Source: an uncultured Trichococcus sp.
Lineage (GTDB): Bacteria; Bacillota; Bacilli; Lactobacillales; Aerococcaceae
DNA: 64,000 nucleotides
Assembly (NCBI RefSeq): GCF_963667775.1
Contig: NZ_OY764015.1
Coordinates: forward strand, 1,133,168 to 1,197,167
Reading direction: 5' to 3'
Part shown: positions 1 to 64,000 of the stretch, one piece after another
Layout of the letters: each line of letters starts with the position of its first letter
How positions within the stretch are numbered: position 1 is the first letter of the stretch
Notes under the pieces: generated by a model
Told to the model about the DNA's origin: nothing
The model's database searches: none
The model's input: only the letters and a program-made list of their open reading frames with translations
Made by a program: the position numbers and the translations under genes

Positions 1-68
1 ACAAGTGAATAAAATCATTTAAATGATGCCTTTTCATGTCATGAATCCTGACATCTTTCGTCAACCAA

Positions 69-112
69 AAAAAAGTGGACAAAATACATCATTCTGTATC
101 TTGTCCACTTTA
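69..112. terminator. Bidirectional intrinsic terminator
   Basis: An 11-bp stem (AAAGTGGACAA at 72-82 with its complement at 101-111) has an inner ATAC/GTAT pairing. A run of A on its left reads as a T-tract on the minus strand, where it ends the inositol-phosphatase-family gene. The right flank is T-rich, so it could also work on the plus strand. Confidence 0.8.
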
Positions 113-138
113 TTTTAATCTTAATGAGGTCCCAACAC

Positions 139-912
139 TCATTGCCATTCGTTTTGGATTTCCTGGAAAGCACAGTTATTTGCGACAATCACCGCATTAT
201 TCTGAAGCAGATTGATTTTCTCTCCTGTAACTTGTCTATAGACCAACCCCACCTCTTCAGCTACGACCATTCCGGCAGCGATATCCCATGGAGCCAAAGA
301 AGGCGCGATATAAGCCACCAATTTACCTGATGCAACCCAAGCTGTTTCCAAACCGGCAGAACCGTTGACGCGCAAACCACTGCTGTTTCTGGCGATTCTG
401 CGTGCCTCATCCGCATCCGAAACCACCAGTCGGTTACTGATTGCTACCAACCCTTCTGATAACGGCCGTTCCTCCACCAGCGGCAGCTTCCGATCGTTGC
501 AGTAAGCACCATTATTGCGTATCGCAAAATAAAGTTCGTCCCTGACGACATCATAAATGTAACCCAAATGTCCGACACCGTCTTCATAGATACCGATCAT
601 GATAGCAAAATTCGCTCGCTGCTTGATGAAGTTGAGGGTGCCATCGATCGGATCGATGATCCAGACTATCCCTTCCAAGTCCCTTATATCATGACCTACG
701 CTCTCTTCCCCTAAAATACGCTCATCCGGGAAATGTTCGGTGATTTTTTCATACAGGAACACCTCAATTTCCCGATCCATGTTTGTCACTAGATCCGTTC
801 GCGATGTTTTTTCTTTAATTTCAAGTTCCTTATTGAACGATTCCCGCAGCAAGTCCGCAGCCTCATACAACCAAGACTTGATCAGGCTGTGTCTTTTATC
901 GATCTGATCCAT
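139..912 (-). CDS. Inositol monophosphatase family protein (YktC/SuhB type)
   Basis: A predicted Mg2+-dependent cytoplasmic phosphatase of the inositol monophosphatase superfamily, 257 aa, which is the usual length. The metal-site motifs are all present: GEES at residues 68-71, DPIDGT at 87-92 and a WD pair at 209-210. The start is supported by GGGAGGAG just upstream. The next gene upstream is a UPF0223 gene, and the pdh operon follows. In Bacillus subtilis the homologues yktC and yktA also lie near pdhABCD, so the neighbourhood is conserved. The true substrate (inositol phosphate, another sugar phosphate or a nucleotide) cannot be read from sequence. Confidence 0.9.
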   Translation of the reverse strand: MDQIDKRHSLIKSWLYEAADLLRESFNKELEIKEKTSRTDLVTNMDREIEVFLYEKITEHFPDERILGEESVGHDIRDLEGIVWIIDPIDGTLNFIKQRANFAIMIGIYEDGVGHLGYIYDVVRDELYFAIRNNGAYCNDRKLPLVEERPLSEGLVAISNRLVVSDADEARRIARNSSGLRVNGSAGLETAWVASGKLVAYIAPSLAPWDIAAGMVVAEEVGLVYRQVTGEKINLLQNNAVIVANNCAFQEIQNEWQ

Positions 913-960
913 CCGGCTCCTCCCTTCTTCTGCTCTTCCATCTGCGGCTTATCCAGTCAT

Positions 961-1239
961 TTAACGCTTCCCTAGGAAGATTTTATTCTTTTCGCTTTTC
1001 TTCACTTCCTGCAGCACTTTGTACAAAGAGTACCCAGATTCTTTTTCGAACTGATTACCGTATTTTTTTTCTTGACCGACAGAAGGCAACACCGTTTTGA
1101 ATTCACGGTAAGCCTGCATAAATTCTTCTTTGCTGATCCCACTTTCGTAAGCTCGCTCGACAGCATTCCATAAAGAGATTACTTTGACGATTTCCTCTTT
1201 GGACCACTCCACTTCGAACGGATAGTCATAATGTTGCAT
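961..1239 (-). CDS. UPF0223 family protein (YktA-like)
   Basis: A small cytoplasmic protein of 92 aa with no known function. It is recognised by the family's N-terminal tyrosine/proline-rich stretch (YDYPFEVEWS at about residues 4-13), the central SVGQEKKYG segment and the YSLYKVLQE helix. GGAGGG lies a few bases before the ATG. It sits 48 bp upstream of the inositol-phosphatase-family gene on the same strand, so the two are probably one transcript, and a strong terminator separates them from pdhD. The protein is rich in charged helix and has no membrane segment. Confidence 0.88.
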   Translation of the reverse strand: MQHYDYPFEVEWSKEEIVKVISLWNAVERAYESGISKEEFMQAYREFKTVLPSVGQEKKYGNQFEKESGYSLYKVLQEVKKSEKNKIFLGKR

Positions 1240-1282
1240 CTTATTCCCTCCATCTATTCCTGTTTCTACTATATTATACCTG

Positions 1283-1321
1283 ACAAAAAAAATAAAGAGA
1301 ATCCGGATCCGGATTCTCTTT
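1283..1321 (-). terminator. Terminator of the pdh operon
   Basis: A perfect 28-bp palindrome at 1294-1321 (half-site AAAGAGAATCCGGA) is followed on the minus strand by a run of about eight T. It lies 19 bp after the pdhD stop codon. Confidence 0.9.
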
Positions 1322-1340
1322 ACCTGTTACTATTTTGGAA

Positions 1341-2747
1341 TTAGATGTGGATCGGCATGCCCAAAGCCAATTCGGCAGCATCCATGATTGTTTCGGATAA
1401 GGATGGATGACCGTGGATCGTCAACGCGATATCTTCTGCGTTCATTCCAGCTTCAATCGCCAACCCAAGCTCAGCAATGATTTCGCTGGCATTCACACCG
1501 ACAACTTGCGCGCCGACCAGAACGTTATCTTCTTTTGTCGTAACCAAACGAACAAAGCCTTCTGTCTGGTTCAATGACAATGCGCGTCCGTTACCTGACA
1601 ATGGGAATTTGGATGCTTTGACATCCATACCTTTGTCTTTTGCTTCGGCAGCAGTGAAGCCGATGGTCGCTAATTCAGGATCCGTAAAGGCAACCCCTGG
1701 CATAGCACGGTAATCAACGGCAGAAGGATGTCCTGCAATAGCTTCTGCAGCAATTTTAGCTTCATAGCTGGCTTTATGAGCCAAGGCAGCGCCAGGAACG
1801 ATATCGCCGATCGCAAAAATGTGTTTTACATTTGTGCGGCCTTGATTATCGACCTTGACCAAACCGCGGTCAATCATTTCAACTCCGACTACTTCAAGAC
1901 CTAAGTCATCCGTATTGGGACGGCGACCGACAGTAACCATTACGTAGTCAGCTTCGATAACTTCTTCTTTACCGTTCGCTTCATATTTGACGGTCACACT
2001 GTCTCCGTTGTCGATGGCTTCTTTAGCCATTGCTTTCGTGACGACTGTAACGCCTTTTTCTTGGAATGATTTTTCAACGAATTTGACCATATCTTTTTCG
2101 AATGTCGGTAAAATTTGTGGAGAACCTTCAAGGATAGTCACTTCAGAGCCTAGGTTAGCATACGCTCCGCCCAGTTCAGTACCGATGACACCACCACCGA
2201 CGATAACTAATTTCTTAGGAACTTCGGTCAAATTCAATCCGCCAGTGGAATCGATAACGCGTCCGCCAAATTTGAAACCTTTGATTTCGATCGGACGGCT
2301 ACCGGTAGCGATGATCGCATTTTTGAAAGTATACGTTTGTGCTGCATCTTCAGTGAAAACACGTAATGTCTCTCCGTCATTGAAGAATGCATTCCCACGG
2401 ATGATTTCAACTTTGTTTTTCTTCAACAAGTACTCGACGCCGGAAGTCAATGTTTTGACGACTTTGTTGTCTTTCCATTCTTGAGTTTTCGAGAAGTCCA
2501 GTTTCACATTTTCAGTTGTGATGCCGAAAACAGAGGAATCCAAAGCTTCTTGATAATGATGTCCAGCAGAAATCAATGCTTTTGAAGGGATACAACCGAC
2601 GTTCAAACAAACGCCTCCGATCCATTCTCTTTCGATGATTGCCACTTTTTGTCCTAATTGTGCAGCGCGGATGGCAGCTACATAGCCACCTGGTCCCGCT
2701 CCTACAACAACTGTATCTAATTCAACTGCGAAATCGCCTACTACCAT
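1341..2747 (-). CDS. pdhD: Dihydrolipoyl dehydrogenase (E3) of pyruvate dehydrogenase
   Basis: The FAD flavoprotein that reoxidises dihydrolipoyl groups on E2 and passes electrons to NAD+. It is 468 aa, the usual length. The N-terminal GAGPGG dinucleotide fold (residues 16-21) is followed by the redox disulfide motif [13 protein letters not shown] with C47 and C52. A second GGGVIG NAD site lies near residue 184, and the C-terminal HGHPSLSE supplies the active-site His of the dimer partner. It is the last gene of pdhABCD, 9 bp after pdhC, and ends at a strong terminator. It may also serve other lipoyl complexes, but no second E3 is seen here. Confidence 0.96.
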
Positions 2748-2756
2748 TGTCTATTT

Positions 2757-4403
2757 TCACCCTTCCATCAATAATAATTCTGGATCAGCCAATAACCTCT
2801 TAATGTTGTTCATTGCTTTTTGAGCAGTTGCGCCGTCAACGATACGGTGGTCGAAACTCAATGAAAGTTTCATTACGCGACCGACTGCCAATTCGCCTTC
2901 TGCATTGACGATAGCTTGTTGCGCGATCGTCCCAACACCTAGGATGGCCACTTCAGGGTAGTTGATGACTGGCGTGAAGAATCCGCCGCCGACAGAACCG
3001 ATGTTGCTGATTGTAACAGAACCGTTTCTCATATCCGCAGCTGCCAGTTTGCCGTCGTGGGCTTGAGCTGCCATGTTGTTGATTTCATCGGCAATTTTGA
3101 ACATGCCTTTTGCATCAGCATTCTTAACGTTCGGTACATATAGGCCGTTGTCTGTGTCTGTTGCGATGCCGATGTTGATGTAGTTTTTCAATACGATTTC
3201 TTGAGCAGCATCGTCGATCGATGCGTTCAAGATAGGGAAGTCGCGCACAGTCGCTGCCAAAGCCTTAACGACATACGGCAAGAAAGTAAGTTTTGTTCCT
3301 TGTGCTGCAGCAACATCTTTGAATTTCTTGCGGTGATCCCATAATTTGGACACTTCAACTTCATCAAACAAGGTTACGTGAGGCGCTGTATGCTTGCTGT
3401 TGACCATTGCTTTCGCAATCGCTTTTCTTGTCGGAGACATTTTTTGGCGTGTTTCCGCTTCGCCCATATTCGAAGTGAATGGTTGAGCTGGTGCTGCAGC
3501 TTGTGTTACTTGGGCAGCTGCCGCTACTGGAGCCGCTTGGACTGCTGCTTGTGCCGAAGCTTGAGCCTGGACTGCTGGAGTCACAGCTTTCGCTGCCACT
3601 GGAGCCGCTCCGCTGAAATTATCGATATCTTCTTTCAGTACACGGCCGCCTTTTCCTGTCGGTGCAACTGCAGTGATGTCGATGCCTTTTTCGCGTGCGT
3701 ATTGACGGACGGACGGCATAGCCAAGACTTGTTTGTTAGGGTTCGCTGCTGCCGCAACCACGCCTGTTGTTGTTGGCGCATTTGAAGCCGCTGCTGGTGC
3801 CGCGCTTGCTTTTGGCGCTGCTGCTGCCGGCCCGTTGTGGCCCGGTGCATCGATTTCCACCAATACATCACCGATGACCGCTACTGTACCTACTGGCGTC
3901 ACGATGCGGACTACTCTGCCTGTAACAGGAGATGGGATCTCCTCAACCGATTTGTCGTTCTGCACTTCAACCAAAGTATCATCTTCATTGATCGTATCGC
4001 CTTCTTTGATAGGCCAAGAAACGATTTCGCCTTCCATGATACCCTCGCCCAAAGCAGGCAATTTGAATTGGAACAGTCCCCCTGTTGAAGCTGCAGGTGC
4101 TGCTGGAGTTGCTGGTGCTGAGGCAGCTGGTGCTGCTGGAGCCGCAGAACCTTCCTCTTCATGACCTGGGGCATCGATTTCCACCAATACATCACCGATG
4201 ACTGCGACCGTACCTACCGGTGCAACAATCTTCAGGACTTTCCCGGTTACCGGGGATGGGATTTCTTCGACTGATTTATCATTTTGCACTTCCAATAATG
4301 TGTCATCTTCATTGATGGTGTCGCCTTCTTTTATTGACCAAGAAACGATTTCACCTTCCATGATACCTTCGCCTAGAGCAGGCAACTTGAATTTAAAAGA
4401 CAT
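2757..4403 (-). CDS. pdhC: Dihydrolipoyl acetyltransferase (E2) with two lipoyl domains
   Basis: The core of the pyruvate dehydrogenase complex, which transfers acetyl groups from lipoyl arms to CoA. At 548 aa it is longer than one-lipoyl E2 proteins because it carries two near-identical N-terminal lipoyl domains (about 1-80 and 112-190), each with the NDKSVEE lipoylation site (K43 and K151). Alanine/proline-rich flexible linkers join them to an E1/E3-binding domain (about 228-265, [12 protein letters not shown]) and a C-terminal catalytic domain ending with the SFDHRIVDG active-site motif. The duplicated lipoyl coding stretches are a direct DNA repeat and may recombine. It lies 106 bp after pdhB, across a hairpin. 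Confidence 0.96.
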
Positions 4404-4455
4404 TTTCCTAACTTCCCTTCACTTGTCTATTTTTGGATTTCCGACGCACAAAAGC

Positions 4456-4496
4456 GAACAAATACAATTCTCTGTGATATGGAATTGTATTTGCTC
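4456..4496 (-). other. Hairpin in the pdhB-pdhC gap
   Basis: A perfect 12-bp stem (CAAATACAATTC at 4459-4470 with its complement at 4482-4493) encloses an 11-nt loop, and two more pairs form beyond one mismatch. There is no T-tract after it on the minus strand, so it is not a standard terminator. An RNA-processing or stabilising element between E1 and E2-E3 is the likelier role (inference). Confidence 0.6.
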
Positions 4497-4509
4497 AAGC
4501 TTTCAGCTC

Positions 4510-5487
4510 TTAGAAATGATAAGTTTCTCTTACTTTGCTCTCGATATCAGTAGCGTTCGGTAACCAAATGTTTTCTGCTTGACCGAATGGGAAGACAGTA
4601 TCCGGAGCGGCTACACGTCCGATAGGAGCTTCCAACGATAACACTGCACGTTCAGAAATTTCGGACATGACCATTGCGCCTACACCTGCTTGACGCTGTG
4701 CTTCTTGGACGACTACGACACGGCCTGTTTTTTCAACTGAGGCAATGATCGTTTCGATATCAAGTGGAGCAACCGTACGCAAATCGATTACCTCAACCGA
4801 AATGCCTTCTTTTTCAAGTATTTCTGCAGCTTTTACAGCTTCGCGGACCATTGCACCGTACGTGATGACGGACACGTCAGATCCTTCTTTTGTGATGGCA
4901 GCTTTGCCGATAGGAACAGTGTACGCTTCTTCAGGAACTTCCTCACGGAATGAACGGTATAATTTCATGTGCTCCAAGAAGACAACCGGATCGTTGTCGC
5001 GGATAGCTGAAATCAACAAACCTTTTGCATCATATGGGTTCGAAGGGATAACCACTTTCAAGCCTGGCGATTGAGCCATCAAGCCTTCCAAGTTATCCGA
5101 GTGCAATTCTGGCGTATGCACACCTCCACCGAAAGGAGAGCGGAAAACGATAGGCAGATTGCGTGTGCCCGCCATCCGATAACGTGTACGCGCAGCTTGC
5201 GCTACGACTGTATCCATTACTTCAAATACGAAACCGAAGAATTGGATCTCCGGAACGGGACGGAAACCTTCCAACGCCAATCCGAATGCCAAACCACCGA
5301 TACCGGATTCAGCTAAAGGAGTATCAAACACACGGTCTTCGCCGAATTGCTCCTGAAGTCCTTGTGTCGCACGGAATACACCGCCGTTTTTACCAACGTC
5401 TTCTCCGAAGATCAAAACGTTTGGATCGTTTGCAAGTTCAATTGCAAGCGCATCAGTGATGGCTTGGATCATAGTTAATTGTGCCAT
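4510..5487 (-). CDS. pdhB: Pyruvate dehydrogenase E1 component, beta subunit
   Basis: The beta subunit of the thiamine-diphosphate E1 heterotetramer, which decarboxylates pyruvate and acetylates the lipoyl arms of E2. It is 325 aa, the usual size. Recognisable features are the N-terminal [13 protein letters not shown] start, [15 protein letters not shown] at about residues 27-41, the PLAESGIGG loop, the [17 protein letters not shown] stretch and the C-terminal transketolase domain. It follows pdhA by 2 bp, which implies translational coupling and equal subunit supply. A hairpin lies between it and pdhC. Confidence 0.96.
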
Positions 5488-5489
5488 GA

Positions 5490-6650
<1,161 letters not shown>

Positions 6651-6665
6651 TTATACAGATGATTT

Positions 6666-6687
6666 CAACTGTATCAATTCACAGTTG
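6666..6687. promoter_or_regulatory. Inverted repeat in the pdh leader
   Basis: CAACTGT and ACAGTTG, separated by 8 bp, form a 7-bp inverted repeat. It lies just downstream of the predicted pdh transcription start, where an operator or a 5'-end stabilising hairpin would sit. No matching regulator is identified. Confidence 0.4.
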
Positions 6688-6697
6688 TTACATGAAT

Positions 6698-6726
6698 AAT
6701 TTACCACGCATCCGAAATATATGCAA
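6698..6726 (-). promoter_or_regulatory. Predicted pdh operon promoter
   Basis: On the minus strand TTGCAT (6721-6726), a 17-bp spacer and TAAATT (6698-6703) form a sigma-A-like promoter. It gives a leader of about 90 nt before pdhA. Confidence 0.5.
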
Positions 6727-6779
6727 GGCAAAAGGACAGTTTTCACTTTTTGTGCACAGAATATCTGTCACTGCTTAAT

Positions 6780-6794
6780 TGTAAGCGTTTAACA
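6780..6794. promoter_or_regulatory. cre-like site upstream of pdh
   Basis: TGTAAGCGTTTAACA resembles the CcpA catabolite-responsive element (TGWAANCGNTNWCA) but has one extra base in the right half. It lies about 90 bp before the predicted pdh start. CcpA control of pdh is plausible but unproven. The rest of 6795-7150 is AT-rich DNA in which I see no gene. Confidence 0.4.
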
Positions 6795-7150
6795 AAAAGG
6801 TTTTGTTCACTGTTTAACGAGCATAACCATCTTCTTGATATCGTTTAATTGTCTCTTTATTGTTATCCATATTTACAGATTGTCGCAATCAGACACAAGA
6901 CATCTGTTACATTTTAAGATTGAATCTGTTTCTTAGGTAATTACAAACCATTGGTGGAATGGGCTTTCAAAAGTATAACAGACTTTTTATTATGACTACC
7001 TCTTTTTGGATAACCAGTATCCGCATTTTCCCATAAACCAGATTATTACTTTTAAGAGAATTATATCTCGCCGTTCCATTCATTCATGAAATCACAATCT
7101 TGCCGATATGAAAATATGATTAAAAACCTTGTTCTTAACTCTAATAAAAC

Positions 7151-7188
7151 AAAGAAAAAAGGTCATTTCAATTAAGAAATGACCTTTT
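7151..7188 (-). terminator. Terminator of gdhA
   Basis: A 13-bp perfect stem (AAAAGGTCATTTC at 7157-7169 with 7176-7188) with a 6-nt loop is followed on the minus strand by TTTTTTCTTTG. Confidence 0.9.
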
Positions 7189-7216
7189 CTTATAAAACTT
7201 CATGCTGAAACTTATT

Positions 7217-8602
<1,386 letters not shown>

Positions 8603-8636
8603 TCACACCATTGTGTAATCATTTTTTCATTTTTCT

Positions 8637-8665
8637 ATTTTACACATACCCATTCTATATTACAA
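8637..8665 (-). promoter_or_regulatory. Predicted gdhA promoter
   Basis: TTGTAA (8660-8665), a 17-bp spacer and TAAAAT (8637-8642) on the minus strand give a leader of roughly 65 nt before gdhA. Confidence 0.5.
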
Positions 8666-8783
8666 GAGAAAAGATGAGTCTAGCTTTTTTTTTTCGAAAC
8701 GTGTACTATGTAACGTGAAGTGTTTTGCAGTTTGCTAGCCCAATCATTTCAACACAGAAACCAACAAAAGGAGGAATGCATGC

Positions 8784-9344
8784 ATGATCACAATGGATAA
8801 CATCATCCGTGAAGGTCATCCTACATTGCGGAGGTCGGCCGACTTGGTCACTTTCCCTTTATCCGCGGAGAATCGAAAAATCGCCGCAGAAATGATGGAG
8901 TTTCTTTCGAACAGCCAGGATGAAAAAATCGCCGAGCAATTCAACTTGCGCGCAGGTGTCGGTTTGGCAGCTCCGCAAATCGACGTATCCAAGCGCATCA
9001 TTGCGCTGCTGATACCAGGGGAATATGAAGATGACCCTCCAGTACTGGCTAAAGTGATGTTCAACCCCAAAATCATCAGCCACTCGATCGAAAGCGCCTG
9101 CCTCAAAGGTGGCGAAGGCTGCCTTTCAGTGGACCGCGAAGTGCCGGGGTTCGTCGTCAGACATAGCCGGATCACGGTATCTTATCAAGATGCCGAAGGA
9201 ACGACACACAAAGCCCGCTATAAAGGCTACACAGCCATTGTAGTCCAGCACGAAATCGACCATCTCAACGGCATCATGTTCTATGACCACATCAATGAAC
9301 AAGCGCCCTTTGCAGTTGCAGACGATGTCATCATCATTGAATAA
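8784..9344 (+). CDS. def: Peptide deformylase
   Basis: Removes the N-formyl group from nascent proteins. It is 186 aa, as in the longer Gram-positive type 2 deformylases. All three motifs are present: GVGLAAPQ (58-65), EGCLSV with metal ligand C113, and QHEIDHLNG with H156, E157 and H160. The start is supported by AAAAGGAGG nine bases upstream. Two earlier ATGs within the spacer are out of frame. The gene stands alone on the plus strand between minus-strand neighbours and shares a bidirectional terminator with the ABC transporter operon. Confidence 0.97.
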
Positions 9345-9350
9345 AAATGA

Positions 9351-9396
9351 AAAAGAAGAACGGACCTGCTTCTGCAGAGCCGTTCTTCTTTTTTAT
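9351..9396. terminator. Bidirectional terminator between def and the ABC operon
   Basis: AAGAAGAACGG pairs with CCGTTCTTCTT across a 16-nt loop. A T-run follows on the plus strand, and A-rich DNA on the left provides the minus-strand T-tract. Its right edge reaches the stop codon of the ATPase gene. Confidence 0.88.
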
Positions 9397-10130
9397 TTTG
9401 TAAGGTATCTTTCCAAGAATTGCTTCGTCCGATCCTCTTTTGGATGATAGAAGATCTCTTCAGGGGCTCCCTGTTCGAGAATAACGCCTTGATCCATGAA
9501 GATGACGCGATCGGAAACTTCTCTCGCAAACTCCATTTCATGCGTCACAACAATCATCGTCAAACCACTGTTGGCAAGATCCTTCATGACTTTCAATACT
9601 TCCCCCACCATCTCCGGATCCAAAGCCGATGTCGGCTCATCGAACAACAGCGCATCAGGCTCCATCGTCAAAGCGCGCGCGATAGCGACGCGTTGTTTTT
9701 GGCCGCCTGACAACTGATCAGGTTTGGCGTTTATGAAGTTCCCCATCCCGACCTGTTCCAGATAGCCCATGGCGATTTTTTCGGCTTCCTGCTGCGACTT
9801 TTTCAGGATCTTCACAGGCCCAACAGTGCAATTATGCAGCACATCCAAGTTGTTGAATAAATTGAACTGTTGGAACACCATCCCCAATTTACTGCGGTAC
9901 TTGAAAATGTCATGCTTCGAGTCCAGTATGTTTTCACCGTCGTAGATGATTTCTCCGGCTGTAGGTTTTTCAAGCAAATTGATGCAACGCAACAGCGTTG
10001 ATTTACCGGATCCCGATGAACCGATGATGCACACGACTTCCCCTTTATTCACGCTGAAATCGATGTCCTTCAGCACTTCATGTTGGCCGAAGCTCTTCTT
10101 CAGATGCTGTACGTCAATTACTTTTTCCAT
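9393..10130 (-). CDS. Amino-acid ABC transporter ATPase, predicted lysine uptake
   Basis: The cytoplasmic ATPase of a polar amino acid importer (GlnQ/HisP type), 245 aa. It has Walker [10 protein letters not shown] near residues 38-46, the Q-loop FQQFNLF, the signature LSGGQKQR, Walker [15 protein letters not shown] and the switch His in [12 protein letters not shown] lies one codon upstream, but AGGAGG is 9 bases from the ATG, so the ATG is used. It follows the permease by 22 bp in a binding protein-permease-ATPase operon headed by a lysine riboswitch. That context suggests lysine or a related basic amino acid as the substrate (inference). Confidence 0.93.
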
Positions 10131-10152
10131 CAAATGATTCCTCCTGTGGCAA

Positions 10153-10938
10153 TTAATTTGCTCTGTCTCTTCCTGCTTGTTTTTTGCGAGCCATTAATTC
10201 TGGTGTAGTCAATTGGTCTTGGCCTGCACCCATCATCTGATAATTATCCGGGCCTTGCATTTTTCTTTCAATGGCACGCAGGATGCGCGTCACTGTGAAG
10301 GTCATGACGAAGTAGATGATTGAAGCCACGAAGAATGATTCGAAGTAACGGAAGTTATTTCCGGAAATAGATTTGGTCGTAAAGAACAATTCCGAAACGG
10401 AAATGACGTTCAAAACGGATGTATCCTTAATGTTGATGACGAATTCATTCCCTGTCGCCGGCAGGATGTTCCGGATTACTTGCGGCATGACAACATTGCG
10501 CATCGTTTGCAAGTGATTCATCCCGATTGCTTGGGCAGCTTCGAACTGTCCTTTGTCGATGGAAATGATTCCGCCGCGGACAATCTCCGACATGTACGCA
10601 CCCGTATTCACCGATACAATCAGCAACGCCGCGAAGATGCGGTTCATGTCGATGTCAAATGCCAAGGCGGCCCCGTAATAGATGACCATCGCTTGTACGA
10701 TCATCGGCGTACCGCGAAAAATTTCGATGTAGCAAGACAACAAAAAATTCACTACGTTGTACACATGTTTTTTCCATCCCGATTCCGCAACCGGGATCGT
10801 ACGGATGACGCCGATCATCAGACCGATTCCCAGTCCGATGATGGTTCCGATTAAAGCTATATATAATGTTGTCCATGCACCTGACAAAAACTGTCTCCAG
10901 TTTTCTTCGATGATTCGGATAACCCAACTAAACTCCAT
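10153..10938 (-). CDS. Amino-acid ABC transporter permease (HisM/GlnP type)
   Basis: An integral membrane subunit of the importer, 261 aa. It has about five hydrophobic segments and the permease EAA-type loop ([22 protein letters not shown]) in the second half, which contacts the ATPase. The N-terminal segment begins with [21 protein letters not shown], as is common in single-permease polar amino acid importers. A hydrophilic C-terminal tail of about 30 residues follows the last helix. It lies 38 bp after the binding-protein gene. One permease gene implies a homodimer in the membrane. Confidence 0.93.
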
Positions 10939-10976
10939 TTAATTTATACCCCTTTTTGATGTTCCGTCCACCTTGC

Positions 10977-11831
10977 TTATTCTGCTGATGGTTGGTTTTT
11001 GATTGCTTCATCCATCATTTGGATGCGTTCTTCTTCGGTGATGCCGCTCAGGATTTCATTGATCTGATCTTTCAATTCGCTTTCCTTGATCAAACCGATT
11101 GCGATTTCTGAATCAGCAGCGGACAATTCAAACGTATCCGCTTCATCCAATTCGATCATTTTGAACGCTGAATTGGCTGCTGAAGCGCTGATGGCTTCGG
11201 GACGTTCCGATACGTAGGCATCAATTGTACCTGACTCCAAAGCTACGCGCATCGACGTGAAACTGTCCATTGCCGGTTGCTTTTGCACGCCTTCGATCTG
11301 ATCGATGACGCCATAGTGCAACGTATTCAACTGCGCTGTGACTTTTGCGTCCGCGAAATCAGCCAAAGTTGTTGCATCCGCATAGGCTCCGTCAGCTTTT
11401 ACGACAACCACAAGCTCCGTTGTATAGTAGGAATCCGAGAAATCGATTGCTTCTTTACGTTCGTCTGTCGGCGACATACCTGCAACGATAGCATCGATCT
11501 TGGACGAAACCAACGCCGGCACCAGGCCATCCCATTCCGTTTTGACGATGACCAGTTCCTTGCCTAAGCCATCCGCCACTTTTTGGGCCATCTGAACATC
11601 ATAACCATTTGCGTAACCATCAGCACCGTCGATTTTAACCGCACCGTTGCTGTCGTCATTTTGAGTCCAGTTGAAAGGTGGATAGCCCGCTTCCATCCCG
11701 ACCACGAATGTTTCAGAATCCGCTGAAGCGTCAGCTGAGGATGAATCATCAGTGGCTCCGTTGCCGCAACCCGCCAAAATAAACAAACCTGTCAATGCTG
11801 CCATTGTTTTTTTCCATGTTTTTACTGTCAT
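10977..11831 (-). CDS. Lipoprotein substrate-binding protein, predicted lysine importer
   Basis: An extracellular solute-binding lipoprotein of family 3 (amino acid binding), 284 aa. A lysine-bearing signal peptide ends in the lipobox LAGC with lipid-anchored C22, followed by a serine/aspartate-rich linker. The mature part has the family start FVVGMEAGYPPFNW and the domain phrases YANGYDVQMAQKVADGLG and GMSPTDERKEAIDFSDSYY. It is the first gene of the operon, immediately downstream of the L-box leader, so its expression should fall when lysine is plentiful. The substrate assignment rests on the riboswitch, not on binding residues. Confidence 0.93.
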   Translation of the reverse strand: MTVKTWKKTMAALTGLFILAGCGNGATDDSSSADASADSETFVVGMEAGYPPFNWTQNDDSNGAVKIDGADGYANGYDVQMAQKVADGLGKELVIVKTEWDGLVPALVSSKIDAIVAGMSPTDERKEAIDFSDSYYTTELVVVVKADGAYADATTLADFADAKVTAQLNTLHYGVIDQIEGVQKQPAMDSFTSMRVALESGTIDAYVSERPEAISASAANSAFKMIELDEADTFELSAADSEIAIGLIKESELKDQINEILSGITEEERIQMMDEAIKNQPSAE

Positions 11832-11968
11832 CTCTATTTCCCCCTAATGTATATAGTTCTGTCCACATGCTCAAAAAAAAATTAAACAAACCCTCTTATC
11901 CAGCTGTTTTTTGTCCACCTTTCGACCCATAGAGCGTCATAGCAATGCTAATACAGTCTGTTTTTGTG

Positions 11969-12005
11969 CAAAAAAATAGACTATAAAGCAAAAGGCCCTA
12001 TAATC
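11969..12005 (-). terminator. Riboswitch-linked terminator upstream of the ABC operon
   Basis: On the minus strand GATTATA pairs with TATAGTC (7 bp, one G-U pair) and is followed directly by TATTTTTTT. It lies just after the lysine aptamer and before the binding-protein gene, where the expression platform is expected. Confidence 0.7.
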
Positions 12006-12029
12006 CAGCTTCCTTCTGCCCGCAATATC

Positions 12030-12172
12030 GAAAGTACTCCACAAACGATTCTGGGCAAATCGTTCTGACAGTGCCAGGATTATTAACCCTGACCCCAACA
12101 CAGCAACCGCTGTATTTCGGCGAACACCCCTTTCAAACGGGCATTTTACTCTTGATGTTCGCAGCCTCTTCC
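12030..12172 (-). ncRNA. Lysine riboswitch (L-box)
   Basis: On the minus strand the leader carries the conserved lysine-aptamer blocks in order: GAGGCTGCGAACATCAAGAG, then GAAAGGGG, then GTTCGCCGAA, and later GTGGAGTACTTTC, which can close helix P1 with the initial GGAAG. The order and spacing match the Bacillus lysC L-box as I know it. A terminator follows at 11969-12005 and the ABC transporter operon after that. The expected logic is that lysine binding favours termination and shuts uptake off. Confidence 0.88.
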
Positions 12173-12204
12173 ATTATTGTATGATCGTATGACATTATTG
12201 TATG
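12172..12204. repeat. Two 12-bp direct repeats at the L-box operon start
   Basis: CATTATTGTATG occurs at 12172-12183 and 12193-12204, 21 bp apart (two helical turns), between the -10 box and the aptamer. This could be an operator pair or chance in AT-rich DNA. Confidence 0.5.
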
Positions 12205-12206
12205 CT

Positions 12207-12235
12207 ATTATACTGTACGTAATTTTAATTTGCAA
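12207..12235 (-). promoter_or_regulatory. Promoter of the L-box/ABC operon
   Basis: TTGCAA (12230-12235), a 17-bp spacer and a consensus TATAAT (12207-12212) on the minus strand place the start just before the riboswitch. Confidence 0.8.
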
Positions 12236-12314
12236 CAAAAAGTGCTTTGCCTCACCATTCAGCACCCTGCTCTCCCCGATGGCCACCCTCGCTGAGTATT
12301 GCTGTTTTTTCCAT

Positions 12315-12342
12315 TTGAAATACCAGCTTTGGATGCTATACT
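12315..12342 (+). promoter_or_regulatory. Predicted promoter of the HAD-dehydrogenase operon
   Basis: TTGAAA (12315-12320), a 16-bp spacer and TATACT (12337-12342) lie about 35 bp before the HAD gene start. Confidence 0.6.
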
Positions 12343-12377
12343 GACTTTAACATCAAAAGGAAGGAATTACCTCAATA

Positions 12378-13091
12378 ATGCTTACTATTCTATTCGATTT
12401 GGACGATACTTTATACGACACAGCAAGTCCGTTCTTTCAAGCACTGGCAAATTACAGTTTGAAAAACTCCCATAGTGACGAAGCCACTTTCGCCCTTTTC
12501 CGTGAGCATTGCGATGCCGCCTTCGACCTGTTCTCAAGCGGAGAGCTGACGCTGGCCGAGTCCCACATCATGCGCACACAGCATACGTTCGCCGACTTGG
12601 GTCTTCCGCTCACCGACGAAGAGGCGATGCGCTTCCAGGAAACCTACCAGAAAATGCAAGGAGAAATTGTGTTGAGCCCCGGCATCGAGCATCTTTTGAA
12701 TGAGTTGGAAAATCGACACATCCCGATCGCGGTCTTCACAAACGGCCCTGAAAAGCACCAAATGAAAAAATTCACCGCCTTGGGATTGGAGCGATGGGTG
12801 CCGCCAGCGCGCATCTTCATTTCCGAAAAAATCGGTTCCCCAAAACCCAATGCCGAGGCTTTCGCGCATGTGCAGAAAGCTTTGAAGACCACTCCCGGCG
12901 AGCTGCTGTTCATCGGGGACACTTACGAAACGGACATCATCGGCGGTCAGGCTGCTGGTTGGACTACTCTATGGTACAATCATCGCCGGAAGCCTGAGGA
13001 TGAAAAAGTGGTGCTGGAGCCAACCTTCTATTCTGTCACAGAAATGCACCAAGCAATAAATGACAACATCTCAAAACGGAAGGAAATGTGA
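12378..13091 (+). CDS. HAD-superfamily phosphatase (YjjG/pyrimidine nucleotidase-like)
   Basis: A predicted Mg2+-dependent phosphatase of 237 aa. The four HAD motifs are visible: FDLDDTLYD at residues 6-14, VFTNGP near 118-123 (the Thr of motif II), the lysine in GSPKPNAEAF, and GDTYETDIIGG with the acidic pair. The helical cap follows motif I, as in subfamily I enzymes that act on nucleotides or small phosphoesters. AAGGAAGG lies about 13 bases before the ATG, slightly far. The dehydrogenase gene starts 3 bp after it, so both are probably translated from one message. The substrate is unknown. Confidence 0.88.
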   Translation: MLTILFDLDDTLYDTASPFFQALANYSLKNSHSDEATFALFREHCDAAFDLFSSGELTLAESHIMRTQHTFADLGLPLTDEEAMRFQETYQKMQGEIVLSPGIEHLLNELENRHIPIAVFTNGPEKHQMKKFTALGLERWVPPARIFISEKIGSPKPNAEAFAHVQKALKTTPGELLFIGDTYETDIIGGQAAGWTTLWYNHRRKPEDEKVVLEPTFYSVTEMHQAINDNISKRKEM

Positions 13092-13094
13092 CCT

Positions 13095-14054
13095 ATGATC
13101 CAGACAAAATTAGCCATCATCGGGGTCGGCCATGTCGGTTCCCAAGTATTGACCGACTGCAGTCACCTCAACTTATTTTCCGATATCGTCCTGATCGACA
13201 GCAACGAGGACACGGCAAGAGGCGAGGCTCTTGACCACCGCCATGCGTTGGCCGCCAGCTACCGGACAAACAGTAAAATATACGCCGGCGATTACGCGGA
13301 TTGCGCCGATGCCGACATCATCATCATTTCCGCGGGCGTCAGTGAAAAGCCGCGCCCGGGTGAAGATATGCCGCCAAGAGCGTTGATGGGCAAAGAGAAT
13401 GCCATTGAAATACGCAAAATCATGACAGGCATCACCCGGTACACAAAGAATGCCATCATCATCCTGATAACGAATCCGGTCGATACAATCACCTACATCG
13501 CCGAAAATGATTTCGACTATCCGAAAGGCAAGATTTTCGGCACCGGAACGACTTTGGATACTTTCCGCTACCGTCAGATCGTTGCTGCCCACTATCAGGT
13601 CGATCCAAAGAACGTCAGCGGCTACATCATGGGCGAACACGGCAGTACCGCCTTCCCGGCTTTCAGCAGCACGACTGTGGGTGCGCTCACCCTTTCCCAA
13701 AGCGATGCTTTATTGGCCCCAGCGGAACCATTGGACCGGGAATTCGTCAGCCAAGAAGTGGTGCACACGGCATCCGATGTCTTCAACTGGAAAGGCTGGA
13801 CCAATTCAGGCATCGGGGAAGTCGCAGCAGCCTTGGCCCGCGCTGTCATGCTGGACGAGAAAAGCATCTTCCCGGTGACAGCGGCTGTTGACGGCTTTTA
13901 CAATTGCCATGGCGTAGCAGCCTTCAGCATGCCTTGCATCATCGGCAGGAACGGCTTGGAGCAACAGATTCCCTTGCCGTTGGATGATGAGGAATACGAA
14001 AAACTGCAGCTCTCCATCAAAGATATCCAGCACACCCTGCAATCCGTGCGATAA
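13095..14054 (+). CDS. L-lactate/L-2-hydroxyisocaproate dehydrogenase family enzyme
   Basis: An NAD-dependent L-2-hydroxyacid dehydrogenase of the lactate/malate family, 319 aa. It has the GVGHVG dinucleotide motif at residues 10-15 with acidic D35 for NAD, ITNPVD at 125-130, LDTFRYR with D155 and R158, and the catalytic GEHG with H182. The substrate-specificity loop (81-95, GVSEKPRPGEDMPPR) is longer than in typical lactate dehydrogenase and lacks the plain QKPGETR form. A branched 2-oxo acid, as in L-HicDH of lactobacilli, is therefore plausible (inference). It is co-transcribed with the HAD gene and ends at a bidirectional terminator. Confidence 0.85.
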   Translation: MIQTKLAIIGVGHVGSQVLTDCSHLNLFSDIVLIDSNEDTARGEALDHRHALAASYRTNSKIYAGDYADCADADIIIISAGVSEKPRPGEDMPPRALMGKENAIEIRKIMTGITRYTKNAIIILITNPVDTITYIAENDFDYPKGKIFGTGTTLDTFRYRQIVAAHYQVDPKNVSGYIMGEHGSTAFPAFSSTTVGALTLSQSDALLAPAEPLDREFVSQEVVHTASDVFNWKGWTNSGIGEVAAALARAVMLDEKSIFPVTAAVDGFYNCHGVAAFSMPCIIGRNGLEQQIPLPLDDEEYEKLQLSIKDIQHTLQSVR

Positions 14055-14058
14055 GCAA

Positions 14059-14103
14059 AAGCGCAACCGCATCGTGGCCGATTGGCTCGATGCGGTTGCG
14101 CTT
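14059..14103. terminator. Bidirectional terminator after the dehydrogenase and panD
   Basis: A 16-bp perfect stem (AAGCGCAACCGCATCG with 14088-14103) lies between convergent genes, with short T-rich tails on both sides. Confidence 0.88.
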
Positions 14104-14125
14104 CTATTGTTTCTGTAGGGACAGG

Positions 14126-14512
14126 CTACATGCTGAGCCTTCCATGTTCTTCATATCTTGTGACTGTTGTGATGGCATTCTGCTCATCCACAAACACTAC
14201 AAGCGGTTTATGCTCCTTCGCTTCCTGCTCATCCATCATGCAGTACGCCATGATGATGATTTTATCCGACACCTGAACGCAACGGGCGGCGGCACCGTTC
14301 AAGCATATCATGCCCGAGCCGCGTTCGCCTGCGATGACGTAAGTTTCGAATCTTGCACCGTTGTCGATGTCGACGATCTGGACTTTTTCATATTCGATCA
14401 GTCCTGCAGCATCCAACAAGTCCTTGTCGACAGTGATGCTGCCTACATAGGAAAGCTCCGCTTGGACAACGACGGCGCGGTGTATTTTACTTTTCAGCAT
14501 ATTTAGTTGCAT
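14126..14512 (-). CDS. panD: Aspartate 1-decarboxylase (pyruvoyl enzyme)
   Basis: Makes beta-alanine from aspartate for pantothenate synthesis. It is 128 aa and is made as a proenzyme that self-cleaves between G24 and S25 (motif YVGSITVD) to form the pyruvoyl cofactor. The NGAAAR substrate-site motif is also intact. The open frame extends to a GTG that overlaps the panC stop, but GGGGGG lies just before the ATG at 14512, so that start is used. It is the last gene of panB-panC-panD and ends at a shared terminator. Confidence 0.95.
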
Positions 14513-14527
14513 TGTATTTCCCCCCAC

Positions 14528-15370
14528 TTATTCCGTGATAAAATTATCGATCAGACGCGTTTTTCCGATATAGACTGCCAAAGCCACCAATACAGGTCGC
14601 TCGACGCTGTCCACTTGCTGCAGCGTACGCGCATCCACCAACTCCACATAGTCGATCTTCACCAGCGGTTCCGCTTGGATCGTTTCCGAAATCGCATTGC
14701 GGATCTTGGCAGCATCCCGTTCTCCGTCCGCAAGCAGCTGCTTGGCGACTTCGAGCGCTCGGCTCAGCACCAACGCCGCCTTGCGCTCATCCGCTGACAG
14801 ATAACTGTTGCGCGAGCTTTTGGCCAAACCGTCCGCTTCCCGGATGATCGGGCAGCCGATGACGGTGACGTCCATATTCAGATCGCGGACCATCTGCTGG
14901 ATGACCGCCAATTGTTGGGCGTCCTTCTGTCCGAAATAGGCACGGTCCGGCTGCACGATGTTGAACAACTTTGTCACGACAGTGCAGACGCCCCGGAAAT
15001 GGACCGGCCTGCTCTTGCCGCACAGGCTATCCGTCAGACCGTGCATATCCACAAAGCTACTGAAATCGGGTTGGTACATTTCCTTCGGCTCAGGATGGAA
15101 AATCAGATCCACCCCGTTGGCTTCGCACAAAGCGGCATCCTTTTCCAGATTTCTTGGGTAGCTTTCCAGGTCTTCGGACGGGCCGAACTGCATCGGATTC
15201 ACAAAAATGCTGACGACCACCCGATCATTTTCGCTGACGGCTTTCTGCATCAAGCTTTGATGGCCTTCATGGAGATAGCCCATCGTCGGAACAAAGCCAA
15301 CCGACAAACCTTCCTTTTTCCAGGCCTTCACGGCACTGCGAATTTCTTCAACCGTTGCTGCAATCTTCAT
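14528..15370 (-). CDS. panC: Pantothenate synthetase (pantoate--beta-alanine ligase)
   Basis: Joins pantoate and beta-alanine with ATP to give pantothenate in the cytoplasm. It is 280 aa, as expected. The nucleotidyltransferase motifs are clear: PTMGYLHEGH near residues 28-37, NPMQFGPSEDL, YFGQKDAQQL and the KSSRNSYLS (KMSKS-like) loop. It lies 15 bp after panB and is followed by panD. This completes the de novo route from ketoisovalerate and aspartate, apart from ketopantoate reductase (panE), which is not in the window. Confidence 0.96.
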   Translation of the reverse strand: MKIAATVEEIRSAVKAWKKEGLSVGFVPTMGYLHEGHQSLMQKAVSENDRVVVSIFVNPMQFGPSEDLESYPRNLEKDAALCEANGVDLIFHPEPKEMYQPDFSSFVDMHGLTDSLCGKSRPVHFRGVCTVVTKLFNIVQPDRAYFGQKDAQQLAVIQQMVRDLNMDVTVIGCPIIREADGLAKSSRNSYLSADERKAALVLSRALEVAKQLLADGERDAAKIRNAISETIQAEPLVKIDYVELVDARTLQQVDSVERPVLVALAVYIGKTRLIDNFITE

Positions 15371-15384
15371 TCGTGATTACTCCT

Positions 15385-16212
15385 CTAATATAATTTTTCG
15401 ATGACCGCATCTGACAACGCAAAGGTGTGCTCCGCTGCCGGAAACGCGCCGCTTTTCACTTCAGATATATAGTCTTCGATGGCGTTCTCCATCTGCGGTC
15501 CTATTTCTGCATAACGCTTGACGAATTTCGGCGTGAAATCGGAATAGAGTCCCAGCATGTCCTGATAGACCAACACTTGGCCGTCGCAGCCGTTCCCGGC
15601 GCCGATGCCGATTGTCGGAATCGAAATGCTTTGTGTGATCAGTTCAGCCAGCTTGGCCGGGATGCATTCGAGCACCACCGCAAAGGCCCCTGCCGCTTCG
15701 ACAGCCTTCGCCTGCTCGATCAGACTACGCGCCGCTTCCTCATCTTTGCCTTGGACCTTGAATCCGCCGAAAGCATTGACGGATTGCGGCGTCAAACCGA
15801 GATGCGCCATGACCGGTATGGAAGCTTCCACGATTGCCTTGATCTGCGGACAGACTTCAAGACCACCTTCCAGTTTGACTGCCTGTGCCCGGCCTTCCTT
15901 GATCAGCCTGCCGGCATTGACGACCGCATCATAGACGGAAGTCTGATAGGACATGAACGGCAGGTCACTTACGACCAACGCATCCTTTACTCCTCTGGCG
16001 ACAGCTCTGGTATGGTGGATCATGTCCTCCATCGTTACCGATAAGGTGTCTTCATAGCCCAACATCACCATCCCCAACGAATCCCCCACCAGCACCGAGT
16101 CGATGCCCGAAGCATCGATCAGTTTGGCAGTGGAATAGTCGTAGGCAGTCAGCATCGTCAAACGCTCATTCTTCTGCTTGGCATTGCGGAAAGTCAAAAC
16201 CGATTTCTTCAC
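15385..16212 (-). CDS. panB: Ketopantoate hydroxymethyltransferase
   Basis: Transfers a hydroxymethyl group from methylene-tetrahydrofolate to 2-ketoisovalerate, the first committed step to pantothenate. The family motifs [28 protein letters not shown] and the [20 protein letters not shown] loop are present. Start choice: an ATG at 16257 overlaps the predicted -10 box and is probably not transcribed. An ATG at 16224 directly abuts the Shine-Dalgarno sequence. The GTG at 16212 (giving [12 protein letters not shown], a normal panB start) has GGATGAGG at 6 nt, so it is preferred at 276 aa. It heads the panBCD operon. Confidence 0.93.
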
Positions 16213-16257
16213 CCGAATCCTCATCCTCTCTTCATCTAAATATAATATATTATTCAC

Positions 16258-16286
16258 ACATTACGTTCTGCGGAGAATAATGTCAA
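16258..16286 (-). promoter_or_regulatory. Predicted panBCD promoter
   Basis: TTGACA (16281-16286), a 17-bp spacer and TAATGT (16258-16263) on the minus strand place the transcription start near 16251, which excludes an upstream start codon at 16257. Confidence 0.7.
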
Positions 16287-16537
16287 CTACTTTTTGAAAC
16301 TGGAAGCCCTACCAATAAAGCCAATTGTCACGACAACTGTATATTTCGATTGGACTGCAGCAGAAATAGGCTTGGACAAAAAAATAACATTTAGATAGCC
16401 GACCACCTACCGACTTCAGTAGAGTGAATTCATTATATTCAGTGATAATAAAGTAATAAGGTTAGCTTCAATAAAATAAGGTATAATCTATTGGTCGAAG
16501 AGTTTCTCTTTAAGAACAAGAAAAGTAGGTGAACAAA

Positions 16538-16675
16538 ATGGGGAAATATCAATTGGATTACAAAGGTCAGGCAGCTGTGACGAAGTATCATGAAAAACAG
16601 ACGCCTGCCAAATTTGATAAAAAGCAGCAACTTGAAAAAATACGTGCGGATTATTTAAAAAAGAAGCAAAAATAA
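16538..16675 (+). CDS. Small basic protein, 45 aa, unknown function
   Basis: A short open frame with a good start: AGTAGGTG lies 9 bases before the ATG. The product begins MGKYQLDYKG and ends KKKQK. It is rich in Lys and Gln, with a predicted helix in the second half and no membrane segment. A TATAAT-like box lies about 50 bp upstream, at the GGTATAATC stretch. It is just outside the island, between panB and a decayed transposon gene. I do not recognise the family. Small basic proteins like this are often missed by annotation. Confidence 0.6.
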   Translation: MGKYQLDYKGQAAVTKYHEKQTPAKFDKKQQLEKIRADYLKKKQK

Positions 16676-16682
16676 ACAGGTG

Positions 16683-16918
16683 AATTGCATCAGCACTATA
16701 TCCTCCAAAACGATAACATCAAAATCACGAACCAACTTCGTCGTCAGCTTATGCAGGCGGTCTTGCCGTTGGTTCTTTTCTTTTCGGTGGATACGCGCGC
16801 GTTGCTCTTTGATCCGCTGATAGTTTTGGCTTCTGACAGCGTGGTGCCGTTTTGCTTGTCTTTTGCGCACGACAGGCCACGCGTCTTTCCCAATACAAAC
16901 CTTTCGGTGCGAGTAACG
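16683..16918 (-). pseudogene. Decayed TnpB fragment (IS200/IS605 family)
   Basis: The minus-strand translation contains QNYQRIKEQRARIHRKEKN and RLHKLTTKLVRDFDVIVLED, which match the conserved helical and RuvC-like stretch of IS200/IS605 TnpB proteins (typically ..KNYxKxRxKVARLHxKIxNxRxDFLHKLSTxLV..). The N-terminal half, the downstream RuvC and zinc-finger parts and any tnpA are absent. The fragment also appears to shift frame near its start. It is a remnant only. It lies just outside the left island boundary. Confidence 0.7.
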
Positions 16919-16920
16919 AC

Positions 16921-16984
16921 AAAAAACAACTCTCAGAAAGTCATATGAATCCCTTCATATCAACCTTTCCAAGAGTTGTTTTCT
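16921..16984 (-). terminator. Long imperfect hairpin, probable original tRNA-Ala terminator
   Basis: AAAACAACTCT (16923-16933) pairs with AGAGTTGTTTT (16972-16982), with further internal pairing (CTTT/AAAG and ATATGAA/TTCATAT). On the minus strand it is followed by TTTTTTG. It lies 8 bp beyond the 14-bp copy of the tRNA-Ala 3' end. If the island is removed it falls directly after the tRNA gene, so it is probably that gene's ancestral terminator. Confidence 0.7.
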
Positions 16985-16992
16985 TTATTTCT

Positions 16993-17006
16993 ATGGAGAC
17001 GATGGG
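16993..17006. other. Left attachment site (attL core)
   Basis: ATGGAGACGATGGG is identical to 30623-30636, which spans the 3' end of the tRNA-Ala gene. The two copies are in direct orientation and bracket the AT-rich, IS-laden segment. This is the usual signature of site-specific integration into a tRNA 3' end. Confidence 0.75.
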
Positions 17007-17158
17007 TTGTTATTTATCATATGATATATATCCTTCATTCCCGTGTGAATTATAACGAGGAATGCGAAAAACGTTGATATAAAAGGAATTTTCTGGCTAT
17101 TCCTATTGAATTCCCACACTTTCCACGTTATAATTATAACGTGGAAAGGCGTGATTTT

Positions 17159-17332
17159 ATGAGTTTAGTATATGTAACCAACAAGAAGAACGGCACTACC
17201 TATGTTTACGAATCAACCAACTATTGGGATAAAGAAAAGAAACAGTCGCGCAGCAAGCGTGTCTGCATAGGAAAACTGGACGAAGCTGGGAACCTGGTTC
17301 CCTCTAAGCGATTGCTATGCCGCCGGCATTAG
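17159..17332 (+). pseudogene. Truncated transposase start (duplicate)
   Basis: A copy of the first part of the IS transposase, with the same ribosome-binding site and MSLVYVTNKK start. It reads identically to the full gene for about 50 residues. A single base deletion in the SKRLA codons shifts the frame to a stop after CRRH, and the following sequence is cut off at the second left end. A 57-residue peptide could be made but has no catalytic residues. Because it keeps the putative DNA-binding N-terminus and its own promoter, it could in principle act as a repressor (inference). Confidence 0.8.
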
Positions 17333-17459
17333 CACCTGCAAAGCAAGGGCCGGTACCATCCACCGTCATGAAACGAAGCTTCTACCCTTCATTCCCGTGT
17401 AAATTATAACGAGGAATGCAAAAAACGTTGATATAAAAGGAATTTTCTGGCTATTCCTA

Positions 17460-17501
17460 TTGAATTTCCGCACTTTCCACGTTATAATTATAACGTGGAA
17501 A
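17460..17501 (+). promoter_or_regulatory. IS transposase promoter overlapped by a 28-bp palindrome
   Basis: TTGAAT (17460-17465), a 17-bp spacer and TATAAT (17483-17488) form the promoter. The -10 box lies inside a perfect 28-bp palindrome at 17474-17501 whose half (TTATAACGTGGAAA) repeats the inner part of the element's own terminal repeats. The duplicate copy is at 17120-17147. This suggests transposase autorepression. Confidence 0.7.
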
Positions 17502-17512
17502 GGCGTGATTTT

Positions 17513-19111
17513 ATGAGTTTAGTATATGTAACCAACAAGAAGAACGGCACTACCTATGTTTACGAATCAACCAACTATTGGGATAAAGAAAAGAAACAGT
17601 CGCGCAGCAAGCGTGTCTGCATAGGAAAACTGGACGAAGCTGGGAACCTGGTTCCCTCTAAGCGGTTGGCTATGCCGCCGGCATTAGCACCTGCAAAGCA
17701 AGGGCCGGTACCATCCACCGTCATGAAACGAAGCTTCTACGGAGCGACCTATCTGTTTGACAAAATCGGAGAACTGCTTGGTGTTACAGCCGATCTAAAA
17801 GCTTGCTTTCCTGAAAGCTATAAGCAGATACTCTCGATTGCCTACTTCTTGATTTTGGAAGATCGCAATACGATGCTTCGTTTTCCAAAGTGGGATCGCA
17901 CCCATTCCCATCCTTACGGCAGCTGTATTCCCTCGCAAAGAAGCAGCGATCTGTTTGCCTCGGTTACGGAAGAAGCTAAAAATCGTTTTTTCAGCCTGCA
18001 GGCTAAGCGACGGACGGAGAATGAATATTGGGCTTATGATACTACCAGTGTTTCCTCCTATTCAGAGTCTCTTAAGCAAGTCAAATACGGTATCAACAAG
18101 GACCACGATCCGCTTGCGCAGATCAATCTTGCTTTGTTGTTTGGTGAAGAATCTGGATTGCCGTTTTACTACCGCAAGTTAGCAGGCAATATAAGCGATG
18201 TCAAAACAGTGAAGGACTTGCTTGCCGATCTAGGCAATCTTGGTTTTAGCAAGGTCAAACTCGTAATGGACCGAGGGTTTTACAGCAAGGAAAATATCGA
18301 TGCCTTGTACCAAAATCATTTGAAATTTTTGATGGCCACAAAAGTATCCCTTAAATACGTGCAGGAAGAACTGAACAAGGTTCGAGATAACATCCGCACA
18401 CGCGCTAATTACAATGCCAGCTACCAACTTTACAGCCATACTGCAACCATAGACTGGGAGTATTCACAGAAACGGCCGTACAAAGGCGATGTGATTGAAG
18501 GGAAACGGCGGATGTACCTGCATCTTTATTTTAGCGGTGAAAAAGCACTGGAGCACGAGAACCGTTTCAATGCGCTTCTTGATCGGATCGAAGCAGAACT
18601 AGTTTCCGGGAACCGCAAAGCGGAACACGAAAAGCAGTACGTTAAATACTTCGAAATCACTTCAACACCAAAACGCGGGACAAAGGTAACCCCCAAACAA
18701 AAAGCCATTACCCAAGCGGAAAAAGACTACGGATTTTTTGCCCTCATCAGCAATGAAATCAAGGATCCCATCGCCGCTTTAGATTTGTACCGTAACAAAG
18801 ATATCGTTGAGAAAGCCTTTGGAAATCTTAAAGAGCGGTTGAATTTACGGCGCACAGCCGTTTCATCAGAAAGTTCGCTTGAAGGGAAATTATTCGTGCA
18901 GTTCATTGCATTGATCTATTTATCGTACATCAAAAAGCAGATGTCCGAAAAAGGGCTGTATAAAAATTATACGATGCAGGAATTACTGGACGAATTGGAT
19001 GTCATTGAAGCATTTGAAAATCCAGGCAGTGCATTGCGAGTGGGTGAGGTTACGAAGAAGCAGTCGCAATTATATAACACCTTAGGTGTTGTGCCCCCGA
19101 CCACGTTATAA
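17513..19111 (+). CDS. IS1634-family DDE transposase
   Basis: A transposase of 532 aa for the surrounding insertion sequence. The acidic residues of the DDE centre are probably in AYDTTSVSSYS (about residue 180), KLVMDRGFYS (about 255) and the YRNKDIVEKAFGNLK block (about 425), which has the Y-R-E-K spacing of IS4-like enzymes. Its start follows GGAAAGGCG. The frame could begin six codons earlier without such a site. The stop codon lies inside the right terminal repeat. The gene is intact, so the element may be active. It is clearly related to the second IS transposase at 28115-29725, but the terminal repeats differ. Confidence 0.92.
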   Translation: MSLVYVTNKKNGTTYVYESTNYWDKEKKQSRSKRVCIGKLDEAGNLVPSKRLAMPPALAPAKQGPVPSTVMKRSFYGATYLFDKIGELLGVTADLKACFPESYKQILSIAYFLILEDRNTMLRFPKWDRTHSHPYGSCIPSQRSSDLFASVTEEAKNRFFSLQAKRRTENEYWAYDTTSVSSYSESLKQVKYGINKDHDPLAQINLALLFGEESGLPFYYRKLAGNISDVKTVKDLLADLGNLGFSKVKLVMDRGFYSKENIDALYQNHLKFLMATKVSLKYVQEELNKVRDNIRTRANYNASYQLYSHTATIDWEYSQKRPYKGDVIEGKRRMYLHLYFSGEKALEHENRFNALLDRIEAELVSGNRKAEHEKQYVKYFEITSTPKRGTKVTPKQKAITQAEKDYGFFALISNEIKDPIAALDLYRNKDIVEKAFGNLKERLNLRRTAVSSESSLEGKLFVQFIALIYLSYIKKQMSEKGLYKNYTMQELLDELDVIEAFENPGSALRVGEVTKKQSQLYNTLGVVPPTTL

Positions 19112-19142
19112 TTTTTTGGGAATCTAGGATATATTTAATAAG

Positions 19143-19293
19143 GCTTTACATAGCGTTTGTTATACAGAAGCAAACGAAAAAATAGTTAATAGAATTAAAT
19201 GCGTTTAACAAATTACATGGTCAATTACATGGTCAAAAAATCCGTAGGGCTATGGGTGTAACTTATTCAGAAATGGACAGGTTATTTTTTTGA
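19143..19293 (+). pseudogene. Frameshifted tail of a tyrosine integrase
   Basis: Immediately right of the IS, the plus strand encodes YTEANEKIVNR in one frame and LNAFNKLHGQLHGQK in the next. Removing one A joins them into a tail that resembles the C-terminus of phage-type tyrosine integrases (..YTHxxEKxVxRLNxF..). It ends at TGA 19291-19293. The catalytic body is missing, so the island can no longer excise by itself. The tail also contains a tandem ACATGGTC repeat, likely integrase arm sites. The family call is by eye and moderate. Confidence 0.5.
19213..19240 (+). repeat. Arm-type repeat near attL
   Basis: A 28-bp segment with tandem TTACATGGTC motifs matches 30530-30557 at 25 of 28 positions in the same orientation. 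With the IS and one target duplication removed, it lies about 103 bp inside attL. Its partner lies 65 bp inside attR. That is the spacing expected of integrase arm-binding sites. Confidence 0.55.
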
Positions 19294-19320
19294 ACCACGT
19301 CAGCAGTCGTCTTGCTGATC

Positions 19321-19521
19321 CTATTTGAATAAATCCCAAAATGAGAATGTTGTTTTCTTATAAATTTTATTGTACGCTGCACGTTTGGGATCTCTGATCC
19401 ATCCCATGCCTTTTTTACCATAAAGCGGATTTATGGAACTCTTGACCGCGCGTTTTACTCGTCCGGTTGTTCTGGCTTTGATTGATCGTTTAATACTTGG
19501 TGTACGCATTCCGAATTTCAT
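19321..19521 (-). CDS. Small basic protein of phage/mobile-element type
   Basis: A very basic protein of 66 aa (MRTPSIKRSIKARTTGR..., with NPLYGKKGMGWI and PKRAAYNKIYKKTT). Short proteins with this arrangement of Lys/Arg helices followed by a GKKGMG turn are, as far as I recall, common in phages and integrated elements of Firmicutes, but the function is unknown to me. The longer frame begins at 19578. AAAGGA lies 8 bases before the ATG at 19521, so that start is used. The sequence around it is AT-rich, like the rest of the island. Confidence 0.65.
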   Translation of the reverse strand: MKFGMRTPSIKRSIKARTTGRVKRAVKSSINPLYGKKGMGWIRDPKRAAYNKIYKKTTFSFWDLFK

Positions 19522-19705
19522 TGCATTCAGTCCTTTGGAGTTCGAATAGATTTCTAATTTATTATACTTCTTTGGCAAGAACTAGCCTTATATTCATTTC
19601 GGAAACATTAACCAATAAATTTACCATCTGCGAATCTGAAATAGCGCGAGACTGCTTGAAATTCGCAAGTATCCGGCTATTTGTAGCGCACTTTGAGGTG
19701 TTTTT

Positions 19706-20887
19706 TTATAGCTCAGACTTACTGTTTTTAATACCTTCTTCATAATAACTCACTAATTTTTTCCCAATTTCTGTTGCTTTACTTTCACTTGATCCTTGTC
19801 CTGATGATTTGAATAGTTTTTGAATTATCCCTTCATTTTTGACCTCTTTGTCCTCTTTATCCTTTTTATCTAAATACTTTTGCATTATTGTAAACGATAC
19901 TATTAGTTGTTCTTCTTTTAACTTATCACTATTCTTATAAATATAATCTAACAACTTCATTAATGCACTAAATCCAACTGCCTTTTTTGTAAGATAACCT
20001 TCATCTTCCCAAATATCTTTAAATACTTTTGAGAAAGCATTAAAAAAATTGATCATTATTTTAGCTACTATTGCTGGTTCATTTTTGCTAAAGTAAATTC
20101 TAAAAATTTTATTTGAATTTTCTTTAATATCTTTATTTGTTTGAATATTTAAATTATCTTCTTCAATGTTAGAAGTAATCCTATCTGTAATTTTTTTTGC
20201 TATAGTCCCTTGAGAAATAAACTCTGTAGGTTCTAATTTACGACCTAACATCCTAATTGAATGAAAAAATGGAGAATTTTCATTTTCATTCAATATCTTT
20301 GTTACAACGTTAGAAAAAGATTGTACAGTATATTTATCTGATCCATCATACATTATTCCAAATAGTTGATGAATTAGAGACTTATCTACAGGTCGTTGAT
20401 TAGCATTGATTGTAACAAATATAGACGCAGCAGTCGCTTGGTCAGCATCTTCATAAATTATTACTGGTAAGATAAAATCTTTACTATTGTTAATATTATT
20501 AAACTCGTGATATGATTTTATACCTTCAATTCTATGTTGACCATCTATTATTGAAAAAGGATTGCCTAGTTCTTCTATCATATCTTTACTAATATCAATG
20601 ATAAGCTTTGTCAAACCTACCCCTTGCCCGTCTTTGATAAAATCCGAATTAAGAGACAAAATAATCGGTGTTGGAAAAATAGCATTATCATTTTCACAAT
20701 ATTTAGCAATATTTTTCACTCTAATTGGATCTAAAAATCTTTGAACTCCATCTTTACTTTCCGATAATCTAATTATATTAGAGTACTTATATATATCAGA
20801 TGCCTTCATATAATTAATGTAAAAACTATAGTTATCCGTTTGACCTTGATTGATGTGCAACGCACTAGATAAATCGATTGTGCTCAA
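19706..20887 (-). CDS. DGQHR-domain protein (DndB-like)
   Basis: A cytoplasmic protein of 393 aa carrying the diagnostic DGQHR motif at residues 115-119 (FSIIDGQHRIEG). The upstream RFLDPIRVKNIAKYC segment and the downstream ITVNANQRPVDKSLIHQLFG segment are typical of the DndB/DGQHR superfamily. DndB belongs to DNA phosphorothioation systems, where it binds DNA and regulates the dnd genes. None of dndA, C, D or E (or sspBCD) is in this window. It follows a four-helix membrane protein gene by 17 bp, so the two form an operon. It is AT-rich, unlike the flanking core genes. A stand-alone defence or regulatory role is inferred. Confidence 0.82.
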   Translation of the reverse strand: MSTIDLSSALHINQGQTDNYSFYINYMKASDIYKYSNIIRLSESKDGVQRFLDPIRVKNIAKYCENDNAIFPTPIILSLNSDFIKDGQGVGLTKLIIDISKDMIEELGNPFSIIDGQHRIEGIKSYHEFNNINNSKDFILPVIIYEDADQATAASIFVTINANQRPVDKSLIHQLFGIMYDGSDKYTVQSFSNVVTKILNENENSPFFHSIRMLGRKLEPTEFISQGTIAKKITDRITSNIEEDNLNIQTNKDIKENSNKIFRIYFSKNEPAIVAKIMINFFNAFSKVFKDIWEDEGYLTKKAVGFSALMKLLDYIYKNSDKLKEEQLIVSFTIMQKYLDKKDKEDKEVKNEGIIQKLFKSSGQGSSESKATEIGKKLVSYYEEGIKNSKSEL

Positions 20888-20904
20888 TTAGTTTTCCTCC
20901 CTTC

Positions 20905-21609
20905 CTAAATTTCTTTATTTCCAAGACTATCTTGAAAACTTGGATCATCCGTCTTATCACTTAGCTCATGAACTATATGTTCTGTTTTTTGCATACCTTT
21001 GATTACTTCAGCGGCTGAAGTAATCTCTAATACTGGACTATTCTTTATTATTGAATCTGCTAATCCATATATGATTTGAACTGCTATATATAAACAAATC
21101 TGTATTTTCATTCCTATTGAATTTAAAAGGGCCTTTTCTTCAATTTTTCCATAGTAAAATGCACCCATAAAAGTTAAAAGAAATACAATTAATATTATTG
21201 GTAATAAATGATTCAAATCTTTTATTTGTTTTTTTTCATTATTCTCTTGGACTGATGCTCCATCTAAATAACTTGATATAATTGTAGCTAGGATGCTAAT
21301 ACTAGTACTGAATAATACTCCAGATTTTATTTTATCCATAAAATTAACCGTAAATCTAGATTGATCATTTTGAAGTATAGGAATTGAGAATAATATTATT
21401 GGGAAAATAAAAGTTAATAACACGTTTATGATAACTTTTGAATAAGAGAATGTTTGTATTTTCTTAAGTGTATTTACTTTCAGGTTATTAATACATTTTT
21501 GTATTTGTCTAGGTAACTTTAGTATCAGATTATAAATTTCACTCAATGTTTCTTTCCAAATATCTGAACATTCTTTAAAGAATTTAGTTCTAAACACTTT
21601 AAATTTCAC
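20905..21609 (-). CDS. Four-helix membrane protein paired with DGQHR protein
   Basis: A membrane protein of 234 aa that I cannot assign to a named family. It has a positively charged, helical N-terminal cytoplasmic region (1-57). Four hydrophobic segments follow at about 58-78, 93-112, 136-156 and 168-187, and then a hydrophilic acidic tail of about 45 residues. No enzymatic motif is visible. It is translated just upstream of the DGQHR gene and shares its low GC. A small membrane protein next to a nucleic-acid-binding partner is a common layout for abortive-infection modules, so a pore-type effector is a reasonable guess, not a demonstrated role. Confidence 0.7.
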   Translation of the reverse strand: MKFKVFRTKFFKECSDIWKETLSEIYNLILKLPRQIQKCINNLKVNTLKKIQTFSYSKVIINVLLTFIFPIILFSIPILQNDQSRFTVNFMDKIKSGVLFSTSISILATIISSYLDGASVQENNEKKQIKDLNHLLPIILIVFLLTFMGAFYYGKIEEKALLNSIGMKIQICLYIAVQIIYGLADSIIKNSPVLEITSAAEVIKGMQKTEHIVHELSDKTDDPSFQDSLGNKEI

Positions 21610-21836
21610 TCTTTAATCCCTCCTTATCTATTTTAAAAATAAGCTTATTCAGAATGTTCTTTAAAAATTCACTATTACCCGAATAATCCATACAATTTCA
21701 AACAGCTATTACCAGCACTACTATAACCGCATTTTCCACTTATTCGATGAACATTCGTGGAGTGTGAACCAGTAGTAAATAAATATATTGATATAATAAA
21801 GTTTCGGTGTAAGTTCATTAAAATTATGAAGAACCT

Positions 21837-22002
21837 CCTTTATTCCAAAATTATTATAAAGTGGTATTGAAAAATCCCATTCAGTCTTTTCCCATCAACC
21901 TTATTATAAAAAATTATAACAAGATTTACTTTGAATTTATAGGAAAACATTGATTTATAACTCTTTTAATGTTCCACGTTATAATTTAAGCGGGAATCCA
22001 GG
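21837..22002. mobile_element. Probable 166-bp MITE related to the first IS
   Basis: The left end CCTTTATTCC...TTATAAAGTGG (21837-21864) agrees with the first IS's left end at about 19 of 28 positions. The right end (21974-22002), read on the minus strand as CCTGGATTCCCG...TTATAACGTGG, is an even closer terminal-repeat match. The flanks are GAACCT and TAACCT, an imperfect 6-bp target duplication. There is no open frame. It looks like a non-autonomous derivative mobilised by the related transposase. Confidence 0.6.
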
Positions 22003-22072
22003 TAACCTAGGTTATTTTTGTAAAGTGATGCTACAAAAATAACTATCATTTATTTAATCATAAGGATACAAT

Positions 22073-25000
22073 CTATATCTCCCCCGCCATCAACTCAGCC
22101 TGCCTCACAACTGTCTCCACAGCCAATTTTGCTAAGTCTGGTGGATAACCATACTCCCTTAGCAATCTTCTCACGGTAATCCGCATTTTCGCTCGGGCGG
22201 ACTCTTTTCGATTCCAGTCAATCGTCATATTTTCTTTGATTACTTTTGTAAGTTCATGTGCAATTGCACGAAGTGTTTCATCGCCTAGCACTTCTTTAGC
22301 GGTCATGTGATCCGCGAGCGCATCATAAAAAGCAACTTCATCTTGGCTTAGACCTAAGTCCTCTCCTCGCTCTGCCGCTTTACGCATCTCTTTGGCTATT
22401 TCAATCAATTCTTCAATAACTTTGGAAGTTTGGATGCTGCGTTTATTGTACTTATCAATGGAATTTTTCAACATCTCTGAGTATTTCTTAGCTTGGACGA
22501 CGTTCATTCTTTGAACGGATTTGACTTTTCCTTTCAACAAACGCTCCAATAACAGCACTGCGATATTCTTTTGCGGTAAAGCTCTGACATCGGCCAAAAA
22601 TTCATCGGAAAGTATAGAGATATCAGGATTTTCCAAGCCTAATGACTCATATATGTCCACCACACCTTCGGAAATAATCGACTTCGATAACATTTGTTGA
22701 ATGCGACTATCTACTTCTTTCTGAGATAGTTTCGGTTTATCCCCTGGGCTTATAATCTTAATTAATCCTGCTTTAACGGCTTTAAGGAAACCAATTTCAG
22801 CATTTAATTCTTTCGCTTCTGGTTCCATTGCGCAAAGAGCATAGGCTTTCGATAATTCTGTCACTAAATCCAAGAAGCGTTTTCGTTCCTCTTTTCCTAA
22901 TTCCAAAATAAAGTCAACGGTTTCATTTAATACTTTGAATCGTATGGACTGTTTCTCGGATTGGAAATCAGAATAGTTGTGTTTATACAGCATCTCTTGA
23001 ATCAAATCATACTTTTCTAACATCAGATCAACAGCCACTTGGGTATCGATACCTGCCTGTTTGCGATCGTCTGTTGTGTATTCTTGCAGAGCTTCTTTTA
23101 AGCTTTCAGCGATACCGATATAATCTACAATTAATCCACCCGGCTTATCTTTGAAAACACGGTTCACACGAGCGATTGCTTGCATCAAATTGTGCCCTTT
23201 CATCGGTTTATCTATGTACATCGTATTCAAGGCTGGCACATCAAAACCTGTCAGCCACATATCGCGGACGATAACAATTTTTAAGGGGTCATCATTATCT
23301 TTCATGCGTTTTGCCAAGTTTTCTCTTCGACTTTTATTACCTATGAATGGCTGCCACTCCAAAGGGTCGCTTGAAGTACCTGTCATGACAATTTTAATAA
23401 CACCTTTATTGTCATCATCCGAATGCCATTCAGGACGTAACGCAATAATTTCTTTGTATAGTTCAATAGCAATCCGACGTGACATAACCACAATCATCGA
23501 CTTCCCGAACATCGCCTCTTGTCGCGTCTCATAATGTTCAATAAAATCCTTAGCAAAGGTCTTCAAGCGGCTTTGTGCACCTGCTACTGCTTCCAGACGG
23601 CTCCATTTTTGCTTCGTTTTAGTTTGGTAATCGGCATCCTGTTCTTCAATAATGTCTTCTACAATATCATCCACTTGAACACCTTCCGGAAGATTAAGCG
23701 GGATGATTCGGCTTTCATAATAAATTTTTACCGTTGCGCCGTCCTTAACGGCTTGGGTCATATCGTAAATGTCGATATAATGCCCAAAGACGGCCTGCGT
23801 ATTTTTATCGGCACTCGCAATCGGCGTACCCGTAAATCCGATATAAGAGGCATTTGGCAAAGCATCTCTTAAATGCTTGGCATAACCATAATTTACGTTA
23901 CTTTCGTCGTTGTCATAATTAATTTGTCCAGAGAAGCCATATTGGGAACGATGCGCCTCATCCGCTATAACGATTACATTACGACGCTCCGTTAATACTG
24001 GCATCTGACCTTCATTTTCTTCGGGATTAAATTTCTGCATCGTCGTAAAGACGATACCACCTGATTGCACACTCAATAAATTGCGCAACTCTCCCCTACT
24101 ATCTGCTTTTTTTGGCGTTTGCCTCAAGATGTCGCTTGATTGTCCAAAGGTCGCGAACAGTTGCTCATCTAAGTCATTGCGGTCCGTCACCACTACAATT
24201 GTCGGATTATCTAGCGCCTGGATCAGTTCTCCTGCATAGAAAACCATGGAGAGACTTTTCCCAGATCCCTGAGTATGCCAAACAACCCCGATTTTTTGAT
24301 TTCCATTCATCGCAACCGCACGTTTAGTTTCTTCCACCGCTTTTTTCACTGCATAATATTGGTGATAGGCGGCTAAAATCTTGATGATATTTTCTCCATC
24401 GTCTTTGAATAAAATAAAGTCGCGAATCAAATCCAAGATAACATCCGGTCTGCACATGCCTTTAATTAAAACTTCTAGCTGCGCTTGGGCTGTTTTTGCT
24501 TCAGCTGCACCATCCGTTGTTCGCCAGGTCATGAAACGCTCTTCATTTGATGAAATCGTCCCTGCCTTAGCATTCCAACCATCCGAGATAATCAATACTT
24601 CATTGAAGTTAAATAAACCAGGAATCGCTTGTTTATAGGTCTGGAATTGATTATATGCTTCAGTGGTCCCAACTTTTTCATTTGAAGAACTCTTCAATTC
24701 AAAAATGACCAGAGGAAGGCCGTTGATGAACAAAATGATATCTGGTCGTTTGTTTTCCTTTCCTTCGATCACCGTGAATTGGTTCACCGCTAAAAATTCA
24801 TTATTCTGTGGATGCTCAAAATCAAATAACCATACTTTCTTTGTCACATTGCGATTTTCTTCCCTAGCAGCAATGTCCACACCATCAGTTACCATCTTGT
24901 GAAAGGTACGATTATTGACAAGCATTTGTGGATTCTGGGGAATCGTAATCTTCCGAACCGCTTCATCAATGACCTCATCAGAAACATCATTAATACGTTG

Positions 25001-25177
25001 TAAGGCGAATTTCAAACGATTCTTTAAAACTACTTCACTGAAATCTTCCCGTTCGCTGTTTACACCATCTGGAGCAAGTTCGGAGCCATTATGAACTTCA
25101 TAGCCAATATCCTCTAACCATTCTAAAGAAGCTTGTTCCAAATCAGGTTCTAAAAAGCTGTAATCATTCACTGTCAT
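22073..25177 (-). CDS. hsdR: Type I restriction enzyme, R (motor/nuclease) subunit
   Basis: The ATP-dependent translocase and endonuclease of a type I restriction-modification complex, 1034 aa. The N-terminal PD-(D/E)xK nuclease site is visible as RPDIILF (D146) and IFELKS (E160, K162). Superfamily 2 motor motifs follow: WHTQGSGKS (Walker A, about 296-304), VTDRNDLDEQL, IADEAHRSQYG (DEAH box) and GFTGTP. A helical C-terminal region binds the methylase core. Its ATG overlaps the hsdS stop by 4 bp. The gene looks intact, so restriction should be active. Confidence 0.96.
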   Translation of the reverse strand: MTVNDYSFLEPDLEQASLEWLEDIGYEVHNGSELAPDGVNSEREDFSEVVLKNRLKFALQRINDVSDEVIDEAVRKITIPQNPQMLVNNRTFHKMVTDGVDIAAREENRNVTKKVWLFDFEHPQNNEFLAVNQFTVIEGKENKRPDIILFINGLPLVIFELKSSSNEKVGTTEAYNQFQTYKQAIPGLFNFNEVLIISDGWNAKAGTISSNEERFMTWRTTDGAAEAKTAQAQLEVLIKGMCRPDVILDLIRDFILFKDDGENIIKILAAYHQYYAVKKAVEETKRAVAMNGNQKIGVVWHTQGSGKSLSMVFYAGELIQALDNPTIVVVTDRNDLDEQLFATFGQSSDILRQTPKKADSRGELRNLLSVQSGGIVFTTMQKFNPEENEGQMPVLTERRNVIVIADEAHRSQYGFSGQINYDNDESNVNYGYAKHLRDALPNASYIGFTGTPIASADKNTQAVFGHYIDIYDMTQAVKDGATVKIYYESRIIPLNLPEGVQVDDIVEDIIEEQDADYQTKTKQKWSRLEAVAGAQSRLKTFAKDFIEHYETRQEAMFGKSMIVVMSRRIAIELYKEIIALRPEWHSDDDNKGVIKIVMTGTSSDPLEWQPFIGNKSRRENLAKRMKDNDDPLKIVIVRDMWLTGFDVPALNTMYIDKPMKGHNLMQAIARVNRVFKDKPGGLIVDYIGIAESLKEALQEYTTDDRKQAGIDTQVAVDLMLEKYDLIQEMLYKHNYSDFQSEKQSIRFKVLNETVDFILELGKEERKRFLDLVTELSKAYALCAMEPEAKELNAEIGFLKAVKAGLIKIISPGDKPKLSQKEVDSRIQQMLSKSIISEGVVDIYESLGLENPDISILSDEFLADVRALPQKNIAVLLLERLLKGKVKSVQRMNVVQAKKYSEMLKNSIDKYNKRSIQTSKVIEELIEIAKEMRKAAERGEDLGLSQDEVAFYDALADHMTAKEVLGDETLRAIAHELTKVIKENMTIDWNRKESARAKMRITVRRLLREYGYPPDLAKLAVETVVRQAELMAGEI

Positions 25178-26379
25178 ACCTCCTCTTCAATAGGTAATTC
25201 AATTTCTCCTGATAGCAGTTTTGGCAGTAGTGCATCCCTTATTTTCTGTAGAGATCCATTTTCCAATTGAAAATTTAATAATTTATTCATCACAGGATCA
25301 ATAATATGATTAAAGTTTTGTAATTCAATCGAATTAGGAACAATCAATTTTATTTTTTCAAACTCTGTTTTGTTAAGGTTCAGTGTGGTGCTACCCCCAC
25401 TTCCCAGTTCTTTAATTAAATTTGATTTACTTCGCAAGTTTAAAAATAAAAAATACCGATTTTCTTCAGTTGGTATTATTGAATTAATTTGTTGATTTGT
25501 TTGGCTTTTGTATACATTCATACTAACCAATCCAGGTGTAGCTATACAACTTACACATATTGATTTTTCAGGTAACAGTTTTCCTTTGTTAATGCCTTGT
25601 TTACTTAAATAAGACGCCGTTTCATCAACAAAATTCTTGCCGTGCATATCTGGAATTTTGATAAAAGGGATGTCTGATCCATAATTGTCTTTATCTTTGG
25701 TTGAAGGAGTTTTACCTGTTACTACCTCTTTTGCTATTTCAGAAATTTTTTTTATTTTCCACCCCTCAGGAATTACCCCCAATTCACTATCAATCATCTT
25801 GCCACCATTTGATTTATATGGATTCCCATTTTCATCAGGAAATTCGAAATCAACAAACCAATGTTTGAAAATTGCTTGTGCCATATTTTCAAGGGCTTTG
25901 TTCATTTTATTATTGACTTCAATTTTTTCATCTAGGTTTGACAAGATGCTTACTATACTTCCCATTTCAGATAGATTGCTTGGCACCTTAATAGTGAGGT
26001 TATCTAATATAGGTTTTGTCAAAAATTTTGTAGCACTCCCGACTGATAGTCTTTGCAAATTATTTAATTGCAAACCTATAGCATAATATAAGAATTTATT
26101 ATTAACAATCTCAGCATCATTCGTATTTATTATATAAGTCCTTTGATATGCATTGAATTTTCCATTGTAGTGCTTTATTGCAAACACACCATTTGCATTA
26201 TTTCCAGCTAATATAACAGCATCTTGATTGAACGAGTAATTATCTATTTGCAACGTTTGAGGAGAGCATGTAAAAAAAGGATACTTTCCATTTTTAACAG
26301 CTGCATTAGAGTTTAATTTTCCAGTTGTATAATTAGCGATTTCTGATAATTTATAGGATTTCCACTCATTAAAACTCAT
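25174..26379 (-). CDS. hsdS: Type I restriction-modification specificity subunit
   Basis: Determines which DNA sequence the complex recognises. It is 401 aa from the chosen ATG, with two target-recognition domains (about 1-150 and 200-350), each followed by a helical spacer. The conserved spacer phrases [22 protein letters not shown] and [18 protein letters not shown] occur at the expected places. The frame extends 13 codons upstream, but GGGGGGATT precedes the ATG at 26379 (MSFNEWKS). It overlaps hsdM by 11 bp and hsdR by 4 bp. There is no second hsdS fragment or inverted repeat, so specificity switching is not indicated. Confidence 0.94.
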
Positions 26380-27880
26380 ACCCAATCCCCCCAAGATTCT
26401 TCCTGATTTCATCTTCAAGGTGGTGTGACTTCGTAAAGAGTTCCGCTAATTCCGCTGTCATATTCTCCATTTTTTCTTCAAACAGTTCACTATCATCTTC
26501 CAATTCTTCTAAACCAACATATCGCCCAGGCGTCAAGATATAATCATGCTCCTGCACTTCTTCTAAAGTAGCCGTCTTGCAGAATCCAGCGATATCTTCA
26601 TAGGGTAAAGTATTTGTTCCTCTCCACGCATGAAAAATAGATGATATGTAATGAATATCCTCTTCAGATAATTCTTTATGGGTCCTGTCTACCATTTCAC
26701 CTTTTTTACGAGCATCAATAAATAAGATTTCACCTTTTCGGTTAAGACGTTCTTTATTTTTTGTCACGAACCAGAGACATACGGGGATTTGCGTTGAATA
26801 GAATAATTGTCCCGGTAAGGTAACAATACATTCCACAATATCCTCTTCAACAAGATTTTTGCGAATTTCCAACTCAGCCGATGTGCTGGTAGACATTGAT
26901 CCATTTGCTAATACAAATCCTGCTGTACCAGAAGGGGCTAATTTTGAAACCATGTGTTGAATCCAAGCATAATTTGCATTTCCTGTTGGTGGAACACCAT
27001 ATTTCCAACGAACATCTTCGGTTAAACGTTCACCACCCCAATCAGAAATATTAAAAGGAGGATTTGCAAGAATGTAATCTGCTTTCAAGCTCTTATGTAA
27101 ATCATTATGGAAAGTATCTCCGTTATTTGGACCTAAATCGCCATCTATGCCACGAATAGCTAAGTTCATCTTCGCTAGCTTCCAAGTAGTAGGATTGGAT
27201 TCTTGACCATAAATCGATAGATTACCGATATTCCCTTGATGTTCCTCCACAAATTTTTCTGATTGAACAAACATACCTCCAGATCCACAACAAGGGTCAT
27301 AGACGCGGCCACTGTATGGTTCCAACATTTCTACCAACAACTGAACGACATTGCGCGGCGTATAGAATTCTCCGCCACCTTTGCCTTCTGCGCTGGCAAA
27401 CTTACTCAGGAAGTACTCATATACACGTCCTAAGATGTCTTGTTCTTGGCTAGTTGTGTCTCCAACTTTGAATGTGAATTGATCGATTAACTCACCTAAA
27501 CGTGTTTTATCTAAATCGTATCTTGCAAAAGTTTTAGGTAAAACATTCTTCAAAGATGTATTTTCCTTTTCGATCGAAATCATAGCATGATCGATGATTT
27601 GTCCGATTTCAGGCTTTTTAGAATTTCGGTTAATGTATCCCCATCTAGCTTCTTTCGGAACCCAAAAGATATTATCCGCCAAGTATTCATCGCGGTCCTC
27701 TTCATCCGCATATTCATCTTGCAATAATTCTTGATGTTTCTCTTCAAACGCATCCGAAATGTATTTTAAGAATAACAGTCCCAATACCACATTTTTATAT
27801 TCCGATGAATCCATACTCCCACGAAGTTTGTCCGCCATTAACCATAATTTTTCTTCAATTCCCAAAGCTGCACTTGCCAT
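26369..27880 (-). CDS. hsdM: Type I restriction-modification methyltransferase subunit
   Basis: The N6-adenine methyltransferase of the type I complex, 503 aa. The helical N-terminal domain is followed by the S-adenosylmethionine motif DPCCGSGG (195-202) and the catalytic NPPF (273-276, in [11 protein letters not shown]). It is the first gene of hsdM-hsdS-hsdR and overlaps hsdS. The order and overlaps imply one transcript from the AT-rich gap at 27881-28091. It is part of the tRNA-Ala island, so the system was acquired by transfer. Confidence 0.96.
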
Positions 27881-28114
27881 CTAAAAATCACCTTTTCCTC
27901 TTCGATTAGTACTATTTTATGTCTTTTAATCAAATTAACAGTTATTCCCCTATGGAAATTCTTTTTACGTCGAAAATTTAATTATATTATATCAAATTTA
28001 ATTATTTAAAAATGCTTTATTAAAAATAAAAATTTCTAATGAGGCTGTTTTGTAGTGACTAGGCCACATATTTACTCCGTTCGCCTTATTACCTGGATTC
28101 CCGCCAACACATAA

Positions 28115-29725
28115 CTATGCAGGCGGGGTGATGCCCAGTGCTTCGTAAATTTGTTTTTGCTTTGTAAGAACCTCACCGACCCTAAGGTCGTAGCCTGGAT
28201 ACTCAAAACATTCTATAATATCAAGTTTATCCAAGGCGGACTGAATCGTATAGTTTTGATAAAGTTCTGCTTCATGCATGTGTTTTTTGAGATAAGACAA
28301 ATATATGAGCGCGACAAATGCAACGAAGAGTTTTCCGTCAAGGCTCTTCTCAGATGACACCAATAGGCGGCGAAGATTCAATCGATCTTTAATATTACCA
28401 AAGGCTTTCTCGATGAGATCTTTGTTTCTGTATAATTCCAGTGCGGTCATAGCATCCATCTTTTCGTTGGATATCAAAGTGAAGTAGCCATAATAGCGCT
28501 TTGTCGCCTTCACGGCTTCATCTATCACAGTAACCTGTAAGCCACGAATCGGAGTTTCTTTAATTTGGAAGTACTGCTTGTAGAATCGTTCATGTTTCGC
28601 AACACGTTTGCCACTCAGAATCTCCTTCCGCATGGCCATAAGTTTACGATCGAAGTTGGTTTCATCTTCAGCAAACTTATCGATGTTGAAGTAAATGTGT
28701 AAATAAACCCGCTTTTTATCTGTGAGTACATCCTTCTTGTAGGGGCGTTCTTGCTTATATTCCCATTCTGAAAGGACAGTCTTGGCATACAATTCATGCT
28801 GCTCATCAAAGTTCTCGAAAGAACGGAAGTTGTCATAAACGGTATCGATTGCTTTACGTGCAAAGGAATTACTTGTCTGAATCGCAACAATGAATTTCAA
28901 GTGCTCCTTAAGAAGGCCATTGACATTAGCCTCGCTATAAAACCCACGGTCCATGACCAGTTTAACTTTATCGAAGCCGAGAACTGCGAAATCCGCTAGA
29001 AGATTTTGAACAGTCCGCACATCCGGAATATTGCCGGCTAGCTTTCGATAATAGAAAGGAAGACCAGATTTTTCACCGAATACGAGTGCCAAGTTAATTT
29101 GAGGCAGTCTATCGTCTTCCTTGTTTTTGCCATATTGAGCTTGGCGAAGCGTTTGGGAATAACTGGACACTGAGGTAGTATCATAAGCCCAGTATTCATC
29201 TCCGGAGCGACGTTTCTCCTGAAGAGTAAAGAACTTTGTTCTTTCTTCTTCGGAAATATCTGAAAAAAGTTCGCTACTGCGTTGTGAAGAAATATTTTTG
29301 TCATAGGGATGCTTATGAAGTGTGCTCCATTTTTCAAAACGAAAAAGCGGGGATTCAGATTCAAGAATCATATAGTAAGCAATGGATTGGATTTGTTTGT
29401 AAGTAGCAGGAAAGCATTGCTTAAGATCTTCTGTTAGACCAAGTTTCTTACCAATTTCATCCAGCAGATATGTGGCACCGTAAAACCTGCGGCTAGCCAT
29501 TTCGATAGGTACCGGTCCTGGTTTCCTTGAATTAGCAGCTTCCTGGTCCTCCTTATGTTTTCTGCCACGACCATCGGTCGGAATGATTTCTCCTGTATTA
29601 GGATCACGCTTGCCGATCAGTGTGCGCTTCGCCCGGGGTTGTTTCTTTTCCTTATCCCAATAGGATATGGATTCGTAAACATAGGTAATGCCACTTCGTT
29701 TATCAAACTGGTTTATAATAGCCAT
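28115..29725 (-). CDS. IS1634-family DDE transposase
   Basis: A transposase of 536 aa for the second insertion sequence. It is homologous along its length to the first IS transposase (shared ITYVYESISYWDKEKKQ start, EYWAYDTTSVSSYSQ, KLVMDRGFYSEAN and YRNKDLIEKAFGNIKDRLN blocks), but divergent enough to be a separate element with different terminal repeats. It has an extra basic segment (GRGRKHKEDQ) near residue 57. AGGAGGTGG lies just before the ATG. The frame is intact and ends inside the element's left end region, so the IS may be mobile. Confidence 0.93.
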   Translation of the reverse strand: MAIINQFDKRSGITYVYESISYWDKEKKQPRAKRTLIGKRDPNTGEIIPTDGRGRKHKEDQEAANSRKPGPVPIEMASRRFYGATYLLDEIGKKLGLTEDLKQCFPATYKQIQSIAYYMILESESPLFRFEKWSTLHKHPYDKNISSQRSSELFSDISEEERTKFFTLQEKRRSGDEYWAYDTTSVSSYSQTLRQAQYGKNKEDDRLPQINLALVFGEKSGLPFYYRKLAGNIPDVRTVQNLLADFAVLGFDKVKLVMDRGFYSEANVNGLLKEHLKFIVAIQTSNSFARKAIDTVYDNFRSFENFDEQHELYAKTVLSEWEYKQERPYKKDVLTDKKRVYLHIYFNIDKFAEDETNFDRKLMAMRKEILSGKRVAKHERFYKQYFQIKETPIRGLQVTVIDEAVKATKRYYGYFTLISNEKMDAMTALELYRNKDLIEKAFGNIKDRLNLRRLLVSSEKSLDGKLFVAFVALIYLSYLKKHMHEAELYQNYTIQSALDKLDIIECFEYPGYDLRVGEVLTKQKQIYEALGITPPA

Positions 29726-29737
29726 TCTGCCACCTCC

Positions 29738-29767
29738 TAGTTATGTATAGTATAACACATAACTAGG
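29738..29767. promoter_or_regulatory. Palindrome at the second IS transposase promoter
   Basis: CTAGTTATGT and ACATAACTAG, 10 bp apart, lie just upstream of the transposase ribosome-binding site. The half-site repeats the inner part (ACATAACTA) of this element's own terminal repeats, and a TATACT -10 box falls between the halves. The arrangement parallels the first IS. Confidence 0.65.
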
Positions 29768-29860
29768 GTATGACGATGACGAGAGAGTTTAAAATCCATT
29801 AATATCAACGGTTTTAGCTTGTTTTTATTAAATCATAGTTAGGTGTTTCGGGAATGCAGG

Positions 29861-30175
29861 TTATTAACTGCATCTATCATAGTTCCTGATAATCAAAAAT
29901 CGCCAAGGGATAGTTATTTAGAAGACGCTCCTTTCAGCAGAAATTCCTACAGCATCAGCTGGCAGCACCTATTTTGAGATTTACTATGTCCACGGCATAG
30001 CCCCTCACGGTTCAAATGCTGTTTATCGCCGATATCCACACGTTTAACCCCCTCTTGCGGCTCCCCATTCTCCCCCTTTTTGCCTACTATGATGAAAAAC
30101 GTCCTGGAGGGCATTTTTTGCCTAATTCTGCAATATGAGGATGCCATTGATGCTGCTCCACTTTATTTTGCACAC
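29861..30175. other. Island segment without a convincing gene
   Basis: About 315 bp between the second IS and a terminator. It is less AT-rich than the neighbouring island. The minus strand has an open frame (29947-30147) whose product shows no family I recognise and has no ribosome-binding site. It may be the remains of another mobile gene. Confidence 0.4.
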
Positions 30176-30216
30176 AAAAATGAGTACCTAATTTTAGAAA
30201 TTAGATACTCATTTTT
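30176..30216. terminator. Bidirectional terminator
   Basis: A 19-bp stem with one mismatch (AAAAATGAGTACCTAATTT with its complement) and a 3-nt loop has T-runs on both strands. It ends the 74-aa gene on the minus strand. Confidence 0.85.
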
Positions 30217-30220
30217 GTTG

Positions 30221-30445
30221 TTAAATTTGAAAGATTCCGTCACTCGTGATTATCTCTTTTGCGCGCTCCTCGGTTATCTCCTCAAAATCTGCAGAAGCGT
30301 TCATGATAATTTCTTCGTACCAATAATCGGATGCTTCCCAGGCTTTGCTCTCCGGAACATACTTAAACATCCAGTCACCGTATTTCAAAAGGAAATTTTT
30401 CCGATTCGTCCTCGTCGTTATATAATATTTTGTTTTTCTCATCAT
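30221..30445 (-). CDS. Hypothetical protein, 74 aa
   Basis: A small cytoplasmic protein starting MMRKTKYYITTRTNRK, rich in aromatic residues (WMFKYVPESKAWEASDYWYEE) with an acidic C-terminal helix. GGAAGAG lies a few bases before tandem ATGs, so the start could be either. I do not recognise the family. The stop is 4 bp before a strong terminator, which argues for a real gene. It is the last gene of the island before the right attachment site and is not obviously related to the hsd genes. Confidence 0.6.
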   Translation of the reverse strand: MMRKTKYYITTRTNRKNFLLKYGDWMFKYVPESKAWEASDYWYEEIIMNASADFEEITEERAKEIITSDGIFQI

Positions 30446-30529
30446 TTCATCTCTTCCTTCTAGCTAGCCTCTTTAAGTTATTGATACACCCGTGCTTATG
30501 AATATTTATGCATATATGAATTTTTAGTC

Positions 30530-30557
30530 TTACATGGTCCATTGCATGCTCAAAAAA
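30530..30557 (+). repeat. Arm-type repeat near attR
   Basis: Matches 19213-19240 at 25 of 28 bases in the same orientation and lies 65 bp inside the right attachment core. Its terminal A-run doubles as the T-tract of the terminator at 30551-30612, so part of the match may be coincidental. Confidence 0.5.
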
Positions 30558-30612
30558 ACAGACCTTAGAAAACACAGAAATGGCTCTGTATCAAATTTCC
30601 TAGGGTCTGTTA
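30551..30612 (-). terminator. Present terminator of tRNA-Ala
   Basis: On the minus strand AACAGACCCTAGGAAA pairs with TTTTCTAAGGTCTGTT (small bulges), with an inner CAGAG/CTGTG-like hairpin, and is followed by TTTTTTT. It is island-borne and replaces the terminator now stranded at 16921-16984. Confidence 0.75.
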
Positions 30613-30622
30613 ATTTAATTTG

Positions 30623-30636
30623 ATGGAGACGATGGG
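30623..30636. other. Right attachment site (attR core) in the tRNA-Ala 3' end
   Basis: Direct 14-bp repeat of 16993-17006. It covers the acceptor 3' strand and the start of the T-stem. Identity ends one base further in, where the tRNA continues with G and the left copy has T. Confidence 0.75.
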
Positions 30637-30696
30637 GCTCGAACCCACGACCTCTTGACTGCCAGTCAAGCACTCTCCCAACTGAGCTACGCCCCC
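30624..30696 (-). tRNA. tRNA-Ala (GGC)
   Basis: The minus strand folds as a cloverleaf of 73 nt. The acceptor GGGGGCG pairs with CGTCTCC and includes the G3-U70 pair that identifies alanine tRNAs. The D-arm is GCTCAGTTGGGAGAGT, the anticodon loop is CTGGCAG with anticodon GGC, and the T-loop is GTTCGAG. Discriminator A is present and CCA is not encoded. The 3' end is the integration site of the island. Confidence 0.95.
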
Positions 30697-30699
30697 AAA

Positions 30700-30759
30700 A
30701 CAACAGGGTATCAACGACGTTCGGTAAAAACGCCTTATGAATGATATGATACCCTATTT
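30700..30759. terminator. Hairpin between the Cof-type gene and tRNA-Ala
   Basis: GGGTATCA pairs with TGATACCC across a long loop. Short T-rich flanks occur on both strands (TGTTGTTTT on the minus strand). It may end the HAD gene or let some transcripts continue into the tRNA. Confidence 0.55.
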
Positions 30760-30765
30760 TTGCTT

Positions 30766-31548
30766 CTATAACAAGCCTAATTTTTCAAGTGCGAAAGAAA
30801 TTCCACCCGAATTGCAATCTTTTGTGACAAATTTGGCGACATCCTTGACGGAATCGACCGCATTCCCCATTGCGACGCCATAGCCGACGCTGGAAATGAG
30901 TTCATAATCATTGTTTCCGTCCCCGAAAGCAATGGTATCTTCATGCGCAAAACCCAGGTGTTTCGCCATCCACAGAGCAGTTTGTGCTTTGGACCCCGGA
31001 TTCGGCAACACATCGACGCCGGCGTCGTGCCAACGCACAAAGCGGAATTCCGGAAAAGCGCCGTCTTCATAGATTGCTTTCTCTTCTTCTTTGTAGAACA
31101 AAAGTGCTTGATAAAGCGGATTGTTTTGATAGAAAGACACATCGTGGTCAGGGACTTCGAACTCGATGCTGCGCATCGCTTCGCTTGCGTTGTTCTCTAT
31201 CGATTCATGGCGACGAGCCAGAGCATGCGCTGATTCGTAGACAACCTGATGGCCGGTCTCATCGGAAACTTGCAGCAATTTTTCGAATGCAGTCAAATCC
31301 AATTTGTTTTCATACTTTAGTTCATGCTTGAAGTAACCTGCAGCGCCGTTGCAGACGATGTAATTATCCAATTGGAACGTATCGATGACCTCTCGCGCCA
31401 GAAATAGATTTCGTCCTGTCGCTATCGCGATTTCATGCCCGTTCTTTTGTAGTTGGCGCAATGCTTGGACAGTGCTATCAAGTGGCATCTTTTCATCATT
31501 CAGCAATGTTCCGTCGATATCAAAGAAAATGAATTTTTTGTTTTTCAA
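30766..31548 (-). CDS. Cof-type HAD phosphatase
   Basis: A cytoplasmic Mg2+-dependent phosphatase of HAD subfamily IIB, 260 aa. Motif I is FFDIDGTLLND with D10 and D12. Motif II is in IAIATGRN near residues 37-44. The C2-type cap lies in the middle, and motif IV is FGDGNNDYELIS near 205-216. Enzymes of this family act on sugar phosphates, flavin intermediates or pyridoxal phosphate, so the substrate is not predicted. It lies upstream of tRNA-Ala and 14 bp after the ABC exporter gene pair, with which it may be co-transcribed. Confidence 0.9.
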   Translation of the reverse strand: MKNKKFIFFDIDGTLLNDEKMPLDSTVQALRQLQKNGHEIAIATGRNLFLAREVIDTFQLDNYIVCNGAAGYFKHELKYENKLDLTAFEKLLQVSDETGHQVVYESAHALARRHESIENNASEAMRSIEFEVPDHDVSFYQNNPLYQALLFYKEEEKAIYEDGAFPEFRFVRWHDAGVDVLPNPGSKAQTALWMAKHLGFAHEDTIAFGDGNNDYELISSVGYGVAMGNAVDSVKDVAKFVTKDCNSGGISFALEKLGLL

Positions 31549-31562
31549 ATTTTCTGCTCCTC

Positions 31563-33344
31563 TTATTCTGAATCGTTTTTGAATTGGCTCGTATACAAAT
31601 CGTAGTAAAACCCTTTTCTTTCCAGCAATTCTGCGTGTTTGCCATGTTCGATTATTTCGCCTTGATCCATGACGAGAATCAAATCGGCGTCACGGATGGT
31701 GGAAAGTCGATGCGCAATCACAAAACTGGTCCTGCCTTGCATGATGCGTTTCATCGCTTTTTGGATTAAAGCTTCCAGTCTAGTATCTACGGAACTTGTC
31801 GCTTCGTCAAGTATTAAGATTTTAGGATCGGCGATAAAAGCGCGGGCAATCGTCAGCAATTGTTTTTGCCCCAAGGAAATATTGGAGGCCTCCTGGTTTA
31901 TGACGGTATCGTAGCCTGCACCTAAAGTCTGGATGAAATGATGGACATTAGCTGTAGTCGCTGCATCGACAACTTCTTCAAAAGTTGCATCCAGTTTTCC
32001 GAAACGGATATTTCCTGTGATCGTGTCCTTATAGAGCCAAGCGTCCTGCAGCACCATGCCGAATTGGGAGCGCAAATCGGCGCGGGTCAGCTCTTTTGTG
32101 TCGTGGCCATCTATTTTGATGGATCCCGAATCCACTTCATAGAAGCGCATCAAAAGATTGATCATCGTGGTCTTACCGGCGCCGGTCGGACCGACGATAG
32201 CCACAGTTTCCCCGCTTTTGACCTCGATGTTAAAATTCTTGATCAGCGGATTTTCTTTGTCATAGCTGAAAGAAACATTTTCAAAAGTGACGTCTCCGCG
32301 GATCTCATTCGGCAAACTCGCTTTCACGGCACCTTGCACTTCCTCTTCTTGGTCAAGGAGATCGAAGACGCGTTGGATGGAAGAAGTAGCCGATTGGATG
32401 ATGGCCGACAACTGTGTGATTGTCGAAATCGGTTGGTTCACTTGCCAGACATACTGCACCATAGCCTGCACATTTCCGATCGTCATCACTCCCGCCATCG
32501 CTTGCAGAATCCCGAGCACAGCGATGATGATATAGGAAGCATTGGTTACGAGCGCCACAGCAGGTGACAGCAAGCCGGAAATGAAGGCCGCTTTGAAGCC
32601 ATTCTTTTTCAATGATTCATTGATGGAATGGAAGTCAGCATAAGCATCCTCTTCTTTACCGTAAAGCTTGATGATGGAGAAGCCAGTGAGCGATTCCTGA
32701 ACAAATCCGTTCAGTTGCCCCAGATATTTCGCCTGTCCGCGGAAATACGGCTGCGACAGCTGCGTGATTTTTTTTGAAAGGACGCTCGCCAACGGAATCA
32801 GCACGACCATGGTAAGAGCCAACTTCCAACTGATCGTGAACATCATGATGAGTGCGAAGGTGATCCCCAAAACAGCATTCAGCACCTGCAGCAAGGATTG
32901 TTGCAACGCATTGGCGATGGAGTCGACATCGTTCGTCACTTTGCTCAATATGTCCCCGAATTGGTTACGGTCAAAATAGGCAATCGGTAAACGGTTCAAT
33001 TTATTACTCAGATCCTTACGCAAATCATGCATGGCGTCCTGAACAACATCCGTCATGAACAATTGCGAATAGAGATTCGTAGCTTGGTAAAGGAGTGCCC
33101 TTACAAAATAGATAAGCAGCACTTTTGCCAAATAATCGTAATTGATACCGGCACCTTCTACGCCTTTCAACATATCCGATACATTTCTGCCGATTTCCGT
33201 GATGGCAAACCCGATGATGAAAGGTTCCAGTACATTCAGTATCGTCATGGTTATGCTCAAAAGGATGGATCCAAAAAACTTCATTTTATAAAATTTGAGG
33301 TAGTCCCATACCCGAAGCAACGTTTTTTTGTCTACTTTTTTCAT
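31563..33344 (-). CDS. Heterodimeric ABC exporter subunit, canonical ATPase site
   Basis: A multidrug-type ABC half-transporter of 593 aa. An N-terminal six-helix transmembrane domain (about 1-320) is followed by an ATPase domain with Walker A GPTGAGKTT, an atypical signature ISLGQKQ in place of LSGGQ, Walker B ILILDEATSSVD with an intact catalytic Glu, and the switch His in VIAHRLSTIRDADLI. It is encoded together with the next subunit (4-bp overlap). The one-degenerate-site pattern marks a heterodimer of the EfrAB/BmrCD/YfiBC class. Exported substrates are not predictable. Confidence 0.92.
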   Translation of the reverse strand: MKKVDKKTLLRVWDYLKFYKMKFFGSILLSITMTILNVLEPFIIGFAITEIGRNVSDMLKGVEGAGINYDYLAKVLLIYFVRALLYQATNLYSQLFMTDVVQDAMHDLRKDLSNKLNRLPIAYFDRNQFGDILSKVTNDVDSIANALQQSLLQVLNAVLGITFALIMMFTISWKLALTMVVLIPLASVLSKKITQLSQPYFRGQAKYLGQLNGFVQESLTGFSIIKLYGKEEDAYADFHSINESLKKNGFKAAFISGLLSPAVALVTNASYIIIAVLGILQAMAGVMTIGNVQAMVQYVWQVNQPISTITQLSAIIQSATSSIQRVFDLLDQEEEVQGAVKASLPNEIRGDVTFENVSFSYDKENPLIKNFNIEVKSGETVAIVGPTGAGKTTMINLLMRFYEVDSGSIKIDGHDTKELTRADLRSQFGMVLQDAWLYKDTITGNIRFGKLDATFEEVVDAATTANVHHFIQTLGAGYDTVINQEASNISLGQKQLLTIARAFIADPKILILDEATSSVDTRLEALIQKAMKRIMQGRTSFVIAHRLSTIRDADLILVMDQGEIIEHGKHAELLERKGFYYDLYTSQFKNDSE

Positions 33345-35071
33345 GCGAGTTCCTCCTTGCTCATTTGAGAGGATGCAATATCATAATAAATCTCACATTT
33401 CCGCAACAACTCTTTATGGGTTCCTTGGCCTACGACCTCGCCCTCGTTCATCACAATGATCTTATCTGCGTGCATAATCGTGCTGACGCGTTGAGCCACA
33501 ATGATTACCGTTGCTTTCCCAGTCTCTTTTTTGAGCCGTGCGCGCAAGATAGCGTCCGTCTTGTAGTCCAAAGCCGAGAAGCTGTCATCGAATATATAAA
33601 TATCCGGTTTGCGGACGATGGCTCTGGCAATCGATAGACGCTGCTTTTGTCCCCCAGAAAGATTGCTTCCGCCCTCTGCCAAATGCTCATCGAAACGTTT
33701 TGGTTTGCGCGCAATGAATTCTTTGGCTTGGGAAATATCGGACGCTTCTTCGATTTCTTTTTTTGAGGCATCCCACTTCCCGTAGCGAAGGTTTTCAGAT
33801 ATCGTTCCGGTGAAAAGCAAAGCTTTCTGTGGAATAAAACCGATTTTTTTGCGCAGAGCTTTCAGATTATAGTCGCGCACATCATGCCCATCAATCAGGA
33901 TACGCCCTTTTGTGACATCATAAAAACGCGGAATTAACTGGATCAAAGTCGATTTACCGCTGCCGGTGCTGCCGATGAAAGCGATTGTTTGACCTGGTTC
34001 CGCCGAAAAGGAAATATCTTTGATCACCGGTGTTCCGGTATTGCCCGGATACGCAAAACTGACTGCTTCAAAAGTCAGATAACCCCGAGTACGGGTTTCC
34101 GTTATACCTGCTTCGTTAGGGGAAATACTGCTGGTTGTGTCCAACACTTCCTGGATCCGCTTCGCTGAAACTGAGGCGCGTGGATACATCATGAAGACGA
34201 CAGCGAAATTCAAAAACGAAAACAAGGCATGGAAACTGTATTCGATGAAAGCTGTCATATCACCTAACTGGAGGCTGCCACCCTCGATTTGCTCGGACCC
34301 AAACCACACGATGGCGATGATGATCAAGTTGATCACATGTGAAAATACCGGCTGATTCCAGGCCATCAATCGAAACAGTTTTTTTGAAACTAAGCTGTAT
34401 GCGTTGTTGACTCCCTCAAAACGTTCAGCTTGAAAAGCTTCTTTTACGAAGGCCCTAATGACACGCATGCCGGAAAGTGATTCCCTTAAGTTGCCATTTA
34501 TGTCATCCAGATTTTGCTGTTGCGCCTCAGATAACGGTTGCGATTTCTTGCCGATCACCAAGATCATCACTAGCAGTGCCGGAAAAGCCGGCAATAGGAT
34601 AACCGATAGTTCCGGACTCGTGCGCGCTATCATAAAAGCACTCGCGAACATCATAATGAAAGTCATCAAACCCATACGCAACAGCATCTGGGCAAATTGC
34701 ATCAGAATGAAAGCATCATTGGTGACGCGTGTTACCAATGATGACACGCCGATGCGATCATATTCTTCATGAGAAAATGTTTGGATGTTTTGGTACATAT
34801 CATTCCGCATATCTGCTACCATATTTGTTGTGATTCTTCCGGTTGCATAGGCGACGATGACCCTTCCAACAAAACCGATCAAGACTAAGCCGATCATAAA
34901 AACAGTCGTGCGAAGGATGTTCTCCTTCCCTGCGCCAGCAACCGTTTCATTGATCAAACGTGCAAGCATTGTGGGTAAGCCCAGCTCCACAAACACGAAT
35001 CCAAAAGCTCCCAATACATTCACTAAAAATAATTTGTTATACCGACTGATATAACGCCAAATCAAAGACAT
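33341..35071 (-). CDS. Heterodimeric ABC exporter subunit, degenerate ATPase site
   Basis: The partner half-transporter of 576 aa, with a six-helix membrane domain followed by an ATPase domain. Walker A is GSTGSGKST and the signature is a canonical LSGGQKQR. Walker B reads YIFDDSFSALD, with Asp in place of the catalytic Glu, and the switch position reads AQRVSTIMHADKI, with Gln in place of His. These changes make one composite site non-hydrolytic, as in BmrCD-like exporters. It is the first gene of the pair, and its start is 369 bp from the divergent rpoY. Confidence 0.92.
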   Translation of the reverse strand: MSLIWRYISRYNKLFLVNVLGAFGFVFVELGLPTMLARLINETVAGAGKENILRTTVFMIGLVLIGFVGRVIVAYATGRITTNMVADMRNDMYQNIQTFSHEEYDRIGVSSLVTRVTNDAFILMQFAQMLLRMGLMTFIMMFASAFMIARTSPELSVILLPAFPALLVMILVIGKKSQPLSEAQQQNLDDINGNLRESLSGMRVIRAFVKEAFQAERFEGVNNAYSLVSKKLFRLMAWNQPVFSHVINLIIIAIVWFGSEQIEGGSLQLGDMTAFIEYSFHALFSFLNFAVVFMMYPRASVSAKRIQEVLDTTSSISPNEAGITETRTRGYLTFEAVSFAYPGNTGTPVIKDISFSAEPGQTIAFIGSTGSGKSTLIQLIPRFYDVTKGRILIDGHDVRDYNLKALRKKIGFIPQKALLFTGTISENLRYGKWDASKKEIEEASDISQAKEFIARKPKRFDEHLAEGGSNLSGGQKQRLSIARAIVRKPDIYIFDDSFSALDYKTDAILRARLKKETGKATVIIVAQRVSTIMHADKIIVMNEGEVVGQGTHKELLRKCEIYYDIASSQMSKEELA

Positions 35072-35440
35072 TTCGATACACCTACCTTAATAGAAACGAT
35101 TCTTCAGGTTTCTTCAAGGCAAAAAAAAAGCTTCTGCTCGTTTTTCTTCCAGCCCGTCAAACCCTCTGTATCCAGTCTAGCCAATTACTCTATTTTAGTC
35201 TACAAAAATATTGATTGCTTTCGATAAAAAAAACAAAAGAGAATTGCCTTACTAATAGAAAGGCTTGCACCCCTTCAAAAATGATTTTGCTAGTCATTTC
35301 TATACTAACTGCCTTTATTGTGGTAAACTTAGAGTACCGATTGTATGAAAAAATACAACTATTGACCAAGTTGACAAACTAAGATTGTAATTTTTAAGTA
35401 CAGTACTATCAAAAACAATAAGAAAAATGGAGTGAACTAT
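35072..35440. promoter_or_regulatory. Divergent control region, ABC exporter and rpoY-rnjA
   Basis: An AT-rich gap of 369 bp with no credible gene. It must hold the promoters of both units. A TTGACA at 35371-35376 lies upstream of rpoY, but the best -10 match at 17 bp (TTAAGT) is weak, so I do not assign a promoter. No riboswitch or strong hairpin is seen. Confidence 0.4.
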
Positions 35441-35659
35441 ATGATATTTAAAGTAACATACCAACCAGCAAAATTTGATGCACCTACCAGAGAGAATACG
35501 GAATCTCTTTACGTCGAGGCATCCGATATCGTAACAGCCAGAAGATTGGTCGAACAAAATACCCCCTACAACATTGAATTCATCCAGCCTTTGGAAGGCA
35601 ATCATTTGGAATATGAACAAAAAAATCCCGACTTCAAAATCACGGAGTTCAATGTATGA
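35441..35659 (+). CDS. rpoY: RNA polymerase epsilon subunit
   Basis: A small RNA polymerase accessory subunit of Firmicutes (formerly DUF1447), 72 aa. It is recognised by [20 protein letters not shown] at the start and [30 protein letters not shown]. An in-frame GTG lies three codons upstream, but GGAG is 8 bases before this ATG. Its stop codon overlaps the start of rnjA (ATGA), the arrangement also known from Bacillus, so polymerase and RNA-decay components are coupled in translation. Confidence 0.94.
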
Positions 35660-37332
35660 AACCTAACATAAAAAACAACGAAGTCGGCGTATTTGCCCTC
35701 GGGGGTTTAGGGGAAATCGGCAAAAATATGTATGGCGTTCAATTCCAAGATGAAATCATCATTCTTGATTCAGGAATCATGTTTCCGGAAGATGACTTAC
35801 TTGGCATTGATTATGTGATACCCGACTACAATTATCTGGTGCAAAATCAAGCCAAAATCAAAGGGTTGTTCATTTCTCATGGACACGAAGATCACATCGG
35901 TGGTGTTCCTTTTCTTTTGAAACAATTGAATGTCCCTATCTATGCAGGCAAACTGGCGCTTGCCATGATCCGCAACAAGTTGGATGAACATGGCTTGCTC
36001 AGAGATGCTATCCTACACGAAATCAATGAAGATTCTATCATCAAATTCCGTAAAACCAGCATCAGCTTCTTCGGAACAACACACAGCATACCGGACACCA
36101 TGGGGATCGTGGTCAAGACTCCGCCAGGAAACATTGTCTTTACGGGAGATTTCAAGTTCGATTTCACTCCCGCGAACGGCAAACCGGCAAATATCCACAA
36201 AATGGCAAAAATCGGGGAAGAAGGCGTGCTGTTGCTTATGAGCGATAGTACAAATGCAGAAACGTCAACATTTACACAATCCGAGCAAATTGTTGGCCAA
36301 TCCCTTAAAAACATCATCCAAAAAGTTCCGGGAAGAATCATTTTTGCTTCCTTCTCGTCCAACATCTACAGATTGCAACAAGTAACCGAAGTCGCGCTCG
36401 AAACGGGCCGGAAAATCGCTATATTCGGCCGCAGCATGGAAACGAACTTCCGCACTGCCAGAGAATTGGGCTTCATTGTCGCCCCGGATGATCTGTTCAT
36501 CGAAACGCGTGAGTTGAACAGCCTTCCCGCTGATAAAGTTCTGATCATGTGCACAGGGTCCCAAGGTGAACCGATGGCTGCATTGAGCCGGATTGCCAAC
36601 GGTACGCACAGACAGATTTCAATCCATCCCGGGGACACTGTCATTTTTTCAAGTTCACCGATTCCGGGGAACACAACCAGTGTCAACCGCGTCATCAACC
36701 TGCTTTTGGAAGCTGGAGCTGAAGTTATTCATGGAAAAGTAAACAACGTCCATACTTCCGGACACGGCGGCCAACAAGAGCAGAAACTGATGTTGACCTT
36801 GATGAAACCAAAATACTTCATGCCAGTTCATGGCGAGTACCGGATGCTGAAGATTCATACAGAATTGGCTGAAGCGGTCGGCATCCCGACCGAGAACTGC
36901 TTCATATCCGATAACGGGGAAGTCCTTGCTATGACAGCTGAATCCGCAAGACGCGCAGGCAGCTTCACTGCAGCCGACGTATATGTTGACGGTAAAGGCA
37001 TTGGCGATATCGGAAATATCGTTCTGCGCGACCGTCGTGTGCTTTCTGAAGATGGCCTTGTCGTCGTCGTCATGACGGTCGATTTCCGCAACAAAGATTT
37101 GTTGGCAGGTCCGGATATCCTTTCACGAGGCTTCATCTACATGCGCGAATCAGGAGATCTGATCAATGAAGCGCAATCCATCGTCCGCCAAGATGTTCTT
37201 TCTTTGCTTAAGGGCAACGATGCCGTAACCGAGAAGAAATTGAAGGATACCGTTACGAATGCCATTCAGCCTTACCTGTATGAAAAAACGGAACGCCGTC
37301 CTATGATTGTTCCCGTCATTATGGGCGTCTGA
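35656..37332 (+). CDS. rnjA: Ribonuclease J1
   Basis: A 5'-3' exonuclease and endonuclease central to mRNA decay and rRNA maturation in Firmicutes, 558 aa. The metallo-beta-lactamase metal site is [10 protein letters not shown] with H75, H77, D79 and H80. The beta-CASP region includes [17 protein letters not shown] and [11 protein letters not shown], and the C-terminal domain follows. It overlaps rpoY by 4 bp and ends before a strong shared terminator. Confidence 0.96.
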
Positions 37333-37358
37333 AACGGTAAATCTAAATTATTGAAGAC

Positions 37359-37396
37359 AAAAAGAGGTCCTGGATTTTGATCCAGGACCTCTTTTT
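37359..37396. terminator. Bidirectional terminator after rnjA
   Basis: A 16-bp perfect stem (AAAAAGAGGTCCTGGA with 37381-37396) with a 6-nt loop ends both rnjA and the convergent HesB-like gene. Confidence 0.93.
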
Positions 37397-37703
37397 ATTT
37401 ATCCTCTTTATTTTGTGCGATGAAGTTATACTCCGGTTCGCCTTGTTTTTCGTCGAATCCGACATGCAGATCATAGCCATTAAAGAACCAATCATCTGCA
37501 TCCTCAATATAGTATAAAATACCATTGTATTCGGCTTTTCCGATTGGAGCTACCGGCTCATCAACATCAAGCCCGACGGAGAACCCTTCATGTATTTGAC
37601 TGCTTCCGTAGACCTTCCCAAGGAAACGGACCCCTTTTTTTCCTGAAATACCCATTTCCTGTTCAAACCATTTTTGTGCGCGTTCACTGATCTCTATTTT
37701 CAT
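37395..37703 (-). CDS. HesB/YneR-family protein
   Basis: A small cytoplasmic protein of 102 aa with the HesB/IscA-type fold (KIEISERAQKWFEQE at the start, VRFLGKVYG, HEGFSVGLDVDEP, IEDADDWFFNGYDLHVGFDEK). It lacks the conserved cysteines that bind iron-sulfur clusters in IscA, as is normal for the YneR subgroup in Firmicutes. A scaffold role is therefore doubtful and the function is open. It is a single gene convergent with rnjA, and its stop lies inside the shared terminator. Confidence 0.85.
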   Translation of the reverse strand: MKIEISERAQKWFEQEMGISGKKGVRFLGKVYGSSQIHEGFSVGLDVDEPVAPIGKAEYNGILYYIEDADDWFFNGYDLHVGFDEKQGEPEYNFIAQNKEDK

Positions 37704-37802
37704 TATTCGCTGATCGGCTGATCAGCCCGCCCCCTCTCACTACTGTCTATCGTAAATCATCTTATCATATGGAGGCTTCATTTTATAACACTTTGCTCAA
37801 AA

Positions 37803-38435
37803 TCACTGAATCAGATGATGCTTGAAGGCGTAGATCGTAGCCTGGGTCCTGTCATCCACTTGCAACTTGGTCAAAATATTTGAGACATGGGTTTTGACTG
37901 TCTTCAGTGTGATGAAAAGTTTATCAGCAATATCTTGGTTGGAGTAGCCTTGCGCGATGAGCAGCAACACTTCCCGTTCTCTGGCGGTCAGCTCTTCATG
38001 CAACGGTCGGATATTCCTCTTCGAAAACCGCTCCAGCATCTTATCGGTCACTTCTGGCTCCAGGACTGACTCACCGTGATAAGTGGAACGGATGGCGTCC
38101 GCAATTTCATGAGCCGATGAGGTTTTCAACATATAGCTGGACGCCCCGGCTTCCAATGCCGGATAGACCTTCTCGTCATCGATGAAGCTGGTGACGATAA
38201 TGATTTTCGCTTTCGGCCATTCGGTCAAAATCGCCTTTGTCGCGGTAATGCCGTCCATGACTTCCATGACCAGGTCCATCAGAATGATGTCCGGACGCAG
38301 ATCAAGGGCCATTTCATAGCCAATCAAACCGTTCTCCGCTTCCCCTATTACTTCAATGTCATCTTGGATGGATAAATAAGCCGAATACCCCAGCCTCACC
38401 ATCTCGTGATCGTCGATTATCAGTACACGTATCAA
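37803..38435 (-). CDS. liaR: Response regulator of the LiaFSR cell-envelope stress system
   Basis: A NarL/FixJ-type response regulator of 210 aa. The receiver domain has the acidic pocket D8-D9, phospho-acceptor D54 (IILMDLVME) and K104-region KTSSA. The C-terminal LuxR-type helix-turn-helix reads [27 protein letters not shown]. It is the last gene of liaF-liaS-liaR and 44 bp after liaS. In related bacteria phosphorylated LiaR activates envelope-protection genes and changes daptomycin and bacitracin responses (family knowledge). Confidence 0.92.
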
Positions 38436-38479
38436 CCTGAACCCTCCTAATGAAACTTTTTTCAGAAATCTTGGTCATT

Positions 38480-39550
38480 CTATTCAGCACTTGCATCGTT
38501 GGTATTCACATTGGTATTCGGGATGCGGATTTCGATCACAGTCCCTTTTTTGGGGAAACTGATGATTTTACAACTCCCGCCCATCCCCTGCACGCGTTCT
38601 TTGATGTTCATCAGGCCATAGCTTCCGGATTTTTCAATCGAGGTATCGAAACCGACACCATCATCATACACCCGAAGACTGATTTCCTGCAAAGTTTGTT
38701 TCAGATACACTTCCAGATGGCTTGCCTTTGCGTGCCTCAGCGTGTTTGAAAGCAACTCTTGCACAATACGGAACAGATGATCCTCGATGCCACTCATCGT
38801 ATGCACATCATCGATTTCCCATTTGATTATGATTTGGACTTTCGACTTCAATTCCATCAACAACTGTTCGATGCCTTTTTTCAGCGATTTGCCTTCGAGT
38901 TTGGTTGGACGAAGATGCAAGAGTAATGCCCTCATTTCCGATTGGGACTCATTGATGATGCCTTCTATGAGATGCATCTGTTTCTGTATTTTTTCCGGAA
39001 AAGCATCGGCCCGTTCATTGACCGCCGATAACATCATCATGGCGGCAAAGAGTTGTTGGCTGACGGAATCATGCAATTCCCTCGCGATGCGATGCCTTTC
39101 CTGCTCAAGTATTTCTTCTTTTGTCTCATTGCCGATTTGTTGCGGATGCGCGCTTAAATGCTGCACCTCCCTAGAAAGGCTGAGCATCTTTTTCCGGAGC
39201 ATTTCGATTTCATCATGGATTGTGTAGCAATACTGATCCAAAAATAGTGTTTTATCCTGCTTTTTTTTGAATAGTGTGTGTTCATAATTGCCGAGGTACA
39301 GCCAATGCAACTTGTCCTTGATACGGTTTTCTTGATTTTCCAAGTAAAAGTGGGCGATCCAAGTTACAACGATCGCAGCAAACAGCATCAATACGATGAT
39401 ATAAAGGAATGCCGGAACATAAAAACGATCCACCTCGAGCAGTTCCTGATAACTTAAATAGGGCCTCAGGGCAAATAAAACACCTGCCACGATAAAAGCA
39501 AAGACACTGATTATCGTGCTGAACAGAATCAAAACCGCTCTTTTCCTCAT
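38480..39550 (-). CDS. liaS: Sensor histidine kinase of the LiaFSR system
   Basis: A membrane sensor kinase of 356 aa, NarX/HPK7 class. It has two transmembrane helices close together (about 7-27 and 46-67) with a short external loop, a coiled-coil linker, the phospho-acceptor H160 in RIARELHDSVSQQ, and a C-terminal ATPase domain with IVQELLSNTLRHAKAS and GSYGLMNIKERV. The short loop means it probably senses membrane state through LiaF rather than a ligand. Its ATG overlaps the liaF stop by 4 bp. Confidence 0.92.
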   Translation of the reverse strand: MRKRAVLILFSTIISVFAFIVAGVLFALRPYLSYQELLEVDRFYVPAFLYIIVLMLFAAIVVTWIAHFYLENQENRIKDKLHWLYLGNYEHTLFKKKQDKTLFLDQYCYTIHDEIEMLRKKMLSLSREVQHLSAHPQQIGNETKEEILEQERHRIARELHDSVSQQLFAAMMMLSAVNERADAFPEKIQKQMHLIEGIINESQSEMRALLLHLRPTKLEGKSLKKGIEQLLMELKSKVQIIIKWEIDDVHTMSGIEDHLFRIVQELLSNTLRHAKASHLEVYLKQTLQEISLRVYDDGVGFDTSIEKSGSYGLMNIKERVQGMGGSCKIISFPKKGTVIEIRIPNTNVNTNDASAE

Positions 39551-40281
39551 AGGTAGATCACCTCCAGGTCACCCAGCAGGCTATTGGACACGATTTTAAT
39601 TTTTCTGTTTGCCTCATCGTAGTCCCGGCTATATAATTTTATCGTTTCATTAGTCAAGTCTATTTCATCTTCATTGAAAAAAAGCTGTCCTTTGATTGCG
39701 GAATGATGGACAGCCACTCCGATTCCCAACGGTACGATCACTCTGGTCTTTCCGAACCCTTTGCGTATCAGAATGATGTTCTCCTCTTTCGGCAACAACG
39801 TATTCCCCAAATCGATGATCGTGTCGCCCATGAATATGCTCAGATTGACATCATCCCATTCGTAGACATCCGTGCCTATGCTTGTGTTTCCGATCCATTT
39901 TTGACGCTTTCTGGAACCGCTCCGCTGTTCCGGTTCTTTCGTTTTGACTGTGCGGAACGCTTTTTCCTCCCAAGGAACATCAACAAAAGTATCCATCTTC
40001 AGCTCAGACCAGATGCCTTTTCCATTTATGGCAACGAACAGTATGAACAGAATCAACATCAGCCACACTGAGAAAGTGGAGAGGATGCTCATGCCTACCA
40101 TAAACCATCCGACCAAGCCAAGAATCTGACGCCTTTCTCCTTTTCCGGTACCGGATTTGATGAATATCAGTCCGAACACAAAGACCAGCAGCAAATCTGT
40201 ATCCTGAACCAGTTGAAACAGGACAGCTAATCCCAACAAGCCTTCTATGAGCATGAATAATTTCAAGGCATTTTTTTTCAT
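39547..40281 (-). CDS. liaF: LiaF-type membrane inhibitor of LiaRS signalling
   Basis: A membrane protein of 244 aa. The N-terminal half has about four hydrophobic helices, and the C-terminal half is the soluble beta-rich LiaF/YvqF domain (STSIGTDVYEWDD-like start, GDTIIDLGNTLLPKEENIILIRKGFGKTRVIVP). In other Firmicutes LiaF holds LiaS in check until the envelope is stressed. The frame is open to 40365, but AAAGGAG lies 9 bases before the ATG at 40281 (MKKNALKLF), so the longer start is rejected. It is the first gene of the operon. Confidence 0.9.
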   Translation of the reverse strand: MKKNALKLFMLIEGLLGLAVLFQLVQDTDLLLVFVFGLIFIKSGTGKGERRQILGLVGWFMVGMSILSTFSVWLMLILFILFVAINGKGIWSELKMDTFVDVPWEEKAFRTVKTKEPEQRSGSRKRQKWIGNTSIGTDVYEWDDVNLSIFMGDTIIDLGNTLLPKEENIILIRKGFGKTRVIVPLGIGVAVHHSAIKGQLFFNEDEIDLTNETIKLYSRDYDEANRKIKIVSNSLLGDLEVIYL

Positions 40282-40465
40282 CCCGGAACACTCCTTTCTC
40301 TTCGCTGTTATGTGATTCCCTCCGAACGCTGCCTTTATAGGAGCGGCAAACAAGAACGCCATCATCTGCTTCCATTATAGATCAACTGAATCGTTTTGAC
40401 AGTGCGCTAAGGGTCGATAAACTCCTACGACTAAAGTCTTACACAACCAGCGAATTTAAACAAAC

Positions 40466-40514
40466 AGAGGGTAGGACAGCAAAATCATTCCGAATGATTT
40501 TTGTCCTACCCTCT
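40466..40514 (-). terminator. Terminator of greA
   Basis: AGAGGGTAGGACA pairs with TGTCCTACCCTCT, with an inner AAAATCATTC/GAATGATTTT stem. The minus-strand tail is TGTTTGTTTAAATT. Confidence 0.88.
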
Positions 40515-40529
40515 TCTTGATTGCCTTCT

Positions 40530-41009
40530 CTAAGCCTGTTCCACTCTGACGATCTTCACGTTCATATCGCCACCCGGTGTGCCAATAACGACTTCCTCGC
40601 CGACTTGCTTGCCTAACAAGGCTTTAGCGATCGGTGAATCGTTTGAAATCTTACCTTCCAGCGGATCTGCTTCTGCACTACCGACAATAATGTAAGTTTC
40701 TTCATCGCCATCCGGCAACTCCACGAATGTCACTTTGCGTCCAAGCGAAACCATATCGCTGTCAACGTTTTGAACTTCGATGATTTCCGCAAAACGGATC
40801 ATTTTTTCCAACGTTGTGATGCGGCCTTCGACGAAAGCCTGTTCATCTTTTGCGGATTCATATTCTGAATTTTCAGATAGATCTCCATAGCTTCTGGCAA
40901 TCTTGATGCGTTCAACGATTTCTTTTCTTTTATTCACTTTTAAATCTTCAAGTTCAGCTTCTAATTTGGCTTTACCTTCAGCCGTCATCGGATATGCTTT
41001 TTCGATCAT
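40530..41009 (-). CDS. greA: Transcription elongation factor GreA
   Basis: Rescues backtracked RNA polymerase by stimulating transcript cleavage. It is 159 aa from the ATG at 41009 ([20 protein letters not shown]). The N-terminal coiled coil carries the acidic tip ([20 protein letters not shown]), and the C-terminal globular domain ends [19 protein letters not shown]. The frame continues 13 codons upstream without a ribosome-binding site; AAAAGGGG sits 10 bases before the chosen ATG. It is a separate transcript from udk. Confidence 0.95.
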
Positions 41010-41200
41010 AAGAAATATGCCCCTTTTAAGTAATAATTCAATATTCAATATTCCACCCAGGAAGGCGGTTCCCTTCTTTCTGCTGCTGGCTGTCCTTGAA
41101 GATCAAACCGATCTGGGACAGGTGGCATGTCATCCAAAGAGAAACAATCATTTCCTGTGGCTCTACATCGTTTATTGTCTGCCTATTTAATAGTGAATAT

Positions 41201-41229
41201 AAAATACCACTTAATCCCAGTAAAAGCAA
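41201..41229 (-). promoter_or_regulatory. Predicted greA promoter with a long leader
   Basis: TTGCTT (41224-41229), a 17-bp spacer and TATTTT (41201-41206) on the minus strand would give a leader of about 185 nt. The leader holds a frame of up to 37 codons ending near 41038 (MIVSLWMTCH...), with a poorly placed ribosome-binding site, so I do not call it a gene. Confidence 0.4.
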
Positions 41230-41261
41230 TTATATTTTTAAAATATTACAGGGATTTATTT

Positions 41262-41891
41262 TTATCCTGCATTTTCAGACAAAATTGAAGCAATTTTTGT
41301 GGTCATCAGATCGATAGCGACTTGATTTTGCCCACCTTCAGGAATGATGATGTCCGCAAATTTTTTGGTTGGCTCAATAAATTGCTGATGCATCGGCTTG
41401 ACGACCGTCAGATATTGGTGGATGACAGAATCCAGGGTCCGGCCTCTGGATTCCATGTCGCGCTTGATTCTTCGGATGATACGGATATCATCATCCGTAT
41501 CCACATAGACTTTGATGTCCATCAGATCACGGAGTCGTTGATCCTCCAAAATGAGTATTCCCTCGACGATTATGACTTCTTTCGGTTCGCGATGGATCAC
41601 TTGATCGCTGCGCGTGTGTTTGGAGTAGTCGTAAACAGGCTGCTCAATGCTTTCATATTGTATCAATTTTTTCAGATCTTTGATGAACAAATCCGTATCA
41701 AACGCAAAAGGATGATCGTAGTTCGTTTTCAGACGTTCCTCAAACGGTAAGTCGCTTTGATCTTTATAATAAAAATCTTGTTCCAACAGCAAAATGGAAA
41801 CATCGGTAAATTTGTCCAAGATGGCCCGGCTGACACTGGTTTTCCCGCTTCCCGACCCCCCTGTCACCCCAATAACGATAGGTTTTTTCAC
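41262..41891 (-). CDS. udk: Uridine kinase
   Basis: Phosphorylates uridine and cytidine in pyrimidine salvage. It is 209 aa, the standard length. The P-loop GGSGSGKTS is at residues 10-18, with the substrate motifs [12 protein letters not shown] and YDYSKHTR and the EGILIL segment of the P-loop kinase fold. It starts with GTG; GAGAGGAAG lies just upstream and no ATG is better placed. It lies 42 bp after mltG on the same strand and is probably co-transcribed with it. The gap to greA contains only a weak terminator-like stretch. Confidence 0.95.
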
Positions 41892-41933
41892 TGGTGTATT
41901 CTTCCTCTCTTCTTGCAGCTCAATTTATTCGGA

Positions 41934-43106
41934 TTATTCGCTGTCTACGTATTCGCTTTGCAATTGCAAATGTTCCTCATATGTTTCGGAAAAATAAACA
42001 ATACCTGTTTTTGTATCCGCAACAAAATACAGATAGGCTGTGTCCGCTGGAGACAATGTAGCTTGAATGGATCCTTCGCTTGGACTGTTGAACGGCCCAG
42101 GCCCCATGCCTGTATTTCTGTAAAGGTTATAAGGCGATTCTATTTCAAGATCCTTGAAAGTCACTAATTCCTTATGCTCATTCAGAGCATACAAAATACT
42201 GATGTCCGATTGTATCGGCATGTCGATTTCCAAACGATTGAAGAATACACCGGCAATGTTCGCACGATCTTCCGGAGTAACGCCTTCTTTTTCGACAAGT
42301 GAAGCAATTGTCAGAATTTCATGAAGCGTATAGCCTGAAGAGGCGATCTGTTCTGCGTATGGAGTAAGCACTTCGTACGTCTTCTGCAGCATTTGCAAGA
42401 TAATTTCATCCAAACTGTTTCCGGTCATAAAATCATAAGTCGCCGGATAGAGGTATCCTTCCAGACGATAACGCGTATCGGTGCGTTGGGATACTTCCGT
42501 CAAAATATCTGGGTATTGTGCAACAGCATTCGTCAAAAAGTCCCCATCATTCACTCTCGTCAAAAATTCATCCGCTGTGAAGTCTGTCTTCTTTTCTACT
42601 TCAGCTGCGATTTCTTCGATTGTATTGCCCTCTCTTACAATGATTTTGTGCTCGCTCGATTGTGGCACTGGACTGCCGCCCTCTTGAAGCGTTGCAATGA
42701 TATCGTCCAGACTCATGGAAGGCGATAATTCATAAAAGCCCGCTTGGAAATCAGTAACATTTTGCGTCTTGATGTAGTAGTTGAAGATGGTAGCATTTTT
42801 AATGACATCGTCTTCTTCCAAGATTTGTGTGATTCCTTTTGTTGACGTCCCTATCGGAATCTCCACTTCTACGACTTCGGTACTTTCTGGCTCCAATGGC
42901 TGAAGTGCATCTGTTATATATTTGTAGCCGGCAAAGCCAACGATGACACCTAAAAAGATTCCTATCGTTACGATTGCAAAGACAATTTTCCGCACTAATG
43001 ACCGTTCTTTTTTGCGAATTTTCATTTTGTCTACGGCTTCTTTTTCCAACGTAGGACGAATGAGTTTTTGTTGCCCTTGAGGTTCTTGCTGATCATTTTG
43101 TGACAA
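41934..43106 (-). CDS. mltG: Endolytic murein transglycosylase MltG
   Basis: Cuts nascent glycan strands at the membrane and so sets glycan length. It is 390 aa: a charged cytoplasmic N-terminus (1-40), one transmembrane helix (about 41-62), a LysM-like region and the YceG catalytic domain with the active-site Glu in ASLVEKEGV and the conserved SPYNLYRNTGMGPGPFNSPS region. The start is TTG, with AGGAGG 9 bases upstream. It follows the DUF1292 gene after a terminator and precedes udk. Confidence 0.94.
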   Translation of the reverse strand: MSQNDQQEPQGQQKLIRPTLEKEAVDKMKIRKKERSLVRKIVFAIVTIGIFLGVIVGFAGYKYITDALQPLEPESTEVVEVEIPIGTSTKGITQILEEDDVIKNATIFNYYIKTQNVTDFQAGFYELSPSMSLDDIIATLQEGGSPVPQSSEHKIIVREGNTIEEIAAEVEKKTDFTADEFLTRVNDGDFLTNAVAQYPDILTEVSQRTDTRYRLEGYLYPATYDFMTGNSLDEIILQMLQKTYEVLTPYAEQIASSGYTLHEILTIASLVEKEGVTPEDRANIAGVFFNRLEIDMPIQSDISILYALNEHKELVTFKDLEIESPYNLYRNTGMGPGPFNSPSEGSIQATLSPADTAYLYFVADTKTGIVYFSETYEEHLQLQSEYVDSE

Positions 43107-43310
43107 AGATAAGGCCCTCCTTACTTGAGTATATGGCTGTTTTATACACTATTAGCCATTCGACTTCCGTAATTATACACGAAAACCAATGTAAATTGAA
43201 TCTTTTTCGCTATTTGCATAGACATCTGGAACATCTTGGACAGGTTTCTCATCAGATTTTCAGTTCGTGTCCGTTCGGATTCCAATAATTCGAAAAAGCA
43301 ATCCACCAAC

Positions 43311-43350
43311 AAAAAAAGGATCCAGACAATATTATTTGTCCCGATCCTTT
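43311..43350 (-). terminator. Terminator of the ireB-ruvX-DUF1292 operon
   Basis: AAAGGATC pairs with GATCCTTT, with an inner GACAA/TTGTC stem. It is followed on the minus strand by TTTTTTTG. Confidence 0.88.
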
Positions 43351-43379
43351 CTTGTTTACCGTACAAGTCACTCACATTA

Positions 43380-43700
43380 TTACTGAAGATCTTCGTCTTC
43401 CATAAATGTGTTCAGGACTTCTTCGATCATATCCCATTCTGCATCCGATTCGATTGGTTCCAAATTGCCTTCTCCGCCATCCTCTGTCTCAACATAAGAG
43501 TAGGCTTGCAACTCGATTTCTTCTCCTTCAGGAGTTCCTGCTGGGTAAACCAGAACATAGGACTTTCCGAAATCTTCCGATTCGAAGGTGAACAGGATTT
43601 CGAATAACTCTTCATTTCCGTTCTCATCCACGATAGTGATGTGCTCGTGGTCGTGATCGTGGTCGTGATTATGGTCATGATCGTGATTATGTTCAGTCAT
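43380..43700 (-). CDS. DUF1292 family protein with His-rich N-terminus
   Basis: A cytoplasmic protein of 106 aa belonging to the YrzB/DUF1292 family of Firmicutes, function unknown. The family part is [20 protein letters not shown] with a very acidic tail. The first 20 residues are almost pure His/Asp/Asn ([17 protein letters not shown]), a likely metal-binding extension not needed by the family core. AGAGGTG lies 6 bases before the ATG; an upstream GTG is less well placed. It is the last gene of the conserved ireB-ruvX-DUF1292 cluster. Confidence 0.9.
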
Positions 43701-43785
43701 GGTATGCACCTCTTTATCTAAGTATTGTTTTTATCATTCAAACAAAGGATATTGTAACGCAAACAAGGCAAAAAAACCACTCTCT

Positions 43786-44202
43786 TTACTGGCTGTCCAG
43801 ATAATTCTGCAAAAGTATGACAGCAGCAAGTTTATCAATTACCTTTTTCCGTTTTTTTCGGGAAACATTTCCTTCATTGATCAACATTTTTTCTGCCTGG
43901 ACAGTGGTCAGTCTCTCATCAACATAATCGACCGGCAAACCTAACTCTTTTTCAAGTAACTTACCGTAGGCGATGGACGCTTCCGCCCGAAACCCGATGC
44001 TGTTATCCATATTTTTTGGCAAGCCGAGCACAAACTTTTCAACTTCGTACTGCTTAACCAATTCAGCAATCCGAGTAAGACCAAATTCGCCATTGGCCTC
44101 ATCGATTTTGACGATTTCTATCCCTTGCGCTGTCCATCCCATCGGATCGCTGATGGCTACTCCTACCGTTTTTGACCCGACATCCAAGCCCATGATCCTC
44201 AT
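43786..44202 (-). CDS. ruvX: RuvX/YqgF-type nuclease
   Basis: A RNase H-fold protein of 138 aa, long annotated as a Holliday junction resolvase and implicated in 5'-end processing of pre-16S rRNA. It has [16 protein letters not shown] at residues 4-19 (first catalytic Asp), a VLGLPKNMD segment and [12 protein letters not shown] (second acidic site). Its start overlaps the ireB stop by 4 bp, the usual order in Lactobacillales. It is essential in several bacteria (family knowledge). Confidence 0.93.
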
Positions 44203-44468
44203 TGGATGATTCTGCCTGTTCCAGAAAGATAGCTCTTCACTAGTTCCTCCATGATTTCATCACGTTCGTGACGACGGATCAGGTTTCTGGCATCATTATG
44301 ACGCGGAATATAAGCTGGATCTCCGGAAAGCAAGTACCCCACAATCTGGTTGATAGGATTGTACCCTTTTTCTTCCAATGCGTCATAAACAAGGGCTAAT
44401 GTCTCTTGTACATTCTTTTTCAGATTGTCATCAAAATTAAACAACATCGTTTCATCTTTCGAACTCAT
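44199..44468 (-). CDS. ireB: IreB family regulatory phosphoprotein
   Basis: A small dimeric cytoplasmic protein of 89 aa (UPF0297). In Enterococcus it is phosphorylated by the IreK Ser/Thr kinase and tunes cephalosporin resistance. The family core [48 protein letters not shown] is intact. Of the two N-terminal threonines I recall in Enterococcus IreB, only T7 is present, while residue 4 is Lys. The kinase gene is not in this window. First gene of ireB-ruvX-DUF1292, downstream of alaS. Confidence 0.92.
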
Positions 44469-44637
44469 AGCGACACCCCGGTTTTCTTTAGTATATTTAC
44501 CATTCTACAAGAAATCACAAAAAACTACAACAAAGAAATGCCGCTGCCGACTCTGCAGATCGGCGCCATGACTTGTCTACTTTCCCTCCTGTTTGTATAT
44601 TCCGCATTTGATTGCTTGCAGATTGGACAAACAAACA

Positions 44638-44669
44638 GGGACAGGCATCTTTTTTTGATACCTGCCCCC
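44638..44669 (-). terminator. Weak terminator after alaS
   Basis: GGG-CAGG-ATC pairs with GAT-CCTG-CCC (two bulges) around a T7 loop. The minus-strand tail TGTTTGTTTG is T-rich but broken, so read-through into ireB is possible. Confidence 0.55.
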
Positions 44670-44681
44670 AAGAAAGGATGC

Positions 44682-47333
44682 TTATTTTGTATTTTCGGCA
44701 ATCCAGACCGCAACATGTTTCAGCGCAGCCGGAATGCCGGTCGGGTTATTCCCCCCTGCTTGTGCCATATCAGGACGTCCGCCGCCCTTTCCGCCAGCAA
44801 ACGGAGCGATCGTCTTGATCAGATCACCGGCTTTCAGGCCTCTCTCCAACTTGTCTTTGGCAACTGCAGCCAGCATATTGACTTTGCCGTCTGTGGCCGA
44901 AGCTGCCACGAAAAGATCGGAGACAGCCTTTTGACGCCATTGGTCAGCCAATTGACGCAAGCCATTCATATCTTGATTCTTTGTTTCATAGGTGATGTAA
45001 GTGACACCGTTGACGGTCTCCACGTTCTCAAAGAGATCTTTGGCTTCGGCATTCATGATTTTTGCTTTCAAGGACTCGTTTTCGCCTTGCATTTCCTTCA
45101 TTTCTTGCTTCAGTTGATTGATTTTACCGGCCACTTCTTTTGTTTGTTGTGCTTTCACCAGCTGCGCCGCTTCGTTCAACTCAGCTTCTTTTGTACGGAA
45201 ATACTGATAAGCTGCCTGTCCGGTCACTGCTTCGATACGTCGGATACCTGCACCGATTCCGGATTCGGACAAAATCTTGAAGACGCCGATATCCTGTGAA
45301 TTTTGAACATGGACTCCGCCGCAAAGCTCGACTGAATAGCCGCCTACATCGACTACACGGACTTCTTTGCCGTATTTCTCGCCGAACAAAGCCATAGCGC
45401 CCATTTCTTTCGCCTTATCGATGGTTGTTTCGACTGTTACGACCGGCAAAGCTTCCCAAATTTTTTCATTCACGATCTCTTCCATCCGCACCAACTCTTC
45501 TGCTGTTACTTGGCCGAAATGCGTGAAGTCAAAACGAAGCTGATTCGGATTCACCAATGAGCCCGCTTGGTTGGCATGATTTCCCAAAACATCCTTCAGC
45601 GCTTGGTGCAGCAGATGCGTCGCTGTATGGTTTTTCGTGATGTTTCTTCTGCGGGATTCATCCACGTGCAGGACATAGGTTTCGTTCGAATGGATTTCCT
45701 TCAGGACACGCGCGATATGCATGGTTTGGCCATTCGGGGCGCGTTTGACGTCTTCGATTTCCGCAATCACTTCACCCGTTTCGGTTTCGATTGTTCCTTT
45801 ATCCGCAACTTGCCCACCCATTTCTGCATAAAAAGGCGTTTCCCGGAAAATGATCTGAACGCGGTCTTCTGCAGCAGCTCTCTCGACGATGTCGTCATTC
45901 GCCACCATCACTGAAAGCTCGGATGAAATTTTCGTTTGATCGTAACCTGAAAAAGTGCTCGGAACCAGTACCTCGGCCCAGACTGGGGATTGCACAGAGA
46001 AGGAGTCTTCCACTTGTCTTGCTGCACGGGCGCGGTTGCGTTGCTCCTGCATCTCTTGATTAAACCCTTCTGTATCGACTGTGAAGCCTTTTTCTTCGGC
46101 ATATTCGCTCGTAAGTTCCAGCGGGAAGCCGTATGTATCGTACAGTTTGAAGGCATTTGTGCCGTTTACGACCGTTTCGCCCTTTTCGTTCATTTCTTCA
46201 AAAACGCTGTTCAGGATTTCCATCCCTTCGTGGATCGTTTCCTGGAAACGTTGCTCTTCGTTCGTGATGACTTTGATGATGAAATCTTGATCAGCTTTTA
46301 CTTCTGGATAATAGGATTCCATAATATCTGCCACAACCGGAACCAATTCGTTCAGGAACAATTTTTCGATGCCCAATTTTTGGCCATGCATGACAGAGCG
46401 GCGGATCAAGCGACGCAAAATGTAGCCGCGGCCTTCATTGGACGGCAAGGCACGGTCCCCGATCGCAAAACTGACGGCGCGCACGTGATCAGCGATGACT
46501 TTGAAGGAAATATCCAGCGTTTTGTTTTCGCCGTATTTCTTGCCGTCACTCAACGTTTCGATTTTTTTTATGATCGGCATGAACAAATCCGTTTCGAAGT
46601 TGGTCGGTGTGTTTTGGACTACGCTCGTGACGCGCTCCAGACCCATCCCCGTATCGACGTTCTTGTGCGGCAGTGGTTCGTAGGTGCCGTCCGGTTTGTG
46701 GTTGAATTCGGAGAACACAAGGTTCCAGATTTCAAGATAGCGTTCATTTTCACCGCCCGGATACATTTCAGGGTCACCGTCAGGCAAGTCCTGGAAGGCC
46801 GGGCCGCGGTCGTAGAAAATTTCCGTATCCGGTCCGCACGGGCCTGCCCCGATGTCCCAAAAGTTGTCCGCGATCGGAACGATATGATCTTCCGGTAAAC
46901 CGACTTTTTCCTGCCAAATGCGTTTCGTATCCGCATCTTCAGGATAATAAGTGACATAAAGCAGCTCCGGATCGAACGCCAACCATTTTTCGTCCGTCAG
47001 GAATTCCCATGCCCAAGGGATTGCTTCTTCCTTGAAGTAGTCCCCGATCGAGAAGTTCCCCAACATTTCGAATAAAGTATGGTGTCTTGCGGTTACGCCG
47101 ACATTTTCGATATCGTTTGTGCGGATGCTCTTTTGGGCATTGGTGATGCGCGGATTTTCAGGGATCAATGTGCCATCAAAATATTTTTTCAAAGTCGCTA
47201 CGCCTGAGTTGATCCATAATAAAGTAGGATCGTTGACCGGTATCAGCGAAGCGCTTGGCTCCACTTTTGACCCTTTCGTTGCCCAAAAATCAAGATACAT
47301 TTGACGGATGTCGCTGCTTGTCAGATTTTTCAT
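44682..47333 (-). CDS. alaS: Alanyl-tRNA synthetase
   Basis: Charges tRNA-Ala. It is 883 aa from the ATG at 47333 (MKNLTSSDIRQMYLDFW). The class II aminoacylation domain is N-terminal (RHHTLFEMLGNFSIGDYF and GRGYILRRLIRR motifs). The editing domain has the zinc ligands HTATHLLHQ and CGGVHV, and the C-terminal DHHA1/coiled-coil region ends with GGRPDMAQAGG. The frame runs 31 codons further upstream into the T-box leader, where no protein is expected; GGAAGG lies 5 bases before the chosen ATG. Confidence 0.97.
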   Translation of the reverse strand: MKNLTSSDIRQMYLDFWATKGSKVEPSASLIPVNDPTLLWINSGVATLKKYFDGTLIPENPRITNAQKSIRTNDIENVGVTARHHTLFEMLGNFSIGDYFKEEAIPWAWEFLTDEKWLAFDPELLYVTYYPEDADTKRIWQEKVGLPEDHIVPIADNFWDIGAGPCGPDTEIFYDRGPAFQDLPDGDPEMYPGGENERYLEIWNLVFSEFNHKPDGTYEPLPHKNVDTGMGLERVTSVVQNTPTNFETDLFMPIIKKIETLSDGKKYGENKTLDISFKVIADHVRAVSFAIGDRALPSNEGRGYILRRLIRRSVMHGQKLGIEKLFLNELVPVVADIMESYYPEVKADQDFIIKVITNEEQRFQETIHEGMEILNSVFEEMNEKGETVVNGTNAFKLYDTYGFPLELTSEYAEEKGFTVDTEGFNQEMQEQRNRARAARQVEDSFSVQSPVWAEVLVPSTFSGYDQTKISSELSVMVANDDIVERAAAEDRVQIIFRETPFYAEMGGQVADKGTIETETGEVIAEIEDVKRAPNGQTMHIARVLKEIHSNETYVLHVDESRRRNITKNHTATHLLHQALKDVLGNHANQAGSLVNPNQLRFDFTHFGQVTAEELVRMEEIVNEKIWEALPVVTVETTIDKAKEMGAMALFGEKYGKEVRVVDVGGYSVELCGGVHVQNSQDIGVFKILSESGIGAGIRRIEAVTGQAAYQYFRTKEAELNEAAQLVKAQQTKEVAGKINQLKQEMKEMQGENESLKAKIMNAEAKDLFENVETVNGVTYITYETKNQDMNGLRQLADQWRQKAVSDLFVAASATDGKVNMLAAVAKDKLERGLKAGDLIKTIAPFAGGKGGGRPDMAQAGGNNPTGIPAALKHVAVWIAENTK

Positions 47334-47380
47334 TATTACCTTCCTTTTCTCTTCATTGTTGTTTTTTTTGAGTGAAAATA

Positions 47381-47597
47381 ATAAAAAACACCCCACTGCA
47401 TACAAGGACGAATCACGCGGTACCACCTTGTTTGCAATGAAATGTTTTGATCATTCATTACCTCTCGGATCCGTTAACGCTGGAAGCGATAGTATTTCTA
47501 CTATATTCACGCAAAGGGAGCATAAACGGATGCGTTTCCTTTCACCAAACGGAAACTCTCTTTTTTTATCCATTCCTATATCCTCTGCTTCAATCAA
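47381..47597 (-). ncRNA. T-box leader of alaS
   Basis: The minus strand contains the hallmark T-box sequence AAGGTGGTACCGCGTG (47414-47429). It is followed by a terminator hairpin of 14 bp with one mismatch (47394-47439) and a T-tract. An AGAGAGT box lies near the 5' end, in stem I. Several GCT triplets are candidates for the alanine specifier; I cannot pick one with certainty. Uncharged tRNA-Ala should favour antitermination and raise alaS expression. Confidence 0.9.
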
Positions 47598-47602
47598 AAA
47601 CT

Positions 47603-47631
47603 AGTATAACCAAAATCCCGGCCGCATGCAA
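47603..47631 (-). promoter_or_regulatory. Promoter of the alaS T-box transcript
   Basis: TTGCAT (47626-47631), a 17-bp spacer and TATACT (47603-47608) on the minus strand start the leader near 47596. Confidence 0.75.
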
Positions 47632-47657
47632 GCTGTTCTTGAGAAAATCGGAACAGG

Positions 47658-48764
47658 TCAGATTTCTATGCGGATTGAACGTCTTGCGCAGTAATAGCCG
47701 GGTGTCAGCGGCTCTTGCTGCTTACCGTTTAAGGCATCCGCATGGTTTTCATAATAGGTAGCGTACGGCAGCAGTTTCTCGAGAATATTCTCGGCTTGGA
47801 TGGAAATCCAGCCGCCTTTGACCAACAAGCCGTCTTCGACCAGCTCCGGTCCCCAACCCATATTTGCGATTTCCAGACCGAACATGTTCTTTTTGTACAG
47901 ATGACTATCTTCCGGTTCGAACAGGTTGCGGTGCAACTGATTGCCCCAACGGAAAAGCCTGCGGGTCGACGCACCGCAGCAATATTCCCACTCATCGCTG
48001 GACAATAGCCCCATGCCATCCTTCTCCAATTGCTTGCGCATTTCTGCATAAGTGGTCTGGTAAGGCGCGAAAACTGTGTACGAATCCAAATCTTCGTTCT
48101 GCCTCAGAAAGAAATCATCGTTTTGGACCAGATGCGCTGGAAAGTCCGCAAATACCGAGGAGCCGGTGGCGCTCGGCATCAAAGCCTGATGAATAGCCTT
48201 TTCGTGCATGCTGAACCAATCGCTCTGTCCTTCAAATTTTCCATTTATGACTGCATAATTCCCGATTTTCGTCATCCCTACATAATTAGGACTGACCTCC
48301 ACCAACAATGGCGCAATCTCTGTCGTCCGAAGCTGGGACATTTGGCTGTTGACCAACTCTTCTAAATCCTCCAAAGAATGGATCGGTCCAATTTTTTTCT
48401 TCATCCAGTGATCGTCATGCAAAAACTCAGCACCTTGAACCGAAAGCTTCAGGCAGTTTTCGATGGCGAGGTACATCTCTTTCCTGTCTGAGCTGATATC
48501 CAATGGATCCAGCCCGTTGATTCCACTGTCCCACCCTAGTACGGCCTCCTTGTGCCCAGGCACAAAAACGAACGGTGCGCCGTTGATGTCCACTGTAAAC
48601 GTCTCGGTCTTGATTCCACCCATCTGGTAATACGCCGGACGGATATCCGCGACAGACAACAGGGGATTCACAAAATAACGGACAACACTGCTGGCCAGAA
48701 CAAGCTTGTGCTCCATGGGGATATTCTTCCAGTTCGGATTCATCAATTGATCAAATAGTTCCAT
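47658..48764 (-). CDS. Protein with C-terminal FGE/sulfatase-modifying-like domain
   Basis: A cytoplasmic protein of 368 aa starting MELFDQLMNPNW; the frame is open a further 54 codons upstream without a good start. The C-terminal half has the signature of the formylglycine-generating-enzyme (SUMF1) fold: LLSSDEWEYCCGASTRRLFRWGN near residues 250-275, then GGWISIQ and a terminal YYCARRS. In true FGE enzymes paired cysteines lie elsewhere, so catalysis is doubtful. The N-terminal half contains a VDINGAPFVFVPGHKEAVLGWD segment that I cannot place. No sulfatase gene is nearby. Function unknown. Confidence 0.65.
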   Translation of the reverse strand: MELFDQLMNPNWKNIPMEHKLVLASSVVRYFVNPLLSVADIRPAYYQMGGIKTETFTVDINGAPFVFVPGHKEAVLGWDSGINGLDPLDISSDRKEMYLAIENCLKLSVQGAEFLHDDHWMKKKIGPIHSLEDLEELVNSQMSQLRTTEIAPLLVEVSPNYVGMTKIGNYAVINGKFEGQSDWFSMHEKAIHQALMPSATGSSVFADFPAHLVQNDDFFLRQNEDLDSYTVFAPYQTTYAEMRKQLEKDGMGLLSSDEWEYCCGASTRRLFRWGNQLHRNLFEPEDSHLYKKNMFGLEIANMGWGPELVEDGLLVKGGWISIQAENILEKLLPYATYYENHADALNGKQQEPLTPGYYCARRSIRIEI

Positions 48765-48930
48765 GATACCACTCTCTTCTTGTAGCTGTATTGGAAAACC
48801 AGAAACTTGCTTTACTGTCAGTATAGCAGAATATTGAGGCGGCGAGTAGTTTATTTCTTTTACGGAGTCGATCGGCTTTGGTTGCTTTTTGATCGTAGCG
48901 CCTTGCGCTGAATGATTTCCTGGCAACCGA

Positions 48931-48968
48931 AAAGTCCGCAGGCAAACTCTTCATTGCCTGCGGACTTT
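48931..48968 (-). terminator. Terminator of recD2
   Basis: A 15-bp perfect stem (AAAGTCCGCAGGCAA with its complement) and an 8-nt loop lie 7 bp after the recD2 stop. The following T-tract is short. Confidence 0.78.
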
Positions 48969-48975
48969 CCCCGGT

Positions 48976-51450
48976 TTATTTTCCAGTCATGAACATTTCC
49001 GGCGTTACATTTTCCATGCCGATCATCGGATCGATGCTCCCATCGGAAATCTGTTCACTGGTCAAATGGTAGACGGGTACTATTTTTGGAGCTTTTTTAT
49101 CTTCTTTATTTATGCTTGTGGATTCAGCAGCTTCATTTCCGGCGCTTGGAGCCTTCTTTTCCTTGTCCTCGGCAGGATCTGCGGCAGCGAAGACCTTGTC
49201 AGTATTCAGGTTGCGTTCCAATTTTTCATGCAGCATCGTTTTCCGGATATCGCCCGTGCTTACGACAGCCGTTTCGAAAGCTTCGTAATCCCCGCACAAA
49301 ATCAACTTGCTTTTGCTCCTGGTGATGGCTGTATAAAGCAGATTGCGGCGCAGCATCCGCCCGTACTGTTTCACCATCGGCAGAATGACCATCGTAAATT
49401 CGCTGCCCTGCGATTTATGGATGGAACAACAGTAAGCCAAAACAAACTTGTTCCAATTGTTCCGATTGTAGGTGACTTCCACGGTATCGAACAGGATCGT
49501 GATCTGGTCGACCTTCTCTTCCGTTTCCTTGGCGAATTGGATGGCAGTGATTTCACCCATATCCCCGTTAAAGACATTATTTTCCGGTTGGTTCACCAAC
49601 TGAAGCACCTTGTCGCCTACCCGATAGACGACATCAAAAAAAGCGACTTCCCGTCTTTTCTTGTTCCCTTTCGGATTGAAGATCTCCTGCATCATCGTAT
49701 TGATGGCATCAATGCCGGCAGCACCTTTGTACATCGGCGCCAGAATCTGGATATCCTTCGCGGTGAACCCTTTTGACTTCGCTTTTTCGACGACTTGCCG
49801 GATCACCGGTTCAATCTGGTGCGTTTGGCAAGGCAGAAACGAGCGGTCCGCTTGATTGTTCCGAAAATCGCGCGGGAGGATGCCGTTCTTGATTTCGTGC
49901 GCCAACGGGATGATCGATGAATCGCCGGATTGCCTGAATATCTCGTTCAGCTCGACTTGCGGTAACGCTTTGCAGTTCAGAAGATCGAACAACACCTGGC
50001 CTGGACCGACTGACGGCAATTGGTCCTTATCCCCCACAAAAAGCACTTGCATACCCGGCGGAACGGATTTTAAGAGTCGGTGCATCAGCCACGTATCCAC
50101 CATCGAAACTTCGTCGATGATCAACAGCTTGCCTTCCAGCTCTTGCGTATAAAGTTCATCGGATTCCTTTTCCTGGCCGGTCAAGCCCAGCAAGCGATGA
50201 ATCGTGCTGCCGGGCAGACCTGTCGTTTCCTGCATCCGTTTTGCGGCACGTCCTGTCGGAGCGGCAAGCAAAATTGGGAAAAGTCCGTCTTTGTAATCCT
50301 TAGGGTCTTCCGGCAGATCGTTCAATTCGGAGAACATGCGGACAATCCCTTTCAGAACGGTCGTTTTACCGGTACCGGGCCCACCTGTCAGGATGAAGAA
50401 CGGTGAAAGCAAAGCTGCTTTTATCGCTTCGATTTGGGAGGCCCCATAGCGGATCTGCAGATTGGATTGTAGATTCTCGATTTCCAGATCCAAATTCACT
50501 CCCGGATAAGCAATTTTTGTTTTCCGTTTCAGCAGTCTATCGATCGATGATGCGATGCCTTCTTCGGCGAAATAAAGGGACGGGATGGCAAAGCGGCTGT
50601 GATCCTCGACCACTTTCATATCCATGACCATTTCCATCAACGCTTCGATTACCGGTGCATCCTCGATGATGAAGCGCCGGCTTTGTTCAAGCAAGTGGAT
50701 TGTTCGCTCAAGCAAGACGGTCCCATCGACATAGGTATCACCGTTCGACAGGCAAAGTTCCTGCAGCGTCGCTATCAGGCCGCCTTTCAGACGGCTGCTG
50801 TGATCCGGAGCGAAGTTCAACTCCTCCGCCAGCTGATCGGCTTTCTTGAAGCCGATGCCTTCGATATCCTCGAGCAGTCGGTAAGGATTTTCATTTAGGA
50901 CAGTCAGCGTTTCGGTGCGGTAGAAATGAAAGATATTCGCTGCCTGATTATTGGAGAAGCCATAGTTACCCAATGCAATCAGGATCTTCTCGGTTCCTTG
51001 CGTCTGCATCAGTACATCGCGCATCATTTCCCTTTTTTTGGGCGTCATGCCGCTGATGCTTTTCAGAGCTTCCGGGTCATCAAGGATGACGTCGACCGCT
51101 TCCGCGCCAAAAGTCTCCACGATTTTTTCGGCTGTCCGTTTACCGATGCCTGGGAAACGTTCCCCCGACAAGAATGCAATCAAGCCGTTCTTGGAGGTGG
51201 GTTTTTCCTGCTGATAGGAAGTGGCTTGGAATTGGACACCGTATCTTGGGTGCTCCACGACCTCACCGAAAAAGCGATAAGCTGTATCTTCGGTTATCTG
51301 GCCGAAGCTTCCCGTCACAACAATTTCATCCTGCTTTTGCGGGAGATTCGATTCATTGACTGAAATCAGCATGACTTTGTAGAAATTACTCGCGTTTTCA
51401 AAGAAAATCGCTTTGATTTCTCCGACGATATAGCCTTGTTCTGTATCCAT
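48976..51450 (-). CDS. recD2: ATP-dependent DNA helicase RecD2
   Basis: A 5'-3' superfamily 1B helicase of 824 aa that works without RecBC and acts in DNA repair and mismatch tolerance. The long N-terminal extension contains an OB-like part and helix-hairpin-helix repeats (FPGIGKRTAEKIVETFG, IEGIGFKKADQLA). The motor follows, with Walker A GGPGTGKTT near residue 357, LIIDEVSMVD and a C-terminal YTAITRSKSKL motif. The C-terminal tail of about 70 residues is low in complexity and lysine-rich. It is a single-gene unit between two terminators. Confidence 0.95.
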   Translation of the reverse strand: MDTEQGYIVGEIKAIFFENASNFYKVMLISVNESNLPQKQDEIVVTGSFGQITEDTAYRFFGEVVEHPRYGVQFQATSYQQEKPTSKNGLIAFLSGERFPGIGKRTAEKIVETFGAEAVDVILDDPEALKSISGMTPKKREMMRDVLMQTQGTEKILIALGNYGFSNNQAANIFHFYRTETLTVLNENPYRLLEDIEGIGFKKADQLAEELNFAPDHSSRLKGGLIATLQELCLSNGDTYVDGTVLLERTIHLLEQSRRFIIEDAPVIEALMEMVMDMKVVEDHSRFAIPSLYFAEEGIASSIDRLLKRKTKIAYPGVNLDLEIENLQSNLQIRYGASQIEAIKAALLSPFFILTGGPGTGKTTVLKGIVRMFSELNDLPEDPKDYKDGLFPILLAAPTGRAAKRMQETTGLPGSTIHRLLGLTGQEKESDELYTQELEGKLLIIDEVSMVDTWLMHRLLKSVPPGMQVLFVGDKDQLPSVGPGQVLFDLLNCKALPQVELNEIFRQSGDSSIIPLAHEIKNGILPRDFRNNQADRSFLPCQTHQIEPVIRQVVEKAKSKGFTAKDIQILAPMYKGAAGIDAINTMMQEIFNPKGNKKRREVAFFDVVYRVGDKVLQLVNQPENNVFNGDMGEITAIQFAKETEEKVDQITILFDTVEVTYNRNNWNKFVLAYCCSIHKSQGSEFTMVILPMVKQYGRMLRRNLLYTAITRSKSKLILCGDYEAFETAVVSTGDIRKTMLHEKLERNLNTDKVFAAADPAEDKEKKAPSAGNEAAESTSINKEDKKAPKIVPVYHLTSEQISDGSIDPMIGMENVTPEMFMTGK

Positions 51451-51536
51451 CCGGATGATCCCCTCCCTTTTTTAAAATATTCAGATTTGTAACAAGATTC
51501 CTTAAGAACGATACCACAATTCGCGCCCAAATTAAA

Positions 51537-51564
51537 GAGAGGCCGGAGAAAAAACCGGCCTCTC
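51537..51564 (-). terminator. Terminator of mnmA
   Basis: A 10-bp GC-rich stem (GAGAGGCCGG with CCGGCCTCTC) and an 8-nt loop are followed on the minus strand by TTTAATTTGG. Confidence 0.85.
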
Positions 51565-51573
51565 ACTTATTGT

Positions 51574-53428
<1,855 letters not shown>

Positions 53429-53545
53429 CCTGTCACTTCCGATCTTCTGAAATTGATTGCCGTTGCATGAAAATCTTTCACAAAAAAGCAAATAAAGCAG
53501 AAAACCCAGGAAGGAATTCTGCTTCGTCATTAGGGAAACTGTCGT

Positions 53546-54838
53546 TCAGACCGTATAAGGCTTCGCATCCAAATTCAGGGTTGCCAAAGCTTGTTCGATG
53601 TCTTCGATGATGTCATCCACGTTTTCAAGTCCTACCGAGAAACGGATCAGGCCCGGCGTGATGCCTGCTGCCGCCAACTGTTCGTCGGTCAGCTGCCTGT
53701 GTGTCGAGCTTGCCGGATGGAGCACGCAAGTCCGGATGTCGGCCACATGGACTTCATTGGACGCCAACTTCAGACTGTCCATGAATTTGATGGCATTTTC
53801 TCTGCTGCCTTCGATCGACAGCGAAATGACGCCGCATGTTCCGAGCGGCAGATATTTGTTTGCCAATTCATGGTATTTGTCCCCTTCTAAGCCCGGATAA
53901 TTCACAAATTCGACTTTTTCGGATTTTTTGAAATATTCGGCGACTTTCAGGGCATTGCTGCAGTGTCTGTCCATCCGCACGGGCAGCGTTTCAAGCCCCA
54001 GGTTCAGTAAGAAGGCGGCATTGGCTGTCGGGTAAGCACCCATGTCCCTCATCATCTGTACCCGTGCTTTTGTGATGTACGCAGCGTTCTCGAAGCTTTC
54101 CGTATAGACGATGCCGTGATAGGACTCATCCGGTTCAGTGAATTCGGGGAAATTGCCGTTTTTCCAGTCAAAATTGCCGCTGTCGACAATGACCCCGCCC
54201 ATCTGCACCGCGTGGCCATCCATGTATTTCGAAGTGGAATGGACCACGATGTCGGCCCCAAACTCGAACGGTCGGCAAAGGTACGGCGTCGGGAACGTAT
54301 TGTCCACGATCAAAGGCACGTTGTTTTTGTGCGCGATCGCTGCCCATTTTTCGATATCCAGAACGGATAAAGCCGGGTTTGCGATGGTTTCGCCGAATAC
54401 TGCTTTTGTGTTCGGTCTGAACATTTTTTGGATTTCTTCCTCAGGCAGTTCTTGATCGACAAAAGTGCATTCGATCCCGAAACGCTTCAAGGTTACGGCA
54501 AACAGATTGATGGTCCCGCCATAGATGGAGGCGGTGCTGATGAAATGATCGCCTTCCTTCAGGATGTTCATCAAGCTGATCATGGTGGCTGCCTGTCCGG
54601 AAGTTGTGCATAAAGCCCCCACGCCGCCCTCCATCGCTGCAATTTTCTCTTCCACGGCTGCAACTGTAGGATTGGAGATGCGCGAATACATATGTCCGGC
54701 AGCCGTCAAATCGAATAATTTTCCGATATGCTCCGTAGAGTCATATCTGTAGGTCGTGCTTTGGTAAATCGGCAGCGCACTTGGCTCGCCGTTCCCTGGA
54801 TGATACCCTTCGTGTAAACATTGTGTTTCAATTCTCAT
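53546..54838 (-). CDS. metY: O-acetylhomoserine sulfhydrylase (Cys/Met metabolism PLP enzyme)
   Basis: A PLP enzyme of 430 aa, the length of O-acetylhomoserine aminocarboxypropyltransferases rather than the shorter cystathionine synthases. It starts RIETQCLHEGYHPGNGEPS and has TYRYDSTEHIGKLF, YSRISNPT at 51-58, and the cofactor lysine K204 in VVHSTSKYMDGH. The probable reaction is O-acetylhomoserine plus sulfide to homocysteine. AGGAGG lies just before the ATG. It stands alone; no SAM riboswitch or T-box is seen in its short upstream gap. Confidence 0.9.
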   Translation of the reverse strand: MRIETQCLHEGYHPGNGEPSALPIYQSTTYRYDSTEHIGKLFDLTAAGHMYSRISNPTVAAVEEKIAAMEGGVGALCTTSGQAATMISLMNILKEGDHFISTASIYGGTINLFAVTLKRFGIECTFVDQELPEEEIQKMFRPNTKAVFGETIANPALSVLDIEKWAAIAHKNNVPLIVDNTFPTPYLCRPFEFGADIVVHSTSKYMDGHAVQMGGVIVDSGNFDWKNGNFPEFTEPDESYHGIVYTESFENAAYITKARVQMMRDMGAYPTANAAFLLNLGLETLPVRMDRHCSNALKVAEYFKKSEKVEFVNYPGLEGDKYHELANKYLPLGTCGVISLSIEGSRENAIKFMDSLKLASNEVHVADIRTCVLHPASSTHRQLTDEQLAAAGITPGLIRFSVGLENVDDIIEDIEQALATLNLDAKPYTV

Positions 54839-54974
54839 TATTGGACCTCCTCATTAAGATAACGCTCATAATCTCATGTATATTTAACATTTTACCACAA
54901 TTCCGAAAGGCTATGTGTAGATATTCAAGCTTGATTGAAAGATCTTTCAGGAACAACCTTCGTCCTTTACTGAA

Positions 54975-55001
54975 CAAAAAAAGACAGAGATTATCTGTCT
55001 T
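54975..55001 (-). terminator. Terminator of xpt
   Basis: An 8-bp stem (AAGACAGA with TCTGTCTT) and a 5-nt loop are followed on the minus strand by seven T. Confidence 0.82.
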
Positions 55002-55010
55002 CCTGCCTTG

Positions 55011-55598
<588 letters not shown>

Positions 55599-55623
55599 CT
55601 AATCACATTTCTTTTTATCTATC

Positions 55624-55644
55624 AGCCGATAGCTACGATCGGCT
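55624..55644 (-). other. Small hairpin in the xpt leader
   Basis: AGCCGAT and ATCGGCT form a 7-bp stem with a 7-nt loop, about 35 bp before the xpt start codon and outside the ribosome-binding site. Its role is unknown. It is not a purine riboswitch. Confidence 0.4.
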
Positions 55645-55679
55645 TGAATGACTTGTTTTAAATAACAAATGACAGTAAA

Positions 55680-55708
55680 ACAATACAGATAATCTTCGCT
55701 TTTGTCAA
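55680..55708 (-). promoter_or_regulatory. Predicted xpt promoter
   Basis: TTGACA (55703-55708), a 17-bp spacer and TATTGT (55680-55685) on the minus strand give a leader of about 85 nt. Confidence 0.65.
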
Positions 55709-55793
55709 CTACACAAAAGCCTTAACTCCTTTCAGTCCATACATAAATCCGGGAAAACGAACAAATCTTCATTCGGACTGCATTTTATCCGCA

Positions 55794-55840
55794 GATGAAA
55801 AAAATGAGAAGGATCCGGCATTGCGGATCCTTCTCATTTT
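55794..55840 (-). terminator. Terminator of the formate/nitrite channel gene
   Basis: AAAATGAGAAGGATCC pairs perfectly with GGATCCTTCTCATTTT across an 8-nt loop, with T-tracts on both strands. Confidence 0.92.
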
Positions 55841-55870
55841 TAGAGGTACCCTGTCGGGCAACTATAGTTT

Positions 55871-56674
55871 TTAGTCTACGTATACTTCGGAACCTTTGTT
55901 CATCCATGCGTAAAGCAAGCCGATGATCAATCCACCGCCGATGTAATTTCCGATCATAGCAAAGAACCAGTTCGTCAACACGCTGCCGACCGTCATCCCG
56001 GGAAGTGCACCACCGTATGCGAAAAACGCAAGGCTGAAGGAAGAGAAGTTGGCGATAACGTGCTCAAAGCCCAAAAATGCAAAGATGAAAATGATGAAAA
56101 TGGTCGAGAATAGTTTGCCGGCATCATCCTTCATATGGGCGCTCACAAATACTGTCGTATTCACGATGATATTTGCGAAGATACCTTCGGCTACCATCTG
56201 GACAGGTGTTTTGAGCAATTTCCCTTCAACTGCATGGAACAGGAAATGCTCAGCCGGTAAATCTTGAAAAATATTAGTGAATGACATAATGAATGATGCG
56301 ATTGCACCTCCGATAAGGTTGAAGAGGATACAAGCGAATAAAATGGCTAAAGCTCTTTTTGGTGCCAACACCTTGCGGTATGTAGCCGCCGTCATGTACA
56401 TCATATTGGATGTACCCAATTCTGTATTCATGTAGTTGATCATGACCAAAGACCATGCAAACATGAACGAGTAGAAAAATTTCCCGCTTCCGGGCAGCAT
56501 GTGTTCTGCTTTTTCAGCGACCATAACAGCGATTGATGTACCCAATGTCAAAAACATACCAGCAAGCATACATCTGATGAAATATTTTACTTGTGAAGTC
56601 TCAAATAAATCTGACTTCTTTAGGGCGCTTTTATCAACTGTAGTCATGGCTGCGCCTTGATATTTTTGTTCCAC
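55871..56674 (-). CDS. Formate/nitrite transporter family channel
   Basis: A pentameric FNT-family channel for small anions such as formate, nitrite or hydrosulfide. It has six transmembrane helices in about 267 aa and the family features LAGMFLTLGTSIAV, NYMNTELGTSNMMYMTAATYRK in the central re-entrant region and ANFSSFSLAFFAYG. The start is uncertain: ATG 56722 lacks a site and ATG 56683 abuts GGGAG, while GTG 56674 is 9 bases after GGGAG and is chosen. The gene is monocistronic. Formate export in a mixed-acid fermenter is the likeliest role (inference). Confidence 0.88.
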   Translation of the reverse strand: MEQKYQGAAMTTVDKSALKKSDLFETSQVKYFIRCMLAGMFLTLGTSIAVMVAEKAEHMLPGSGKFFYSFMFAWSLVMINYMNTELGTSNMMYMTAATYRKVLAPKRALAILFACILFNLIGGAIASFIMSFTNIFQDLPAEHFLFHAVEGKLLKTPVQMVAEGIFANIIVNTTVFVSAHMKDDAGKLFSTIFIIFIFAFLGFEHVIANFSSFSLAFFAYGGALPGMTVGSVLTNWFFAMIGNYIGGGLIIGLLYAWMNKGSEVYVD

Positions 56675-56763
56675 TTTCTTCATCTCCCGAATTGTTTGTG
56701 CGATTCTGGATAAGTATATCATATTTCATAGGAAATGGAATGAAAAAAATAGTGTTTTATATA

Positions 56764-56809
56764 ATTATATTAATGCACTTATAGTGTACATCGTGTTTTT
56801 TTAGTGCAC
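56764..56809 (-). promoter_or_regulatory. Candidate promoter and repeats upstream of the FNT gene
   Basis: A TATAAT box (56764-56769, minus strand) has no good -35 partner. Instead AGTGTAC (56783-56789) and AGTGCAC (56803-56809) repeat 20 bp apart, upstream of it, where an activator could bind. Confidence 0.4.
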
Positions 56810-56847
56810 ATGGATCCAAACGGGTTTTTGTTTTTTTATTTTGTTGC

Positions 56848-56890
56848 AAAAAAAGACCGGCCGTAAGAATTTCTCTTACAGAACCGGCCC
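56848..56890 (-). terminator. Terminator of the iscS-DUF1831 operon
   Basis: CCGG pairs with CCGG around an inner GTAAGA/TCTTAC stem. A run of T follows on the minus strand. Confidence 0.8.
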
Positions 56891-56921
56891 ATAGTGTTTA
56901 TCTGACTCTAAAATGGATTGA

Positions 56922-57269
56922 TCACTCTGCGGCTTCAGTCAAGACACCGTTTTCGATTAGGCTGTCCAAAATATATTCCAACTGCTCTCTAGCAGCCGAC
57001 ATGGTTTCCTTGCCGTAGACATCCACTGTCTGCAACCCGTTGCTGGTCGTCGTGGAAACTTTGAATGTTTTCAGATCGGCAGCGACGACAATTTTCACTT
57101 TGATCCCTTGCTTATGCAGCACGCTGCTGTCCAAATCACGGACCAGTTGGAAATTTCCGTTTTTGGTTTCTTCAAAGCCATTGTCGCGCAAAGTGTATCG
57201 CTTCACCTGTTCATTCAATTGAAAGGTTTTGTCGGATCCTTTTAAAGATACATTTTTATCGAATGCCAT
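56922..57269 (-). CDS. DUF1831 family protein
   Basis: A small cytoplasmic protein of 115 aa found mostly in Lactobacillales, function unknown. It is recognised by MAFDKNVSLKGSDKTFQLNE, the YTLRDNGFEETKNGNFQLVR core and a helical C-terminal part (AREQLEYILDSLIENGVL). It has no cysteines and no membrane segment. It follows the cysteine desulfurase gene by 54 bp in a recurrent pairing, which hints at a role in sulfur transfer, as a partner or stabiliser (inference). Confidence 0.85.
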   Translation of the reverse strand: MAFDKNVSLKGSDKTFQLNEQVKRYTLRDNGFEETKNGNFQLVRDLDSSVLHKQGIKVKIVVAADLKTFKVSTTTSNGLQTVDVYGKETMSAAREQLEYILDSLIENGVLTEAAE

Positions 57270-57323
57270 ATGCAGTCCTCCAAGATAACGTTTTCTCTAT
57301 CATAACATACTTTTTTTCTTTGT

Positions 57324-58466
57324 TCAGCCGTTCTTGTACTGCTTATTGTGTATGTTTTGCAACAATGCGATCAACGTTTCCACCTCGTCGGTTGTGTTAT
57401 CCGGTCCAAAAGAAAGGCGCAGGGATTCCGATGCGCGCGGATTATCCTTTCCGTACATCGCTTCCAATACGTGACTCGGTTCAAGGCTACCGGCTGTACA
57501 GGCTGATCCGGCAGACAGCATGATCCCTTTGAGATCGCACTGGATCAGCATTTTGTCGGCACGCATACCCGGCAACCAGACGTTCAAGATGTGCGGAACC
57601 CCTTCCGGATAGATACCGTTACATTCAAACGGAACGCCGATCTTTTCAAGTCCATTCAGGAAATAAACGCCCAGCTCACGCTTTTTGCGGTTGTTTTCTT
57701 TGCGTTCTGCTTCCATCAGAGTTACTGCCTCAGCAAACCCCTTTATGTAGGGCGTATTTTCCGTACCACCGCGGTGGTCGTTTTCTTGGCTCCCGCCATG
57801 GATGAAATTAGGAAGATGCAGGCTATTTTTACGGTATAAAAATCCTATTCCTTTGGGACCATTGATTTTGTGAGCGGAAACGGACAACAGATCGATATGC
57901 TGTTGTCCGACATCAATCTGCTCACTGCCATATGCTTGAACCGCATCGGTATGGAACAGGATATTCCTCTCGGCCAAATGCGCACCGATTTCAGCAATCG
58001 GATTGATGCTGCCCACCTCGTTGTTGGCATACATCAATGAGACCAGGATTGTATCCTCCCGAATCGCATCCTTCAAGGATTGCACCGTCACTTTTCCGGT
58101 GTCATCCACCGGCAGAAAGGTCACCTCAAAACCTAATGTCTCCAGATAGTGCATCGGATGCAGGACTGCGTGGTGTTCTGCTGCAGAAGTGATCAGGTGC
58201 TTGCCTTTCCCTCTCAAAGCCAACGCAGTCGGTATGATTGCGGTATTGTTGGATTCAGTACCGCAGCTTGTGATGATGATATCAGCCGGATCCGCTTTGA
58301 TGGATGACGCAAAAATTCTGCGGGCTTGGTCGATATGCTGTCTTGTTCGCCTTCCAAGCGCATAGGTGCTGGAAGGATTCCCGTAATCTTCAATAAGCGA
58401 ATCCTGAATGACTGCCACAACTTCAGGTCGCACCGGCGTAGTAGCGGCATGGTCGAAATAAATCAA
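57324..58466 (-). CDS. Cysteine desulfurase (NifS/IscS type)
   Basis: A PLP enzyme of 380 aa that takes sulfur from cysteine and passes it as a persulfide. The cofactor lysine is K200 in SVSAHKINGPKG. The catalytic cysteine is C323 in LSAGSACTAGSLEPSHVL. The start YFDHAATTPVRPEV and the CGTESNN motif are typical. Without an iscU neighbour, and with mnmA in the same region, its main duty is probably tRNA thiolation rather than Fe-S assembly (inference). It is the first gene of the pair with DUF1831. Confidence 0.94.
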   Translation of the reverse strand: MIYFDHAATTPVRPEVVAVIQDSLIEDYGNPSSTYALGRRTRQHIDQARRIFASSIKADPADIIITSCGTESNNTAIIPTALALRGKGKHLITSAAEHHAVLHPMHYLETLGFEVTFLPVDDTGKVTVQSLKDAIREDTILVSLMYANNEVGSINPIAEIGAHLAERNILFHTDAVQAYGSEQIDVGQQHIDLLSVSAHKINGPKGIGFLYRKNSLHLPNFIHGGSQENDHRGGTENTPYIKGFAEAVTLMEAERKENNRKKRELGVYFLNGLEKIGVPFECNGIYPEGVPHILNVWLPGMRADKMLIQCDLKGIMLSAGSACTAGSLEPSHVLEAMYGKDNPRASESLRLSFGPDNTTDEVETLIALLQNIHNKQYKNG

Positions 58467-58496
58467 TTTGTTACCTTCTTTCTTTCACTTGACTTT

Positions 58497-59585
58497 CTAG
58501 TGTTCAAAATAACTCTTCAGCCAGCGGTACAGGCGCAGTTCGATGCTGGCATCTGTTTCCTGAGAGGAATCCTGGGGAGCAGGACCTTGTCCCAACAACT
58601 TCTTCGTTTCTTCAATATCGATAAGACAGAAGAACGCATAGGCCGCCCTTATTCTGTTGTTTGCATTCCAATACCTTTTCAACAGTGGCTGGGATTGAAT
58701 TTGAACGTATTTTTCTCCTGCAGTTTCGATCCGTCCGAACAACGCATCGCAAAACAACGATTCCATCAGATAGATTGGCCAATAAACCGATTCTTTGACA
58801 GGACGGTTCGCTGCAAATGTCAGCAGCAAGCTATCGGCTTCTTCAAAATCCAATTTCCCCAAAGCGCGGACATAGGCGACCATGTAGAAGTAATCCACGA
58901 GGAAACTTTTTTGATACTGCGCATCTTTTAAACATGCGAAACGAGCATCCGGAAAATCCGCAAAAGGGACTTTTTCTTCTATGAGCTTTGCCATTTCCAG
59001 TTGCTGAAACAAGAGTTTGCGTCCGGGTAAAGATCGGTTGGCTTCCCTCAGCACGGCTCCATCATTCTGGCCTTTCGGCAACAGATTCGCTAAAGCCATC
59101 CAGACAGGCACAAGACTGAACAAAACGATCAGGGAGCCTACCTTCGGTTCCATCAAATAAGCCGAGCTGTAGAGGGTTGCCCCCGTCAAAGCATTAACTG
59201 AGATCCCACCCAGCAGATAACCGCGGTACGGCAATTCCGCATGATCCCCTTTCGGTGGTGCCATCAAGCATTGGCCCGCCAGCAAAGGCGAGGCAGTCTG
59301 AATATGATGCAGCCTGTGATCCGCTTGGCTATACTTAAAATGTCTGACTTGAAAACTGACCAACCGATATCCGCTCAACCTTCCGAACAGAAAATGTCCC
59401 GCCTCATGAAGAAAGATGTGCACGTAGATGGATAGGAACAAGCCTGTTGAAAAAACGGGAATGAGCAAGGGGTCAAAAGACAATAGCTTTCCCCAATTAT
59501 TGAAGTCCTTCGTGATCAGATAGCCGTACAGCATGATAACGGCAACTGAAATGTAGAGGACAATTCTAAGAAATGACTTTTTCAT
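58497..59585 (-). CDS. M50-type membrane zinc metalloprotease-like protein
   Basis: A membrane protein of 362 aa, not a named family to me. Hydrophobic segments occur at about 5-25, 41-60, 123-145 and 149-170. The zinc site HEAGH (H60, E61, H64) lies at the end of the second segment, and NLLPKGQNDG (N167 to G176) supplies the third ligand D175, as in site-2 (M50) proteases. Residues 180-362 form a soluble alpha-helical tail that looks like tandem helical repeats. It lies 11 bp after gshF on the same strand. Substrate and role are unknown. Confidence 0.78.
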   Translation of the reverse strand: MKKSFLRIVLYISVAVIMLYGYLITKDFNNWGKLLSFDPLLIPVFSTGLFLSIYVHIFLHEAGHFLFGRLSGYRLVSFQVRHFKYSQADHRLHHIQTASPLLAGQCLMAPPKGDHAELPYRGYLLGGISVNALTGATLYSSAYLMEPKVGSLIVLFSLVPVWMALANLLPKGQNDGAVLREANRSLPGRKLLFQQLEMAKLIEEKVPFADFPDARFACLKDAQYQKSFLVDYFYMVAYVRALGKLDFEEADSLLLTFAANRPVKESVYWPIYLMESLFCDALFGRIETAGEKYVQIQSQPLLKRYWNANNRIRAAYAFFCLIDIEETKKLLGQGPAPQDSSQETDASIELRLYRWLKSYFEH

Positions 59586-59596
59586 GCAGTTCCCCC

Positions 59597-61888
59597 CTAT
59601 TCTTCCTCCAGATGCATTTCCGGGAACAATAAACGCAGGATTTCCATCGTCAAACGCCGGCTTTTTCCTTGATAGGGGTATATGTGGATCAGCATGGCCG
59701 GGTTGAAATTCGCTTCGATAACCCCGTAATTTGGTTCCACTTGCTCGGCCGGTACCGAATGATCCGGGATGATGATATCCACTCCGCAGACCGCTACACC
59801 CAGTGCAGCTGCCATCTGCACCGCCAATTTTTTGTAGCTATCGTGCATCTGATCCGTAACATCAATCGAATCGCCACCGGTACTGATATTGGAATTATCC
59901 CTCAACCGAACCGTTACTCCTGCAGGCGGAATGGTGTCGAAAGTATACCCTTGACCCTGGATCGTCAACTTTTCGAGTTCTCCGGTCCCGATCAATGCCA
60001 GCGGCGTACGATGATTTTTGCCGCGCAAGCTGTCTTTGTTCTTTTCTGCGACCAATTGGCGGATTGTCTGTTTGCCGTCACCAACCACATTGGCAGGTAC
60101 GCGCAACAATACGGCCTTCGTCTCATTGCCGATGACAAAGAAACGGTACTCGGTGCCGGACAGGTAATCTTCCACAAGCACATCTTCGTCTTCTTCAAAT
60201 GCCATATGGATGGCTTTCTCATAACTCTCAAAGGAGGCACCATCCTTGAAGATGGAAATCCCTAGCCCATAATTAGTGGACTTTGGTTTGACGACAATGC
60301 CTTTACCGGCAAAGATAGGATAGTCGCGCAAAGCTGCTTCTGCAGAGTGATACTCTCCGCTGTCAGGAACCACAAAACCGTTCTCCGCCAATATTTTTTT
60401 GGTGACGACCTTATTTTCCATGATTAACGGACCGATATAGGTGTCCTTTGCCGTCATATTGCCTTTTTTCACATATTCGCGATGGTTTTTATAAGTCAGC
60501 GAGATGAATTGATCGTATCGGTCGAGCAAATTGATTTTCAAACCCTTTTGGATGGCGTCGAACAGCAGAATCTGCGTGGAGAGTTCCATGTCCTCAAAAC
60601 CTCTCAACGCATACGGACGTTCCCAGGCGGACTCTTTGTATTTTTTTGCCAAAGATGCTGCCCATATCGCTTTGCTTTTGGATGCATCCACCGCTTTGAC
60701 CATCTGTCCTGCAACTGTCTTTTCCGGATTATGGAATACTTCGATTTTTTCTTTGACGATTGCACTTATCTTCTCTTCAGCCCCGATCGCCTCCAACATC
60801 TGCAGCATCCCTTCGAGGAAAGCAACCCCTTCCGATTGGAATGCGGATGGCTGCAAAGGATTCTCCAATGCTGTCGCATAGTTCATTTCTTTACCGATTT
60901 TCATCTCTTCTTCGCTGGCATCTTTCTCGATCCACAATAAATAGAGCAGGAAATAATGGATGAAGTACATGTCCTCTTTATGCATGCCGAACTCAGCAAA
61001 TGGGTTCAGATCGAACAACCTGAATTCGAGATAGGCGATTCCGTTCGTCAGCAAATCACGCGCTTTGTTTGCCCCTCTGAATCTGACAGTGGAATAAAAT
61101 TCTTTTTCGGCAATGAGCTTACCGGTAGTCACCATTCCCTCGATATCCTGCACATAGGCATCAATCGATTCAAAAGAAACATGCACGTCCGTATTATTGA
61201 CGTATCCGTACTTGCTGCTGCGGATGCTTCTTGTGTACCCATCCAGAGGCAATTCATGCTGCGACTCCTTTTCGAAGTAGGAGCTGTCGGCGGATATCGA
61301 CCCTCCCATCAGATAGGTCATGATCCATTGGTGACGGATGAAGTTATGCGCCATCTTCAAATACACATCCGATTGGAACTCCTTAAGCGTACTGGTCGAC
61401 CCGGAAAGCTGGTGAAGTTCTTTGATGAGGGCAGCATTCAACTCGAAATTGAAATGAATGCCGCTGACCATCTGCTTCTTGTTCCCGTATACCGACACCA
61501 GATATTCCCGGTAGGCAACGTCATCCGCACTGTCCAATTTGGCTACCTTGATTTCTTCGCTCGCCGGCATGATCGGCGGAATGCTGCAAGGCAACAGATA
61601 CTCATCTTCAGGTAAGGAACGCAGCACGACATCGTGGATAGCCATCAACCATTCATGCGTTTCCTCGATCGATTGCATCGGAGGTGTGATCAATTCTGGT
61701 TGGCTTTCCGCAAAGTCAGTCTGTATGTAAGGATGGAAACTACGATTTCCGAATACCGCCGGGTGATTTGTACGGGCGATTCTGCCCTCACCCGTTATCC
61801 GCTGACTTTCTTTTTCGATTCCAAAAGAGGCTTTCGAAAATAATGCCGATAATTTATGTGTTAAAATAATCTCTTTGAAATCCGTCAT
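59597..61888 (-). CDS. gshF: Bifunctional glutathione synthase GshF
   Basis: Makes glutathione in one polypeptide. The N-terminal glutamate-cysteine ligase domain (about 1-460; FGIEKESQRI, GIHFNFELN, LEFRLFDLNPF) is joined to a C-terminal ATP-grasp ligase (about 485-763; VKPKSTNYGLGISIFKD, VEDYLSGTEYRFFVIG, CGVDIIIPD, VIEANFNPAM). It is 763 aa, the usual length for this Gram-positive fusion. It starts MTDFKEIIL. It probably shares a transcript with the M50-like gene. Glutathione suggests protection against oxidative stress. Confidence 0.95.
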   Translation of the reverse strand: MTDFKEIILTHKLSALFSKASFGIEKESQRITGEGRIARTNHPAVFGNRSFHPYIQTDFAESQPELITPPMQSIEETHEWLMAIHDVVLRSLPEDEYLLPCSIPPIMPASEEIKVAKLDSADDVAYREYLVSVYGNKKQMVSGIHFNFELNAALIKELHQLSGSTSTLKEFQSDVYLKMAHNFIRHQWIMTYLMGGSISADSSYFEKESQHELPLDGYTRSIRSSKYGYVNNTDVHVSFESIDAYVQDIEGMVTTGKLIAEKEFYSTVRFRGANKARDLLTNGIAYLEFRLFDLNPFAEFGMHKEDMYFIHYFLLYLLWIEKDASEEEMKIGKEMNYATALENPLQPSAFQSEGVAFLEGMLQMLEAIGAEEKISAIVKEKIEVFHNPEKTVAGQMVKAVDASKSKAIWAASLAKKYKESAWERPYALRGFEDMELSTQILLFDAIQKGLKINLLDRYDQFISLTYKNHREYVKKGNMTAKDTYIGPLIMENKVVTKKILAENGFVVPDSGEYHSAEAALRDYPIFAGKGIVVKPKSTNYGLGISIFKDGASFESYEKAIHMAFEEDEDVLVEDYLSGTEYRFFVIGNETKAVLLRVPANVVGDGKQTIRQLVAEKNKDSLRGKNHRTPLALIGTGELEKLTIQGQGYTFDTIPPAGVTVRLRDNSNISTGGDSIDVTDQMHDSYKKLAVQMAAALGVAVCGVDIIIPDHSVPAEQVEPNYGVIEANFNPAMLIHIYPYQGKSRRLTMEILRLLFPEMHLEEE

Positions 61889-62026
61889 TATGTACGCTCA
61901 CTTTCTGCTTCCAATTTTCAATGTATTCATTATAGCTTTTCTGCTTGTAAATAGTAAAGATGTTGCTTGGCTTTCTTTTCAATCAATTTTCACGAACCTG
62001 ACAAAAAGAAATGAAGCGGCGAATGT

Positions 62027-62055
62027 TTGTTCTTTTTTATCAGATGGCATATAAT
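62027..62055 (+). promoter_or_regulatory. Predicted rarA promoter
   Basis: TTGTTC (62027-62032), a 17-bp spacer and a perfect TATAAT (62050-62055) lie 24 bp before rarA. Confidence 0.7.
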
Positions 62056-62078
62056 GGATAGAGAAAAAGGAGCGTAGA

Positions 62079-63353
62079 ATGATGAAACAACCTTTAGCAT
62101 ACCGTATGCGTCCCGTCCATATCGATGAAGTCATCGGTCAAAGTCATCTGGTCGGCGAAGACAAAATCATCCGCCGCATGGTCGATGCCAAGATGCTTTC
62201 TTCCATGATACTTTATGGCCCACCGGGAATCGGCAAAACCAGCATAGCGAGCGCCATCGCCGGATCGACACATTCGGCATTTCGGCAACTGAACGCCGCC
62301 ACCGACACAAAAAAAGACCTTCAGATTGTCGTGGAGGAAGCCAAATTTTCCGGGCAGGTCATCCTCTTGCTTGATGAAGTGCATCGCTTGGACAAACCCA
62401 AGCAGGATTTTCTGCTGCCGCACCTTGAAAGCGGCCAGGTCATCCTGATCGGCGCCACTACCGAAAATCCATACATCAGCATCAGTCCCGCCATCCGGAG
62501 CCGGACCCAAATTTTCGAATTGAAGGCCCTTACCACAAAGGACGTCATATTGGCGCTGGAACGGGCCATTGCGGATGAAAAACGCGGTTTGGGGAAAGAA
62601 AAGATTGCGATCGACGAAGAGGCCTTGCTTCATTTCGCCAGGAGCACGATGGGTGACGTCCGCGGTTCGCTCAACGCCTTGGAATTGGCTGCCCTCTCAA
62701 CCAAACCGGATGCAGACGGCACCATCCACATCACCTTGGCTATCGCTGAAGAGTGTGTCCAAAAGAAAGCGCTGGTCCACGATAAGAATGGCGATGCCCA
62801 TTATGATGTCATATCGGCATTCCAAAAATCGATCCGCGGCAGCGATGTCGATGCGGCCATGCATTATTTGGCCAGACTGTTGGAAGCCGGAGAATTGCTG
62901 ATTGCCTGCAGACGCTTGATGGTTTGTGCCTACGAAGATATCGGCTTAGGTAATCCACAAGCTGTTTCCCGTACCGTTTTGGCCGTTCAGGCTGCCGAAA
63001 AGTTGGGCTTGCCGGAAGCACGCATTCCTTTGGCCAACGCTGTCGTTGATTTGGCACTTTCGCCGAAATCCAATTCGGCTTATCTTGCCTTGGACAGCGC
63101 CCTGGCGGATGTGCGCGCCGGAAAATCCGGCGACATACCGGATAGTTTGCGCGATGCCCATTACAGCGGAGCAAATAAGTTGGGTCGCGGCATCGGTTAC
63201 CAATACCCTCACGATTTCCCGGACCATTGGATCAAACAGCAATATTTGCCGGACGTGCTGAAAGGTCGCCGCTACTACGAACCCGCATCGACAGGTAAAT
63301 ATGAACAAGCCTTAGCCAACCAATTGCAGAATCGCTTCAATAAAGATTCCTGA
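62079..63353 (+). CDS. rarA: Replication-associated recombination protein A (RarA/MgsA)
   Basis: An AAA+ ATPase of 424 aa related to clamp loaders that acts at stalled replication forks. Walker A is GPPGIGKTS (47-55), Walker B is LLDEVHRLDKPKQDF, and sensor 1 is GATTENPYISI. The C-terminal tetramerisation region includes DPxAMxYLARLLEAGE-like and HYSGANKLGRGIGYQYPHDFP. AAGGAG lies 6 and 9 bases before tandem ATGs, so either may be the start. It is followed by a probable 6S RNA, as in other Firmicutes. Confidence 0.95.
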   Translation: MMKQPLAYRMRPVHIDEVIGQSHLVGEDKIIRRMVDAKMLSSMILYGPPGIGKTSIASAIAGSTHSAFRQLNAATDTKKDLQIVVEEAKFSGQVILLLDEVHRLDKPKQDFLLPHLESGQVILIGATTENPYISISPAIRSRTQIFELKALTTKDVILALERAIADEKRGLGKEKIAIDEEALLHFARSTMGDVRGSLNALELAALSTKPDADGTIHITLAIAEECVQKKALVHDKNGDAHYDVISAFQKSIRGSDVDAAMHYLARLLEAGELLIACRRLMVCAYEDIGLGNPQAVSRTVLAVQAAEKLGLPEARIPLANAVVDLALSPKSNSAYLALDSALADVRAGKSGDIPDSLRDAHYSGANKLGRGIGYQYPHDFPDHWIKQQYLPDVLKGRRYYEPASTGKYEQALANQLQNRFNKDS

Positions 63354-63420
63354 GGATTTTATGGTAGCGTTTAACCACTTGCTGCTGGGATGTTTCCGAA
63401 CCGAAACGTTTGTATTTTGC

Positions 63421-63449
63421 TTGCCAACGATTGATTAGTATGCTACTAT
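63421..63449 (+). promoter_or_regulatory. Promoter of the 6S-like RNA
   Basis: TTGCCA (63421-63426), a 17-bp spacer and TACTAT (63444-63449) put the transcription start near 63456. Confidence 0.7.
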
Positions 63450-63455
63450 ACGTAT

Positions 63456-63692
63456 ATAGATTTCTGAGGTGTTCGACATATTCTCAATGTGTTGACCGAA
63501 CAATTTATTACTACCTTGGGATCCTGTTTATCTCGGTGGATAACACGCCTTATCATTTGGTAGTTAGAGACTGGATATTGGAGCCCACCTGCTTATATGC
63601 GGGTTCAAAACTAGTAGAATATACTCACCGGCACCATCGGATTTCTAATAAAGTTTTATACTTTTGGAGCTGCTCTTTGAGCAGCTTTTTTT
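63456..63692 (+). ncRNA. ssrS: Probable 6S RNA
   Basis: About 235 bp without an open frame, bounded by a good promoter and a strong terminator, directly after rarA. In Bacillus the 6S RNA gene bsrA also lies next to rarA. The 5' part contains CTGAGGTGTTCG and TGTTGACCGAACA, and the 3' part contains CTCACCGG, which can pair to form the outer and inner arms of a long imperfect hairpin with a central bubble. Such RNAs bind sigma-A RNA polymerase. The call rests on synteny, size and general shape; no covariance search was possible. Confidence 0.68.
63669..63692 (+). terminator. Terminator of the 6S-like RNA
   Basis: GCTGCTC pairs with GAGCAGC across a TTT loop, followed by seven T. Confidence 0.93.
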
Positions 63693-63760
63693 GCAGACTG
63701 GAAAGCACAGGAAAATACTTTCTCAGTACTTCCCCGTGACTTCCTTGAGGAGGACGCACA

Positions 63761-64000
63761 TTGGTAGAATTGTTGATTGCTCTTTTTTCACTATTGCTGG
63801 TTTCAACCGGACTTTTCATGACATTGAAAGGCCCCACTGTTTTCGTGCTGGCTCCGGACCGGATCACTGAACAACAACGCCTGCAGATCTGGCTCTTTTT
63901 CCGGAATGGCGGAGCTCTGTACATGTTGATCGGATTCCTCTGTCTGTTGACGATTTTCTTCAGGAGTACCCTGCTTTATATATTTGCTGTAATGATTGCC
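63761..64000 (+). CDS. Membrane protein, 5' part only (runs off the window)
   Basis: The first 80 codons of a gene that continues past the window. The start is TTG, with GAGGAGG 6 to 8 bases upstream; no ATG is well placed. The peptide begins MVELLIALFSLLLVSTGLF, with two hydrophobic segments (about 2-22 and 51-69) and a third beginning near 70. A polar loop (VLAPDRITEQQRLQIW) lies between. I do not recognise the family. It lies after the 6S RNA terminator and has no visible link with rarA. Confidence 0.6.
   Translation, partial: MVELLIALFSLLLVSTGLFMTLKGPTVFVLAPDRITEQQRLQIWLFFRNGGALYMLIGFLCLLTIFFRSTLLYIFAVMIA

Follow-up and report, generated by a model that had tools for sequence, protein, structure and literature searches.

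A tRNA-Ala accretion array in Trichococcus with a predicted terminator hairpin in each unit

It is established that genetic elements targeting tRNA genes rebuild the gene on insertion, as set out in the Islander work (PMC4383910). The tRNA and tmRNA islands of that source resemble the locus described here in their element-rebuilt tRNA, the displaced fragment at the far end and their tandem arrays. However, the word "terminator" is absent from its main text, while here each element is predicted to replace the terminator as well. In ICEKp1 and related ICEs (PMC13023037), the terminator of the tRNA is likewise carried off by insertion and ends up beyond the element, at its far end, and stem-loops between the tRNA and int act as a partial terminator, a position shared by the hairpins reported here. 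The ICEKp1 int is co-directional and is read from the tRNA promoter through these attenuating stem-loops, whereas the int genes at our locus are convergent and separated from the tRNA by a complete-looking terminator. The Dehalococcoides ssrA islands (PMC3146451) also stand in tandem behind one RNA gene, some units lacking integration genes, but they depend on a serine recombinase, and neither "terminator" nor "hairpin" occurs in the main text of that report. PICIs at fis (PMC10111431) share an att identity block at the end of the gene with a rho-independent terminator after it, and the identity may reach into this terminator; their target is a protein gene, whereas here whole terminator types are swapped and identity stops at or near the core. 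No description of an attP that regularly includes a replacement terminator was found in the literature covered, from which subscription papers were largely absent, and a search for Trichococcus together with genomic island returned no paper with Trichococcus in its title or abstract.

The tRNA-Ala(GGC) target site and the adjoining segment

The window, i.e., the whole 64-kb stretch of DNA analysed, contains the following features between panB and the tRNA gene.

15385..16257, minus: panB, chromosomal flank (Pfam scan)
16377..16402, minus: surviving 3' half of a predicted type-C terminator, panB-proximal and probably ancestral (comparison with relatives)
16529..16675, plus: 48-aa ORF; the surrounding DNA recurs in relatives
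16655..16870, minus: TnpB fragment, IS200/IS605 type (best match 41 bits, far under the curated cut-off, as expected for a fragment)
about 16921..16991, minus: predicted type-N terminator hairpin, the 16921-16984 hairpin (fold, model, relatives)
16993..17006, minus: far core copy, exact repeat of the tRNA-side core
17024..19127, plus: IS1634-family element (IS_a), separating the arm repeats of the far end from the core there (family search, repeats)
19213..19234, minus: paired far-end arm-type repeats, GACCATGTAA twice, at -124/-112 from the far core after arithmetic subtraction of the IS length
19321..19578, minus: 85-aa ORF with a 92% identical counterpart in the type-A unit (1.65 kb) of genome G010
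19706..20887, minus: DGQHR-domain protein, DndB/DpdB-like (family searches)
20905..21609, minus: 234-aa protein with no family match in the searches
22073..25177, minus: HsdR, type I restriction enzyme (family searches)
25174..26418, minus: HsdS, type I specificity subunit (family searches)
26369..27880, minus: HsdM, type I methyltransferase (family searches)
28115..29725, minus: IS1634-family transposase of the second IS (family searches)
30221..30445, minus: 74-aa ORF typical of type-A units, without family match (tblastn matches in 8 other genomes)
30530..30551, minus: pair of arm-type repeats, GAGCATGCAA / GACCATGTAA, +85 and +97 relative to the core (repeat search)
30552..30622, minus: predicted type-A terminator hairpin adjoining the tRNA, element-carried (fold; hairpin model, 74.3 bits)
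30623..30636, minus: tRNA-side copy of the core, reading CCCATCGTCTCCAT in the tRNA sense; attL-type end (repeat search)
30622..30697, minus: tRNA-Ala(GGC), integration target, with the core within its 3' end (ARAGORN, Rfam tRNA)

The 14-bp direct repeat named in the initial annotation is exact: ATGGAGACGATGGG has exactly two perfect copies in the 64-kb window, at 16993-17006 and at the tRNA 3' end (30623-30636), 13,630 bp apart. The other six of its eight matches each carry 3 mismatches, and shuffled sequences gave about five matches at up to 3 mismatches; by arithmetic, an exact 14-mer would recur about 5e-4 times in 64 kb on both strands. A chance origin of the repeat was rejected, with two exact copies against other matches at shuffle level. 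As is characteristic of tRNA-integrated islands, the tRNA gene and the displaced 3' fragment have the same orientation, and integration specific to this site, the 3' end of the tRNA, is well supported. Arm-type repeats also lie on both sides of the core (+85/-124 once IS_a, which has an internal 354-bp tandem duplication, is subtracted), at offsets like those of four units in relatives. Matching offsets on both sides occurred in 4/10 units tested (+92/-128 and +89/-129 for B1 and B2 of G007, +92/-128 in G003 and +88/-129 in G009); an exact-match test gave no convincing shared arm repeats in six of the ten, including the window's unit with the IS in place. The integrase by which such islands are also recognised was not found: of the 10 larger ORFs compared with Pfam, 8 of which lie inside the island, none matched an integrase, no integrase remnant was found in the island, and the nearest PF00589 match in this genome lies ~170 kb away.

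With regards to its contents, the segment had been described as AT-rich and as carrying IS elements, restriction genes and unknowns. The inventory was confirmed by two IS1634-family transposases, HsdR/S/M, a DGQHR/DndB-family protein and several unknowns, and the AT-richness holds for the middle (26-42% GC at 19-29 kb) but not for the island edges (41-43%); the left flank has 41-54% GC. That the 13.6 kb arrived as one island is contradicted by the type-A unit of G010, which has both edge genes within 1.65 kb and ~218 bp where the window has ~10.4 kb, and a single 13.6-kb insertion was rejected on this comparison. An HsdR remnant of 34 aa (91%) is kept in the type-A unit of G011. The window's segment has the look of a small type-A unit that lacks an integrase and has grown by gaining type I R-M, DGQHR and IS1634 genes.

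We also considered a composite transposon, in which the two IS1634-family copies, lying in opposite orientation near both ends, would have moved the segment and the 14 bp would be a target duplication. This reading has next to no probability: the copies align piecewise only (66, 70 and, over 53 bp, 87%), they do not abut the repeats (17 bp separate the left repeat from IS_a, and ~0.9 kb the other transposase gene from the right repeat), and the 14 bp are the 3' end of the tRNA and form the borders of units in relatives, too, where neither transposase was found at E<=1e-5.

Arrays and terminator types in Trichococcus relatives

The locus was present in all 13 same-genus genomes compared (Trichococcus, as inferred; the window's included). 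In them, the interval from tRNA-Ala(GGC) to panB is an accretion array, each unit of which starts with a core and its own hairpin of ~60 nt. Sorting by eye gave the hairpin types A, B, C, N and D, found directly behind the tRNA in 5, 3, 2, 2 and 1 genomes, respectively, and in 8 genomes additional cores come next, each with a hairpin of its own. Between neighbouring types, identity ends at or near the core, and whole terminator types are swapped.

Some array units have an integrase convergent with the tRNA. In G003, G007 and G009 it follows the first hairpin directly, and G007 has another behind the second; in G003, an integrase fragment follows the second hairpin. C-terminal integrase remnants were detected in four of the eight type-A units tested (G001, G002, G010, G011), while those of G003, G005 and G007, tested alongside the window's, showed none. 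The 12-kb type-B unit of G007 encodes int, an HTH repressor, a replication initiator/helicase loader, a small terminase and a tape-measure-like gene. PICI-like satellites carry int, a repressor, replication genes and terS in about 10-15 kb; the G007 unit resembles them and can be counted as one, differing by the tape-measure-like gene. None of these G007 genes was seen in the window's unit, whose scanned genes (R-M, DGQHR, IS and unknowns) do not make up a satellite of this kind.

The hairpins have the layout of intrinsic terminators, i.e., a stem followed by a T run in the tRNA sense: 27 fold at -15 to -35 kcal/mol, most of them with a T run. Type A (typed by eye) accounts for 7/25 hairpins of set A1. 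In the window, the tRNA-adjacent hairpin within 30552-30622 folds at -23.6 kcal/mol, and this predicted type-A terminator agrees with the earlier view that an island-borne terminator now follows the tRNA. The 16921-16984 hairpin, ending 8 nt from the far core, folds at -30.4 kcal/mol in the tRNA sense and has a T run; the correct-polarity hairpin proposed past the far core copy is real. A simple terminator scan listed neither of these bulged hairpins and found no excess in the region (10 terminators vs 10.8 in shuffles).

The initial annotation went further and took the 16921-16984 hairpin for the original tRNA-Ala terminator, displaced by a single 13.6-kb island, and predicted a state with tRNA, one core and this hairpin. 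Precisely this order was read in two genomes, G004 (90.7% over 86 bp) and G012 (89.4% over 94 bp, near a contig end), where a type-N hairpin stands directly behind the tRNA; that an older tRNA terminator was left at the far side is supported. However, the G004 junction is not an empty site: the type-N unit spans 0.4 kb, and between it and panB there is another core, with 1 mismatch, and then a type-C hairpin adjoining panB. Type N was seen in just 3/13 genomes, whereas the panB-proximal type C is whole in eight of the 11 genomes with the panB side seen, and its 3' half is preserved in the other three, window included. (The sequences of G006 and G012 stop short of panB, and in G003 the panB side is on a different contig from the tRNA.) The window's half, at 16377..16402, is identical to type C of G001 in 24/26 nt (score 42 vs a shuffle maximum of 25) and exceeded the shuffle maximum for six of the seven type-C hairpins compared, the exception being that of G004. 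The DNA at 16414-16697 was found whole or in large part in 7/12 other genomes, including the type-N unit of G004 (G006, G009 and G012 are partly visible). An original terminator at 16921-16984 is thus very improbable, and the hairpin is most likely a leftover of an earlier element. An empty site, with tRNA, core, type C and panB in direct succession, was seen in none of the 13 genomes, and the ancestral state was therefore inferred from the array ends away from the tRNA, where type C is probably the ancestral tRNA terminator.

We consider it highly probable that a lambda-like integrase family acts at the tRNA-Ala 3' end, that its elements bring their own terminator hairpin and that repeated insertion built the array. 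The attB of this tyrosine integrase family would be the 3' end of tRNA-Ala(GGC), and the attP of an element would read P arm repeats, core, terminator hairpin, P' arm repeats and int, the latter convergent with the tRNA. Recombination within the 14-bp core would rebuild the tRNA 3' end and place the element's hairpin behind it, and the previous hairpin and core would be pushed to the far side. Repeated insertion on the tRNA side would leave an array with one hairpin per past event, the oldest beside panB. The window would then hold at least two units (A, then an N remnant) before the truncated type-C terminator, the type-A unit having presumably lost its integrase and grown as IS copies, a DGQHR gene and a type I R-M system were added. 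The array, the hairpin types, the arm geometry, the covariation presented below and the relatives can be read directly in the DNA; the order of events is a probable reconstruction, as are the ending of tRNA (and int) transcription at the hairpins and the ancestral position of type C.

If so, the elements seem to renew tRNA termination besides the tRNA itself, and the hairpin type may offer another readable trace of earlier insertions, one that persists after decay of the core. The comparison with ICEKp1 suggests a split: a full terminator would come with elements whose integrase is convergent, and a leaky one would be kept by those with a co-directional integrase, which are transcribed from the tRNA promoter.

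Covariation and spread of the hairpin family

The outer stem of the hairpin family covaries. In the alignment, 90.7% of its cells were paired vs 78.7% with the 3' letters redealt, and double-changed cells numbered 33 vs 13.0 (0/500 shuffles as high); when the partner was shifted by one column, the pairing fell to 54-58%. Two of the five measures were unremarkable, namely both-side-change pairs (60/500 shuffles as high) and further pair types (184/500). Both halves of the hairpins co-segregate in this alignment, and recombination splitting them was not seen. With regard to an integron cassette array, in which an integron integrase joins cassettes at attC, the observations were this co-segregation and, in four units, arm repeats of phage-integrase type.

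Located about 23-35 nt from the core, the 5' strand GAAACGTTGATA is conserved beyond the needs of pairing, and such strand-specific conservation points to a possible unrecognised attP component. It is conceivable, though unlikely, that GAAACGTTGATA is a sequence-specific site common to integrases using different RNA genes, by which attP would contain a folded or strand-specific recognition element doubling as the replacement tRNA terminator.

The family also occurs behind ssrA and tRNA-Lys(CTT), and G006 and G011 have second copies of the core there. Some of these genomes have no PF00589 match nearby, and the panB-proximal copy belongs to the family as well, as would be expected if the hairpins were conserved host terminators that arose at several RNA genes and were merely captured by elements. 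Yet the window's genome has only five model matches at E<=0.01 (two at this locus and one each at tRNA-Lys, at ssrA and beside an integrase), so the hairpin is not a general tRNA terminator, and within the arrays hairpins recur together with their elements; capture of host terminators is accordingly improbable, and we retain the reading that the elements bring the hairpins themselves.

Outside the genus, the hairpin stands beside a tRNA called Ala, together with integrase relatives, in G066 and G067. Overall it is sparse there, with matches at E<=0.001 in 10/63 other genomes of the family, several of them away from RNA genes. Among 34/42 integrase-relative loci (the 8 taken as Trichococcus being omitted), L147 and L153 were the only ones with a model match next to the integrase (E<=0.01), and the matches in L128 and L130 lie elsewhere. 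The signal of AGAAACGTTGATA behind related integrases outside Trichococcus was weak, with p<=0.05 at 5/22 loci, all five being Companilactobacillus of similar sequence and effectively one lineage; the mean best mismatch was 3.55 vs 4.54 in shuffles and 4.45 in the upstream control (one locus with 128/150 bases). A gapped DNA pattern matched 82 stretches of viral contigs, but a hairpin was present in only one of the 80 loci tested (L231, a record matching T. pasteurii), and these matches were rejected as hairpin sites, nearly all being due to chance. For other integrases of the genus, a tRNA lay in the stretch at 3/35 loci, in each case on the 3' side of the integrase and convergent with it. 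Relatives of the integrase were found in 2438 phage records, the best-ranked being 46.5% identical.

Terminator hairpins behind tRNA-Ala

The window's source genome (G000; 3.3 Mb in one contig) carries the integration target on the minus strand:

30622-30697, minus strand: tRNA-Ala(GGC)

The initial annotation had placed a 13.6-kb island in this gene, with the original tRNA terminator, a hairpin at 16921-16984, displaced to the far side. Its observations were reproduced: the 14-bp core repeat has two exact copies in the window, spaced 13,630 bp apart (the other six of eight near matches each carry 3 mismatches), the hairpin at 16921-16984 is real and shares the polarity of the tRNA, and the segment contains two IS1634-family copies and type I restriction-modification (R-M) genes. 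The hairpin adjoining the tRNA is real as well, with polarity as for the tRNA. A DGQHR protein is also encoded in the segment, and none of 10 ORFs scanned in the window matched an integrase.

The tRNA region and its adjoining HAD gene were present in 13 of 13 Trichococcus genomes (G000 and G001-G012). Sorted by eye, five hairpin types were found directly behind the tRNA core.

Hairpin type directly behind the tRNA core, by genome
Type A: G000, G001, G005, G010, G011
Type B: G003, G007, G008
Type C: G002, G009
Type N: G004, G012
Type D: G006

The hairpin at 16921-16984 is of type N; window positions 16921-17006 match G004 at 90.7%, and 16913-17006 match G012 at 89.4%. Thus, the predicted pre-island state exists in relatives, but the hairpin found there is most likely not the original tRNA terminator. 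In G004, the type-N unit (a unit being an element that starts with a core and its own hairpin) spans 0.4 kb and is followed by a further core and a type-C hairpin, and because of this succession the terminator of the predicted pre-island state is, on sequence grounds, best read as an earlier element's own.

Array structure and unit ends

Additional cores accompanied by hairpins of their own, some of these cores with 1-2 mismatches, occur in G000, G001, G002, G003, G004, G007, G009 and G010; the shortest unit measures 0.4 kb (G004) and the longest 32 kb (G009). A whole type-C hairpin adjoins panB, the far chromosomal flank, in G001, G002, G004, G005, G008, G009, G010 and G011, and is reduced to its 3' half in G000, G003 and G007; the panB side lies beyond the sequence end in G006 and G012, and on a different contig from the tRNA in G003. 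The window's 3' half is identical to that of G001 at 24 of 26 nt (score 42, shuffle maximum 25), and six of seven comparisons with type-C hairpins exceeded the shuffle maximum, the exception being G004. The core adjoining type C is perfect in G002, G009 and G010, differs at 1-2 positions in G004 and G001, and is more decayed in the remaining genomes. Judged from these sequences, the type-C/panB end is read as the oldest part of the array. An empty site was seen in none of the 13 genus genomes.

Integrases lie directly behind the hairpin and are transcribed toward it in G003, G007 (twice) and G009, with open frames of 396-413 aa. An integrase C-terminal remnant (14-27 aa) survives in the type-A units of G001, G002, G010 and G011, and none is present in those of G000, G003, G005 and G007. 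When 10 units were tested by exact match for repeats common to both ends, four (G007 B1, G007 B2, G003 B1 and G009) shared clear repeats, located about +88 to +104 relative to the core on the integrase side and about -129 to -117 relative to the core that follows; none were found by this test in the other six, among them the window's unit tested with its IS still inserted. A window repeat of 28 nt and 89% identity places arm-type repeats at +85/+97 from the core, and arithmetic subtraction of 2104 bp of IS_a (IS1634 family, 17024-19127) places the far-side repeats at -124/-112. The left end of IS_a is tandemly duplicated (354 bp, starts at 17029 and 17383); a sister copy of 1750 bp (G000:C1:2782304-2784053) is without the duplication.

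Regarding cargo, the 1.65-kb type-A unit of G010 contains 74-aa and 85-aa ORFs that are the end genes of the window's type-A unit, the matching blocks being about 218 bp apart in G010 versus about 10.4 kb in the window. Since a 34-aa HsdR remnant (91% identity) remains in G011, a related R-M system was probably once present there and has since been lost. With repressor, replication and small-terminase genes, the G007 type-B unit looks like a phage satellite. An unusual tape-measure-like gene (694 aa, L043:9672-11756) lies within this 12-kb satellite-like unit. Copies of the DNA around a 48-aa ORF (window 16414-16697) occur within type-A and type-N units of 7 of the 12 other genomes, with 3 of 12 only partly covered; the ORF had no match in two family libraries.

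A hairpin family beyond tRNA-Ala

In an alignment of 25 hairpins, 6 of 9 outer-stem pairs had changed on both sides. Outer-stem cells were paired at 90.7% versus 78.7% after redealing the 3' letters (0 of 500 shuffles as high), while two of five covariation measures were unexceptional (60/500 and 184/500 shuffles). With hairpins located via core or position rather than via the model, and one taken per type from this alignment, the 5' strand held 1.70 bits per column versus 1.01 for the 3' strand, and was the more conserved in 945 of 945 combinations, which are not independent. A wider set of 18 sequences, biased and partly model-chosen, followed the same trend (1.40 versus about 0.6-0.9 bits). 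A plain terminator would not need such 5' conservation. Near related integrases outside the genus, the 5' motif was only weakly enriched.

A covariance model gave 57 matches at E<=0.01 in the 13 genus genomes. Stronger matches beyond tRNA-Ala stood behind ssrA and tRNA-Lys(CTT), and G006 and G011 also had displaced copies there; matches with low scores away from RNA genes probably include chance ones. In the ssrA region of G006 (C12:49000-68500), three family hairpins share one orientation and a fourth (54335) is inverted, which suggests an inverted unit. At E<=0.001, 23 of 76 family genomes had a match, 10 of them outside the genus. In two of these (G066, G067), a tRNA called as Ala, the hairpin and an integrase are arranged as in the genus, and G067 has one more core, hairpin and integrase at a distance of about 11 kb; several remaining matches outside the genus adjoin no RNA gene. 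A viral contig (IMG/VR UViG_2595698193) carries int, paired repeats, a family hairpin, an ssrA-type core and repeats again, which looks like a complete attP.

Excerpts of published work describe tandemly arranged ssrA islands of Dehalococcoides, which have a serine recombinase (PMC3146451), islands defined by tRNA fragments (Islander; PMC4383910), a putative stem-loop terminator straight after the integrase gene of phage Tweety (PMC2884959), and an identity block that may reach into the terminator in fis PICIs (PMC10111431). No description of a replacement terminator as a regular attP part was found in the excerpts searched.

For convergent integrase-RNA gene loci in general, 15 loci (16 rows) were compiled, a sample not unbiased, being selected for a tRNA or tmRNA facing an integrase. 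At the 13 loci measured, 69-119 nt separated the RNA from the integrase match, with one case of 242 nt. The 110 nt behind the RNA folded with z <= -2.0 versus shuffles in 14 of 16 rows, the exceptions being tRNA-Lys of G011 (z -1.5) and a Clostridiaceae MAG (z -1.0); at one locus (L141), a weak stem adjoins the tRNA. Elsewhere in G000 (C1:572200-575200), a convergent integrase lies beside a pair of tRNA-Arg(TCT) genes, which are spaced about 340 nt apart and are each followed by a separate hairpin; this may be an element that carries a complete copy of a tRNA.
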